A stretch of DNA of 47,570 nucleotides. It comes from Actinomycetota bacterium. GTDB taxonomy: Bacteria > Actinomycetota > Actinomycetes > Nanopelagicales > Nanopelagicaceae. The stretch lies in assembly GCA_016870455.1 (NCBI GenBank), contig VGBN01000005.1:1-47570 (forward strand). The letters are read 5' to 3'. Below the pieces are notes generated by a model that was not told the DNA's origin, did not search any database, and worked only from the letters and a program-made list of their open reading frames with translations. The position numbers and the translations under genes are program-made. Of this stretch, positions 1-47,570 are shown piece by piece. How positions within the stretch are numbered: the stretch's first letter is position 1; every line of letters starts with the position of its first letter.

Positions 1-207
1 GCTTTTACCCATTATTCATATGCAATTAGGGATGCAGTTTCAATGTTGTCTGCCCCGGCAATTGAAGTGCATTTGTCCAATCCACTCACCAGAGAGGAAT
101 TTCGTCATACATCGGTAATTAGTGGGGTAGTCAAAGGCACAATTGCTGGCTTTGGAGTGGAGAGTTACCACTTGGCAATGATTGCAATGCAAAAGATTGT
201 TGGCTAA
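1..207 (+). CDS. aroQ: 3-dehydroquinate dehydratase type II, C-terminal part (gene cut by the window start)
   Basis: An open frame runs from the first base to a TAA at 205-207 and gives 68 residues. They include HLSNPLTREEFRHTS, which matches the C-terminal half of type II dehydroquinases (EVHLSN...REEFRH), followed by the usual end GVVKGTIAGFG. The enzyme makes 3-dehydroshikimate in the shikimate pathway in the cytoplasm. The N-terminal part, with the catalytic Tyr and Arg, lies outside the window. aroQ upstream of efp and nusB is a common actinobacterial order. The frame is visible; the name comes from family resemblance. Confidence 0.9.
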   Translation, partial: AFTHYSYAIRDAVSMLSAPAIEVHLSNPLTREEFRHTSVISGVVKGTIAGFGVESYHLAMIAMQKIVG

Positions 208-271
208 CAAGGTAGACTTAGCACATCGCTTAAATTATTTTGGATAGTTTCAAAACCAGATGGGGTAAATA

Positions 272-832
272 ATGGCAACAACTAATGATTTGAAGAATGG
301 CATGACACTTAATCTTGATGGCCAATTGTGGAATGTAATCGAGTTTCAACATGTAAAGCCGGGTAAGGGTGGCGCTTTTGTTCGAACAAAAATGCGTTCA
401 GTGTTATCAGGAAAAGTAGTTGAGAAAACCTTTAATGCTGGAGTTAAAGTCGAGGTTGCATCTGTTGAAAAACGAAACATGCAGTATCTCTACCGAGATG
501 GCGAAGATTTTATGTTCATGGATTCAACTAACTACGATCAAATATCTATCAGCAAGCAAACAGTGGGTGATGCAGTTGATTACCTCTTGGAGAATGCTGC
601 AGTGGTAGTTGCTATGCATGAAGGCAATCCACTCTTTATTGAACTTCCTGCCTCTGTTGAATTACTGATTACCTATACCGAACCCGGGTTACAGGGTGAT
701 CGTTCATCTGGAGGTACCAAGCCTGCAACAGTAGAGACTGGAATAACTATTCAAGTTCCGCTATTCATCAAGCAAGATGAAAAAGTTCTTGTCGACACTC
801 GCACCGGTGCATACCTGGGTCGAGCAAATTAA
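272..832 (+). CDS. efp: Translation elongation factor P
   Basis: This 186-residue protein has the full family length. EF-P binds stalled ribosomes and relieves arrest at polyproline stretches. An N-terminal KOW-like domain (about 1-62) carries the loop PGKGGAF with Lys32 at its tip, the position that meets the P-site tRNA. Two OB-like domains follow, with the C-terminal signature near [14 protein letters not shown]. The ATG at 272 is preceded by a G-rich stretch that could be a weak ribosome-binding site. nusB starts 2 nt after the stop, so the two are probably co-transcribed. No gene for a known lysine-modifying enzyme lies nearby, which fits actinobacteria that use unmodified lysine. That last point is inference. 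Confidence 0.96.
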
Positions 833-834
833 CC

Positions 835-1242
835 ATGTCTGCCCGCAGTAAAGCTCGTAAGCGGGCGTTGGATTTCTTGTATGAGGCGGATATAAAAAAG
901 GTAAGCGCAGCCCAGTTATTTTCAACAAGGGGTGCAAAGGAGTTATCGCAAGAACCTTATGTTCTTTCGCTTTTAACAGGTGTTGCTGAGCATTTAAGCA
1001 AGATAGATGAACTGATTATTACTTATGCTCAAGGCTGGGATATGGATCGCATGCCCCCGATTGATAGAAATATTCTTAGGATCGCAATATTTGAAATTTT
1101 GTGGGGACAGGAGATCGATCTTCAGGTAGCCTGCGATGAAGCGGTTGAGCTAGCTAAAACACTATCTACCGATGAATCCTCAAATTATGTTAATGGGGTC
1201 CTAGGAAGGATTATCAAACTTAAGGATTCGATCGCTATTTAG
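835..1242 (+). CDS. nusB: Transcription antitermination protein NusB
   Basis: The 135-residue protein matches NusB in length and motifs: an N-terminal RSKARKRALDFLYEAD and a C-terminal helical part with VELAKTLSTDESSNYVNGVL. NusB binds boxA RNA with NusE (S10) and promotes antitermination in rRNA operons. The start ATG lies 2 nt after the efp stop. Its stop overlaps the stop of the opposing bldD-like gene by 4 nt (1239-1242), so the two transcripts converge with no room for a terminator. The efp-nusB-bldD-pyrR order is the one known from Streptomyces. Confidence 0.95.
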   Translation: MSARSKARKRALDFLYEADIKKVSAAQLFSTRGAKELSQEPYVLSLLTGVAEHLSKIDELIITYAQGWDMDRMPPIDRNILRIAIFEILWGQEIDLQVACDEAVELAKTLSTDESSNYVNGVLGRIIKLKDSIAI

Positions 1243-1688
1243 ACAGTCAACAGTTGAGACTCTGTTAGATAATCAAGTGCGGCAGATTCACTTAGATTAA
1301 GCATGAGGGCAAGAAATGCCAAATCATTCTCGCGGATAGTCAAAATAGATCCATTCCAATCTTTGCGACGATTACTAAGGAGTGAGGCAAATCTGTCAAT
1401 AGCATTTGCCTGCGGGGTTGAGGTGGCTTTTATTTTGACTAGATTGAGTGAGATGCTTCTTTGAGTGATTCTTGGAGAAGCTGCCGGGAATAGCTCAGTA
1501 ATCGGAACCTGATAAAACTCCATAAGGGCGATCGCCTTTTTAAGTGATATGGCTCGATCAGATCTCTCATAGGATCCGACCACTACCGCCTTCCACTTGC
1601 CGTTTGAGTAGTGCTCAACATCTTGCAAGCTCCACCCTTTTGATTTTCTAATTGTTCTTAACTGCTCTGCTGGGTTATTTTGATTCAT
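1239..1688 (-). CDS. bldD: BldD-like DNA-binding regulator with c-di-GMP signature
   Basis: This 149-residue protein has two domains. An XRE-type helix-turn-helix occupies about residues 7-68 and contains KWKAVVVGSYERSDRA, nearly identical to the Streptomyces BldD recognition region (WKAVVVGSYERGDRA). A small C-terminal domain (about 80-149) carries Arg108-x-Asp110-x8-Arg119-x-x-Asp122, the exact RxD-x8-RxxD pattern by which BldD binds cyclic di-GMP. The frame is open upstream to 1868, but that extension covers the PyrR leader and the pyrR start. The ATG at 1688 is where family similarity begins and has TACTCT ending 7 nt before it, so I chose it. In Streptomyces BldD represses developmental genes. 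A developmental role is unlikely here, and its targets are unknown. Confidence 0.88.
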   Translation of the reverse strand: MNQNNPAEQLRTIRKSKGWSLQDVEHYSNGKWKAVVVGSYERSDRAISLKKAIALMEFYQVPITELFPAASPRITQRSISLNLVKIKATSTPQANAIDRFASLLSNRRKDWNGSILTIRENDLAFLALMLNLSESAALDYLTESQLLTV

Positions 1689-1695
1689 AGGCGGC

Positions 1696-1701
1696 AGAGT
1701 A
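1696..1701 (-). promoter_or_regulatory. Leaderless-type -10 element of the bldD-like gene
   Basis: TACTCT on the minus strand ends 7 nt before the ATG at 1688. It fits the TANNNT actinobacterial -10 consensus and implies a transcript that starts at or next to the start codon. No clear -35 is visible. Confidence 0.55.
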
Positions 1702-1747
1702 GCCACACCAGAATTTTGATGATTTTCAATATCCACAGCCTCTCTGC

Positions 1748-1753
1748 TAGGAT
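1748..1753 (+). promoter_or_regulatory. Putative -10 element of the pyr operon
   Basis: TAGGAT lies just upstream of the PyrR hairpin. A start site about 7 nt downstream would put the first transcribed base at about 1760, exactly where the hairpin begins, giving a leader of about 43 nt before pyrR. No convincing -35 is seen. Confidence 0.5.
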
Positions 1754-1760
1754 TCGGCGA

Positions 1761-1797
1761 TTCCTTTAACGATCCGTCCAGAGAGGCGGCGAAGGAG
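1761..1797 (+). promoter_or_regulatory. PyrR-binding RNA hairpin that sequesters the pyrR ribosome-binding site
   Basis: The leader contains GTCCAGAGAGGC at 1776-1787, matching the conserved PyrR-binding loop known from Bacillus and Mycobacterium pyr leaders. An upper stem pairs 1774-1778 with 1785-1789 around the loop CAGAGA (1779-1784). A lower stem pairs TCCTT (1762-1766) with AAGGA (1792-1796). That AAGGA is the Shine-Dalgarno sequence of pyrR, whose ATG is at 1804. When PyrR with UMP holds the hairpin, translation of pyrR and the coupled genes should drop. This is the translational control described for mycobacterial pyr operons. No terminator follows the hairpin. Confidence 0.85.
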
Positions 1798-1803
1798 AAG
1801 TAA

Positions 1804-2325
1804 ATGGGTGTTTTGTTGTCTGGCTCCGACATCGATCGGGCGATCAAGCGAATTTCACATGAGATCATCGAGCATAATCAGGGTATATCGAACTTAGTGT
1901 TAATGGGTATTCCTACCCGTGGTGCTTATCTGGCAGAGCGAATTTGTAATTTCATAACTGAAATTGAGGGTTCAGTTGGTTGTGGAGTCTTAGATATAAC
2001 TTTGCATCGCGATGATTTAAGGCTGCGTCCCCCGAAGCCAATTCTGCCTACCAAGCTGCCCCAAGGCGGGATCGAGGGCAAAGATTTAGTACTAGTCGAT
2101 GATGTTTTATTCTCCGGTCGAACTATTAGAGCCGCCCTTGATGCAATTGGTGAGTTAGGGCGGCCAAAATCTGTTCAATTAGCGGTTCTGGTCGATCGAG
2201 GCCACCGAGAGTTACCAATCAGGGCAGATTTTGTGGGCAAAAATATCCCTACCTCTATCAGTGAGAGCGTAAAGGTAAATTTAAAAGAGCTAGATGGTGA
2301 AGATCTAGTGGAGTTACTCAAATGA
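1804..2325 (+). CDS. pyrR: Pyrimidine operon regulator PyrR (uracil phosphoribosyltransferase fold)
   Basis: The 173-residue protein belongs to the type I phosphoribosyltransferase fold. The PRPP-binding loop is visible as [13 protein letters not shown] at about residues 95-107, and the substrate region as [11 protein letters not shown]. PyrR binds pyr mRNA leaders in response to UMP and often has weak uracil phosphoribosyltransferase activity. The ATG at 1804 follows AAGGAG with 6 nt spacing, and this ribosome-binding site is part of the hairpin at 1761-1797. The stop overlaps the pyrB start by 4 nt, so repression of pyrR translation should be passed on by coupling. Confidence 0.95.
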
Positions 2326-3272
2326 TCTCAGGACATCTTTTATCAGCTGAAGATTTAACAAAAGAGAGCGCACTAGGGCTATTAGCCACCGCTAAGGAGC
2401 TGGCTGCAATAACTGATGGACCAAATAAAAAACTACCTACGCTAAGAGGAAAATCTATTGTTAATCTATTTTTTGAAGATTCAACTCGAACAAGGATTAG
2501 CTTTGAGAGTGCTGCAAAGCGGTTGTCTGCGGATGTGATTAATTTCTCTGCTAAAGGATCATCAGTCAGTAAGGGTGAAAGTTTGAAAGATACAGCTCAA
2601 ACATTACAAGCTATTGGTGCTGATGCAGTTGTCATACGCCACTCTGCTTCAGGAGCGGCTAAACGACTGGCAGATACCCATTGGATACAGGCAGCAGTGA
2701 TCAATGCCGGAGATGGTACGCATGAACATCCAACTCAAGCTTTGTTAGATGCTTTCACTATAAAACAACATTTAAGATCTTCTGAAAATGATCTGACGGG
2801 AGTTAGGATTTTAATAGTGGGAGATATTCTGCACTCCCGTGTCGCGCGCAGTAATGTAATCTTGTTAACAAAATTAGGTGCAACAGTAACCTTAGTCGCT
2901 CCACCTACTTTGTTGCCGGTGGGAGTTAGTAACTGGCCAGTTGAGATTTCATACGATTTTGACAAGGAGATTGCCAATTGTGATGTGGTAATGATGTTAA
3001 GGATTCAGCTAGAGAGAATGAATGATTCTTTCTTCCCATCTGCGCAGGAGTATTCAAAAAGATATGGCCTAAACAGCTCAAGGCTACGCAAACTCTCTAA
3101 ATCGGCCATAGTTATGCACCCAGGTCCAATGAATCGTGGTTTAGAGATTTCAGCTGAGAGTGCTGATGATCTTAAGTCTGTGATTATTGATCAAGTAAAA
3201 AATGGTGTGGCAATTCGGATGGCGGTCTTGTACGAGTTACTTGGTGGAGCACCTATTGGAGCTCAAAGATGA
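2322..3272 (+). CDS. pyrB: Aspartate carbamoyltransferase catalytic chain
   Basis: This 316-residue protein catalyses the first committed pyrimidine step, carbamoyl phosphate plus aspartate to carbamoyl aspartate. The carbamoyl phosphate site [12 protein letters not shown] is at about residues 48-59, with the catalytic [10 protein letters not shown] near 138 and the aspartate-loop region [11 protein letters not shown] near the C terminus. No regulatory chain gene (pyrI) is present, as usual for actinobacteria. It overlaps pyrR and pyrC by 4 nt on each side. Confidence 0.97.
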
Positions 3273-4573
3273 TAAAAATATCTAGAGCTAAGTTAACCGA
3301 TGGTCGAGTTGTTGACATTGATATTGAAAATAAAGTAATTACTAAGCTCCAAACTTCAACCGGCAAGCCGACAGCAGATGCCATAGATGCAGGTTCTAAA
3401 TTGTTATTGCCAGGATTGGTTGATCTCCACACACACTTGAGAGAGCCTGGTCGAGAGGACTCTGAAACTATTTTAACTGGCTCAAAAGCTGCGGTAGCTG
3501 GCGGTTTTACTGCTGTTTCTGCGATGGCCAACACAAATCCAGTAGCTGACAACGCAGGTGTGGTTGAACAAATTTATCGATTAGGTAAAGAGGCGGGCTT
3601 GATTGATGTCCAGCCAATCGGAGCAGTTACTCAAGGTTTGAATGGTGAAAAGTTGTCAGAAATGGGAGCAATGGCTGACTCTATTGCCAAGGTAAGAATT
3701 TTTAGCGATGACGGAGAATGCGTCTCTGACCCTTTGATAATGCGAAGGGCACTTGAGTATGTAAAAATTTTTAACGGAATAATTGCCCAACATGCGCAGG
3801 AACCGCGATTGACAGTTAATGCGCAAATGAATGAGGGGATAGTTTCAGCACGAATTGGCTTACCTGGTTGGCCAGCAGTTGCCGAGGAGGCGATAATCGC
3901 ACGAGATATTTTGCTTGCCGAACATGTCCAATCTCGACTTCACATCTGCCATCTCACTACGGCGGGCGGAGTGGAGTTAATTCGTTGGGCAAAGGCTCGT
4001 GGGATTCAAGTCACAGCTGAGGTCACTCCGCACCATCTGCTATTAACTGATGATTTGGTAGAGAATTATGACCCGATATTTAAAGTAAATCCTCCACTAC
4101 GAACGCAAAAGGATGTGATGGCTCTACGGGAAGGGCTTGCAGAGGGAGTAATTGATATTGTGGCAACAGATCATGCTCCTCATCCGGCCGAGGACAAGGA
4201 TTGTGAGTTTCATGCTGGAGCTTGTGGAATGCTCGGTTTAGAAACTGCGCTGTCTATTGTGGTCAAAACTATGGTGCAGAGCAATCTTATGAGTTGGGCA
4301 GATTTAGTAAATCGAATGTCAATTACACCTGCAAAAATAGCTGGATATAAAAGCCAAGGTCAGGATATTGCAATTGGCATGCCAGCTAACTTGATACTAA
4401 TTGATCAAGAAAAAAGTTGGAAAGTCGACAAAAATCTTATGAAATCTAAAAGTAAAAATACGCCTTTTCATGGCACAGAGTTGCCTGCGGTAGTGACAGA
4501 TGTATTTCATGAAGGTGAGCAGGTTATGAAAAATGGCGAGATTTTAGATAAAGGCACAAGTCAAAATGAGTAG
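3269..4573 (+). CDS. pyrC: Dihydroorotase, type I
   Basis: The 434-residue amidohydrolase closes carbamoyl aspartate to dihydroorotate. Metal ligands are visible in [10 protein letters not shown] (about residues 51-60), [26 protein letters not shown] and the catalytic Asp in ATDHAPH. The length and the [10 protein letters not shown] motif place it in the long type I class rather than the short E. coli class. It overlaps pyrB by 4 nt and carA by 8 nt inside the operon. Confidence 0.97.
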
Positions 4574-5714
4574 TAAAGCACCGGCATTTCTTGTTCTTAA
4601 TGACGGTCGAGTTTTTGAGGGTTTTGCCTGGGCTAAGACCGGTGAGGCTTTCGGTGAAGCAGTTTTCTCTACAGGAATGACTGGTTACCAGGAAACTTTG
4701 ACAGACCCTTCTTACCACAAGCAGATAGTTGTGATGACCGCACCACATGTAGGAAATACTGGGATGAACTCGGTTGATAAGGAATCTTCAAAAATTTGGG
4801 TTGCCGGATTTGTTGTTCGAAATCCCTCCACAATTGCTAGTAATTGGCGCAGTGAAAAAAGTTTAGAGGAGGAGTTAATCCAAGCACAGGTCGTAGGAAT
4901 TCAAGGTGTTGATACCAGAGCAATCACCAGACACCTTCGAGATAGAGGTGCTATGCGGGTTGGTATTTTCAGTGATACCCAGCTGTCAAAAGAGGAGATG
5001 ATAATTAAGGTACGCAAAACCAATCCTATGAGTGGTGCTTTCCTAGCATCTGATGTCACAACGAAAAAACCTTATGTGGTCAATCCGCCAATAGGCACTC
5101 CAATTAGGTTGAAGGTGGCAGCAATTGATTTGGGAATCAAAGGAGCTACGCCTAAATCCATGGCTGCACTTGGCATCCAAGTACATGTGTTACCCCTTGG
5201 TACAACTTTTGATGATATTAAAAAACTAAATCCAGATGGTGTTTTTTTATCTAATGGCCCAGGTGACCCAGCTGCCATGACCGAAGTGGTTGAGTTAGTA
5301 AGAAATGTGCTTGCGCAAGAGATCCCATTTTTTGGAATTTGCTTTGGACATCAGATTCTAGGACGAGCACTTGGTTTTGAAACTTACAAACTACCGTTTG
5401 GCCACAGAGGAATAAATCAGCCAGTTGTTGATTTAACTACCGGAAAAGTTGAAATAACTGCTCATAATCATGGCTTTGCAGTTGCAGCTCCAAAGGATCA
5501 TCTGTTCAAAACTGTTTATGGCGATGGCCGAGTAACCCATATTTCGTTAAACGATGGCGTAGTTGAGGGATTAGAGCTAATTTCAATTCCAGCATTTTCA
5601 GTTCAGTATCATCCAGAATCTGCTGCTGGGCCTCATGATGCATCATATTTATTTAAACGGTTTGCGGAGTTAATGGAGAAGCCCAAGGTAGGACTAAAGG
5701 CGATGCATGCCTAA
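4566..5714 (+). CDS. carA: Carbamoyl-phosphate synthase small (glutaminase) subunit
   Basis: This 382-residue subunit releases ammonia from glutamine and passes it to CarB. The N-terminal domain has the typical [16 protein letters not shown]. The C-terminal class I amidotransferase carries the nucleophile in [10 protein letters not shown] and the His/Glu pair in QYHPE. The ATG at 4566 lies in the last 8 nt of pyrC. The stop overlaps carB by 8 nt, as expected for two subunits made in equal amounts. Confidence 0.97.
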
Positions 5715-8700
5715 AGATAACTCAATTAAAAGTGTGTTAGTCATCGGCAGTGGCCCGATTGTCATCGGCCAAGCTTGCGAATTTGATTACTCTGGCACGC
5801 AAGCATGCCGAGTACTTAGATCAGAGGGAATTCGAGTTGTCTTAATTAACTCAAATCCGGCCACAATCATGACCGATCCAGAGTTTGCAGATGCCACATA
5901 TATCGAACCGATTACGCCTGAGGTGATTGAAAAGATCCTGGCCAAGGAAAGACCTGACGCTGTGCTGGCTACTTTAGGCGGACAAACTGCATTAAATGCT
6001 GCAATGGCATTACATGAACGTGGATCTTTTGCAAAGTATGGATCGAAATTAATTGGCGCTGATGTTGAAGCAATAAAACGTGGTGAAAATAGAGAGATAT
6101 TCAAGAAAATTGTAGAGCTAGTTGGTGGGCAGTCGGCACGATCAATAATCTGCCATACGATGCAAGATTGTTTGTCAGCAGTTGTTGAACTGAAGTATCC
6201 AGTAGTGGTACGACCATCTTTTACTATGGGTGGATTGGGCTCAGGAATTGCCTATAACGAGTCTGATTTGCATCAAATAGCAGGTGCCGGATTGCGCCAT
6301 AGTCCAACCTCTGAAGTTCTTCTAGAAGAATCAATTATCGGTTGGAAAGAGTTTGAGTTAGAGGTTATGCGCGATAACAAAGATAATGTTGTGATCGTAT
6401 GTGGAATTGAGAATGTCGACCCAATGGGTGTACATACCGGTGATTCAATAACCGTTGCACCAATAATGACGCTCACAGATGTTGAATATCAGAAATTACG
6501 AGATCTTTCAATCAATATCATCAGGGAAGTAGGTGTTGCTACCGGCGGATGCAATATCCAGTTTGCGGTTAATCCCATAGATGGTCGAATCATCGTAATT
6601 GAGATGAATCCAAGAGTTTCACGCTCCTCAGCGCTTGCATCTAAAGCAACTGGATTTCCCATTGCAAAGATTGCAACCAAACTGGCAATTGGCTACACCC
6701 TAGATGAGATAGAAAATGATATTACAAAGTCAACTCCAGCATCTTTTGAACCAGCATTGGATTATGTGGTAGTTAAAGTCCCAAGATTTGCTTTTGAGAA
6801 GTTTCTCGAGGCAGATACACGCCTTACCACCACAATGAAAAGTGTTGGTGAAGCGATGGCAATAGGTAGAAGTTTCCCAGAGGCACTCCAAAAAGCATTG
6901 CGATCACTTGAAAAAATTGGAGCTGGCTTCAAATGGCAAAAGGCAGAACTTTCAGAGTTGATGGAGCAAATTAAGACACCAACTGAGTTTCGCCTCCAGC
7001 AGGTGCAGTTAGCACTTTTTAATGGCGCAGCAATCTTAGATGTTTATGCAGCGACCAAAATTGATCCGTGGTTTTTGGAGCAGATCAGTTTGATAAATAA
7101 TCAAGCTGTTGAGATATCTAAAGCTGGTGAGTTAACTAAGGTAATACTTAAATCCAGCAAAATGTTGGGTTTTTCTGACAATCAAATAGCAACCCTACGG
7201 GGAATTAGTGAATTAGAGATACGACAATTAAGGGACAAATTCAATCTTCGCCCAGTTTATAAAACAGTGGATACCTGCGCTGGAGAGTTTGCAGCACTTA
7301 CGCCTTATTACTACTCATCATATGACGAAGAGACTGAAGTTTTGCCTAGAACAAAACCAGCTGTAATTATTTTAGGCAGTGGCCCAAATCGGATTGGTCA
7401 AGGAATTGAATTCGATTACTCCTGTGTACATGCCTCTTTTGCCTTACAAACGGCTGGCTATGAAACCATCATGATCAACTGCAATCCTGAAACAGTTTCT
7501 ACTGATTATGACACCTCAGATAGATTGTACTTTGAACCATTAACACTTGAAGATGTTTTGGAGGTAATAGATGCTGAAAACAAGGCAGGTCCAGTAATTG
7601 GCGTAATTGCTCAACTTGGCGGTCAAACTCCTCTTGGTTTAGCGCGGGGATTATTGGAGGCCGGTGTAAAAATTCTGGGAACCTCACCAGATGCTATAGA
7701 TCTTGCTGAAGAGCGTGGAGCCTTTGGCAAACTGCTGGAGAAGAATCATTTAACTGCTCCAAGTTTTGGCATGGCTAACTCTTATGAAGAATCTGAAGAT
7801 ATTGCAGCGAAAATCGGTTATCCAGTTTTAGTACGTCCCTCTTATGTCTTAGGTGGACGTGGCATGGAGATTGTCTACGATAATCAATCTTTACGTGGCT
7901 TCATAGACAAAGCTACTGCCATTACTCCTAACCACCCAGTTCTAATCGATAAATTTTTAGATGATGCAATAGAAATCGATGTCGATGCTTTGTATGACGG
8001 ATCAGATTTGTACCTAGCTGGAGTAATGGAGCACATTGAGGAGGCCGGTATTCACTCCGGTGACTCTGCCTGTGTACTTCCTAGTACATCTTTAGATGTG
8101 GCAATGATCAAACAAATTAGGGAATCAACCGAAAAAATTGCCTCCGATGTTGGAGTGCGAGGATTGATTAACATTCAATTTGCGGTTACACCAAACCCTC
8201 AAAAACTTTATGTTTTAGAGGCAAATCCAAGAGCTTCGCGCACTGTGCCATTTGTTGCCAAGGCGACTGGGGTGCAGCTTGCAAAGGCAGCAGCACTGAT
8301 AGCTACTGGTGTAACAATTTCCAAGCTAAGGCAGGATGGAATTCTTCCTAAATCTGGTGATGGAGTGGCAAATGGAGTATCGGTTAAAGAGGCTGTTCTT
8401 CCTTTTAATCGTTTCCGTAGAGTGGATGGAACAGGGGTAGATTCAGTGCTGGGGCCAGAGATGAAATCCACTGGTGAGGTAATGGGAGTTGCAAGCAATT
8501 TCGGGTTAGCCTTTGCTAAAAGTCAAACAGCTGCTTTTGGTCCACTGCCTAGATCAGGTGCAGTTTTTATCTCCCTATCGGAGCGGGACAAAGAATCTGG
8601 TTGGCGCTCTGCTAGAGGTTTAAGTGATCTCGGTTTTAAGATTTTTAGCACTAGCGGAACCCATGATTTTCTGAAGCAAAAAGGTGTTGACAGTGAAAAG

Positions 8701-8958
8701 GTTAGAAAAAATTCAGATCCTACAAACCATGAGTTAAGCGCAAATGATGTTATTACAAAGGGATTGGTGCAACTAGTGATAAATACACCACTTGGTAGGG
8801 GTTCGCGACAGGACGGATTTTTGATTAGAACCGCCGCAATCTCTCGATCAGTTCCATGTATAACCACCATTCCTGGATTCAAAGCAGCCGTGGCTGGGAT
8901 ATCGGCCTTACAAAATAGTGAGTTTGAGATTAAATCACTTCAGGAGTGGATCTCATGA
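5707..8958 (+). CDS. carB: Carbamoyl-phosphate synthase large subunit
   Basis: The 1083-residue protein has the normal length for CarB. It contains two homologous ATP-grasp halves, each opened by a related motif ([17 protein letters not shown] near residue 14, [17 protein letters not shown] near 557). A C-terminal methylglyoxal-synthase-like domain from about residue 940 is the site where UMP or ornithine act in well-studied enzymes. It makes carbamoyl phosphate for both pyrimidines and arginine. The stop overlaps pyrK by 4 nt. Confidence 0.97.
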
Positions 8959-9809
8959 GCGGTTCACAAAAAATAAACCGCAGTGCGATTCAGATTCAGG
9001 CTGAAGTTTTAAGTAATAAGAAGGTGGGTCCTTATCATCACATGGTCTTTGCAGTAGATAAAATGGCTGCATCCTGCAAACCAGGTAATTTTGTTGCGAT
9101 ATCAGTTGGTGGCGGACAGTCTTCGTTGATTCTACGACGTGCATTTGCGATTTACCGAGCTAATGACAAGGGTCCGATGGGAGGCAGTATTGAGCTAGTT
9201 GTTGCACCACACGGACAGGGGAGCCAATGGCTTTGTGCTCAAAATGTTGGAGAGTTTGTTGACATAGTTGGACCTCTTGGAACCTCTTTTGGTGTGCCAA
9301 GTAGCAATGCAAACACACTTTTGGTTGGCGGAGGTTATGGATCTGCACCATTATTTGCATTAGCTGAGGTGCTTAAAAATCGTGGTTGCAGAGTAGATAT
9401 GGTTTTGGGTGCTAGCACCGCCAGCAAAATTTACGCTCCACTGGAGGGCAAGCGAAGCGTTTCATCATTAACACTTACCACCGATGATGGCAGTACTGGA
9501 ATCCACGGACAGATTAGTGAGGCGATTCCGAGATTGATTCGTGAAAACTCCATCGAGGTTATCTATTCATGTGGCCCGATGGGAATGTTAGCTGCGGTAT
9601 CTAAGATCGCCATAGAGTTTGATATCCCTCATCAATGCGCAGTTGAAGAGGCTATGGCATGCGGAGTTGGTGTTTGTATGACCTGCGTAGTGCCAGTTAA
9701 AGATGATGATCAAATTAAAATGACACGCACATGTATTGATGGCCCAGTTATGGATGGGGCGAAGATTATTTGGGATCGAAAAATAGTCATGGATGCACTT
9801 CACCCATGA
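8955..9809 (+). CDS. pyrK: Dihydroorotate dehydrogenase B, electron-transfer subunit
   Basis: This 284-residue flavoprotein has a ferredoxin-reductase-like FAD domain (RRAFAIY about 60-75), an NAD-binding half ([15 protein letters not shown]) and a C-terminal [2Fe-2S] cluster with cysteines in [15 protein letters not shown] and TRTC. It carries electrons from PyrD to NAD+. The ATG at 8955 follows GGAG (8943-8946) with 8 nt spacing and overlaps the carB stop, so it is preferred over the GTG at 8946. Streptomyces and Mycobacterium use a quinone-linked enzyme without PyrK, so its presence here is informative. Confidence 0.93.
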
Positions 9810-10738
9810 GCTCTCTAGATTTCTCAACCAAAATCGGAAGTAGAAGATTTTCAAATCCTATTTTCACTGCAAGTGGTTGCGCTAGCTCTGGACAAGAGTT
9901 ATCACAATTTTTTCCAATTTCAGAGATTGGTGCAGTTGTTACCAAATCAATTATGACTAAACCTCGAACTGGTAGGGCTACACCAAGAATGGCTGAAACC
10001 CCCAGTGGAATGCTTAATTCAATTGGATTACAAGGGCCAGGTATTGATGCGTTTTTGGAAAATGACATTCCGTGGCTGTTAGCAAACTCTGCAAAGGTAA
10101 TTGTTTCAATAGCAGGTGAAACGGTTGATGAGTATGGTGTATTAGCCAGAAAGTTACGGGCAGTATCTGGAGTAAGTGCGGTGGAGGTCAATATCTCATG
10201 CCCTAATGTGGAAAATAGAGGTCAAGTTTTTGCTTGCCATCCAGAGAGCGCCGTGGCGGTAATTGAATCGGTGCGTAGAAATATTGGGGGAGAATTACCA
10301 ATTGTTGCAAAATTGTCTCCAGATGTAACAAACATAGTTGAGATTGCGCAATCGGTGATTAATGTTGGTGTGGATGGGTTGGCTTTGATAAATACATTAC
10401 TTGGTATGGTGATTGATACCAACACTATGAAACCTAAATTGGCTGGAAAAACTGGTGGATTATCTGGACCTGCGATTAGGCCTGTGGCGGTAAGAGCGAT
10501 CTATCAGGTGCATCAAGCATTTCCGCAAACTCCAATTGTCGGTATGGGAGGGGTATCAAACGGTAGGGATGCATTTGAAATGGTACTGGCCGGAGCTAGT
10601 GCGGTCTCAGTAGGTACAGCCACATTTGGAAATCCATCTGCAGCTATGCAGATCAAGGATGAATTGTCTAATCTTTTACTTGAAAAGGGTTTTAATGATT
10701 TTCGAGATGCAATTGGTTTTGCGCACCGAGGAGTTTGA
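9806..10738 (+). CDS. pyrD: Dihydroorotate dehydrogenase, catalytic subunit, class 1B
   Basis: The 310-residue FMN barrel oxidises dihydroorotate to orotate. The catalytic loop is VEVNISCPNVENRG, with the Cys that serves as base in class 1 enzymes where class 2 has Ser. There is no N-terminal membrane-binding extension. The direct pyrK neighbour confirms class 1B. The ATG at 9806 overlaps the pyrK stop by 4 nt. The frame is open further upstream, but that part lies inside pyrK and does not resemble the family. Confidence 0.95.
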   Translation: MSSLDFSTKIGSRRFSNPIFTASGCASSGQELSQFFPISEIGAVVTKSIMTKPRTGRATPRMAETPSGMLNSIGLQGPGIDAFLENDIPWLLANSAKVIVSIAGETVDEYGVLARKLRAVSGVSAVEVNISCPNVENRGQVFACHPESAVAVIESVRRNIGGELPIVAKLSPDVTNIVEIAQSVINVGVDGLALINTLLGMVIDTNTMKPKLAGKTGGLSGPAIRPVAVRAIYQVHQAFPQTPIVGMGGVSNGRDAFEMVLAGASAVSVGTATFGNPSAAMQIKDELSNLLLEKGFNDFRDAIGFAHRGV

Positions 10739-11430
10739 TGAAAAGTCCCATAATCTTTGCTTTAGATACCAAAGAGATCGATACCGCCGAAAAATGGATA
10801 CTTGCGGCTTCAGAGCATATAGATCACTTTAAAATTGGTTTAGAGTTTTACTTACTCCATGGAAGTGATGGAATTGAAAGGCTTCAACAGCAGGCTGAGT
10901 TTGAACTTTTCTTAGACCTAAAGTTATATGACATTCCAAACACTGTAAAAGCCGCAGTTGAATCAGTGGCAAGATTAAAACCGAAATTTCTCACTGTGCA
11001 TGCATCAGGCGGTAGCGCCATGATCTCAGCAGCTAAAAGTGCTCTGCCAAACGGTTCAATTACCGCCGTAACAGTTTTAACCTCATTCTCTGAAGCTGAA
11101 TTTACTTCACTAGGGTTTACGCAAACTATTGATCAAGTCGCTACAAGTTGGGCGAAGATGGCTGTTTCAGCTGGCGCTACCTCAATTGTCTGCTCACCAT
11201 TTGAGGTATCAAGTTTAAGAGATGCACTTCCAAAAACAGTTCTGATTACACCTGGAGTTAGAGATGTTGGTGATGATCATGGCGATCAGGTTCGAGTAAT
11301 GACCGCACAAGATGCCATTAGAGCAGGATCTGATTTTGTTGTAATTGGCAGATCTATTACAAATTTATGGGATGGTTCAGATAAAGCCATGCGCACTAAA
11401 ATTGAGCAAATACGAAGCTCAATCAACTAA
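10738..11430 (+). CDS. pyrF: Orotidine 5'-phosphate decarboxylase, type I
   Basis: This 230-residue barrel carries out the last step to UMP. The catalytic D-K-x-x-D array is visible as FLDLKLYDIPNTV (about residues 59-71), with FALDTKE at the N terminus and the phosphate-binding TPGVR and VIGRSIT near the end. These motifs define type I. Mycobacterium and Streptomyces have the longer type II form with AKRGDI. GAGGAG ends 4 nt before the ATG at 10738, which overlaps the pyrD stop by one base. pyrE is not in this operon. Confidence 0.94.
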   Translation: MKSPIIFALDTKEIDTAEKWILAASEHIDHFKIGLEFYLLHGSDGIERLQQQAEFELFLDLKLYDIPNTVKAAVESVARLKPKFLTVHASGGSAMISAAKSALPNGSITAVTVLTSFSEAEFTSLGFTQTIDQVATSWAKMAVSAGATSIVCSPFEVSSLRDALPKTVLITPGVRDVGDDHGDQVRVMTAQDAIRAGSDFVVIGRSITNLWDGSDKAMRTKIEQIRSSIN

Positions 11431-11432
11431 TT

Positions 11433-12299
11433 ATGTTGCCTCCACGACTAAGTAGGAGATCACGCAGGAAAGCTGGTCAAAAAGCTGTTCTAGCCAGACA
11501 GGAGCGAGCAAGAGTAAAAGAGGAGATCGCAAGCGGTGAAAAATTCTTTTTTGAACTCTTTGCTGATGAGCGAAAATCTATTAAACGCATGAAGTTGGTC
11601 GACTTGCTTCAATCAGTTCCTGGTATCGGCAGAATTCGAGCGGATCTAATCATGGATAGAGCCGAAATCTCCTCATCACGTAGAATTGGTGGTGTTGGCA
11701 AACGCCAACTTGAAATCTTGCGACAGGAGTTTTTGTTGGCTAAAAACTCACCTAGAAATGGCAAACTATTAGTGGTATCAGGCCCAAGTGGTGTTGGAAA
11801 GAGCACACTGACTAATAGGTTACGAGATGATGATCGGTTTTGGATCTCAGTATCAGCAACAACGCGAAGTAAACGTATCGGAGAAAAAGATGGAGTTGAT
11901 TACCATTTTGTCTCCGATAAAGAGTTTGATCAGATGATTGAGAAAAATGAGTTCTTAGAGTGGGCAAATTTTGCCGGCGCAAAATACGGAACACCTCGAA
12001 AAGCAGTTGATAAGGCATTAGCTAGTGGGAAAAATGTTGTTCTGGAGATTGAGTTAAATGGAGCAAGGCAGGTAAGGAAAAATTCTAAAGATGCAGTGTT
12101 GATATTTATTGAGCCACCCACATGGGAGGAGTTAAAATCTAGATTGGAGAAAAGAGGCACTGAATCAGAGGATTCAACGCAAACTAGGTTGGATAGGGCC
12201 AAGGAGGAGCTCTCAGCCGCCTCAGAATTTGATCATGTGATCGTAAATCACCAAGTGGCTGACTCAGTGGCCCAACTGGTATCTTTAGCCATTCGCTAA
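11433..12299 (+). CDS. gmk: Fusion of integration host factor mIHF and guanylate kinase
   Basis: One uninterrupted 288-residue frame holds two proteins that are normally separate neighbours in actinobacteria. Residues about 1-103 match mIHF: a basic helical start (ARQERARVKEEIASG) and the helix-two-turns-helix core LLQSVPGIGRIRADLIMDR and SSRRIGGVGKRQ, which bends DNA. After a linker of a few residues, guanylate kinase begins at about 111, with the P-loop GPSGVGKST (117-125), the GMP-binding region SVSATTRSKR and GVDYHFVS, and the lid region. Gmk turns GMP into GDP. A possible internal start lies at 11736, so free Gmk might also be made. The start ATG is 2 nt after pyrF. A sequencing error joining two frames cannot be excluded but seems unlikely. 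Confidence 0.93.
   Translation: MLPPRLSRRSRRKAGQKAVLARQERARVKEEIASGEKFFFELFADERKSIKRMKLVDLLQSVPGIGRIRADLIMDRAEISSSRRIGGVGKRQLEILRQEFLLAKNSPRNGKLLVVSGPSGVGKSTLTNRLRDDDRFWISVSATTRSKRIGEKDGVDYHFVSDKEFDQMIEKNEFLEWANFAGAKYGTPRKAVDKALASGKNVVLEIELNGARQVRKNSKDAVLIFIEPPTWEELKSRLEKRGTESEDSTQTRLDRAKEELSAASEFDHVIVNHQVADSVAQLVSLAIR
11725..11738 (+). promoter_or_regulatory. Possible internal ribosome-binding site and TTG start for free guanylate kinase
   Basis: AGGAG at 11725-11729 is followed after 6 nt by an in-frame TTG at 11736 (codon 102), just at the mIHF-Gmk junction. No in-frame ATG or GTG lies close by. Translation starting here would give a normal-length Gmk of about 187 residues. This is inferred from spacing only. 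Confidence 0.35.
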
Positions 12300-12328
12300 T
12301 CTGCAAATTTTGAAGAAAAAGGATCTCA

Positions 12329-12607
12329 ATGAGTAATCAAGCGTTAGATGGAATCACAAACCCACCAATAGATGCTTTATTGGATAAAGCTGGTTCAAAA
12401 TACAGTTTGGTTCTTTATGCTGCTAAGCGAGCTCGACAGATTAATGCGTATTACTCCCAACTAGGTGAGGGATTACTTGAGTATGTCGGCCCATTAGTTG
12501 AAACCTATGTACATGAGAAACCACTTTCCATTGCACTTCGTGAAATCAATGATGGTTTACTCTCCATAGAGAATCTAGAGCCAAAGCAAACAACTCCAGC
12601 GAGTTAA
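12329..12607 (+). CDS. rpoZ: RNA polymerase omega subunit
   Basis: The 92-residue protein carries the omega signature [28 protein letters not shown] in its first half. Omega stabilises the beta' subunit during RNA polymerase assembly. AAGGA is placed well before the ATG at 12329. It lies 29 nt after mihF-gmk and 5 nt before coaBC, the conserved actinobacterial order gmk-rpoZ-coaBC-metK-priA. Confidence 0.94.
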
Positions 12608-12612
12608 AAACC

Positions 12613-13812
12613 ATGTTTCCCCGTGGTCGAAAGATATTGCTTGGCGTCTCAGGTGGAATCTCTGCATATAAATCCTGTGACTTATTGCGTCGATTACAAG
12701 ACCATGGTTTTGTAGTAGATGTTGTGCCTACTCAAGCCAGTCTAAATTTTGTTGGTAAGAGCACCTGGGAGGCACTCTCCGGTAAAAAGGTTGCTACCGA
12801 TCTTTGGCAGGATGTTGAAAAAGTACCTCACATTTCAATGGCCAAAGAAAATGATTTGATTGTGATTGCACCAACCACTGCTGATCTACTTGCCAAATTA
12901 GCCTCTGGACGAGCTGATGATTTGCTTACAAATATAGTTCTGGCCTCGATAGCACCCAAAGTATTAGTGCCTGCTATGCATACCGAGATGTGGCTAAATC
13001 CTGCGACAGTTGAAAATGTTCAAACCTTACGTAATCGAGGATTTATTGTTGTCGAACCTGATGAAGGTCGAATGACTGGAAGAGATACAGGAGTAGGCAG
13101 ATATCCTGAGAGTTCAAAGATAATTGATGCAGTTAACAACGCTTTAGCAGTTGCCAGCGATCTAGTTGGGAAAAAAGTTTTGATCACTGCAGGTGGTACC
13201 CGAGAGCCGATTGATCCAGTTAGATTTATAGGCAATCGATCATCAGGCAGGCAAGGTTTTGCATTGGCCATGGCAGCTGCCAGCCGAGGGGCACAGGTGC
13301 ATTTAGTCGCTGCTAATACTGATCTTCCAAATATCGAGGGTATAACCATGACTAGCGTAGAAACTGCCGAACAAATGCTAGCTGTATTAGATCTTGAGTT
13401 CCCTCATTGCGATGCACTTATTATGTCGGCAGCAGTGGCTGATGCCCGGGTTGCTGATTACTCCGATTCTAAAATTGGAAAAGAGAGATTAAGCACGCTA
13501 TCCCTAGTGCGTAACCCTGATATTTTAAAATCACTATCATCGGTAAAAAAACCAGGCCAAATCTTGATTGGTTTTGCCGCTGAAACTGAATCTGATGTTA
13601 AGGCGCTTAAAGATAGTGCTACTGAAAAAATAGTCAGCAAAAATCTTGACATTATTTATGTCAATAATGTCTCTGGTGGTGCAATCTTTGGAAGTGAGAG
13701 TACAAGAGGCTTAATCGTAGATAAAGATAGAAATGTGATCGAGGTACCTGAGATTAGTAAAGACACGCTATCGGATATATTGCTAGATCAATTAGTGAGT
13801 AAATTAGGTTAG
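12613..13812 (+). CDS. coaBC: Bifunctional phosphopantothenoylcysteine decarboxylase/synthetase
   Basis: This 399-residue protein performs two coenzyme A steps. The N-terminal flavin-dependent CoaC part has [18 protein letters not shown] at the start, the catalytic His in VPHISMA, and PAMHTEMW. The C-terminal CoaB part starts near residue 185 ([18 protein letters not shown]) and includes [12 protein letters not shown] and SAAVADARV. The length is normal. The end of the gene also contains the -10 element of metK. Confidence 0.96.
13805..13810 (+). promoter_or_regulatory. Leaderless-type -10 element of metK
   Basis: TAGGTT overlaps the last codons of coaBC and ends 6 nt before the GTG start of metK at 13817. 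No Shine-Dalgarno sequence is visible there, so an extra leaderless metK transcript is plausible. Confidence 0.45.
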
Positions 13813-13816
13813 GCCA

Positions 13817-15007
13817 GTGAAAAATCGATTGTTTACATCTGAATCTGTAACTGAGGGTCATCCAGACAAGATTGCAGATCAGATATCAGATGCAATTCTT
13901 GACTCATTATTAGCGCAGGATCCTAAAAGTCGAGTAGCTGTTGAAACTTTAATTACCACAGGTCAAGTCCATGTTGCCGGAGAGATAACTACAAATGGAT
14001 ATGCAGATGTCATGAATATTGTTCGAGACACGGTATTAGAGATTGGTTATGACTCGTCCGACAAGGGTTTTGATGGTAATAGTTGCGGTGTTTCCATTTC
14101 TATCGGCCAACAATCACAGGATATTGCCCAAGGGGTAAATGATGCCTTTGAGAGCAGAGTCTCTTCTTCCGCAGATCCGTTGGATCTACAGGGAGCTGGA
14201 GACCAAGGCTTGATGTTTGGTTACGCATCAAATGACACACCAGAGTTGATGCCATTGCCTATTTCATTGGCCCATAAATTAGCAATGCAGTTAACTAAGG
14301 TTAGAAAAGATGGGACACTTTCATACTTAAGGCCAGATGGTAAAACTCAAGTTACTATTGAGTATCAGGGTGAAAAGGCCGTCGCATTAAATACCGTAGT
14401 CATCTCATCACAGCACGCTCCCGATATAGATTTAGATAAGAAACTAGCCCCGGAGATAAAAAAATATGTAATCGACCCGGTGATCGGCCAACTCGATTTA
14501 GATCTGTCCAATGTTCGCTATCTAATCAATCCAACTGGAAGATTTGTCATTGGTGGTCCTATGGGTGATGCTGGATTAACAGGGCGCAAGATAATTGTTG
14601 ATACCTACGGTGGAATGGCAAGACATGGAGGTGGGGCTTTTTCAGGAAAAGATCCTTCAAAGGTGGACAGATCAGCAGCTTATGCAATGCGTTGGGTAGC
14701 AAAGAATGTGGTTGCAGCGGGCTTAGCAGATCGTTGTGAGGTACAAGTGGCTTATGCCATAGGCAAGGCTCAACCTGTTGGATTGTTTGTCGAAACCTTT
14801 GGAACAGAGAAATTCAATTTAGTTAGCATCAGCGAGGCCGTAAACCAGGTTTTTGATTTAAGACCAGCTGCAATCATTCGTGATTTAAAATTACTTCGAC
14901 CTATTTATGCAAAGACAGCCGCATATGGACACTTTGGCCGAGAACTACCTGATTTTTCTTGGGAAAAAACAGATCGTGCATCGGCTTTAAAGGCTCTAGT
15001 TAAATAA
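13817..15007 (+). CDS. metK: S-adenosylmethionine synthase
   Basis: The 396-residue enzyme makes S-adenosylmethionine from methionine and ATP. Motifs are the N-terminal [32 protein letters not shown], the P-loop-like [19 protein letters not shown] and the C-terminal YGHFGRE. It starts with GTG 4 nt after the coaBC stop. Together with metH further on, it supplies the methyl cycle. Confidence 0.97.
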
Positions 15008-15010
15008 TCA

Positions 15011-16912
15011 GTGGCCGCTCCACTAAAACTTAGACGTCAGATTACTGCTGCACCAGCACAACAAGAAAAGAAAACTGCAACAGATCTTCCAGTTGCTGCC
15101 GTTCTGGTCAATACACCAGTTTCTCATCTAGAAGGAATTTATGATTATTTGGTGCCCGAGCAGCACTCTCAAAGTGCAGTAGCCGGCACTAAAGTGATTG
15201 TGCCTTTTGGTAATACAAAAACCGAAGGCTTGGTCATCTCTCGCAAATCTAACTCAGATGAGAGCAGAAATCTTAAGGTGATTCTTGAGATTGCCTCGCC
15301 AGCAGGAATGATCACTAAACCGGTGATGAGCCATGTCGAGGCGGTGCGTAATAGGTTTGGTGGAAGTTTCTGGGAGGTGCTTAAATCCGCTGTACCCCCA
15401 AGAGTTATTAAAGAAGAAAAAAACATCACTAGAAGCGTTGGGAACACCTCCTCTGATTATTCAAGTCAATTCCTCATTGAGGTGATGGGTAGGGCAGATC
15501 ATGGCCTACTTATGGCCCAACAACGAATCAGATGGGCCTTAACTCAACCGGTAGGTGTTGATCATTCTCGATTCTTAGCCGAGTTAATTAAAGTTAGATC
15601 CACAATCAGCCAGGTGCTTCTAATAGTTCCAGATGAAAAAGATCTAGATCAAATCAGTGAGCAGTTGATCAATTTTTTTGGAGATCAATTACTTATCTTG
15701 AGTTCCCATTTATCCAAGGCTGATCGGTATCGCAACTTTCTTAACACCATTTATAAACCACCAAAGGTAATCCTCGCCACTAGAGGCGGAAGTTTTGTTA
15801 ATTTAGCAGTGGATGCCACTGTGATTGTATTATCAGATTTGGATAATTCTCATTATGAGCAACACTCTCCAGGGTGGAATAGCAGAGATGTATCGCTCCT
15901 TCGCCCTGCAACTACCTCGTTGATTTTCATCTCTGCTTCCCACTCGTTAGAGGTGGCGAGATTAATAGAGATGGGATGGCTTACATATAAAAAATATCCG
16001 AGTAAGAGCAAAATCAGATTTCATACAAATGAAGCAGGTAGAAGTTTTATTCCGGTTATTAAAAGCGCACTAGTAAATGGTAATGTACTAGTAAGTGTGG
16101 CCGAGAAGGGCTATGCAAACCTATTTCTGTGCGCCAAGTGTCGAAATGTAGCTGCATGCTCATGTGGGGGAAAGCTTCAGATTTTGGGGGCAAATTCAAA
16201 TCCATCTTGCTACCTGTGTAAGGCCTCAAAGAAAGATTGGAGATGCGATTTTTGCGGAGAAGCCAAGCCTTATGTACTAGCCAAAGGGATAAATCGAACA
16301 GCAGAGGAAATTGGTAGGACTATACCGAAGAACTCTATTTTGATTTCATCTGGCTCTAAGCAACTTAAATCAGTGCCAAAAGGAAGACATATAGTTATTG
16401 CAACTGCTGGATCAGAGCCAGCGGGTAGTTTTAGTGCAGTTATCTTGTTGGATGGTGAAAAACTTTTCAACAGACCATCGCTTAGGTCTGAGGAGCTAGC
16501 GAAATTTAATTGGTTTTCAGCTGTGTGCAAGTTAGATTTAAACTCAGAGGTTTTTCTATCGCTGCCAAACTACCATCCAGTGGTTCAATCCATACTCCGA
16601 TTAGACTCACAATCTGCGGCATTGAGTGAGTTAAGAGGTCGTGAGGCAGCAAAGTTGCCACCTTATTATCGAGTTGCCATTGTAATTGGGCTCAGTGCAG
16701 AGATATCGAAATTTACTGAAAATCTTAAGTCGAGCAAGGAGTATCAAATAACAGGACCAATCGACATCGAAAAAGGTGAAAAGAAGATCATCATCAGAGC
16801 TCCAATCTCAGCAGGTCAAGGACTGGTTGATTTGCTGGATGACGTCGTTAAAGTGCAAGGGGTAAAAGGTCGAAATATTTTCAAGGTTCGATTTGATCCA
16901 TTTGATCTTTAG
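15011..16912 (+). CDS. priA: PriA-like primosomal protein N', helicase motifs degraded
   Basis: The 633-residue protein has the PriA layout: an N-terminal DNA-binding domain (about 25-110), a helicase-like core, and a zinc-binding insertion with eight cysteines (C374, C377, C383, C385, C400, C403, C412, C415). The core lacks a Walker A P-loop. Where active PriA has DEEH, this one reads DLDN (276-279), and no GRAGR motif is found. Actinobacterial PriA proteins are known to be helicase-dead in this way, so it probably loads replisome proteins at restarted forks without unwinding DNA. It starts with GTG 3 nt after metK. Confidence 0.88.
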   Translation: MAAPLKLRRQITAAPAQQEKKTATDLPVAAVLVNTPVSHLEGIYDYLVPEQHSQSAVAGTKVIVPFGNTKTEGLVISRKSNSDESRNLKVILEIASPAGMITKPVMSHVEAVRNRFGGSFWEVLKSAVPPRVIKEEKNITRSVGNTSSDYSSQFLIEVMGRADHGLLMAQQRIRWALTQPVGVDHSRFLAELIKVRSTISQVLLIVPDEKDLDQISEQLINFFGDQLLILSSHLSKADRYRNFLNTIYKPPKVILATRGGSFVNLAVDATVIVLSDLDNSHYEQHSPGWNSRDVSLLRPATTSLIFISASHSLEVARLIEMGWLTYKKYPSKSKIRFHTNEAGRSFIPVIKSALVNGNVLVSVAEKGYANLFLCAKCRNVAACSCGGKLQILGANSNPSCYLCKASKKDWRCDFCGEAKPYVLAKGINRTAEEIGRTIPKNSILISSGSKQLKSVPKGRHIVIATAGSEPAGSFSAVILLDGEKLFNRPSLRSEELAKFNWFSAVCKLDLNSEVFLSLPNYHPVVQSILRLDSQSAALSELRGREAAKLPPYYRVAIVIGLSAEISKFTENLKSSKEYQITGPIDIEKGEKKIIIRAPISAGQGLVDLLDDVVKVQGVKGRNIFKVRFDPFDL

Positions 16913-16928
16913 AGTTGTCTAATTAAAG

Positions 16929-16934
16929 TATCAT
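16929..16934 (+). promoter_or_regulatory. Leaderless-type -10 element of def
   Basis: TATCAT ends 6 nt before the ATG of def at 16941, in a 28-nt gap after priA. The upstream gap has no ribosome-binding site. Confidence 0.6.
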
Positions 16935-16940
16935 TTATCC

Positions 16941-17501
16941 ATGACCGTTCAACCGATACGACTTTTTGGTGATCCTGTATTAGTCACTCCAGCATCTCCA
17001 GTTGTCGATTTTGATAAAGAGTTGCGACAACTAGTTGCGGATCTAACTGAGACAATGAAAGCAGCACCAGGTGCCGGTTTAGCTGCGCCGCAAATTGGCG
17101 TTCCCCTGCGAGTATTTGTGTGGTATGTAGATGATGAGATCGGTCATCTAGTTAATCCTTCACTTGATTTAAGCGATGAGATGCAAGAGGGCGAAGAGGG
17201 GTGCTTGTCCTTTCCAAATCTGGTATTTGAAACTCCCAGAGCGTTTCGAGCTGTGGCTAAAGGTTTTAATATGCATGGTGATGCGGTGGTAATCGAAGGA
17301 ACCCAACTGCTTGCCAGGTGTCTGCAACATGAGACGGACCATTTGAATGGAGTTCTTTTCATCGATCGCATGGATACTGAAAGTCGAAAATTAGCTATGA
17401 AAGAGATTAGAGAATCCGAATGGTTTGGTACAGCAATTGAGCAGGGCAGTAAGCCAGTTGTAAAAGTATCTCCACACAATACCTTTGGTTTAGGTATATA
17501 A
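16941..17501 (+). CDS. def: Peptide deformylase
   Basis: This 186-residue metalloprotease removes the formyl group from new proteins. All three motifs are seen: GAGLAAPQIGV (about 48-58), EEGCLSFP with the metal-binding Cys (about 89-96), and QHETDHLNGVLF with the HExxH-type metal ligands. It pairs functionally with the next gene, fmt, which adds the formyl group to initiator tRNA. The gap to fmt is 4 nt. Confidence 0.97.
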   Translation: MTVQPIRLFGDPVLVTPASPVVDFDKELRQLVADLTETMKAAPGAGLAAPQIGVPLRVFVWYVDDEIGHLVNPSLDLSDEMQEGEEGCLSFPNLVFETPRAFRAVAKGFNMHGDAVVIEGTQLLARCLQHETDHLNGVLFIDRMDTESRKLAMKEIRESEWFGTAIEQGSKPVVKVSPHNTFGLGI

Positions 17502-17505
17502 AGAA

Positions 17506-18426
17506 TTGAAAGTTTTGATTGCTTCCTCCTCGCTATTAGCAATTCCGCTCTTTGAAAAATTAGGCGAGTCCACAGATCATCAGATTGTGGGCTTAATTAC
17601 AAACTCAGATAAACCAACTGGCCGGGGTCAAAAAGTCGAGGCAAATGAACTGGCGGTTTGGGGCCAAAGCTTTAATCTGGATATCTTTAAAGTGGGTAGC
17701 AGTAGTGAAATTGAGCATGTTCTAAATCAACTTAAACCAGAGATTGTATTAACAATTGCCTTTGGACATTTGATCAAAAAATCAGTGTTGAGTATTCCAG
17801 ATTATGGTTGGATCAATATTCATTTTTCACTTCTACCTAAGTGGAAAGGTGCTGCGCCAGTTCAATATGCAATCCTTAATGGTGAGAGCCAAACTGGGGT
17901 ATCAATATTTAAGTTAGATGAAGGGATGGATACCGGACCTATTTATCTCATGGAGGAGGTTGAAATTGATCCTCATGAAACATCCAATCAACTCCTAAGT
18001 AGATTAAGTGTGAAAGGAGCGAAGCTGGCAGTAGATGCGTTGAAACTGATAGAAGATGGTGTCGAACCAGTATCGCAAGATCTAGATGTGTCCTCATTTG
18101 CACCTAAATTAAAAAAGAGCGATGGAGAAGTGAATTGGCAGTCGAATTCAACTCAAATTTACAATCAATTCCGAGCACTAGGTGAGAATCCAGGAGTCTG
18201 GAGTAAATTAGGCAATGAACGAATAAAGTTTGAGCAACTTAGAGTGAGTTATTTACCAAAAGAACTTAAGCCAGGTCAGCTGCTCATCGAAAATGAGAAG
18301 ATGTATTCCGGAACAAAAGATGGTGCTGTTGAAATTCTTGCCATTACACCATCAGGAAGAGGGTCGATGTCAGCAGCCGAGTTTGTAAGGGGATTAAGGG
18401 TAAAAGATGGGTTAAAACTTGGGTAA
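17506..18426 (+). CDS. fmt: Methionyl-tRNA formyltransferase
   Basis: The 306-residue enzyme formylates Met-tRNAi using 10-formyltetrahydrofolate. The N-terminal formyltransferase domain includes the catalytic region INIHFSLLPKWKGAAPVQYAI (Asn and His at about 105-107). The C-terminal tRNA-binding domain starts near residue 205. It begins with TTG at 17506 and family similarity starts right there (KVLIASSSLLAIPLF). It overlaps rsmB by 8 nt. Confidence 0.95.
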   Translation: MKVLIASSSLLAIPLFEKLGESTDHQIVGLITNSDKPTGRGQKVEANELAVWGQSFNLDIFKVGSSSEIEHVLNQLKPEIVLTIAFGHLIKKSVLSIPDYGWINIHFSLLPKWKGAAPVQYAILNGESQTGVSIFKLDEGMDTGPIYLMEEVEIDPHETSNQLLSRLSVKGAKLAVDALKLIEDGVEPVSQDLDVSSFAPKLKKSDGEVNWQSNSTQIYNQFRALGENPGVWSKLGNERIKFEQLRVSYLPKELKPGQLLIENEKMYSGTKDGAVEILAITPSGRGSMSAAEFVRGLRVKDGLKLG

Positions 18427-19747
18427 ACCACAGGCAAGTCCAGCCCGACTTTTGGCATTTGAATTGCTTATGCAGGTAAATCAAGAAGGAGCTTACGCAA
18501 ATCTAAGATTGCCCGAATTACTAAATCATTCGAAGATGAGTAGTAGTGACAAGGGGTTTTGTACAGAGCTTGCATATGGCACCTTAAGAATGCAGGGCCG
18601 GCATGATTACATTGCTGGGAAATTTATAGATCGATCCATGGAACAACTTGATACCAAAATTCTAAATTTAATCAGGCTAGGTATCCATCAGTTAACAAAA
18701 ATGCGGGTTCCAACACACGCATCTGTCTCTGAGACTGTACAAGTGGCAAAAGCGGTCGCAGGGGAGTCAAAAGCATCTTATGTAAATGCTATTTTGCGTA
18801 AGGTATCAACTAATGACAACGCATTGCCTGAACTTAGTCAGTTAGCTACTCATGAAAGATTGGCGATTGAATACAGTCATCCAGAGTGGATTGTTAATGC
18901 TTTTTATGATCTGCTGAAAGATTGGCAGGAGGTAGAAAAGCTACTTGAAGCAAACAACCTTCCAGCCACCCCTGATGTTGTGGCATGGCCTGGCCGATCA
19001 TCCAGAGATGAGTTGATAGAACTTGGTGCTACACCAATCGAAAATTCATTAAATGGTGTTAATTTAAATGTTATTCCCATGAGTTTTACTCCAATAGTGG
19101 AACGCCGAGCAGGTGTTCAGGATCGTGGGTCACAGCTTGTGGTTGAGAATCTTTTATCAACCTATAAGTCCGGATTGTCTTGGCTTGATATGTGTGCTGG
19201 TCCTGGTGGGAAAGCGGCATATCTTTTTAATCTTTTAAAACAGCTAGATCCATCCGCAAGTTTTATAGCTAATGAGCCTAACTCAATGAGAGCAGAGCTT
19301 GTAAAAAGAGTTGTAAATAATCAACAAGTAATGAGCGTCGATGGTACTGACCCTACAAATTTTTCAGACAAGTATGATCGAATCTTGGTTGATGCACCTT
19401 GCACAGGACTAGGAGCGCTTCGACGAAGGCCTGAGGCTAGATGGCGCAAAAATTTGAAAGATCTTAAGGAGTTAGTTGTTCTGCAGAGAAACTTGCTGAC
19501 AAGTTCTGTTCAACTGTTGAAACCTGGTGGCATCCTGGCTTATGTAACTTGCTCACCACACATAGCTGAAACTCGAGGCCAAGTATTGGACTTCCTTTCC
19601 GAGCACACAGATATGCGAATTCTTCCCATACAAAACCTACCCAAGGCCCGTCAGTTAGGTGTGCAAAGTGATGGGAGCATGCAACTTTGGACACACCTTC
19701 ATCACTCAGATGCAATGTTCATGGTTATGTTCCAAAAAATGAGTTAA
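18419..19747 (+). CDS. rsmB: 16S rRNA (cytosine-5) methyltransferase, RsmB/Sun family
   Basis: This 442-residue protein has an N-terminal NusB-like RNA-binding domain (about 8-140) and a C-terminal SAM-dependent methyltransferase. The SAM site is WLDMCAGPGGKAAYL near residue 258. The two catalytic cysteines are in VDAPCTGLG and YVTCSPH. It methylates C967 of 16S rRNA in E. coli. It starts with TTG in the last 8 nt of fmt; def-fmt-rsmB-rpe is a common actinobacterial order. Confidence 0.94.
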   Translation: MGKPQASPARLLAFELLMQVNQEGAYANLRLPELLNHSKMSSSDKGFCTELAYGTLRMQGRHDYIAGKFIDRSMEQLDTKILNLIRLGIHQLTKMRVPTHASVSETVQVAKAVAGESKASYVNAILRKVSTNDNALPELSQLATHERLAIEYSHPEWIVNAFYDLLKDWQEVEKLLEANNLPATPDVVAWPGRSSRDELIELGATPIENSLNGVNLNVIPMSFTPIVERRAGVQDRGSQLVVENLLSTYKSGLSWLDMCAGPGGKAAYLFNLLKQLDPSASFIANEPNSMRAELVKRVVNNQQVMSVDGTDPTNFSDKYDRILVDAPCTGLGALRRRPEARWRKNLKDLKELVVLQRNLLTSSVQLLKPGGILAYVTCSPHIAETRGQVLDFLSEHTDMRILPIQNLPKARQLGVQSDGSMQLWTHLHHSDAMFMVMFQKMS

Positions 19748-19755
19748 ATAACCCT

Positions 19756-20433
19756 ATGACTGGTGAAGTATTTATCAACCCTAGCATCCTCAATGCAAAC
19801 TTTGAGGATTTAGAAAACGAGATGGTAAAGATCTCAGCTGTCTCTGATGCACTTCATTTAGATGTGATGGACAATTTGTTTGTTCCGAATTTTACTTTTG
19901 ATATAGCAAAGGCGTTTGAGATAATTAGTTATACCAAACTTCCAGTTGATGCACATCTTATGATTTTGGATCCAGATACAATAGCTCCAAAATACGCAGA
20001 GCATGGTACTCACTCAGTAACTTTCCATTTTGAGGCAGCCAAGAACACCGCTACTACAATTCGCAATATAAGATCTAATGGAGCAAAGGTTGGATTAGCA
20101 ATCAAACCAGCCACCTCTTTTGAGCAGATCGAAAACTTCATTGAAGAGATAGATCTGCTTTTGATAATGACTGTTGAACCTGGATTTGGCGGACAATCCT
20201 TTATGCAGGACCAGATGGAAAAAGTGAGGATTGCCAGATCCCGAATTGAAAAAACCTCAAAACATCGACCACTTTTGCAGGTTGATGGGGGAGTTTCACT
20301 GGATACCATCGGCAAAGCAGCCACAGCTGGTGCCAATTGTTTTGTGGCCGGTAGTGCAGTTTATAAATCTGATGATCCGGCCGGGATGGTTGAGAAGTTA
20401 CGTGCTATCGCAAGTGAAAACTTCAAATTTTAA
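19756..20433 (+). CDS. rpe: Ribulose-phosphate 3-epimerase
   Basis: The 225-residue TIM barrel interconverts ribulose 5-phosphate and xylulose 5-phosphate. Motifs are PSILNANF at the start, LHLDVMDN, DAHLMI and VEPGFGGQSF, then the phosphate-binding VAGSAVY near the end. The ATG at 19756 is 8 nt after rsmB. The frame is open upstream, but that part lies inside rsmB. The stop overlaps the stop of convergent serB by 4 nt. Confidence 0.95.
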   Translation: MTGEVFINPSILNANFEDLENEMVKISAVSDALHLDVMDNLFVPNFTFDIAKAFEIISYTKLPVDAHLMILDPDTIAPKYAEHGTHSVTFHFEAAKNTATTIRNIRSNGAKVGLAIKPATSFEQIENFIEEIDLLLIMTVEPGFGGQSFMQDQMEKVRIARSRIEKTSKHRPLLQVDGGVSLDTIGKAATAGANCFVAGSAVYKSDDPAGMVEKLRAIASENFKF

Positions 20434-21602
20434 AAAGTTATTCCCATCAGTGGAAGCACTGCTGATAAATCCTTGGTGCTGATTGTTGTATCAGCTGCCT
20501 CAACAACCTTTGGTTTAGCATTAAATGCAATACCTAGACCAGCAGCTTTAATCATCTCCAGATCATTAGCCCCATCGCCAATAGCTACTGTTTGACCCAG
20601 CGGCACATTTTCCTGCTTTGCAAACTCTTCCAGTGCGCGCCTCTTAGCAAGTGAATCAACTATGGCGCCAGACAGCTTGCCAGTCAATAAGCCATCTTTA
20701 ACCTCTAGCTCATTTGCAAGAATAAAATCCAACTTGAGTTCTTTTAAAATTGGATTGATAACATTAGTAAATCCACCAGATACTACACCTACTTTATGAC
20801 CTAGTTTATGTAGCTCTTGAATTAACAATTTGGCACCCTTAGTTAATGTGATCTGACCTCGCACCTGGTCAATTACAGTTTCATCAAGGCCAGCCAACAA
20901 TTGAACACGTTCAATCAAGGCAGCCTTGAAATCCATCTCACCTGACATTGCTCTGGCTGTGATTTTTTCAATTTCATCTTGCTTACCAGCACATACACCA
21001 AGTAAATCTATTACCTCTTGTTCGATTAATGTTGAATCCATATCTAGCATGACAAGTCGTTTAGATCTACGGGTAAGACCGCCTGGTTCGACCGCTAGAT
21101 CAAGTCTGTTCTCTATCGCTATCTGCGCTAATTCACCTTGGATCTGCTTCAAGGAATCATTTGGGATACTAAGCTCTAGCTCAATTGCAAATAATGGTTC
21201 CTTTGCCGTGCGTTTAATTGCGATTATGTTTCCACCCAGCAAAGATATTTGGTTGGTAACCGCTGCTAAACCAACTGGCATGATCTTCTCTCCTACGATT
21301 ACCACCCGAAGAGTTTCCGAATTGTCAGCGCTCATATTTTGCTGAGAGAAATCAACTGCGATATCAAGGCCAATCTCCGCTTGCAGATGCTCAAGGTCTG
21401 CAAGTATCGCTTTACTGTGAGCTTCATCTAGTGAAATCAAAACAGTCAGTAAGAGACGATTTCTTATGATCAATTGTTCAATATCTAAAATAGTCACGGA
21501 AAATTGTGCCAAGGTGGCCATCAAACGCTGTGTGATACCAGGTCTATCCTCGCCAGAGACAAGTATCAGCCCCGTGTAAGTGGTCTGATTTTCAATCGGC
21601 AT
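20430..21602 (-). CDS. serB: Phosphoserine phosphatase with two ACT domains
   Basis: This 390-residue protein removes phosphate from phosphoserine to give serine. Two N-terminal ACT-like domains (about 8-85 and 95-170) probably sense an amino acid. The HAD domain starts near residue 182 with MLDMDSTLIEQEV (nucleophile Asp, DxDST) and later shows VSGGFT and GDGANDLEM. The two-ACT layout matches mycobacterial SerB2. The ATG at 21602 lies 6 nt after TAATCT and no ribosome-binding site is present. Confidence 0.95.
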   Translation of the reverse strand: MPIENQTTYTGLILVSGEDRPGITQRLMATLAQFSVTILDIEQLIIRNRLLLTVLISLDEAHSKAILADLEHLQAEIGLDIAVDFSQQNMSADNSETLRVVIVGEKIMPVGLAAVTNQISLLGGNIIAIKRTAKEPLFAIELELSIPNDSLKQIQGELAQIAIENRLDLAVEPGGLTRRSKRLVMLDMDSTLIEQEVIDLLGVCAGKQDEIEKITARAMSGEMDFKAALIERVQLLAGLDETVIDQVRGQITLTKGAKLLIQELHKLGHKVGVVSGGFTNVINPILKELKLDFILANELEVKDGLLTGKLSGAIVDSLAKRRALEEFAKQENVPLGQTVAIGDGANDLEMIKAAGLGIAFNAKPKVVEAADTTISTKDLSAVLPLMGITF

Positions 21603-21608
21603 TGGGTC

Positions 21609-21614
21609 AGATTA
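21609..21614 (-). promoter_or_regulatory. Leaderless-type -10 element of serB
   Basis: TAATCT on the minus strand ends 6 nt before the serB ATG (21602). It lies back to back with the -10 element of the divergent ABC ATPase gene, only 24 nt away. Confidence 0.6.
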
Positions 21615-21638
21615 GCCATAATCGGGGTGGTGGCGAGG

Positions 21639-21644
21639 TATCTT
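21639..21644 (+). promoter_or_regulatory. Leaderless-type -10 element of the ABC ATPase gene
   Basis: TATCTT ends 8 nt before the ATG at 21653. It supports that start over upstream in-frame codons. Confidence 0.5.
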
Positions 21645-21652
21645 TCACTCCT

Positions 21653-22435
21653 ATGAGCGCGATATTGCAGTTAGAAAATATCAGCGTTGTACGAGGTGAT
21701 CGGGTCATTCTCGGGCCGCTAGATTGGCAAGTGATGGAGGGCCAAAGGTGGGTGATTCTTGGTCCAAATGGAGCGGGAAAGACCACACTCTTGCAGGTGT
21801 GCTCATCCTTGATACATCCTTCATCTGGGCAGATAAAGATTTTGGGACAAACCTTGGGCAAGGTTGATGTATTTGAATTAAGAACTCGAATTGGTTTAAC
21901 CTCATCAAAACTTGTTGAGCAATTACCCGATGATGAATTGGTAATGGATGTTGTTCTCACTGCAGCATACGCAATGTTTGGTCGCTGGCAGGAAAAATAT
22001 GATCTTTGGGATGAATCCAGAGCGATGGCATTACTTACCGCTTTGGGAGTAAGAGAGTTAGGAAACCGAGTATTTGGCAGTTTAAGTGATGGCGAAAAGA
22101 AGCGGGTTCAGATTGCACGCTCCTTGATGGCTGATCCTGAGTTATTGCTATTAGATGAGCCAGCATCATCCTTGGATTTAGGTGGCCGGGAGGATCTTCT
22201 GCAGAGAATTGAGAATTTTGCTAGCGATCCACTGGCTCCAGCTACAGTCATAGTTACTCATCTCATCGAGGAGATCCCAGTCGGCACATCACACGCCTTA
22301 CTTTTAAGAGAGGGCAAGGTGCTTGCACAGGGAGTTATCGATCAAGTCATCACCAATGAAAATCTGACCAACGCTTACGGCTTACCTATTGCGGTACAAA
22401 GCCAAAATGGTCGCTTCTTCGCCCGTGCCAATTGA
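21653..22435 (+). CDS. ABC-type ATP-binding protein without adjacent permease
   Basis: The 260-residue protein is a single nucleotide-binding domain. Walker A is GPNGAGKTTLL (about 38-48), the signature is LSDGEKKRV (near 145) and Walker B is LLLLDEPASSLD. It resembles the YlmA-type ATPase found beside serB2 in mycobacteria. No permease or binding-protein gene lies next to it, so its partner and substrate are unknown. A translation or ribosome-linked role cannot be excluded, though it has only one ATPase domain and no ABC-F linker. It diverges from serB and overlaps ung. Confidence 0.85.
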   Translation: MSAILQLENISVVRGDRVILGPLDWQVMEGQRWVILGPNGAGKTTLLQVCSSLIHPSSGQIKILGQTLGKVDVFELRTRIGLTSSKLVEQLPDDELVMDVVLTAAYAMFGRWQEKYDLWDESRAMALLTALGVRELGNRVFGSLSDGEKKRVQIARSLMADPELLLLDEPASSLDLGGREDLLQRIENFASDPLAPATVIVTHLIEEIPVGTSHALLLREGKVLAQGVIDQVITNENLTNAYGLPIAVQSQNGRFFARAN

Positions 22436-23057
22436 TTTAAAAAGTTTATTGCCTTCCCAGTGGCATGATTGGGTTGATCTCGAAATTCTTGAAAGCATCT
22501 CCAAGAAATTGACCAAGGATTTTCTGCCAGATAGGACACAGATATTCAAAGCTCTTGAGATCGATCCAGATCAGGTAAAGATCATACTGCTGGGCCAAGA
22601 TCCTTATCCCAACCCCTTACATGCAATGGGATTGGCATTTTCTGTCCCAGAAAATATTAAGCAGCTACCTGCTTCGTTGAAGAACATCTACATCGAATTG
22701 AAAGATGACCTAGGAATTGACAGGAGTAGTGGTGATTTAAGTGATTGGGCCGACCAAGGTGTGCTGTTGTTAAATACCTGTTTGACTTTAAATACGCAAC
22801 AGCCAGATTCGCATACCAAGATTGGTTGGCAACAATTTACCGAATCAATAATTGGGCACCTGAGTAAAAGATTCGTTGTGGGAATTTTATGGGGGAATCA
22901 TGCTCAAAGTATGAGCAAGTATTTTGGTACAGAGAATCTAATAAGTTCTGCACACCCGAGTCCGCTCTCTGCATATCGCGGTTTTTTTGGTTCAAAGCCA
23001 TTTAGCAGAAGTAACCAGCTATTAATCGAAAAGGGTCTAACGCCAATCAAATGGTAA
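22407..23057 (+). CDS. ung: Uracil-DNA glycosylase, family 1
   Basis: This 216-residue enzyme removes uracil from DNA. Motif 1 is LLGQDPYPNPLHAMGLAFSV, with the catalytic Asp65. Motif 2 is AHPSPLSAYRGFFG near the C terminus. The GQDPYP form, instead of GQDPYH, also occurs in Mycobacterium Ung and is not a defect. The ATG at 22407 places the start 29 nt inside the ABC ATPase gene. A GTG at 22425 is an alternative start. A terminator hairpin follows directly. Confidence 0.95.
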   Translation: MVASSPVPIDLKSLLPSQWHDWVDLEILESISKKLTKDFLPDRTQIFKALEIDPDQVKIILLGQDPYPNPLHAMGLAFSVPENIKQLPASLKNIYIELKDDLGIDRSSGDLSDWADQGVLLLNTCLTLNTQQPDSHTKIGWQQFTESIIGHLSKRFVVGILWGNHAQSMSKYFGTENLISSAHPSPLSAYRGFFGSKPFSRSNQLLIEKGLTPIKW

Positions 23058-23085
23058 AGGGGCGAGCGTAGTGGCCCGCCCCTTT
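23056..23085. terminator. Bidirectional terminator between ung and the purine permease
   Basis: A perfect 9-bp inverted repeat, AAAGGGGCG (23056-23064) and CGCCCCTTT (23077-23085), with a 12-nt loop lies between two convergent genes. Each strand ends its stem with TTT and further T-rich bases follow on the plus strand. It overlaps the ung stop codon. Confidence 0.8.
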
Positions 23086-23097
23086 ATTACTCTTTAT

Positions 23098-24534
23098 TTA
23101 TGCAGTCCAGATATTAATTGGAGATTGCAAGAAATAAATCATAAACAAACCAGCGACCACCCACATTAATGGGCTGATCTCTTTGGTGCGACCTTGGAAT
23201 AGTCGGATTACTACATAAGAAACAAATCCAGCACCAATACCTACGGAAATATTGTAGGTAAATGGCATCAGGATGATTGTTAAGAATGCAGGAATAGCTA
23301 TGCCCAAATCATCCCAATCGATTCCTTTGATCTGAGTCATCATTAGGAATCCAACAATAATTAGCGCTGGAGTAGCAGCCTCGTAAGGGATTACTGCAAC
23401 TAGTGGAGCTAGGAAGGTGGTAAGCAAGAACAGCAAACCAGTTACCACTGAAGCTAAACCAGTTCGGGCACCTTCCCCGACGCCCGATGCAGATTCAATG
23501 TATGAGGTGTTTGAGGAGACAGAGCCAGCACCACCTGCTGCAGCTGCAATCGAGTCAACTAACAAGATGCGCTCAGCACCTTGCACATTGCCATCTCGAT
23601 CGACTAAGCCAGCTTGATTTCCTATTGCTGTCATAGTTCCCATGGTGTCAAAGAAGTCAGCTAATAGCAGAGTAAATACTAGAAGTATTGCAGCTACTAG
23701 AGAGATCCGATCAAATCCACCAAGTAAATTGAAATCACCTAGAATTCCAAAATCTGGTGTGGCAGCAACTGATTCTGGCATCGCTGGCACATTCAAATTC
23801 CAACCCTTTGGATTTACCGCTCCTGTTGCACCGTTGAATAGCGGCCCGATCTTAAAGGCGGACTCAACAGCGATTGCAACACCTGTGGCGGCGACGATAC
23901 CAATCAATATGGCAGCTTTAATCTTTTTCACAGTTAACGCTATGGTTAAGAAAAGACCAAAGGCGAAGACTACAACTGGCCATCCAACAAGGTTGCCGTT
24001 GTCGCCTAGTGTTACTGGCACAGGTCCAGATCCAGTTCTGCGAACAAATCCAGCATCAACAAGTCCGATAAGTGCTATGAAGAGGCCAATACCAACAGAG
24101 ATGGCGATCTTTAATTGCGTTGGAACTGCTCTAAAGACCGCCGTGCGGAATCCAGTCAGTACCAAAATAAGAATAATTAAGCCCTCTAGGACTACCAGTC
24201 CCATGGCATCTGCCCAGGTCATTTTTGAGGCGATGCCAACAGCAACAAAGGTATTTAAACCCAAACCTGTTGCAATGGCTAATGGAAAGTTAGCGACTAC
24301 GCCCATCAAGATGGTCATAACGCCAGCAATGAGTGCGGTGGCAGCTGCAACTAATGCAAGATTAGGTGCATCGCCTCCACCAATGTATTTTCCATCAGCA
24401 TCTTTTGCTAAACCGATGATGAGTGGATTAAGCGCAACTATGTAAGCCATTGTGAAAAATGTGACGACGCCGCCACGAACTTCACGAGCTACGGTTGAGC
24501 CACGCTGACTGATTTTAAAGAAGCTATCAAGCAT
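23098..24534 (-). CDS. NCS2-family purine permease (AzgA/PbuG type)
   Basis: The 478-residue membrane protein has about a dozen hydrophobic segments. It begins with REVRGGVVTFFTMAYIVALNP, the hallmark of AzgA/PbuG-like hypoxanthine, guanine or adenine permeases. Later it shows LLADFFDTMGTMTAIG and SNTSYIESASGVGEGARTG, which line the substrate path. It probably imports purine bases with protons. The exact base cannot be told from sequence. The ATG at 24534 has AGAAGGG 6 nt before it. apt, 4 kb away, could use an imported adenine. Two inverted repeats lie in its upstream region. Confidence 0.92.
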   Translation of the reverse strand: MLDSFFKISQRGSTVAREVRGGVVTFFTMAYIVALNPLIIGLAKDADGKYIGGGDAPNLALVAAATALIAGVMTILMGVVANFPLAIATGLGLNTFVAVGIASKMTWADAMGLVVLEGLIILILVLTGFRTAVFRAVPTQLKIAISVGIGLFIALIGLVDAGFVRRTGSGPVPVTLGDNGNLVGWPVVVFAFGLFLTIALTVKKIKAAILIGIVAATGVAIAVESAFKIGPLFNGATGAVNPKGWNLNVPAMPESVAATPDFGILGDFNLLGGFDRISLVAAILLVFTLLLADFFDTMGTMTAIGNQAGLVDRDGNVQGAERILLVDSIAAAAGGAGSVSSNTSYIESASGVGEGARTGLASVVTGLLFLLTTFLAPLVAVIPYEAATPALIIVGFLMMTQIKGIDWDDLGIAIPAFLTIILMPFTYNISVGIGAGFVSYVVIRLFQGRTKEISPLMWVVAGLFMIYFLQSPINIWTA

Positions 24535-24555
24535 GGTAGACCCTTCTGTTTTTTT

Positions 24556-24596
24556 AACATGGTGTTTTCGACATGTTGTCAGATGCGGTCTGACAA
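24556..24596. promoter_or_regulatory. Overlapping inverted repeats upstream of the purine permease
   Basis: TTGTCAGA (24576-24583) and TCTGACAA (24589-24596) form a perfect 8-bp inverted repeat with a 5-nt centre. A second one, AACATG (24556-24561) and CATGTT (24572-24577), shares two bases with the first, so the two could not form at the same time as RNA hairpins. On the minus strand CTGACA in the first repeat could be a -35 element, with TGTTAA 17 nt further as a poor -10. It may be an operator or, less likely, a weak yczE terminator. Confidence 0.5.
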
Positions 24597-24624
24597 ACCG
24601 AGGGGAGTGCTACAACTGTATTCG

Positions 24625-25332
24625 CTACTTCGAGGTAAGCCTGGCCAAAACACCCAAAGAGATCGCAACTGATTGGCCTATCAGCAGGGCAAACAGCGCT
24701 GTTCCGACCCCTAGCGAGCCACCTAAAAGCGCACCACTACTCAGGGCGAGCACCTCTATCCCAAGTCGGACTCGACCCACTCTCACCCCTGTTCGGTAAT
24801 GCAATCCAGTCATTAACCCATCCCTAGGTCCGGTTCCAAGTCCGCAGGTTATATACAGTGCAGATCCAATACCCACTAGTGCAATTCCTAGCAGAATGTA
24901 AAAATACTTTATTGTTAAATTTGTAGTTTCTGGAATTATCAACAATCCAAACTCAATGGCTGCTGCAATAACTACCATATTAGCTAAGGTGCCAAATCCT
25001 GGTTTTTGTTTGAGTGGTATCCAAAGTATCAAAACTAGGAAAGAGACTAAAAAAGTTGCCTGTCCAATATTTAAATTAGAATTTAATGAGATTCCTTGAG
25101 ATAAAACGACCCAAGGAGAGTTGCCAAGTGAGGTGATCACTAAAAATGCTTCACCAATTCCAAAAATAGTTAAGCCAAAAATCAAAATCATCAACCGTTG
25201 AAATCTTTGATTACCACTAAACAAACCCCATGTAGATGTAGCCCGCCATGATGTGGTCGGAATGGTTCTTGAGGGTCTTAGCAGATCCTGTATTCGACGA
25301 AGCCAATTATTGAATTTGTTTGCCCCAGGCAC
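24625..25332 (-). CDS. YczE/YitT-like membrane protein
   Basis: This 235-residue protein has a basic N-terminal tail of about 45 residues, then five or six hydrophobic segments. The signature GLGTGPRDGLMTGLHYRTG (about 166-184), with VGRVRLGIEV and GGSLGVGTALFA, identifies the YczE family. Members are predicted transporters or regulators of unknown substrate. Some lie beside regulators or peptide synthetase genes, but none does here. The GTG at 25332 is 6 nt after TAGAGT. It is divergent from uppP. Confidence 0.82.
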   Translation of the reverse strand: MPGANKFNNWLRRIQDLLRPSRTIPTTSWRATSTWGLFSGNQRFQRLMILIFGLTIFGIGEAFLVITSLGNSPWVVLSQGISLNSNLNIGQATFLVSFLVLILWIPLKQKPGFGTLANMVVIAAAIEFGLLIIPETTNLTIKYFYILLGIALVGIGSALYITCGLGTGPRDGLMTGLHYRTGVRVGRVRLGIEVLALSSGALLGGSLGVGTALFALLIGQSVAISLGVLARLTSK

Positions 25333-25338
25333 TGCTAA

Positions 25339-25344
25339 ACTCTA
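25339..25344 (-). promoter_or_regulatory. Leaderless-type -10 element of the YczE-like gene
   Basis: TAGAGT on the minus strand ends 6 nt before the GTG start at 25332. It overlaps TAAACT (25336-25341) on the plus strand, a candidate -10 for uppP, so the two promoters may exclude each other. Confidence 0.5.
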
Positions 25345-25356
25345 TCTCAACCCTAT

Positions 25357-26238
25357 GTGGAAAGATGGTTCATTTTGAGTTTCACCTATGAACAGGCGAT
25401 CATCATTGGCTTCATCCAAGGCTTAACAGAGTTATTTCCGATTTCAAGTCTTGGACACGCTATTTTGATTCCAGCTTGGATTGGTGGTTCATTTAAACAA
25501 TTTATCAGTCAAGAAAATGATGCTTATTTACTGATAACCATCGCCATGCATTTGGCAAGCTCCATTGCACTGTTTCTGGTTTTTAGAAAACGTTGGATTA
25601 CTCTGATTGCTGGTTCATATCATGCGGTTAAGAGTAAGAATTATCAATCAACTCCATTTCGAGTCTTGGCTTATATCGTAATCGCTACGATTCCAGTTGG
25701 CGTACTCGGCCTGGTTTTAGCTGATTACTTTCAAAGTATTTTTGGAAAACCCGAATACTCAGCACTTTTTCTTACCGTAAATGGCTTGATCTTGATCACA
25801 GCCGAGCGGCTTTCAAGAAGGGATCTGTTACATGAGCTACAAGATTCCGATGCCGAGATTGATAGACGAGTAAACTCAAAAACTGCACTTGCCATTGGTT
25901 TTGGTCAAAGTTTGGCACTCTTTGCTGGAATCAGCAGATTTGGCGTGACTATGAGTGCTGGTCTGTTGCGTAGATTAAACCACTCGGTGGCATCAGATTT
26001 TGCTTTTTTGCTCTCCTTGCCGGTAATTCTTGGTGCATCTGTCGTCAAGTTGCCTGAGTTATTTACTACCGATGCCCGAGAGCTGTTAGGTCAGATATTG
26101 GTGGGATCGGTAATTTCATTTATAGCAACATACATAAGTGTCACTTTTCTGGTGCGATGGTTTAAAACAAAAACTCTCTATCCATTTGCCATTTACTGCC
26201 TAGTTTTTGGCATCATCTCTTTTGTGAAGTTTGTCTAG
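25357..26238 (+). CDS. uppP: Undecaprenyl-diphosphate phosphatase (UppP/BacA family)
   Basis: The 293-residue membrane enzyme recycles the lipid carrier of cell-wall synthesis. Two family motifs are present, QGLTELFPISSLGHA (the Glu-rich active region) and FAGISRFGVTMSAGLL (with the catalytic Arg of the SR motif). Several hydrophobic helices surround them. Both motifs vary slightly from the common FLPISSSGH and GxSRSG forms. The GTG at 25357 and a TTG at 25375 are both possible starts; neither has a ribosome-binding site. DUF554 follows without a gap. Confidence 0.88.
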   Translation: MERWFILSFTYEQAIIIGFIQGLTELFPISSLGHAILIPAWIGGSFKQFISQENDAYLLITIAMHLASSIALFLVFRKRWITLIAGSYHAVKSKNYQSTPFRVLAYIVIATIPVGVLGLVLADYFQSIFGKPEYSALFLTVNGLILITAERLSRRDLLHELQDSDAEIDRRVNSKTALAIGFGQSLALFAGISRFGVTMSAGLLRRLNHSVASDFAFLLSLPVILGASVVKLPELFTTDARELLGQILVGSVISFIATYISVTFLVRWFKTKTLYPFAIYCLVFGIISFVKFV

Positions 26239-26973
26239 ATGTTCCCAGGCCTTGGTACAGTTTTAAATATCTCTGCCATCATTATTGGTTCAGTAGTGGG
26301 AGTAGCGGTTGGCAAGAAACTTAAGGAAAATTTTCGGCGATTAATAACCGATGTGTTGGGTTGTGTTACTGCTATCTCAGCTGCAGATGCATTAAGTGCT
26401 TATTGGGATGAGAGTTTGACTACCTCATTGCCACAAGGTGGCGCTATCTTGGTGATCATTTTCTCATTATTACTTGGAGCGGCTGTGGGCAGTTGGCTGA
26501 AGGTAGAGGAATCTCTAGAGCGGTTTGGCGAGCGATTGAAATCTAGATTCAACCGTGGTGGCGACTCTAATTTTGTTGAGGGATTTGTGGCAGCCTCCTT
26601 AGTTTTTGCGATTGGTCCTCTTGCTATCTTGGGAAGCATCTCCGATGGCATGGGAACTGGGATTGATCAACTAGTACTAAAGAGCACCTTGGATGGCTTT
26701 ACCTCAATTGCCTTTGCCGCCTCACTGGGTTGGGGAGTTGCTCTTTCAAGCCTGCCAGTTGGCGTCTATCAATTTATTTGGACAGGCATTGGGCTTTCAT
26801 TAGGAGCAATTTTGGCTGAGTATCAGGTTGCTGCGATGACCGCAGTTGGAGGAGTTTTACTAATCGGCATCTCATTACGGTTGTTAAGATTGAAAGATGT
26901 AGCGGTTGCAAATCTTTTGCCAGCTATGGCATTTGCACCGTTGATCGCTTTAATATTTGAAGGGTTTAATTAA
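26239..26973 (+). CDS. DUF554 membrane protein (YdfK/YqgA type)
   Basis: This 244-residue protein has about seven hydrophobic segments and the family features FPGLGTVLNISAIIIGSVVG at the start and FVAASLVFAIGPLAILGSISDG in the middle. The family is widespread and its function is not known. It starts on the base after the uppP stop, so it is probably translated together with uppP. Its 3' end overlaps the end of the opposing alcohol dehydrogenase gene by 8 nt. Confidence 0.87.
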   Translation: MFPGLGTVLNISAIIIGSVVGVAVGKKLKENFRRLITDVLGCVTAISAADALSAYWDESLTTSLPQGGAILVIIFSLLLGAAVGSWLKVEESLERFGERLKSRFNRGGDSNFVEGFVAASLVFAIGPLAILGSISDGMGTGIDQLVLKSTLDGFTSIAFAASLGWGVALSSLPVGVYQFIWTGIGLSLGAILAEYQVAAMTAVGGVLLIGISLRLLRLKDVAVANLLPAMAFAPLIALIFEGFN

Positions 26974-28009
26974 AACTCTTTGCATCGATTACAAATCGAT
27001 ACTTAACATCACTTTTGACAGTTCGTTCATAGGCTTGATTTATGTAATCAGCCGTAATCACCTCTACATCACTTGTGATTTGATGCTTGGCGCAGAAGTT
27101 AATCATCTCCTGAAGTTGGGCGATGCCACCAATCATTGAACCAGCAACAGATCTTCGTTGGTCTAAAATAGTGCCTACGTTAAGGCTGTATGGCTTGCCA
27201 GGTAATCCAATCACGACCAAGGTGCCATCTAGCTTTAGCAGTTGCAGGTATGGATCTAGCTCAATATCAGCTGAAACAGTATTTAAGATCAAATCAAAAC
27301 TCTTGTGCAAATGGCGCAGATCCTTGGCATCTTTAGTAACGATGAAGTGATCTGCCCCCATACCCTTGGCGTCAGACTCCTTTGTAGCCGAGTGGGAGAG
27401 TACTGTCACCTCAGCGCCTAGGGCGTGGGCAAATTTGACCCCCATATGACCTAAACCGCCAAGCCCCATGACCGCTACTTTTTTTCTTGGTGCTGCCTGC
27501 CAGTTTTTCAATGGCGAGTAAAGAGTTATTCCCGCACACATCAAAGGTGCAACTCCAGGTAGATCTAAATTATCAGGAATGTGAACTGCATAATCCTCAT
27601 CAATTACAAACTTGTCAGAGTATCCACCGAGTGCCACAGTTTTACCATCACGCTCCATTGCGTTATATGTTCCAGTCATACCCTCTACGCAATATTGCTC
27701 TAACCCCTTAAGGCAGCTAGAACACTTTCTGCACGAGTCAACAAAGACTCCTACGCCAATTAAGTCACCCACCTTGAACTTGCTGACTTGTGAGCCAATC
27801 TCAATAACCTTTCCGACAATCTCATGGCCTGGCACCATTGGGAAAATGGCAGGTCCCCACTCCTCTCTTGCCTGGTGAATATCAGAGTGACAGATTCCAG
27901 AGTAGAGAATCTCTAAAGCCACATCTCTTGGCCTAAGAGAGCGACGCTCAAAATCAAATGCAACTAATGGCTCTTTGGCCTTAAGTACTGCATAACCTTT
28001 GGTTTTCAT
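26966..28009 (-). CDS. Zinc-dependent NAD(P) alcohol dehydrogenase, CAD/YahK type
   Basis: The 347-residue medium-chain dehydrogenase has catalytic zinc ligands Cys40 and His62 (GICHSD and GHEIVG) and four structural zinc cysteines (C93, C96, C99, C107). The Rossmann motif is MGLGGLGHMGVKFA near residue 176. The pattern fits broad aldehyde reductases of the cinnamyl-alcohol-dehydrogenase group. The natural substrate is not known. AGGA lies close before the ATG at 28009. It is the last gene of a tdk-adh pair, 5 nt after tdk. Confidence 0.9.
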   Translation of the reverse strand: MKTKGYAVLKAKEPLVAFDFERRSLRPRDVALEILYSGICHSDIHQAREEWGPAIFPMVPGHEIVGKVIEIGSQVSKFKVGDLIGVGVFVDSCRKCSSCLKGLEQYCVEGMTGTYNAMERDGKTVALGGYSDKFVIDEDYAVHIPDNLDLPGVAPLMCAGITLYSPLKNWQAAPRKKVAVMGLGGLGHMGVKFAHALGAEVTVLSHSATKESDAKGMGADHFIVTKDAKDLRHLHKSFDLILNTVSADIELDPYLQLLKLDGTLVVIGLPGKPYSLNVGTILDQRRSVAGSMIGGIAQLQEMINFCAKHQITSDVEVITADYINQAYERTVKSDVKYRFVIDAKSFN

Positions 28010-28014
28010 TTTTC

Positions 28015-28653
28015 CTAACTATTGAATGGAAGTGATTGCTCAGCTGCTGGGTTAGAAACTTTGGAGGTTACTTTTCGCATATGGTGCCTGCGACATAAGA
28101 CCTCATAAGCCACCGTTGAGGATTTGCCTACATCACCAACCACAACCTGCTCTCCCTCTGTAACCATCTTGCCATCAACCGTTCTAGCATTGTGGGTTGC
28201 TCGCTCTCCACACCAGCAAAGCGCCTCCACCTGGAGAGTTTGAACACGATCGGCCAACTCCACCAACCGAGCGCTACCAGGGAAAAGTTTGGTTCGAAAA
28301 TCGGCGAGAATGCCAAAGGCGTAAACATCAATCCCAAGCCCATCTACAATTTGAGCTAACTGCTCAACCTGCTGCGGAGAGTAAAACTGCGCCTCATCAC
28401 AAATAATAAAACTGATTCGGCCTCCAATTGATAGCCTCTCTACAATCAATTTATGAATATCTAAATCCTCATCAACCTCTAAAGCTTCAATCTGCAAACC
28501 AAGCCGAGAGGAGATTAAACCTTTACCAGCCCGATCTTTACTGGTGAAGATAACTCCTTCACGACCACGAGATCGATGATTATGCGCCGTTTGTAATGCA
28601 AGTGTTGATTTACCACTATCCATAGTTCCGCAGTAGTAGATCAGCTCAGCCAT
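28015..28653 (-). CDS. tdk: Thymidine kinase, type II
   Basis: This 212-residue enzyme phosphorylates thymidine. The P-loop is YCGTMDSGKST (about 7-17). The catalytic Glu is in FIICDEAQFY. The lasso and zinc region has CWCG near 145 and CRRHH near 188. The start ATG is 4 nt after the apt stop, so the two salvage genes are probably co-translated. Confidence 0.94.
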   Translation of the reverse strand: MAELIYYCGTMDSGKSTLALQTAHNHRSRGREGVIFTSKDRAGKGLISSRLGLQIEALEVDEDLDIHKLIVERLSIGGRISFIICDEAQFYSPQQVEQLAQIVDGLGIDVYAFGILADFRTKLFPGSARLVELADRVQTLQVEALCWCGERATHNARTVDGKMVTEGEQVVVGDVGKSSTVAYEVLCRRHHMRKVTSKVSNPAAEQSLPFNS

Positions 28654-28657
28654 GGTC

Positions 28658-29182
28658 TTATTCTGCCAACAATGTATGGATTTGTAATTTAGGGTACTTG
28701 CTGGCGATCCGTGATCTGCCTCCCAAGGGTGGAATCTCTAATAAAAAGGCGGTGGCGATCGGAATCAAACCAGCGGCGATCACTAGATCAACAGCCGCTG
28801 ATGCAGTTCCACCAGTTGCAATCACATCATCAATGATTAGTACCTTAGAGTCTGCCGGTATCAAACCCTTATGTATCTCCAACGAGGCAGTTCCGTACTC
28901 AAGGTCATAATCTACTGAAAGAGTTTGGCCGGGTAGTTTTCCTGATTTGCGAATAGGGATAAAGCCCTTGCCAGAAAGTCCGGCGACAACAGAACCAAAA
29001 ATAAATCCCCGTGCCTCAATTCCGGCGATGTACTCAGCCTGATCTGCAAGCTCTGCAAAGGCTAGGCAACAAGATTTAAATGCTGAAGCATTAGATAAAA
29101 GCGGAGTGATATCTTTGAAGATAATGCCAGGCTTAGGAAAGTCAGGTATAACTCTGATCAGTTTTCCGAGTGATTGATCCAC
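28658..29182 (-). CDS. apt: Adenine phosphoribosyltransferase
   Basis: The enzyme makes AMP from adenine and PRPP. The N-terminal VIPDFPKPGIIFKDITPLL and the PRPP loop VLIIDDVIATGGTASAA are clear. The frame is open to a GTG at 29206. I prefer the GTG at 29182 (174 residues), because TATGAT ends 6 nt before it and the similarity starts there. It sits downstream of tRNA-Leu on the same strand and is followed by tdk. With the NCS2 permease it would form a purine salvage route. Confidence 0.92.
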   Translation of the reverse strand: MDQSLGKLIRVIPDFPKPGIIFKDITPLLSNASAFKSCCLAFAELADQAEYIAGIEARGFIFGSVVAGLSGKGFIPIRKSGKLPGQTLSVDYDLEYGTASLEIHKGLIPADSKVLIIDDVIATGGTASAAVDLVIAAGLIPIATAFLLEIPPLGGRSRIASKYPKLQIHTLLAE

Positions 29183-29188
29183 CTGCAA

Positions 29189-29194
29189 ATCATA
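29189..29194 (-). promoter_or_regulatory. Leaderless-type -10 element of apt
   Basis: TATGAT on the minus strand, one base from TATAAT, ends 6 nt before the GTG at 29182. It moves the likely apt start eight codons downstream of the longest frame. Confidence 0.55.
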
Positions 29195-29214
29195 TGGTCC
29201 AATCACAAAATATG

Positions 29215-29298
29215 TGTCCGGGAGGGGAGTTGAACCCCTAAGCCCTTACGGGCACTAACACCTCAAGCTAGCGCGTCTGCCAATTCCGCCACCCGGAC
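29215..29298 (-). tRNA. tRNA-Leu(GAG)
   Basis: The minus strand folds as a class II tRNA of 84 nt. The acceptor arms are GTCCGGG (from 29298) and CCCGGAC (29222-29216), with discriminator A at 29215. The anticodon loop CTTGAGG gives anticodon GAG at 29262-29264. A long variable arm (TGCCCGTAAGGGC) and the T arm with GTTCAACTC follow. CCA is not encoded. It reads CUC and CUU leucine codons. Confidence 0.96.
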
Positions 29299-29306
29299 CT
29301 GCTTGT

Positions 29307-29312
29307 ATTTTA
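29307..29312 (-). promoter_or_regulatory. -10 element of tRNA-Leu
   Basis: TAAAAT on the minus strand ends 8 nt before the mature tRNA 5' end. TTTCCT 17 nt upstream is a weak -35 candidate. Confidence 0.5.
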
Positions 29313-29361
29313 ACCCAAGATCAGATGCGAGGAAATTGATAAAGTGTAGGATCATTATCTT

Positions 29362-30681
29362 ATGAAACTCACCCCAGAGCAGATCATTGAACTTGAGAAT
29401 GAAACCATACAAATTTGCCAAGAATTAATTCAATTTCCAAGCGTGAATTATGGAGAGGGTAAAGGCGATGAGAAAGCGATCGCTGAGTATGTTGTAAAAA
29501 AGCTCGCTGAGGTTGGAATTAAGAGTGAATCAATCGAATCTGCTCCAAATCGGGTAAATGTGGTTGCAAGTATCGCTGGTCGTGATCAATCACGCCCAGG
29601 CTTAGTTCTGCATGGTCATATTGATGTTGTTCCAGCTGATGCCGCAGATTGGTCAGTTGATCCTTTCGGTGGAGTTATAAAGGATGGTTTTTTGTGGGGT
29701 AGAGGCGCAGTTGATATGAAAGATATGGATGCCATGATCTTGGCAACTGTGAGAATGTGGAGCCGGATTGGTTATCAACCGCCGAGAAACATACTGTTGG
29801 TGTTTTTTGCAGATGAAGAGGCTGGGTCAACCTACGGTTCACGATGGTTGGTAAAAAATCGACCAGAGTTGTTCAAAGGATATAGCGAAGCAATCTCTGA
29901 GGTTGGTGGTTTTTCCATCAACATAACCGGAGACAAGAGAATTTACTTAGTAGAGGCTGCCCAAAAGGGAATTCAGTGGCTTAAATTAACAGCGAAGGGC
30001 ACCGCTGGGCATGGATCATTTGTTAATAAGGACAACGCCATAACTACATTGTCAGATGCAGTATCTCGAATCGGAAATTACGAGTGGCCCCAACTTGAAA
30101 CTAAAACTAACCAAAAGTTTTTCCGACGAATTGCCGAGATAACTGGTGATAAATATGATGCATCAGATGTCAAGCCACTTATAAAGCACCTGGGTAAGGC
30201 AGCAAAAATGATCGGTGCTACCATCTCAAATACTGCAAATCCGACCATGCTAAATTCTGGGTACAAAGAAAATGTAATTCCACAGACCGCCTCAGCCGTT
30301 GTAGATGGCAGATTTTTACCTGGATATGAAGATCAGCTACATCAAACAATTAAAAAACTTGCTGGAGATGATATTGAGATAGAGATTATTGTTCGAGATA
30401 TTGCATTAGAGGTTGATTTTGCAGGCCCTCTAGTTGAAGCGATGTGTAATGCAATTAACTCTGAGGACCCAGAGGGCATTCCAGTTCCATACTTAATGAG
30501 TGGCGGCACTGATAACAAGGCTTTGCATGATCTTGGAATTGTGGGTTACGGCTTTTCACCACTGCGCTTGCCAAAAGAGTTGGATTTCTTCTCACTCTTC
30601 CACGGAGTAGATGAACGTGTTCCGCTGGATAGCTTGAAGTTTGGTGTTAGAGTTTTATATAACTTCTTAGAAAATGTTTAA
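29362..30681 (+). CDS. M20-family zinc peptidase/deacylase
   Basis: This 439-residue hydrolase has the co-catalytic zinc core: His86 and Asp88 in LHGHIDVVPA, bridging Asp118 in RGAVDMKD, and the Glu pair 152-153 in FADEEAGS. A dimerisation domain lies at about 200-330. The family includes dipeptidases, succinyl-diaminopimelate desuccinylases and acylases. The wide M20 dipeptidase-like type, found in many actinobacteria, fits best, but the substrate cannot be read from sequence. TAGGAT ends 9 nt before the ATG. It converges with the next gene, 9 nt apart. Confidence 0.88.
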   Translation: MKLTPEQIIELENETIQICQELIQFPSVNYGEGKGDEKAIAEYVVKKLAEVGIKSESIESAPNRVNVVASIAGRDQSRPGLVLHGHIDVVPADAADWSVDPFGGVIKDGFLWGRGAVDMKDMDAMILATVRMWSRIGYQPPRNILLVFFADEEAGSTYGSRWLVKNRPELFKGYSEAISEVGGFSINITGDKRIYLVEAAQKGIQWLKLTAKGTAGHGSFVNKDNAITTLSDAVSRIGNYEWPQLETKTNQKFFRRIAEITGDKYDASDVKPLIKHLGKAAKMIGATISNTANPTMLNSGYKENVIPQTASAVVDGRFLPGYEDQLHQTIKKLAGDDIEIEIIVRDIALEVDFAGPLVEAMCNAINSEDPEGIPVPYLMSGGTDNKALHDLGIVGYGFSPLRLPKELDFFSLFHGVDERVPLDSLKFGVRVLYNFLENV

Positions 30682-30690
30682 TTTCTTTAA

Positions 30691-31629
30691 TTAAGCAGAG
30701 ACCTCATTGAGTGCTTGACGAACCTGATCAGGCAAAGAGATCTGTTCCACCGTTAAAATTCCGCGCAACTGCGCACCCGTCCTAGCTCCTATTAATGCAC
30801 TAGTGACTCCGGGTGCATCCCTTACCCAAGATAGAGCCACCTCCAATGGTGAGTACCCCAAACCATCAGCTGCAACACAAACCGCCTCAACTATCTGCCT
30901 GGCGCGTTCTGATAAATATGGCTCGACAAAATTTGCAAAGTGGGGAGAGGCACCTCTTGAATCAGAGGGAACTCCATCACGATACTTTCCAGTAAGCACG
31001 CCTCGTCCAAGAGGTGACCAGGCGAGAAATCCTAGATTTAACGCAGCTGCTGCCGGAATGACCTCCTCTTCAACCTTGCGATTAAGCAATGAGTACTCAT
31101 TTTGAGCACTGGCGATTGCCGCTTTTCCAAAAATGGGATTTTGTAAAGTTGAGGACCTGGCTAGTTGCCAACCATTAAAATTGCAAACACCAACATAACG
31201 AGCTTTACCTGAGGTTGTTGCGTAATCTAACGCAGATAGAGTTTCTTCAAGAGGAGTGTTTTTATCCCAGGTGTGAATCTGCCACATATCTAGATAATCC
31301 ACATTTAATCGAGAGAGGGTGCGATCTAAATCTGATATCAACTCATTGCGGGAGTTACTAACTTTTCTAACTCCATCTTTAAAGGTTATTCCGGCCTTGG
31401 AAGCGATTACAATCTGATCTCGTTTTACTAAAGTGCCGATGAAGCCGCCTAGTACTCGCTCAGAATCACCATCACCATATACGGCAGCGGTATCAACGAA
31501 ATTGCCGCCAGCCTCAACAAAGTATTGCAGCTGCTGCGCCGCCTCATTCTCATCAGTGTCACGCCCCCAGGTCATCGTGCCAAGTCCAAGTCGGGAGATT
31601 GAAAGACCACCCAGTTTTCGATATTCCAC
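30691..31629 (-). CDS. Aldo/keto reductase
   Basis: The 312-residue NADPH-dependent reductase has the catalytic Asp and Tyr in DTAAVYG (about 46-52), Lys in IASKAG and His in WQIHTWD. The C-terminal NADP region is visible as ALIGARTGAQL. It belongs to the large YhdN/potassium-channel-beta-like branch, with substrates likely to be aldehydes. The GTG start at 31629 follows TACTCT with 7 nt spacing. Convergent with the M20 gene and divergent from the phosphatase gene. Confidence 0.9.
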   Translation of the reverse strand: MEYRKLGGLSISRLGLGTMTWGRDTDENEAAQQLQYFVEAGGNFVDTAAVYGDGDSERVLGGFIGTLVKRDQIVIASKAGITFKDGVRKVSNSRNELISDLDRTLSRLNVDYLDMWQIHTWDKNTPLEETLSALDYATTSGKARYVGVCNFNGWQLARSSTLQNPIFGKAAIASAQNEYSLLNRKVEEEVIPAAAALNLGFLAWSPLGRGVLTGKYRDGVPSDSRGASPHFANFVEPYLSERARQIVEAVCVAADGLGYSPLEVALSWVRDAPGVTSALIGARTGAQLRGILTVEQISLPDQVRQALNEVSA

Positions 31630-31636
31630 GGTTGGC

Positions 31637-31642
31637 AGAGTA
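31637..31642 (-). promoter_or_regulatory. Leaderless-type -10 element of the aldo/keto reductase gene
   Basis: TACTCT on the minus strand ends 7 nt before the GTG start at 31629, the same hexamer and spacing as at the bldD-like gene. Confidence 0.5.
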
Positions 31643-31666
31643 TCAACCTAAGGGGAAAAAGATCGG

Positions 31667-31672
31667 TAACCT
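31667..31672 (+). promoter_or_regulatory. Leaderless-type -10 element of the phosphatase-DUF3090-SCO1664 operon
   Basis: TAACCT ends 6 nt before the ATG at 31679. No ribosome-binding site precedes the start. Confidence 0.55.
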
Positions 31673-31678
31673 TGCCAA

Positions 31679-32353
31679 ATGCCATTGCTCTACCTACTAC
31701 GTCATGCCCAATCCACGGCCAATACTAAGGGGGTTTTGGCAGGTCAAGATGACTCAGTTGAACTTTCAAAAGATGGCATGAAGCAGGCTGATCAGTTAGT
31801 CAATCACTTGGAGAGTTTTAAAATCTCAAAGGTCTACTGCAGCCCACTAACTAGATGTATTCAGACCATTACTCCATTTATGAGTGAAAATCCAAAGGTG
31901 GATTTTGTAATAGAGCCCAAGTTAATTGAGATGGATTATGGAGCTTGGTCTGGTAAAAAACTATCCACCCTTGTACGTGACGCCAAGTGGCAAAAAGTAG
32001 TAAGCAAACCCTCTACCTTCACCTTTCCAGATGGGGAGAGCTTTAAACAAATGAGGAACCGTGTAGACAAACTGTTATCCCAATTGGCTTCTGTGAAAAA
32101 TCCAGCTCTGCTTGTAACCCATGGCGATATTATAAAAATGTTTTTAGCAAGTGCGCTCAACCTACCCATTGATCAATTTCAATCCTTTGTGGCAGAACCA
32201 GCCTCAATTACAACCATAAAGGTAGATAAGAAGAGCAATGTGGTATTGCAGACCAACTTCAGATTAGCGAAAAGCAGCTTTAGAAATTTTAGTTTGAATC
32301 CACTTGGTGGTGGGAATATCAATCGAGATCGAAAAAATTGGTGGAGTCGCTAG
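31679..32353 (+). CDS. Histidine phosphatase, MSMEG_4193-type
   Basis: This 224-residue protein belongs to the phosphoglycerate-mutase-like phosphatases. The phospho-accepting His is in LLRHAQST (residues 7-14), and a second catalytic His is in LLVTHGDIIKM. The C-terminal tail ends with NPLGGGNINRDRKNWWSR, typical of the actinobacterial MSMEG_4193 subfamily. In actinobacteria it stands with DUF3090, an SCO1664-like gene and mshC, exactly as here. The substrate is unknown. It overlaps the next gene by one base. Confidence 0.88.
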   Translation: MPLLYLLRHAQSTANTKGVLAGQDDSVELSKDGMKQADQLVNHLESFKISKVYCSPLTRCIQTITPFMSENPKVDFVIEPKLIEMDYGAWSGKKLSTLVRDAKWQKVVSKPSTFTFPDGESFKQMRNRVDKLLSQLASVKNPALLVTHGDIIKMFLASALNLPIDQFQSFVAEPASITTIKVDKKSNVVLQTNFRLAKSSFRNFSLNPLGGGNINRDRKNWWSR

Positions 32354-32892
32354 TGCCGAGAATCATTTATCGCCATGAGCCTGCTACCAGATTTATAGTA
32401 AGTGCAATCGGAGAACCTGGACAAAGACAATTTTTCCTTCAAGTTAAATCTGATGCCGGGCTAAACGCTGTCACTCTGGAAAAAGGTCAGGTGGCGGCAT
32501 TGGCCGAGCGACTGGCAGAGCTAATTCGTGAGTTACGCCGGGGTAGGTTAGCCGATGCCTCTGAGTTAACTCACCCAGTTACTTTAGATGAAGATCCAAT
32601 GGAGTTACCGATTGAATCAGATTTCACAGTTGGTGTGATTGGAATATCTTGGGATTCCAACTTTGTTGTCATAAACATCCAAGCCGCAGCTGGAGATGAT
32701 GATCTGCTAATCGACGACATAGATTATGGACCAGATTTGATAATAGCTCAGTTAAAAATTCATCAGGTTAAGGGTTTTTGCCAACGTGCAAAAGCGGTAG
32801 TAACTGCAGGTAGAGCTCAATGTCCATTTTGCGCACTGCCAGTTGATCCTCTTGGCCACCTATGTCCTAGAGCAAATGGATATAGAAGATGA
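32353..32892 (+). CDS. DUF3090 family protein with zinc-ribbon-like tail
   Basis: The 179-residue protein starts with PRIIYRHEPATRFIVSAIG, the family's conserved beginning, and has QFFLQVKS followed by EKGQVAALAERLAELIREL. The C terminus has a Cys-rich end, CPFCALPVDPLGHLCPRANGY, which could bind zinc. The function is unknown. The GTG at 32353 overlaps the preceding stop by one base; an upstream TTG in frame is less likely. It overlaps the next gene by 4 nt. Confidence 0.87.
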   Translation: MPRIIYRHEPATRFIVSAIGEPGQRQFFLQVKSDAGLNAVTLEKGQVAALAERLAELIRELRRGRLADASELTHPVTLDEDPMELPIESDFTVGVIGISWDSNFVVINIQAAAGDDDLLIDDIDYGPDLIIAQLKIHQVKGFCQRAKAVVTAGRAQCPFCALPVDPLGHLCPRANGYRR

Positions 32893-33584
32893 TTAAAAAC
32901 TCAGAATTGTTGAATGAGCGTGAGTTAGTGGTGATAGGAAGATTAGTCGATGCTTCAAACGCCACCTTGCAAGCAAAACTTAAGGATACAGATCCGGTAA
33001 TTAAAGTAATTTATAAGCCAATTGCAGGGGAGAGACCACTTTGGGATTTTCAAGAGGGAAATCTCGCTCATAGAGAGTATGCAGCTTTTTTGCTAAGCGA
33101 TTTAGCAGGGTTCAATCTAGTTCCTCAAACTGTGTTAAGAGAGGGACCATTTGGTTATGGCATGGTTCAACAGTGGATCGATATTGACCAAGCGGTTGAT
33201 GTTGTTGAGTTTGGACAAAGTAATGATTTGCAATTGAGGAGATTAGCCCTCTTTGATGCCATCATAAACAATACTGATCGTAAGTTTGGTCATCTTTTAA
33301 TTGATAAAAATGGGCTATTACAAGCCTGCGACCATGGCGTGTGCTTTCATAGCGAAGACAAATTAAGAACTGTGTTGTGGCAATTTGCTGGCATGCAACT
33401 CTCAAGCGAGGAAAATGATTTACTAGATAGAGTCGGTAATCTTAATCTTGAGGAGCTCCTAGCTAAACTTCTTACAGAGCAAGAGATTGCGGCAACTCGT
33501 GATCGAATTGCACGTTTGAAGATTGCAAATAAATTTCCTAATCCAAGTGATCAATGGCCCGCTGTACCCTGGCCACCAGTCTAA
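32889..33584 (+). CDS. SCO1664-family protein with PI3/4-kinase-like fold
   Basis: This 231-residue protein is conserved in actinobacteria. A kinase-like layout is visible: Lys43 in VIYKPIAGERPLWDF, a possible catalytic loop NNTDRKFGHLL (Asp130) and a metal-binding-like CDHGVCF (Asp148). This resembles the PI3/4-kinase and HipA superfamily, but no activity is known. It is tightly coupled with DUF3090, and the phosphatase gene lies upstream, so kinase and phosphatase may act on the same target. That is inference. Confidence 0.83.
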   Translation: MIKNSELLNERELVVIGRLVDASNATLQAKLKDTDPVIKVIYKPIAGERPLWDFQEGNLAHREYAAFLLSDLAGFNLVPQTVLREGPFGYGMVQQWIDIDQAVDVVEFGQSNDLQLRRLALFDAIINNTDRKFGHLLIDKNGLLQACDHGVCFHSEDKLRTVLWQFAGMQLSSEENDLLDRVGNLNLEELLAKLLTEQEIAATRDRIARLKIANKFPNPSDQWPAVPWPPV

Positions 33585-33600
33585 TGAGAGATAATTGAGT

Positions 33601-34824
33601 ATGAACTCCTGGCCATCAATACCTTTGAGAGAATTGAAGGAGTATCAATTTCCTAAATTAAAATTGATTAACTCAAATAACCAGTCCTCTACCTTAGAAG
33701 GTGCCGACTCGTTCAATATGTATGTTTGTGGAATTACTCCCTACGATGCCACTCATTTAGGACATGCTGCTACCTACCTGGCATTTGATATGGTGAATCG
33801 ATACCAGAGCGCAGCTGGCAGTAAGGTTGAATTTGTTGAGAATGTTACAGATGTCGATGATCCATTATTGGAGCGGGCAAAGCGTGATGGTATTGATTGG
33901 AGAAAATTAGCTCATACCCAAATAGAACTTTTTAAATCAGATATGACCGCTTTAAGGGTAATACCCCCGAGTCATCTTGTTCATGTCACAGATTCATTGG
34001 AAATCATTGAGAATTTCATCAAACTACTGGACCAAAATGGTTACCTTTATAAATTAGACAAGGATTTCTACTTCTCAGTTGGTAGTTTTCTTCAAGATCT
34101 TCCGATCTCCGTTGAGGAAGCAGTAAAAATCTTTGCTGAGCGGGGAGGTGATCCTGACCGAGAAGGAAAAAAACACCCACTCGATCCAGTTGTTTGGTTT
34201 GCTCATCGCGAAGACGACCCAGCATGGAACAGTAGTTTTGGCCTAGGCAGACCAGGCTGGCATGTAGAGTGCACTGCCATAGCATCACACTATCTAGATC
34301 AAAAAAAATCTGACCCGATTTTGCAAATACAAGGTGGCGGAGCGGATTTGAAGTTTCCTCATCATTTTATGAGCGAGCAGATCGTTAAGGCGGCTTATGG
34401 CAGGGGTTTTGCTAGGGATTACATTCATGCTGCGATGATTTTTTTTGATGGTGAAAAGATGAGTAAATCTAAAGGCAATTTGGTTTTTGTATCTGAACTA
34501 CTTGAACAAGGTATAGATCCAATGATCATTAGATGGGCGTTGATGAGTGGTCATTATCAACAAGATCGATCTTGGAGTGAACAACTTTTATTTAAAGCCA
34601 TATCTGAGGTCACTCAGGTGCGCGCTGCATTGGCACAGAGTGAGGTAGCAGAAGCTGATCCGTTGATAAGATCGATAATCAATGATCTTGCTAACAATTT
34701 AGATACACCAACTGCATTAAGTCGATTATTACAGTGGGCTAACTCATCAATTTCAAACCCACAGGTAAATCAATCTGGATTAGTATCACGAGCGATTGAT
34801 TCATTACTTGGTCTTGCGCTGTAA
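33601..34824 (+). CDS. mshC: Mycothiol ligase MshC (Cys:GlcN-Ins ligase)
   Basis: The 407-residue enzyme joins cysteine to glucosaminyl-inositol in mycothiol synthesis. It looks like a short cysteinyl-tRNA synthetase. The zinc-binding start is YVCGITPYDATHLGHA, with HLGH standing for HIGH and the TPYDATH form that marks MshC. The KMSKS loop is KMSKSKGN. The C-terminal tRNA-binding domain is missing. The ATG at 33601 has GATAAT ending 5 nt before it. A TTG at 33595 is a possible earlier start. The gene shows that the cell makes mycothiol. Confidence 0.94.
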   Translation: MNSWPSIPLRELKEYQFPKLKLINSNNQSSTLEGADSFNMYVCGITPYDATHLGHAATYLAFDMVNRYQSAAGSKVEFVENVTDVDDPLLERAKRDGIDWRKLAHTQIELFKSDMTALRVIPPSHLVHVTDSLEIIENFIKLLDQNGYLYKLDKDFYFSVGSFLQDLPISVEEAVKIFAERGGDPDREGKKHPLDPVVWFAHREDDPAWNSSFGLGRPGWHVECTAIASHYLDQKKSDPILQIQGGGADLKFPHHFMSEQIVKAAYGRGFARDYIHAAMIFFDGEKMSKSKGNLVFVSELLEQGIDPMIIRWALMSGHYQQDRSWSEQLLFKAISEVTQVRAALAQSEVAEADPLIRSIINDLANNLDTPTALSRLLQWANSSISNPQVNQSGLVSRAIDSLLGLAL

Positions 34825-34853
34825 TCACTGATTTTGATCGTCGCATCGTGCGG

Positions 34854-34859
34854 TAAACT
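34854..34859 (+). promoter_or_regulatory. Leaderless-type -10 element of metH
   Basis: TAAACT ends 6 nt before the metH ATG. The 41-nt gap after mshC is too short for a cobalamin riboswitch. Confidence 0.6.
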
Positions 34860-34865
34860 TGGCAA

Positions 34866-37800
34866 ATGAATTCTCTTCGTAGCGCATTAAATCAAAGGGT
34901 GATTATTGCTGATGGTGCTATGGGAACAATGTTGCAGGCTAGAAATCCCACCCTGGAGGATTTTCAACAACATGAAGGTTGCAATGAGATTTTAAATGTA
35001 ACTAGACCAGATATTGTCAGAGAGGTACATGAAGAGTATTTACAGGTGGGTGTTGACGCCATTGAAACTAATACTTTTGGTGCAAACTTTGCTAATTTGG
35101 CTGAATATGGCATTGAAGACCGAATCTATGAGTTAGCACTTGCTGGAGCCAAGGTGGCCCGCGACGCAGCTGATAAGTTCAGTACTAAAGAAAAGCCAAG
35201 ATGGGTTCTAGGTTCACTTGGTCCAGGCACAAAGCTGCCAACGCTAGGCCACACCAGTTATGACAAATTAAAAGAGGCGTATACCACCGCATCCAATGGA
35301 TTGATTGATGGTGGCGCAGATGCTTTACTGATTGAGACAACACAAGATCTTTTACAGGCTAAGGCGGCGGTCAATGGTGCCAGAAGTGCGATAAAAGAAT
35401 CTGGTAAAGATATTGTTTTGATCGCTCAAGTTACAGTTGAAACCACAGGAACGATGTTGATGGGATCAGAAATAGGCGCTGCGTTAAATGCTTTGGAACC
35501 TCTGGGTATTGATTTAATAGGTTTAAATTGTGCAACTGGTCCAGCGGAAATGAGTGAGCACCTACGAGTTTTAAGTAAGGCGGCTAAGGCAGGAATCTCT
35601 GTGATGCCTAACGCGGGCCTACCGATACTAGGTGAAAAGGGTGCGCATTACCCACTATCGCCAACTGAGTTGGCCCAATCACTGAAGCAGTTTGTTAAGG
35701 AGTACAAGGTTGGATTAATTGGTGGTTGCTGTGGAACCACGCCGGCACATATGGCTGAGGTAGTAAAAGTTTTAGGCAAGGAACCGACAGTAGAAAGAGA
35801 TGTAAATCGAGAAATTGGTGCCTCCTCACTTTATCAATTTGTTCCATTTAGACAACAAAATACCTACCTTTCAATCGGTGAGAGAACAAATGCCAATGGT
35901 TCAAAAGCTTTTAGAGATGCGCTATTAGCTGAAGATTGGCAAACATGTATTGAGATCGCCAAGGATCAAATCCGTGATGGTGCTCACATGTTGGATCTTT
36001 CCGTTGATTATGTCGGCCGTGATGGAGTTGCTGATATGACTGAGCTTGCCTTTAGGCTGGCAACCACATCAACTTTGCCGATTGTTCTTGATTCCACAGA
36101 ACCTGCAGTACTAGAGGCTGGATTAAAGCAATTAGGAGGAAGATCTGTAATTAACTCAGTTAATTACGAAGATGGTGATGGACAAAACTCGAGGTTCGCA
36201 CGAATCATGCCATTAGTTGTTGAACATGGGGCGGCGGTGATCGCACTTACCATTGATGAGTCTGGGCAAGCACGTGACGCTGATTGGAAGTTAAAGGTAG
36301 CCCGTAGATTGATAACTGACTTGACCGGTAAGTGGGGTCTAAATGTTCACGACATCATTATTGATTGCTTGACCTTCCCGATTGCCACAGGACAAGAAGA
36401 GACCAGACAAGATGGAGTGGAAACATTAAATGCAATAAAAGCTTTAAAGACCGAATTTCCAGCGGTGCAGACTACTCTTGGCGTTAGCAATGTGTCTTTT
36501 GGATTAAATCCTGCCGCACGTGTGGTTTTAAACTCAGTCTTTTTATCTGAGGCGGTTAAAAATGGGTTGGACTCGGCGATTGTTCACCCTTCAAAAATCA
36601 CTCCGATTAACAGAATTCCAGCAGAGCACTTGAAGGTTGCATTGGATCTAGTTTATGACAAACGCGAGTATGACGCCGCCGGCAACCTTACTTATGATCC
36701 GCTGGCCAAATATCTTGAGCTCTTTGAAAATGTGCAAGTAACTTCAAGCAAGGAGTCCCGCGCAGCTGAGCTAGCCGCCTTACCACTGGCTGAAAGACTG
36801 CAACGCAGAATTATCGATGGCGAAAAAGTTGGACTAACTGATGACCTAAAGATTGCGATTGATTCGAAGGTGCCAGCACTGACTATCATCAATGATTATT
36901 TGCTCGCCGGTATGAAAGTTGTTGGTGAACTTTTTGGTAAAGGTGAGATGCAACTCCCATTTGTGCTGCAATCAGCTGAGGTTATGAAAAGTGCTGTGGC
37001 ATTTCTTGAGCCATTCATCGAAAAAACTGATGATCAAGGGCGGGGAAAGATATTGCTTGCAACTGTTAAAGGTGATGTTCATGACATTGGGAAGAATTTA
37101 GTAGATATTATCCTGTCAAATAATGGCTATGAGACTGTAAACATTGGAATTAAGCAAACTGTCAATCAGATAATTGATGCTGCTAGTGAAAATGATGTTG
37201 ATGTGATTGGTCTGTCAGGTTTATTGGTTAAATCAACCGTGATAATGAAGGAGAATTTAGCGGAGTTAGATTCTCGAGGATTGGGCAAGAAGTGGCCGAT
37301 TGTTTTAGGAGGAGCGGCATTAACCCGTTCATTTGTCGAGCAGGATCTAACTGAGCAATTCTCCGGAACTGTGCGCTATGCAAAGGATGCATTTGAAGGA
37401 TTAAAGCTGATGGACACCTTGATGGGGATAAAGCGAGGTGTGCCAGGAGTTGAGCTTCCACCTCTAAGGCAGCGTCGAACCGCTAAATCAAAATCAGATA
37501 GCAATCTAATGATTGATGTTAGGCGAAGTGATGTAGCAACTGACAACGCGATTCCTAATGCACCATTCTTTGGTTCAAGAGTTGTGAAGGGAATCGCGTT
37601 AGCAGATTACGTTCACATGTTAGATGAACGCGCTTTGTTCCTAGGTCAATGGGGGCTAAAAGGAAAAGATTTCGAAAGTATGGCTGAATCACAAGGCCGA
37701 CCGCAATTACGGGCACTTCTCAACCAGGTGCAATCAAAGGGTTGGCTTAATGCAGCGGTGGTTTATGGCTATTTCCCATGTGTCAGTGATGGCAATGACC

Positions 37801-38339
37801 TAATTGTTCTTCACCATGAAGGTAGTAAGAAAGGGGAGGAGCGAGTGAGGTTTACCTTCCCACGCCAAAGCAGGGATCGCAGGTTATGTTTGGCTGACTT
37901 TTTTAGAGGTAAGGACTCTGGCGAATTAGATGTAGTGAGTTTTCAGGTAGTAACCATGGGTCAATCTATTAGCGATGCCATAGCAAAGTTATTTCAAGGC
38001 AACCTCTATCGGGAGTATTTAGAGTTACATGGATTATCGGTGCAATTAACTGAGTCATTAACTGAACATTGGCATGCTAGGACCCGAGAAGAATTAGGCA
38101 TTAGTGCAGATGATTCAAAAGAGTTAAAGGAGATATTTAATCAAGGCTATCAAGGCTCACGATACTCATTTGGTTATCCTGCCTGCCCTGATCTAGAGCA
38201 ACAGGTGCAAATCTGCCAATTGCTAGAACCAGAGCGAATTGGAGTCACCCTCTCAGAGGAGTTTCAACTACACCCAGAACAATCAACTTCATCAATTGTG
38301 TTGCACCATCCAGAAGCAAAGTATTTCAACGCAACATGA
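34866..38339 (+). CDS. metH: Cobalamin-dependent methionine synthase
   Basis: This 1157-residue enzyme has all four modules. The homocysteine domain (1 to about 310) begins with DGAMGTMLQ and carries zinc cysteines in GLNCATGP and GGCCGTTP. The folate domain is about 330-600. The B12 domain has DVHDIGKNLV with the cobalt ligand His739. The reactivation domain (about 900-1157) binds SAM. It remethylates homocysteine to methionine and feeds metK. The ATG at 34866 is supported by TAAACT. Cobalamin must be made or imported; no such gene lies in the window. Confidence 0.97.
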   Translation: MNSLRSALNQRVIIADGAMGTMLQARNPTLEDFQQHEGCNEILNVTRPDIVREVHEEYLQVGVDAIETNTFGANFANLAEYGIEDRIYELALAGAKVARDAADKFSTKEKPRWVLGSLGPGTKLPTLGHTSYDKLKEAYTTASNGLIDGGADALLIETTQDLLQAKAAVNGARSAIKESGKDIVLIAQVTVETTGTMLMGSEIGAALNALEPLGIDLIGLNCATGPAEMSEHLRVLSKAAKAGISVMPNAGLPILGEKGAHYPLSPTELAQSLKQFVKEYKVGLIGGCCGTTPAHMAEVVKVLGKEPTVERDVNREIGASSLYQFVPFRQQNTYLSIGERTNANGSKAFRDALLAEDWQTCIEIAKDQIRDGAHMLDLSVDYVGRDGVADMTELAFRLATTSTLPIVLDSTEPAVLEAGLKQLGGRSVINSVNYEDGDGQNSRFARIMPLVVEHGAAVIALTIDESGQARDADWKLKVARRLITDLTGKWGLNVHDIIIDCLTFPIATGQEETRQDGVETLNAIKALKTEFPAVQTTLGVSNVSFGLNPAARVVLNSVFLSEAVKNGLDSAIVHPSKITPINRIPAEHLKVALDLVYDKREYDAAGNLTYDPLAKYLELFENVQVTSSKESRAAELAALPLAERLQRRIIDGEKVGLTDDLKIAIDSKVPALTIINDYLLAGMKVVGELFGKGEMQLPFVLQSAEVMKSAVAFLEPFIEKTDDQGRGKILLATVKGDVHDIGKNLVDIILSNNGYETVNIGIKQTVNQIIDAASENDVDVIGLSGLLVKSTVIMKENLAELDSRGLGKKWPIVLGGAALTRSFVEQDLTEQFSGTVRYAKDAFEGLKLMDTLMGIKRGVPGVELPPLRQRRTAKSKSDSNLMIDVRRSDVATDNAIPNAPFFGSRVVKGIALADYVHMLDERALFLGQWGLKGKDFESMAESQGRPQLRALLNQVQSKGWLNAAVVYGYFPCVSDGNDLIVLHHEGSKKGEERVRFTFPRQSRDRRLCLADFFRGKDSGELDVVSFQVVTMGQSISDAIAKLFQGNLYREYLELHGLSVQLTESLTEHWHARTREELGISADDSKELKEIFNQGYQGSRYSFGYPACPDLEQQVQICQLLEPERIGVTLSEEFQLHPEQSTSSIVLHHPEAKYFNAT

Positions 38340-39004
38340 GCGCGATTCTCTTTGATATGGATGGAACGTTAATTAACTCCGAACCATTGTGGCTTGAAGC
38401 GGAGATCGAGGTCATGAGGGAGGTTGGCAGCACCTGGGATCAATCTGATCAAATTAATTGTTTAGGTGGGCCTATGGAGCGAACAGAAAAATATATGCAG
38501 GAACGAAGTGGGAATATCAAACCCTTTGGGTACTTCGGCCGCAGATTGAATGAGATTATGGACCAGAAGTTAAAAATTCGACTTGATCTAATACCCAATG
38601 CGACGGAGTTACTACTTGAGTGCAAATCCGCGAATATTCCAATGGCACTGGTAACTGCAAGCTCGCGAAGTCAAATGGAGATAGTGCTCTCCCAATTGCC
38701 TACAGGAATCTTTGGAGCAGCTGTATCAAGGAATGATGTTGAAAAATCAAAGCCTGATCCAGCACCTTACTTACTTGCAGCCGAACGGCTGAAGGTTGAT
38801 ATAAAAAGTTGCCTAGTAATCGAGGACTCAATCACTGGAATCCAATCGGGCCTGCAATCTGGAGCCAAGGTTGTCGGTATACCTCACTTGGAGCAAATTC
38901 AATCCCATCCGAATCTGAAAGTAATCTCCTCGCTTTCTGAATTGAGTCTAAAGACTCTTGTAGATTGGTATCCGCAGTTAAATACTGGTGTGGGTGTCAA
39001 ATGA
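38336..39004 (+). CDS. HAD-superfamily phosphatase, subfamily IA
   Basis: The 222-residue protein has the nucleophile motif FDMDGTLINSEPLW (Asp7 and Asp9), a helical cap domain at about 17-85, VTASS in motif II, KSKPDPAPYLLA around the motif III Lys, and VIEDSITGIQSG in motif IV. It resembles beta-phosphoglucomutase or sugar phosphatases of broad range. It overlaps metH by 4 nt and trmI by 4 nt. The substrate is unknown. Confidence 0.9.
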   Translation: MSAILFDMDGTLINSEPLWLEAEIEVMREVGSTWDQSDQINCLGGPMERTEKYMQERSGNIKPFGYFGRRLNEIMDQKLKIRLDLIPNATELLLECKSANIPMALVTASSRSQMEIVLSQLPTGIFGAAVSRNDVEKSKPDPAPYLLAAERLKVDIKSCLVIEDSITGIQSGLQSGAKVVGIPHLEQIQSHPNLKVISSLSELSLKTLVDWYPQLNTGVGVK

Positions 39005-39852
39005 TTGATAGAAATTTTCAATATGGTGATCGGGTTCAGCTAACAGATGCCAAAGGCAAACTGTACTCAATCACCTTAAAGAAAGGTGCGGAGTGGCATA
39101 CTCACAAAGGAATGCTCAAACATGATGAGTTAGTCGGAGTCCCTGAAGGTTCGATTGTCACAACTAATCAGGAGCTAAAGTTCCAAGCTTTCAGACCATT
39201 ATTGGCTGATTATCTACTCTCAATGCCTAGGGGAGCGACAATTATCTATCCCAAAGACACCGCGATGATTTTAGGTGTGGCAGATATCAAACCTGGTGTA
39301 AGGGTGCTCGAAGCGGGTGTGGGTTCTGGTGCATTGAGTATCTCTATTTTGAGAGCCATTGGTGACTCAGGATTTCTACACTCCATTGAGTTAAGAGAAG
39401 ATTTTGCAGAGATAGCCAGAGATAATGTGACAAATTACTTCAAAGCACAACCAAAAAACTGGCAGATAACCATTGGACAGCTTGAAGATCAAAAATTTGA
39501 TGCTGAGTTTGATCGTGTGGTCCTAGACATGCTAACTCCGTGGGAGTGTTTGACGGTCGCAGCTGAAGCATTGGTACCCGGTGGTGTTTTTATGACGTAT
39601 GTTGCGACCACAACACAACTATCTAGGATGGCAGAGGCGATAAAGGAATCTGCAAACTTTACTGAGCCTGAGTCATTGGAAACTATAGTCCGAGGTTGGC
39701 ACCATGAAGGTTTAGCTGTCCGACCACAACACAGAATGATTGCTCACACCGGATTTTTGATCTTTGCTAGGCGAATGGCACCAGGTGTACCCGTTTTACA
39801 ACGACGTCGAAGACCCTCTAAAGGTTCTTACGATAATTTGGAGATAAATTAG
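39001..39852 (+). CDS. trmI: tRNA (adenine-58-N1)-methyltransferase
   Basis: This 283-residue protein places m1A58 in the T loop of tRNA. The N-terminal small domain is followed by the SAM site VRVLEAGVGSGALS near residue 102. VVLDMLTPWE holds a later motif, and the C-terminal RMIAHTGFLIFARRMAPG is typical of actinobacterial TrmI. The ATG at 39001 overlaps the HAD stop. In many actinobacteria trmI is followed by arc/mpa, dop and pup; here an FKBP gene on the other strand follows, with ends overlapping by 4 nt. Confidence 0.95.
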   Translation: MIDRNFQYGDRVQLTDAKGKLYSITLKKGAEWHTHKGMLKHDELVGVPEGSIVTTNQELKFQAFRPLLADYLLSMPRGATIIYPKDTAMILGVADIKPGVRVLEAGVGSGALSISILRAIGDSGFLHSIELREDFAEIARDNVTNYFKAQPKNWQITIGQLEDQKFDAEFDRVVLDMLTPWECLTVAAEALVPGGVFMTYVATTTQLSRMAEAIKESANFTEPESLETIVRGWHHEGLAVRPQHRMIAHTGFLIFARRMAPGVPVLQRRRRPSKGSYDNLEIN

Positions 39853-40352
39853 GAAACAGTTACTAGATCAACAACAAAGATCAGAGTTTCATTAGGGCCA
39901 ATTGCGCCACCTGCCCCCTGTGCGCCGTAACCCAAATCTGGTGGAATCACTAGTAATCGTCTGCCGCCCTCTTTCATACCTGGAATACCTTGTTGCCATC
40001 CTGCAATAACACCGCTTAATGGAAATGTTGCAGTTTGTCGTGAATCCCATGATGATTCCACTAGAGCACCAGAGCTCCAAGCCATCAATGTGTAATGAAC
40101 CTCAAGGATCGATGTTTCAACCGCCTCTTTTCCTGTTCCCACAAAAATGTCGCTTTTTTGCAATGAACTTGGCGGATTTCCAGTTGGTGCAGAGATCTGA
40201 GGCTTTGACCCTTTATCGCCAGTTACCGTTGGTAGTGCTGCGGATGAGTTGGTATTTTGATCAATCATGGGATTAACTCCTCCGTCAGTAGTGCAACCAG
40301 ATAGTAAAAGAGCTGTTGAAATCAGCATTCCAACTTTTAAGCGCTTGTGCAT
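39849..40352 (-). CDS. FKBP-type peptidyl-prolyl isomerase lipoprotein
   Basis: The 167-residue protein begins with a lipoprotein signal (KRLKVGMLISTALLLSGC, lipobox LSGC, lipid-bearing Cys20). A Ser/Thr/Pro-rich linker runs to about residue 70 and the FKBP fold follows, with VEVHYTL-like strands, the core GWQQGIPGMKEGGRR and LGYGAQGAGG. It would help protein folding outside the membrane. FKBP genes also stand between pafA and pafB in some actinobacteria, usually on the same strand; here it is divergent from pafB. Confidence 0.92.
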   Translation of the reverse strand: MHKRLKVGMLISTALLLSGCTTDGGVNPMIDQNTNSSAALPTVTGDKGSKPQISAPTGNPPSSLQKSDIFVGTGKEAVETSILEVHYTLMAWSSGALVESSWDSRQTATFPLSGVIAGWQQGIPGMKEGGRRLLVIPPDLGYGAQGAGGAIGPNETLIFVVDLVTVS

Positions 40353-40358
40353 GTCGGT

Positions 40359-40364
40359 ATCTTA
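40359..40364 (-). promoter_or_regulatory. Leaderless-type -10 element of the FKBP gene
   Basis: TAAGAT on the minus strand ends 6 nt before the ATG at 40352. Confidence 0.55.
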
Positions 40365-40371
40365 GCAATTA

Positions 40372-40388
40372 ATTATCAAATCGATAAT
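40372..40388 (+). promoter_or_regulatory. pafB -10 element inside an inverted repeat
   Basis: GATAAT (40383-40388) ends 8 nt before the GTG at 40397 and is one base from TATAAT. It forms an inverted repeat with ATTATC (40372-40377) across a 5-nt centre. The repeat may be only two -10-like boxes facing both ways, or an operator in the 44-nt divergent gap. Confidence 0.5.
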
Positions 40389-40396
40389 CTTTGACA

Positions 40397-41320
40397 GTGA
40401 GCAATCAAAAAACTGAGCGATTGATTAATTTAACACTAGCGCTGCTTGCCTCCAAGCGTTATTTAACAAAGATTGAGATCTTTAACACAGTGGCAGGTTA
40501 TCAAGGAAGCTTAGAGACAATGGAAAGGATGTTTGAGCGAGACAAAGATGAATTAAGAGGTTTAGGAATAGATATTGAGGTTAAGGGTATTGACCCGTTG
40601 TTTGAAGATGAGCAGGGGTATTTAATTCAAGAAGATTCATTTCAAATAAAGCCAGATGCATTTTCTAAGGAAGAGGTGCTCTATCTGACCATGGCAGCCA
40701 ATCTCTGGCATGGGTCAGCACTACATAACCAAGCAAAGAGTGCATTACTAAAGATTCAATCTCTAAATGGTCCGACTGAAACAGATGATGTAAATCTGCC
40801 AGTGATTAAAAGTACTTTTGATTCTGATCAACTGACTGTAATTTTTGAGGCTATGAGAAGTCACAATATTTTGGAGTTTACATACAAAGGTGAGCTTAGA
40901 AGGGTGAAACCTTATGGGTTATACACCCGTGATGGATTTTGGTACCTAGTAGGAGAGGAGAATGATTTGCTTAAGAATTTTAAACTGATTCGAATTACTA
41001 AATCTTTAGTAATAGCAAGCAAGTCAGGTGCATTCGCCAAGCCAGAAAGTTTTGATCTTAATAAGTTTATTCAAGATTCTCAGTCAAGTGAGCGGTATCA
41101 AGCCATCTTGATGGTGAAGAAAAACCAAGCCTTGGATTTGAGAAAGAAGTTTCCTGTTAAAGACATAGATGATGAATGGGATCAGATGAGCTGCTCCTAT
41201 TCATATGAAGAAGAGTTCATTCAGTCAGTTCTGTGGCACGGCTCCAATGTAGTAATTCTCTCTCCTGAAAATCTCCAAAAAAAGCTGATCGCAAAGTGCA
41301 GGCAGTTAATCAATGGCTGA
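40397..41320 (+). CDS. pafB: PafB, WYL-domain regulator of the DNA-damage response
   Basis: This 308-residue protein has an N-terminal winged helix (about 1-75) and a WYL domain (about 140-220, with YKGELRRVKPYGLYTRDGFWYLVG), then a C-terminal WCX-like extension. In mycobacteria PafB and PafC act together as a transcription activator of DNA repair genes. The GTG at 40397 follows GATAAT with 8 nt; a TTG at 40391 is too close to that box. It overlaps pafC by 8 nt. Note that pafA and the proteasome genes are not adjacent. Confidence 0.92.
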   Translation: MSNQKTERLINLTLALLASKRYLTKIEIFNTVAGYQGSLETMERMFERDKDELRGLGIDIEVKGIDPLFEDEQGYLIQEDSFQIKPDAFSKEEVLYLTMAANLWHGSALHNQAKSALLKIQSLNGPTETDDVNLPVIKSTFDSDQLTVIFEAMRSHNILEFTYKGELRRVKPYGLYTRDGFWYLVGEENDLLKNFKLIRITKSLVIASKSGAFAKPESFDLNKFIQDSQSSERYQAILMVKKNQALDLRKKFPVKDIDDEWDQMSCSYSYEEEFIQSVLWHGSNVVILSPENLQKKLIAKCRQLING

Positions 41321-42239
41321 TACCGCTGCTATCAGAGCTCTTCGCACAATGGATTTAATTCCATTCATTTTAGAAAACCCAGGCATATCGACCCATGAAT
41401 TAGCCTTAAGGTTTTCTGTAACACAAAAGCAGATAGAAGATGACCTGTCACTAGTTTTTCTCTGTGGATTGCCAGGATACACACCTTATGAGCTTATTGA
41501 TCTTACATTTGAAGATGGCGTCGTATCAGTAATTGATCCTCAAGTTCTTGATAGACCTAGAAAATTCTCAAACAGTGAGTTAGTTGTCATCAAATTGGGA
41601 TTGCAGGTACTACGTGAGATAAATGTCGATCAGCCTATTAAGCTGGCTAAGATTGATAAATTGTTTGCAAAAATCTTTTCGGATTTTGATCAAATCCCTT
41701 TTGTATCGAAAAATGTGATGAGCTCTTCACCCTACTATGCAGATATTTCGAAGGCGATCTACCAGAGGCGTCGGTTGAAAATTCAATACCAATCAATTTC
41801 AAAAGATGCGGTAACTGAGCGAGTGATTGTTCCTCAGGGTATCACTGTGTTAAATGGTAATTTATACTTACACTCTTTTGATTTATCGGCAAGAGAAGAA
41901 AGAACTTTTAGATTAGATCTCATCAATAAATGTGAATTGTCAGAGAAGGTACTTGAAGAGTTTTCGCTACAGAATTCGAAAGAGGTACTTGTTGAGCTAT
42001 GGGTAGATCAAGAAATGTTAAATTTCATAGAGCGTAATTCATCAATCGTTGAGGAACAGAGTAAGGTGGATAATGGTTTTAAGGTAATTTTAAAGGTAAG
42101 TAACCTTGAGTGGATAAGTCGAGCGGTGCTAAGTCATGCGCCTTACATCAAAGTGATCTCACCAACCTCTCTGTCAAACGAGGTCAATGAGAGGATAAAA
42201 AGGCTGCTTGAAAATTACGCTTTTTTTGCCCCCAATTGA
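41313..42239 (+). CDS. pafC: PafC, WYL-domain partner of PafB
   Basis: The 308-residue protein is a relative of PafB. A winged helix of about 75 residues (RALRTMDLIPFILENPGIS, then LALRFSVTQKQIEDDL) is followed by a WYL domain near 145-220 and a C-terminal domain. PafB and PafC form a heterodimer in mycobacteria, and some actinobacteria carry them fused in one chain. The two genes overlap by 8 nt here, which favours equal amounts. tatA follows with its own -10 element. Confidence 0.92.
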   Translation: MADTAAIRALRTMDLIPFILENPGISTHELALRFSVTQKQIEDDLSLVFLCGLPGYTPYELIDLTFEDGVVSVIDPQVLDRPRKFSNSELVVIKLGLQVLREINVDQPIKLAKIDKLFAKIFSDFDQIPFVSKNVMSSSPYYADISKAIYQRRRLKIQYQSISKDAVTERVIVPQGITVLNGNLYLHSFDLSAREERTFRLDLINKCELSEKVLEEFSLQNSKEVLVELWVDQEMLNFIERNSSIVEEQSKVDNGFKVILKVSNLEWISRAVLSHAPYIKVISPTSLSNEVNERIKRLLENYAFFAPN

Positions 42240-42241
42240 GG

Positions 42242-42247
42242 TAGGAT
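42242..42247 (+). promoter_or_regulatory. Leaderless-type -10 element of tatA
   Basis: TAGGAT ends 6 nt before the tatA ATG at 42254, in a 14-nt gap after pafC. The tat operon can thus be read apart from pafBC. Confidence 0.55.
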
Positions 42248-42253
42248 AGTTAT

Positions 42254-42445
42254 ATGAATTCATTGAAACCTTGGCACTTACTAGTACTTGCAATTGTCTT
42301 CTTAATTCTTTTTGGGTCCAAGCGTTTACCTGATTCAGCCCGTTCACTGGGTCGCTCACTTCGCATCTTTAAAAGTGAAGTACAGGAGATGAATAAAGAT
42401 GATTCAAAAGAAGGAAAAAAGTCAGACCCTAACTCTGAAAAGTAA
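42254..42445 (+). CDS. tatA: Twin-arginine translocase subunit TatA
   Basis: This 63-residue protein has one membrane helix ([21 protein letters not shown]), the FGSKRLP hinge and an amphipathic helix ([19 protein letters not shown]), then a charged tail. TatA oligomers form the pore through which folded proteins with twin-arginine signals leave the cytoplasm. tatC follows 5 nt later. No tatB is seen here. Confidence 0.95.
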
Positions 42446-42450
42446 TTTGC

Positions 42451-43257
42451 ATGGGTAAACCGCAGGGCGATCGTATGCCCTTGCTTGATCACATCCGTGA
42501 ATTTCGTGATCGCTTAATTAAATCTGTAATTGGGATACTGGCAGCTTCCATAGTGGGCTGGATTTTTTACCAAGAAATTATTCGCTTATTGACATTGCCT
42601 TTTTGTGATCTGGGAGAAGCAGTTACCCCTACTCAGGAGGCCTGCGGTGATCTATATGTAAACGGCATACTTGGTCCATTTAATTTGCAGGTCAAGATCG
42701 CGATTTTAAGTGGAGTTCTTTTGGCAGCACCGATTTGGATTTATCAGTTGTGGTCCTTCATAACTCCGGCGCTGCATAAGAAAGAGAAGAAAGTTGCTCT
42801 TATATTTGCGGCCATCGCTACACCATTATTTTCAACTGGCGCCATACTGGCTTATTTAATTCTTCCTCACGCTGTAGATGTATTGCTTGGTTTCACCCCA
42901 GACAATCTTGGTAACCTTGTCCGCTTTGATGAATATCTAGATTTTGTTTTGAGACTAATTCTTATCTTTGGTATCGCCTTTGTCTTACCACTTTTTCTAG
43001 TAGCGTTGAATCTACTAGGAGTACTTTCAGGACGTTCCATTTTAAAACCATGGCGCACTGCGGTGTTTCTATGTTTTCTATTTACCGCGACATTTACTCC
43101 TACACCTGATCCGATAACGATGACTTTACTGGCAATTCCTCTGTGCCTGATTTACTTTGCTAGCGGCACATTCGCCATCTTGGTTGATAAAAGACGTGCC
43201 AAAAAAGAACCACAATCAATTCAAGCTACACCTATCGATAAACCCGAATCGATCTAA
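42451..43257 (+). CDS. tatC: Twin-arginine translocase subunit TatC
   Basis: The 268-residue protein has six membrane helices and the family motifs: DRMPLLDHIREFRDRLIKS at the N terminus with the signal-recognition Glu, and FGIAFVLPLFLVAL. TatC reads the twin-arginine signal. A charged tail of about 25 residues ends the protein. It abuts the next gene with no gap. Confidence 0.96.
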   Translation: MGKPQGDRMPLLDHIREFRDRLIKSVIGILAASIVGWIFYQEIIRLLTLPFCDLGEAVTPTQEACGDLYVNGILGPFNLQVKIAILSGVLLAAPIWIYQLWSFITPALHKKEKKVALIFAAIATPLFSTGAILAYLILPHAVDVLLGFTPDNLGNLVRFDEYLDFVLRLILIFGIAFVLPLFLVALNLLGVLSGRSILKPWRTAVFLCFLFTATFTPTPDPITMTLLAIPLCLIYFASGTFAILVDKRRAKKEPQSIQATPIDKPESI

Positions 43258-44139
43258 ATGTGGCTAATAGTTGTAAATTCCTCAGCTGGTAGTGGAAAAG
43301 GAAGCAAGCTCGCTAGTGAGTTAATAGCCTTGTTAGACGAGAGGCAAGAAAAATTTAGGGTTGTAGATACCGACTCAAAAACCAATACCGATGCGATCAT
43401 TCAAGCAGAATTAAATAACGAAAAATACAAGGCGATTATCGCAATAGGCGGAGATGGTTTGGTCAATTTATGTCTACAGCATGTAGCCGGTACAACAATT
43501 GGACTAGCAGTAATTCCTACTGGTGCTGGCAATGATTTTGCTAGAGCTGTAGGAGCATATAAGAAGAGTGTAAAAGACATATTTGAGCAACTAAACGAAC
43601 GTAAGATGAGCAAGATTGATTTAGGGAAGATCTCAGGATCTTTTGGGGAGCGCTGGTGTGTTCAGGTTTTAAGTACCGGTTTTGATGCTCAGGTTAATTC
43701 TTTAGCAAATAATTTGAAGTGGCCAAAGGCAAAAATAAAATATACGATCAGTATGCTAGCAACACTGGTTAAATTCAAACCCATTGATTATGAAGTAGAT
43801 ATAGATGGGAGACAATTTACTGTTAAAGCAATGCTGTTAGCTGTAGCTAATGGAAAAAACTATGGTGGGGGTATGCAGATATGCCCAAATGCCTCTAATA
43901 GTGATGGAGTTTTTGACATCTTTATAGTTAAGCCTGTTTCCCGGATAGTTTTACTCACTATTTTCCCGAAAGTTTTCCTTGGAAAACACATTCCGCATCC
44001 CAAAATTGAGATTCTTACTGGTAGGAGTATCAAGTTAGGTGCTAACACATTTGCGCATGCGGATGGTGAGTTTGTATCTGAATTGCCAATTACAGTGACC
44101 AACGTGCCAAAATCTTTGAATACTTGGTTACTGTGGTGA
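43258..44139 (+). CDS. Diacylglycerol kinase-like lipid kinase
   Basis: This 293-residue protein has the DAGK catalytic fold: NSSAGSGKG at the start, the nucleotide loop IGGDGLVN (GGDG at 64-67) and PTGAGNDFAR, which is strongly conserved. A beta-sandwich lipid-binding half contains AVANGKNYGGGMQICPNA. The family phosphorylates diacylglycerol or other lipids, and in actinobacteria may feed phospholipid synthesis. The gene position between tatC and the HelY-like helicase is conserved in related genomes. It overlaps helicase by 4 nt. Confidence 0.9.
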   Translation: MWLIVVNSSAGSGKGSKLASELIALLDERQEKFRVVDTDSKTNTDAIIQAELNNEKYKAIIAIGGDGLVNLCLQHVAGTTIGLAVIPTGAGNDFARAVGAYKKSVKDIFEQLNERKMSKIDLGKISGSFGERWCVQVLSTGFDAQVNSLANNLKWPKAKIKYTISMLATLVKFKPIDYEVDIDGRQFTVKAMLLAVANGKNYGGGMQICPNASNSDGVFDIFIVKPVSRIVLLTIFPKVFLGKHIPHPKIEILTGRSIKLGANTFAHADGEFVSELPITVTNVPKSLNTWLLW

Positions 44140-46478
44140 ATTTATCTCCCGCCGAGAGTTATGCTCGAAGTAAAAGTCGTGCGAAGTATCCTAAAACTAA
44201 GAAGTTTGCAGAAAGTTTTCCATTTGAGCTAGATCAATTCCAGTTAGATGCATGTTATGCCTTGGAGGCTGGCAAGGGAGTTTTGGTAGCGGCACCAACT
44301 GGAGCGGGTAAAACCATTGTCGGTGAGTTTGCAGTCGATCTGGTGATTAATTCAGGTGGTAAGTGCTTCTATACAACACCTATAAAAGCCCTGAGCAATC
44401 AAAAATTTCAAGAGTTAACTCTCAAGTATGGTGATAACAAAATTGGTTTGCTCACCGGCGATACATCCATCAACTCAGAGGCCCAGATTGTTGTAATGAC
44501 CACTGAGGTGTTACGAAATATGATTTACGCCAATTCATCCACAATTGCAGATCTTAAATATGTTGTGATGGATGAGGTTCATTTTTTAGCAGATAAGTTC
44601 CGTGGTGCAGTGTGGGAGGAGATATTAATTCACTTGTCTGAGAAGGTTCAGATAATCTCACTATCGGCAACAGTTTCGAATGCAGAGGAGTTTGGCGAGT
44701 GGCTACAAACTGTTAGAGGTGACACGGAGGTCATAGTCAGCGAGGTGCGTCCGGTCCCGCTTTATCAACATGTCTTGTTTGGGAACCGATTACTAGATCT
44801 ATTTGGTGAAAATCAAAAATTAAATTCGGAGTTAACCAGATTAGAGCGGGAGTCTTATCGCCAGATTAGGGGAACATGGCGAGGAAAGCCAAAAGGCCCT
44901 CGGGTTTTATCCCGTCCAGAGATAGTTGAAAAGCTTGATAGAGCAGGTTTGTTACCAGCAATAACCTTTATTTTCTCGAGAAACAACTGTGATGCTGCTG
45001 TTCGCCAATGCTTGGCTGCTGGAGTAAGGCTTACTAATAGTGAAGAGCGCAAAGAGATTAGAGCTGTTATAGGAAAAAATTTGAAGAACTTGGGTGAAGA
45101 AGACTTGGTGTTGCTTGGCTATTATGAATGGGCCGATGCGTTGGAAAGAGGCATTGCATCCCATCATGCAGGTTTGCTGCCAGCATTCAAAGTGACAGTT
45201 GAAGAGTTGTTTCAAAGAGGAATAATAAAAGCAGTCTTTGCGACAGAGACTCTAGCTTTGGGAATAAATATGCCGGCTAAAACTGTAGTTTTAGAAAGGT
45301 TAAGCAAATGGAATGGCGAGGCACATGTTGCCATCTCGCCAGGTGAATATACCCAACTCACCGGTAGAGCTGGTCGCAGAGGTATTGATATTGAAGGCAA
45401 TGCAGTGATTCTCTGGAACAACGATTTGGATTCATCCTCTGTAGGCGGCTTGGCATCTACTCGAACTTACCCGCTGAAAAGTTCATTTAAGCCAACCTAC
45501 AATATGAGCATTAATTTGATTTCACAGTTGGGGACAAATCGTGCTCGAACTTCGCTTGAATCCTCTTTAGCACAGTTTCAAGCTGATAAAGCGGTGGTAG
45601 GACTTGCTAGGCAAATTAGAAAAAATGAAGTTGCTCGTGATGACTTGTACCGTCAAGTTCAGTGCCATCTTGGAGATTTCCTGCAATATGCATCGATTCG
45701 AGAGGGAATTAAAAAACTAGAAACACATGGCAGACGTGGAAAAAAGAAGCGACATGAGATCGAAGAAGAGATAGCTAACCTGCGAAAGCAGCAAAGGGCT
45801 CACTCTTGTCATGCTTGCCCTGAAAGAGAGACACACGCCCGACTTACTGAGCGTGCTCAACGGCTTCAACGAGAGATTGACGCACTCTCCGAGCGGATTG
45901 AATCTCGAACTAATGTGATCGCAAGAAGGTTTGATCGGATCAAACTTATCCTAGAAAAACTTGGATACATTGAGAATGATCTCATCTCAAAAACTGGCAG
46001 ATTATTAGCCAAAATTTATGGTGAAACCGACTTACTCATCGCAGAATCAATCCAGGCTGGTGTATTTAACAACCTCATGCCAGCAGATCTAGTTTCAGTA
46101 ATTTCAGCCTGTATCTACGAATCTAGAAACGAGGAGGCTGCCAAGATACCCAAGGGAGATATACAGGTTGCCTTGGCAGCTATCTCCAAAATATATGGCA
46201 AGATTCATGAGATTGAAATCGATCTGAACTTAGAACCAATGAGAGCTCCTGACTTTGGATTTTGCTGGGCGGCTCATAAGTGGGCAAGCGGTAATTCCTT
46301 AACTTCGATCCTTAAAGGAAATGATATAACCGTTGGGGATTTTGTCCGATCAATGAAGCAGATTATTGATCTACTTAGACAGTTGCGTGCTGCCGCTCCA
46401 GAATTGAGTGAGTTAACCGATCAAGCCTTATCCAAGATTGATCGTGGTGTTATTGCTTATGCAGGAGCCTTGGTATGA
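44136..46478 (+). CDS. helY: HelY/Mtr4-like superfamily 2 RNA/DNA helicase
   Basis: The 780-residue protein (from the GTG at 44136, which overlaps the previous stop) has Walker A in AAPTGAGKTIVGE near residue 53, motif Ia TTPIKALSNQKF, motif II DEVHFL near 146, motif III SATVSN, and motif VI TGRAGRRGID. The core belongs to the Ski2/Mtr4 group. A long insert or coiled region (about 480-590) includes a CHACPERE motif with Cys/His and the C terminus is a DSHCT-like domain. Mycobacterial HelY is longer. A role in RNA processing or turnover is likely by family, not shown. Confidence 0.9.
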   Translation: MNLSPAESYARSKSRAKYPKTKKFAESFPFELDQFQLDACYALEAGKGVLVAAPTGAGKTIVGEFAVDLVINSGGKCFYTTPIKALSNQKFQELTLKYGDNKIGLLTGDTSINSEAQIVVMTTEVLRNMIYANSSTIADLKYVVMDEVHFLADKFRGAVWEEILIHLSEKVQIISLSATVSNAEEFGEWLQTVRGDTEVIVSEVRPVPLYQHVLFGNRLLDLFGENQKLNSELTRLERESYRQIRGTWRGKPKGPRVLSRPEIVEKLDRAGLLPAITFIFSRNNCDAAVRQCLAAGVRLTNSEERKEIRAVIGKNLKNLGEEDLVLLGYYEWADALERGIASHHAGLLPAFKVTVEELFQRGIIKAVFATETLALGINMPAKTVVLERLSKWNGEAHVAISPGEYTQLTGRAGRRGIDIEGNAVILWNNDLDSSSVGGLASTRTYPLKSSFKPTYNMSINLISQLGTNRARTSLESSLAQFQADKAVVGLARQIRKNEVARDDLYRQVQCHLGDFLQYASIREGIKKLETHGRRGKKKRHEIEEEIANLRKQQRAHSCHACPERETHARLTERAQRLQREIDALSERIESRTNVIARRFDRIKLILEKLGYIENDLISKTGRLLAKIYGETDLLIAESIQAGVFNNLMPADLVSVISACIYESRNEEAAKIPKGDIQVALAAISKIYGKIHEIEIDLNLEPMRAPDFGFCWAAHKWASGNSLTSILKGNDITVGDFVRSMKQIIDLLRQLRAAAPELSELTDQALSKIDRGVIAYAGALV

Positions 46479-47377
46479 GTTTGATGTTGTTAGATAGTGC
46501 CTCGCTCTGGTATCGAGCTTACTTTGGTATGCCTGACACCTTGACATCACCATCTGGTGCACCAGTTAATGCAATTCGCGGGTTTTTAGATATGACCTCA
46601 CGCTTGGTTTTGAAATATCGGCCAAACCGATTAGTTGCATGTCTGGAGGGGGATTGGCGTCCGTCGTGGCGAGTTGAGCTTTTCCCGGACTACAAAGTTG
46701 ATCGATTAGATGATGAAGGTCAAGAGGAGGAACCGGACACACTTTCTCCACAAATTCCCGTACTACTAGAGGTTATCGACGCCTTGGGCTTGCCCCTATT
46801 AGGGGTTGATGATTATGAGGCGGATGATTTAATTGCCACGCTTAGTGTTACCCAAATGGGGCCTATTCGAATTGTTACAGGGGACAGAGATCTCTTCCAA
46901 CTAGTAGATGACCAACGAGATGTAAAGGTTGTTTACCTGGCAAAAGGATTTGCTAATCATGATTTAGTTGATCTGAATTGGATTTCCAATAAATATGACA
47001 TCCCCGGCGATCGATACGATTTGTTTGCCATGATAAGAGGAGATAGCTCAGATGGCTTGCCCGGCATAAAAGGTATAGGCGAGAAGGGTGCAGCCGATAT
47101 TGCTAAACATTTTGCCTCTTTGCCTGATGTTATCGCAGCAGCCAAGAAAGAAGATGACAGACTGAGTGCTAATCATCGCAAGAAGTTGTTAGATAGTATT
47201 GATTACGCCCTTATCGCACCAAAACTCGTCAAATGTGCAACCGATGTCGTAATTCCTAACATGGATATCTCGATACCTACCGCCCCAGCATCGATGAAGA
47301 GATTAAGTGAACTTAAAAAGGAGTATGGTCTAGGAGCCAGTATTGATCGAATACTAAATGCATTTGGCTGGTCATGA
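46475..47377 (+). CDS. 5'-3' exonuclease (FEN/PolA exonuclease domain family)
   Basis: This 300-residue nuclease has the acidic metal centre of the PolA 5' nuclease family: MLLDSASLWYRAYF at the start, VDDYEADDLIATL near 108, VTGDRDLFQLV near 135, and the helix-hairpin-helix GLPGIKGIGEKGAADI. It lacks a polymerase part. In mycobacteria the same kind of gene stands beside helY. It overlaps helicase and lnt by 4 nt each. Confidence 0.92.
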   Translation: MSLMLLDSASLWYRAYFGMPDTLTSPSGAPVNAIRGFLDMTSRLVLKYRPNRLVACLEGDWRPSWRVELFPDYKVDRLDDEGQEEEPDTLSPQIPVLLEVIDALGLPLLGVDDYEADDLIATLSVTQMGPIRIVTGDRDLFQLVDDQRDVKVVYLAKGFANHDLVDLNWISNKYDIPGDRYDLFAMIRGDSSDGLPGIKGIGEKGAADIAKHFASLPDVIAAAKKEDDRLSANHRKKLLDSIDYALIAPKLVKCATDVVIPNMDISIPTAPASMKRLSELKKEYGLGASIDRILNAFGWS

Positions 47378-47570
47378 TCAGAGCTCTCCAGGGATTATTT
47401 TCAGGCTTTGTTGCATCTTTGTCCTTTGAGCCGATTGCACTTTGGCCTTTTGCCATTGTTGCGCTTTTATTTTGGTATAGATTTCTGATCAAAAGATCCT
47501 TATCACAAAGATTAATTACCTCTTATTTTTTTGGTTTAGGTGTCTTACTCCCAACACAAATATGGACTGG
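47374..47570 (+). CDS. lnt: Probable apolipoprotein N-acyltransferase, N-terminal part (cut by the window end)
   Basis: A frame opens with ATG at 47374 in the exonuclease stop (ATGA overlap) and runs off the window. The first 65 residues have a hydrophobic start with GLFSGFVASLSFEPIALWPFA and FLI-rich segments. This pattern fits Lnt, which adds the third acyl chain to lipoproteins such as the FKBP gene product above. The catalytic Glu-Lys-Cys part is outside the window, so the call is tentative. Confidence 0.65.
   Translation, partial: MIRALQGLFSGFVASLSFEPIALWPFAIVALLFWYRFLIKRSLSQRLITSYFFGLGVLLPTQIWT

Follow-up and report, generated by a model that had tools for sequence, protein, structure and literature searches.

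We describe a gene of a small-genome actinobacterium in which the DNA-bending nucleoid protein mIHF and the GDP-making enzyme guanylate kinase (Gmk) are read as one protein. It lies in the window, that is, the whole stretch of 47,570 nucleotides that was analysed. Comparison with related genomes makes it probable that the stop codon of mihF was lost, that the start of gmk was retained, and that the gene makes two predicted products, mIHF-Gmk of 32.6 kDa and free Gmk of 20.9 kDa. The codons at the junction of the two domains indicate that selection acts on the internal gmk start in the clade of this genome (clade A). The frame has no stop or frameshift between its mIHF and Gmk parts, and the features discussed here are the following.

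11433 to 12299, plus strand: fused mihF-gmk open reading frame of 288 codons, ATG start, TAA stop; 288 aa, 32.6 kDa, pI 9.9.
11442 to 11732, plus strand: actinobacterial IHF domain (mIHF/sIHF, S13-like H2TH), NF041260 over cut-off, Pfam PF22525 (H2TH_5).
11725 to 11729, plus strand: AGGAG, Shine-Dalgarno core of the proposed internal gmk start, 6 nt before the TTG at 11736, anti-Shine-Dalgarno duplex of -6.9 kcal/mol.
11736 to 11738, plus strand: TTG (codon 102), proposed start of free Gmk (187 aa, 20.9 kDa), with NTG at this or the adjacent codon in 40/40 clade-A genomes.
11760 to 12290, plus strand: guanylate kinase domain, TIGR03263, with P-loop GPSGVGKS and SVSATTR.
12277 to 12285, plus strand: TGGTATCTT, extended -10-like element within the terminal codons of gmk and probable rpoZ promoter, its TGNTANNNT being conserved in the family.

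Both domains are complete. Residues 4-100 match NF041260 (actino_IHF) over the full domain with 85.3-87 bits (cut-off 60), residues 110-286 match TIGR03263 (guanyl_kin) with 234.9-235.9 bits (cut-off 160.45), and Pfam is in agreement (H2TH_5 and Guanylate_kin). The preliminary description had placed a complete mIHF at residues 1-103 and a complete Gmk from about residue 111 of the same frame, which was right within a few residues. NF041260 is typed "equivalog_domain" by NCBI, which would fit curators having seen this domain within longer proteins. The relatives of known structure are sIHF (4itq, residues 2-100) and mIHF (6tob, residues 4-100) for the first part and the Gmk of M. tuberculosis (1znw, residues 109-287) for the second. 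Among 30 fused proteins the H2TH signature I79 S80 ... R84 ... G87, G89, Q92 was invariant or nearly so, and in Gmk the residues G117 P118 G122 K123, S141 T143 T144 R145, Y157, E176, and Y185 G186 T187 were invariant, in accordance with the earlier statement that both parts are intact and do not form a decayed pair. In the AlphaFold2 model, calculated from an alignment of 43 rows (the window and related loci), both domains were folded with a mean pLDDT of 94.6; a long helix (90-105) ends the mIHF part and is followed by a short linker at about 106-111, with a pLDDT of 74 in the block 101-110. The closest PDB fold to this model was M. tuberculosis Gmk (1s4q). The genomes that were checked held one copy of mIHF and one of Gmk, both at the fused locus; a profile search gave no second copy of either over the cut-offs, and the few extra matches to the Gmk model were weak and below cut-off. 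Considering the invariant residues, and the obligate fusions of other lineages, whose single copy must serve both functions, both domains are probably active, the predicted activities being DNA bending and the conversion of GMP and ATP to GDP and ADP.

That a sequencing or assembly error merged two genes is practically excluded. Three single-contig genomes of the same genus (G008, G011, and G019; 76-78% identity) also have the frame open, and it runs at full length without stop in most of the 201 genomes sampled from the order, all of one family (f1, to which this genome belongs), and nothing was found in favour of such an error. A missed frameshift at the junction and an assembly join are thereby ruled out, in line with the preliminary description. 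This description had held that an in-frame stop between the domains in related genomes would speak against the fusion. Such stops do exist in sister genera (g7 and others), but they represent the ancestral state and do not point to an error, since the gene is fused in all genomes of the own genus that were found to have it. A programmed frameshift at TTTTTG (11730-11735), which would free mIHF, was also considered; a TAA comes next in the -1 frame here, but run and stop are not kept in relatives and this candidate was rejected.

The fusion is a recurrent and widespread architecture and not a single-genome curiosity. The idea that it is peculiar to this organism found no support in a search of Nanopelagicales and other actinobacteria, such as the preliminary description had called for. 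Within f1, the genomes examined from genera g5, g7, g8, g11, g13, and g15 carry mihF and gmk as separate genes. A scan of 396 genomes of the phylum considered best matches only and could therefore have overlooked fusions whose mIHF part has diverged; among the matches listed, the full-length frames without stop outside f1 were all in family f9, in whose clade the named Leucobacter sp. OH1287 (Microbacteriaceae) falls. In f9 the gene was fused in 115 of 120 genomes. In five f9 genomes (G604, G606, G678, and G680, of 1.4-1.7 Mb, and G659, of 2.1 Mb; L237-L241) gmk was not matched as mIHF-fused. Four further fused genes, from a third family (f101), came out when 395 genomes of the class were searched with a profile. 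Elsewhere in the phylum scan, many genera have mihF and gmk in a common frame, separated by one stop.

The tree built from the concatenated alignment of mIHF and Gmk (63 rows and 288 columns, f101 left out) placed g8, g15, g5, and g13, all with separate genes, at the base of f1. Two fused clades were seen, clade B with g2, g3, and g16 (support 100/99) and clade A with the own genus g1 and g12, g4, g6, g9, and g14 (support 98/92); the sister of clade A is the group of g7 and g11, with separate genes, which also holds the fused g10. One shared fusion for f1 and the Microbacteriaceae was rejected (AU p = 4.6e-5); the fusion thus arose a minimum of two times among Actinobacteria, and probably more often. 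A single fusion within f1 was not rejected (p = 0.24), and a regain of the stop codon in g7 and g11 is possible. The linker is short and differs among clades. The fused gene of g10 (L163), which sits on a long branch with the separate g7 and g11, has a much longer linker and is possibly a further independent fusion.

The internal start was analysed in 40 genomes of clade A (g1, g4, g6, g9, and g14). All of them have an ATG, GTG, or TTG 14-17 codons ahead of the P-loop, and the junction follows the pattern GAG-NNN-NNN-NTG; the single genome of g12 has no internal start at the junction. The start codon is ATG or TTG in the own genus, ATG, GTG, or TTG in g4, where it is mostly preceded by an AAGGAG-like sequence, and TTG or GTG in g6 and g9. 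At column -15 from the P-loop, the Leu/Val codons were NTG in 23 of 31 cases against 7.4 expected (p = 4e-9, top of 55 Leu/Val columns), and the Glu codon at -18 was GAG in 37/40 genomes against 56% overall (p = 4e-7, top of 18 Glu columns), these binomial p-values being optimistic because the genomes are related. An NTG at -15 was present in only 1 of the 11 genomes with ATG at -14 and in 26 of the 29 without it (Fisher p = 3e-6); this near mutual exclusion is what would be expected if one start is needed. The combination of NTG with a Shine-Dalgarno pairing of -5 kcal/mol or better was found in 31/40 clade-A genomes, while synonymous shuffles gave a mean of 12.8 and a maximum of 19. It was present in 15/15 genomes of the own genus and 13/15 of g4; in g9 and half of g6 the pairing was weak. 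The controls, clade B (4/32) and f9 (3/44), were both at the level of the shuffles, and the fusion therefore appears to be obligate there, with no internal start.

At the site in the window, the pairing of the internal start (-6.9 kcal/mol) is better than those of rpoZ (-5.6), metK (-3.9), and coaBC (-3.1). Taking the window gene alone, 32 of 200 synonymous shuffles were equally good and TTG is a weak start codon; the case for the internal start thus rests on the clade, and what this gene alone would suggest is modest. An intragenic promoter for gmk alone was rejected, no enrichment of a promoter-like element (extended -10) having been found inside the mIHF part.

The events that could have led to this gene are best seen in the sister genus g7, where the stop TAG of mihF directly adjoins the in-frame ATG of gmk (L153, L217, and L218), so that one point mutation would yield the fusion with the start intact. 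We propose that mihF lost a stop codon lying just ahead of gmk in the same frame and that gmk retained its own ribosome-binding site and start codon after the fusion. Initiation at 11433 would then give the 32.6-kDa protein, and initiation at the TTG at 11736, guided by the AGGAG at 11725-11729, would give the 20.9-kDa one. In this scheme mIHF would be present solely in fused form, and the free Gmk may keep the enzyme independent of DNA binding. The view that one protein is necessarily made finds no support in the junction, with its conserved ribosome-binding site and start codon for a free Gmk.

The gene belongs to the run carB-pyrD-pyrF-mihF/gmk-rpoZ-coaBC-metK-priA, named by sequence inspection, and is flanked by the end of pyrF at 11430 and the start of rpoZ at 12329. 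The pyrF stop lies 2 nt ahead of the mihF start at 11433, which lacks a Shine-Dalgarno sequence; this suggests that the mihF part may be coupled to the translation of pyrF. At the other end, TGNTANNNT was found in the last gmk codons of 76/76 fused genes of the own family, where synonymous shuffles gave 4.5, and of 16/17 separate genes (1.0 expected from the same shuffles). The extended -10-like element stands at the same place in loci L082-L110 and L195-L234 and in the Microbacteriaceae loci, and in this last family TANNNT was present at the gmk end in 38/44 against 1.9 expected. The conserved element is probably the promoter of rpoZ and the genes beyond.

It is conceivable that only the fused protein is made, that all Gmk is tied to the DNA-binding domain, and that the codons at the junction are kept for the amino acids they encode, as the EFLL-like end of the mIHF helix. 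The Microbacteriaceae and clade B, with obligate fusion and no internal start, indicate that such a state is viable, and in the AlphaFold2 model the mIHF helix reaches residue 105, through the proposed start. The signal described above is synonymous, however (GAG over GAA; TTG or GTG over other Leu/Val codons), it is confined to the columns of the Shine-Dalgarno core and the start codon, and Met, Val, and Leu interchange as NTG; we consider this explanation quite unlikely. Two products from one gene is the reading we retain for clade A.

A separate matter is whether the fusion serves any purpose. It could be neutral, with one product or two, a co-translated pair having lost its stop and gained only a fixed ratio, with no nucleoid-linked nucleotide metabolism; to this we give slightly better than even chances. 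The many genera in which a single stop codon separates the in-frame pair speak for it, as do the adjoining positions of mihF, gmk, and rpoZ and the polar effect that deleting mihF has on gmk and rpoZ in M. tuberculosis (PMC6155035). The retention of the free Gmk start suggests, too, that the requirement does not lie in the tether. Against neutrality, the fusion arose in at least two independent lineages and is retained almost universally in two families, which suggests that it is at least not costly. That the fusion links guanine-nucleotide supply to the state of the chromosome or to the stringent response seems to us very unlikely. The same pair was fused recurrently in the same order, and the Gmk of several Gram-positive groups is a target of (p)ppGpp, both of which favour this coupling, but nothing in the sequence suggests that a regulatory site was gained, the clades differ in their short linkers, and free Gmk is probably also made in clade A. 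Selection might instead hold nucleoid-bound (fused) Gmk and free Gmk at a set ratio, with the bound form supplying GDP at the chromosome, an arrangement that would have come from joining two essential genes with the start of the second retained; this is a tentative proposal that we would rate as unlikely.

In M. tuberculosis mIHF is essential and is reported among the ten most abundant proteins (PMC6155035), and the step from GMP to GDP generally runs through Gmk. A kinase is attached to every molecule of mIHF in the fused lineages, which bears on the use and stoichiometry of nucleoid proteins in reduced genomes. The genomes offer a natural series of the fusion, from separate genes with stop and start abutting (g7), to fused genes with the start kept (own genus), to fused genes with the start gone (g2, g3, and the Microbacteriaceae). 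No paper on the mIHF-Gmk fusion was found in the open-access papers searched (searches on mIHF with guanylate kinase, Microbacteriaceae Gmk fusions, and Nanopelagicales gene fusions), and the fusion must be present in public Microbacteriaceae annotations. What is new is the conserved internal start, which makes a two-product gene likely in clade A.

By comparison with known systems, the mIHF part agrees with mIHF (Rv1388) and sIHF (SCO1480) in its complete NF041260 domain over the curated cut-off and in the neighbourhood pyrF-mihF-gmk-rpoZ; the proteins of Mycobacterium and Streptomyces are stand-alone, of about 105 aa, whereas here the domain is the N-terminal part of a protein of 288 aa. The Gmk part is, like bacterial Gmk (Rv1389/1znw, TIGR03263), a complete enzyme with P-loop and GMP-binding residues and the sole copy of the genome, but it has an N-terminal DNA-binding domain added, and a free form could arise only via the proposed internal start. 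The Microbacteriaceae fusion has the same two domains in the same order and in one frame, and differs in its independent origin, its different linker, and a junction that lacks a conserved internal start. Examples of genes that make a long and a short protein through an in-frame internal start are infB, clpB, and cheA; as in these, a Shine-Dalgarno sequence and an NTG are conserved inside the open frame at a domain boundary, but here the internal start would be the inherited start of a once separate essential gene, retained after the fusion.
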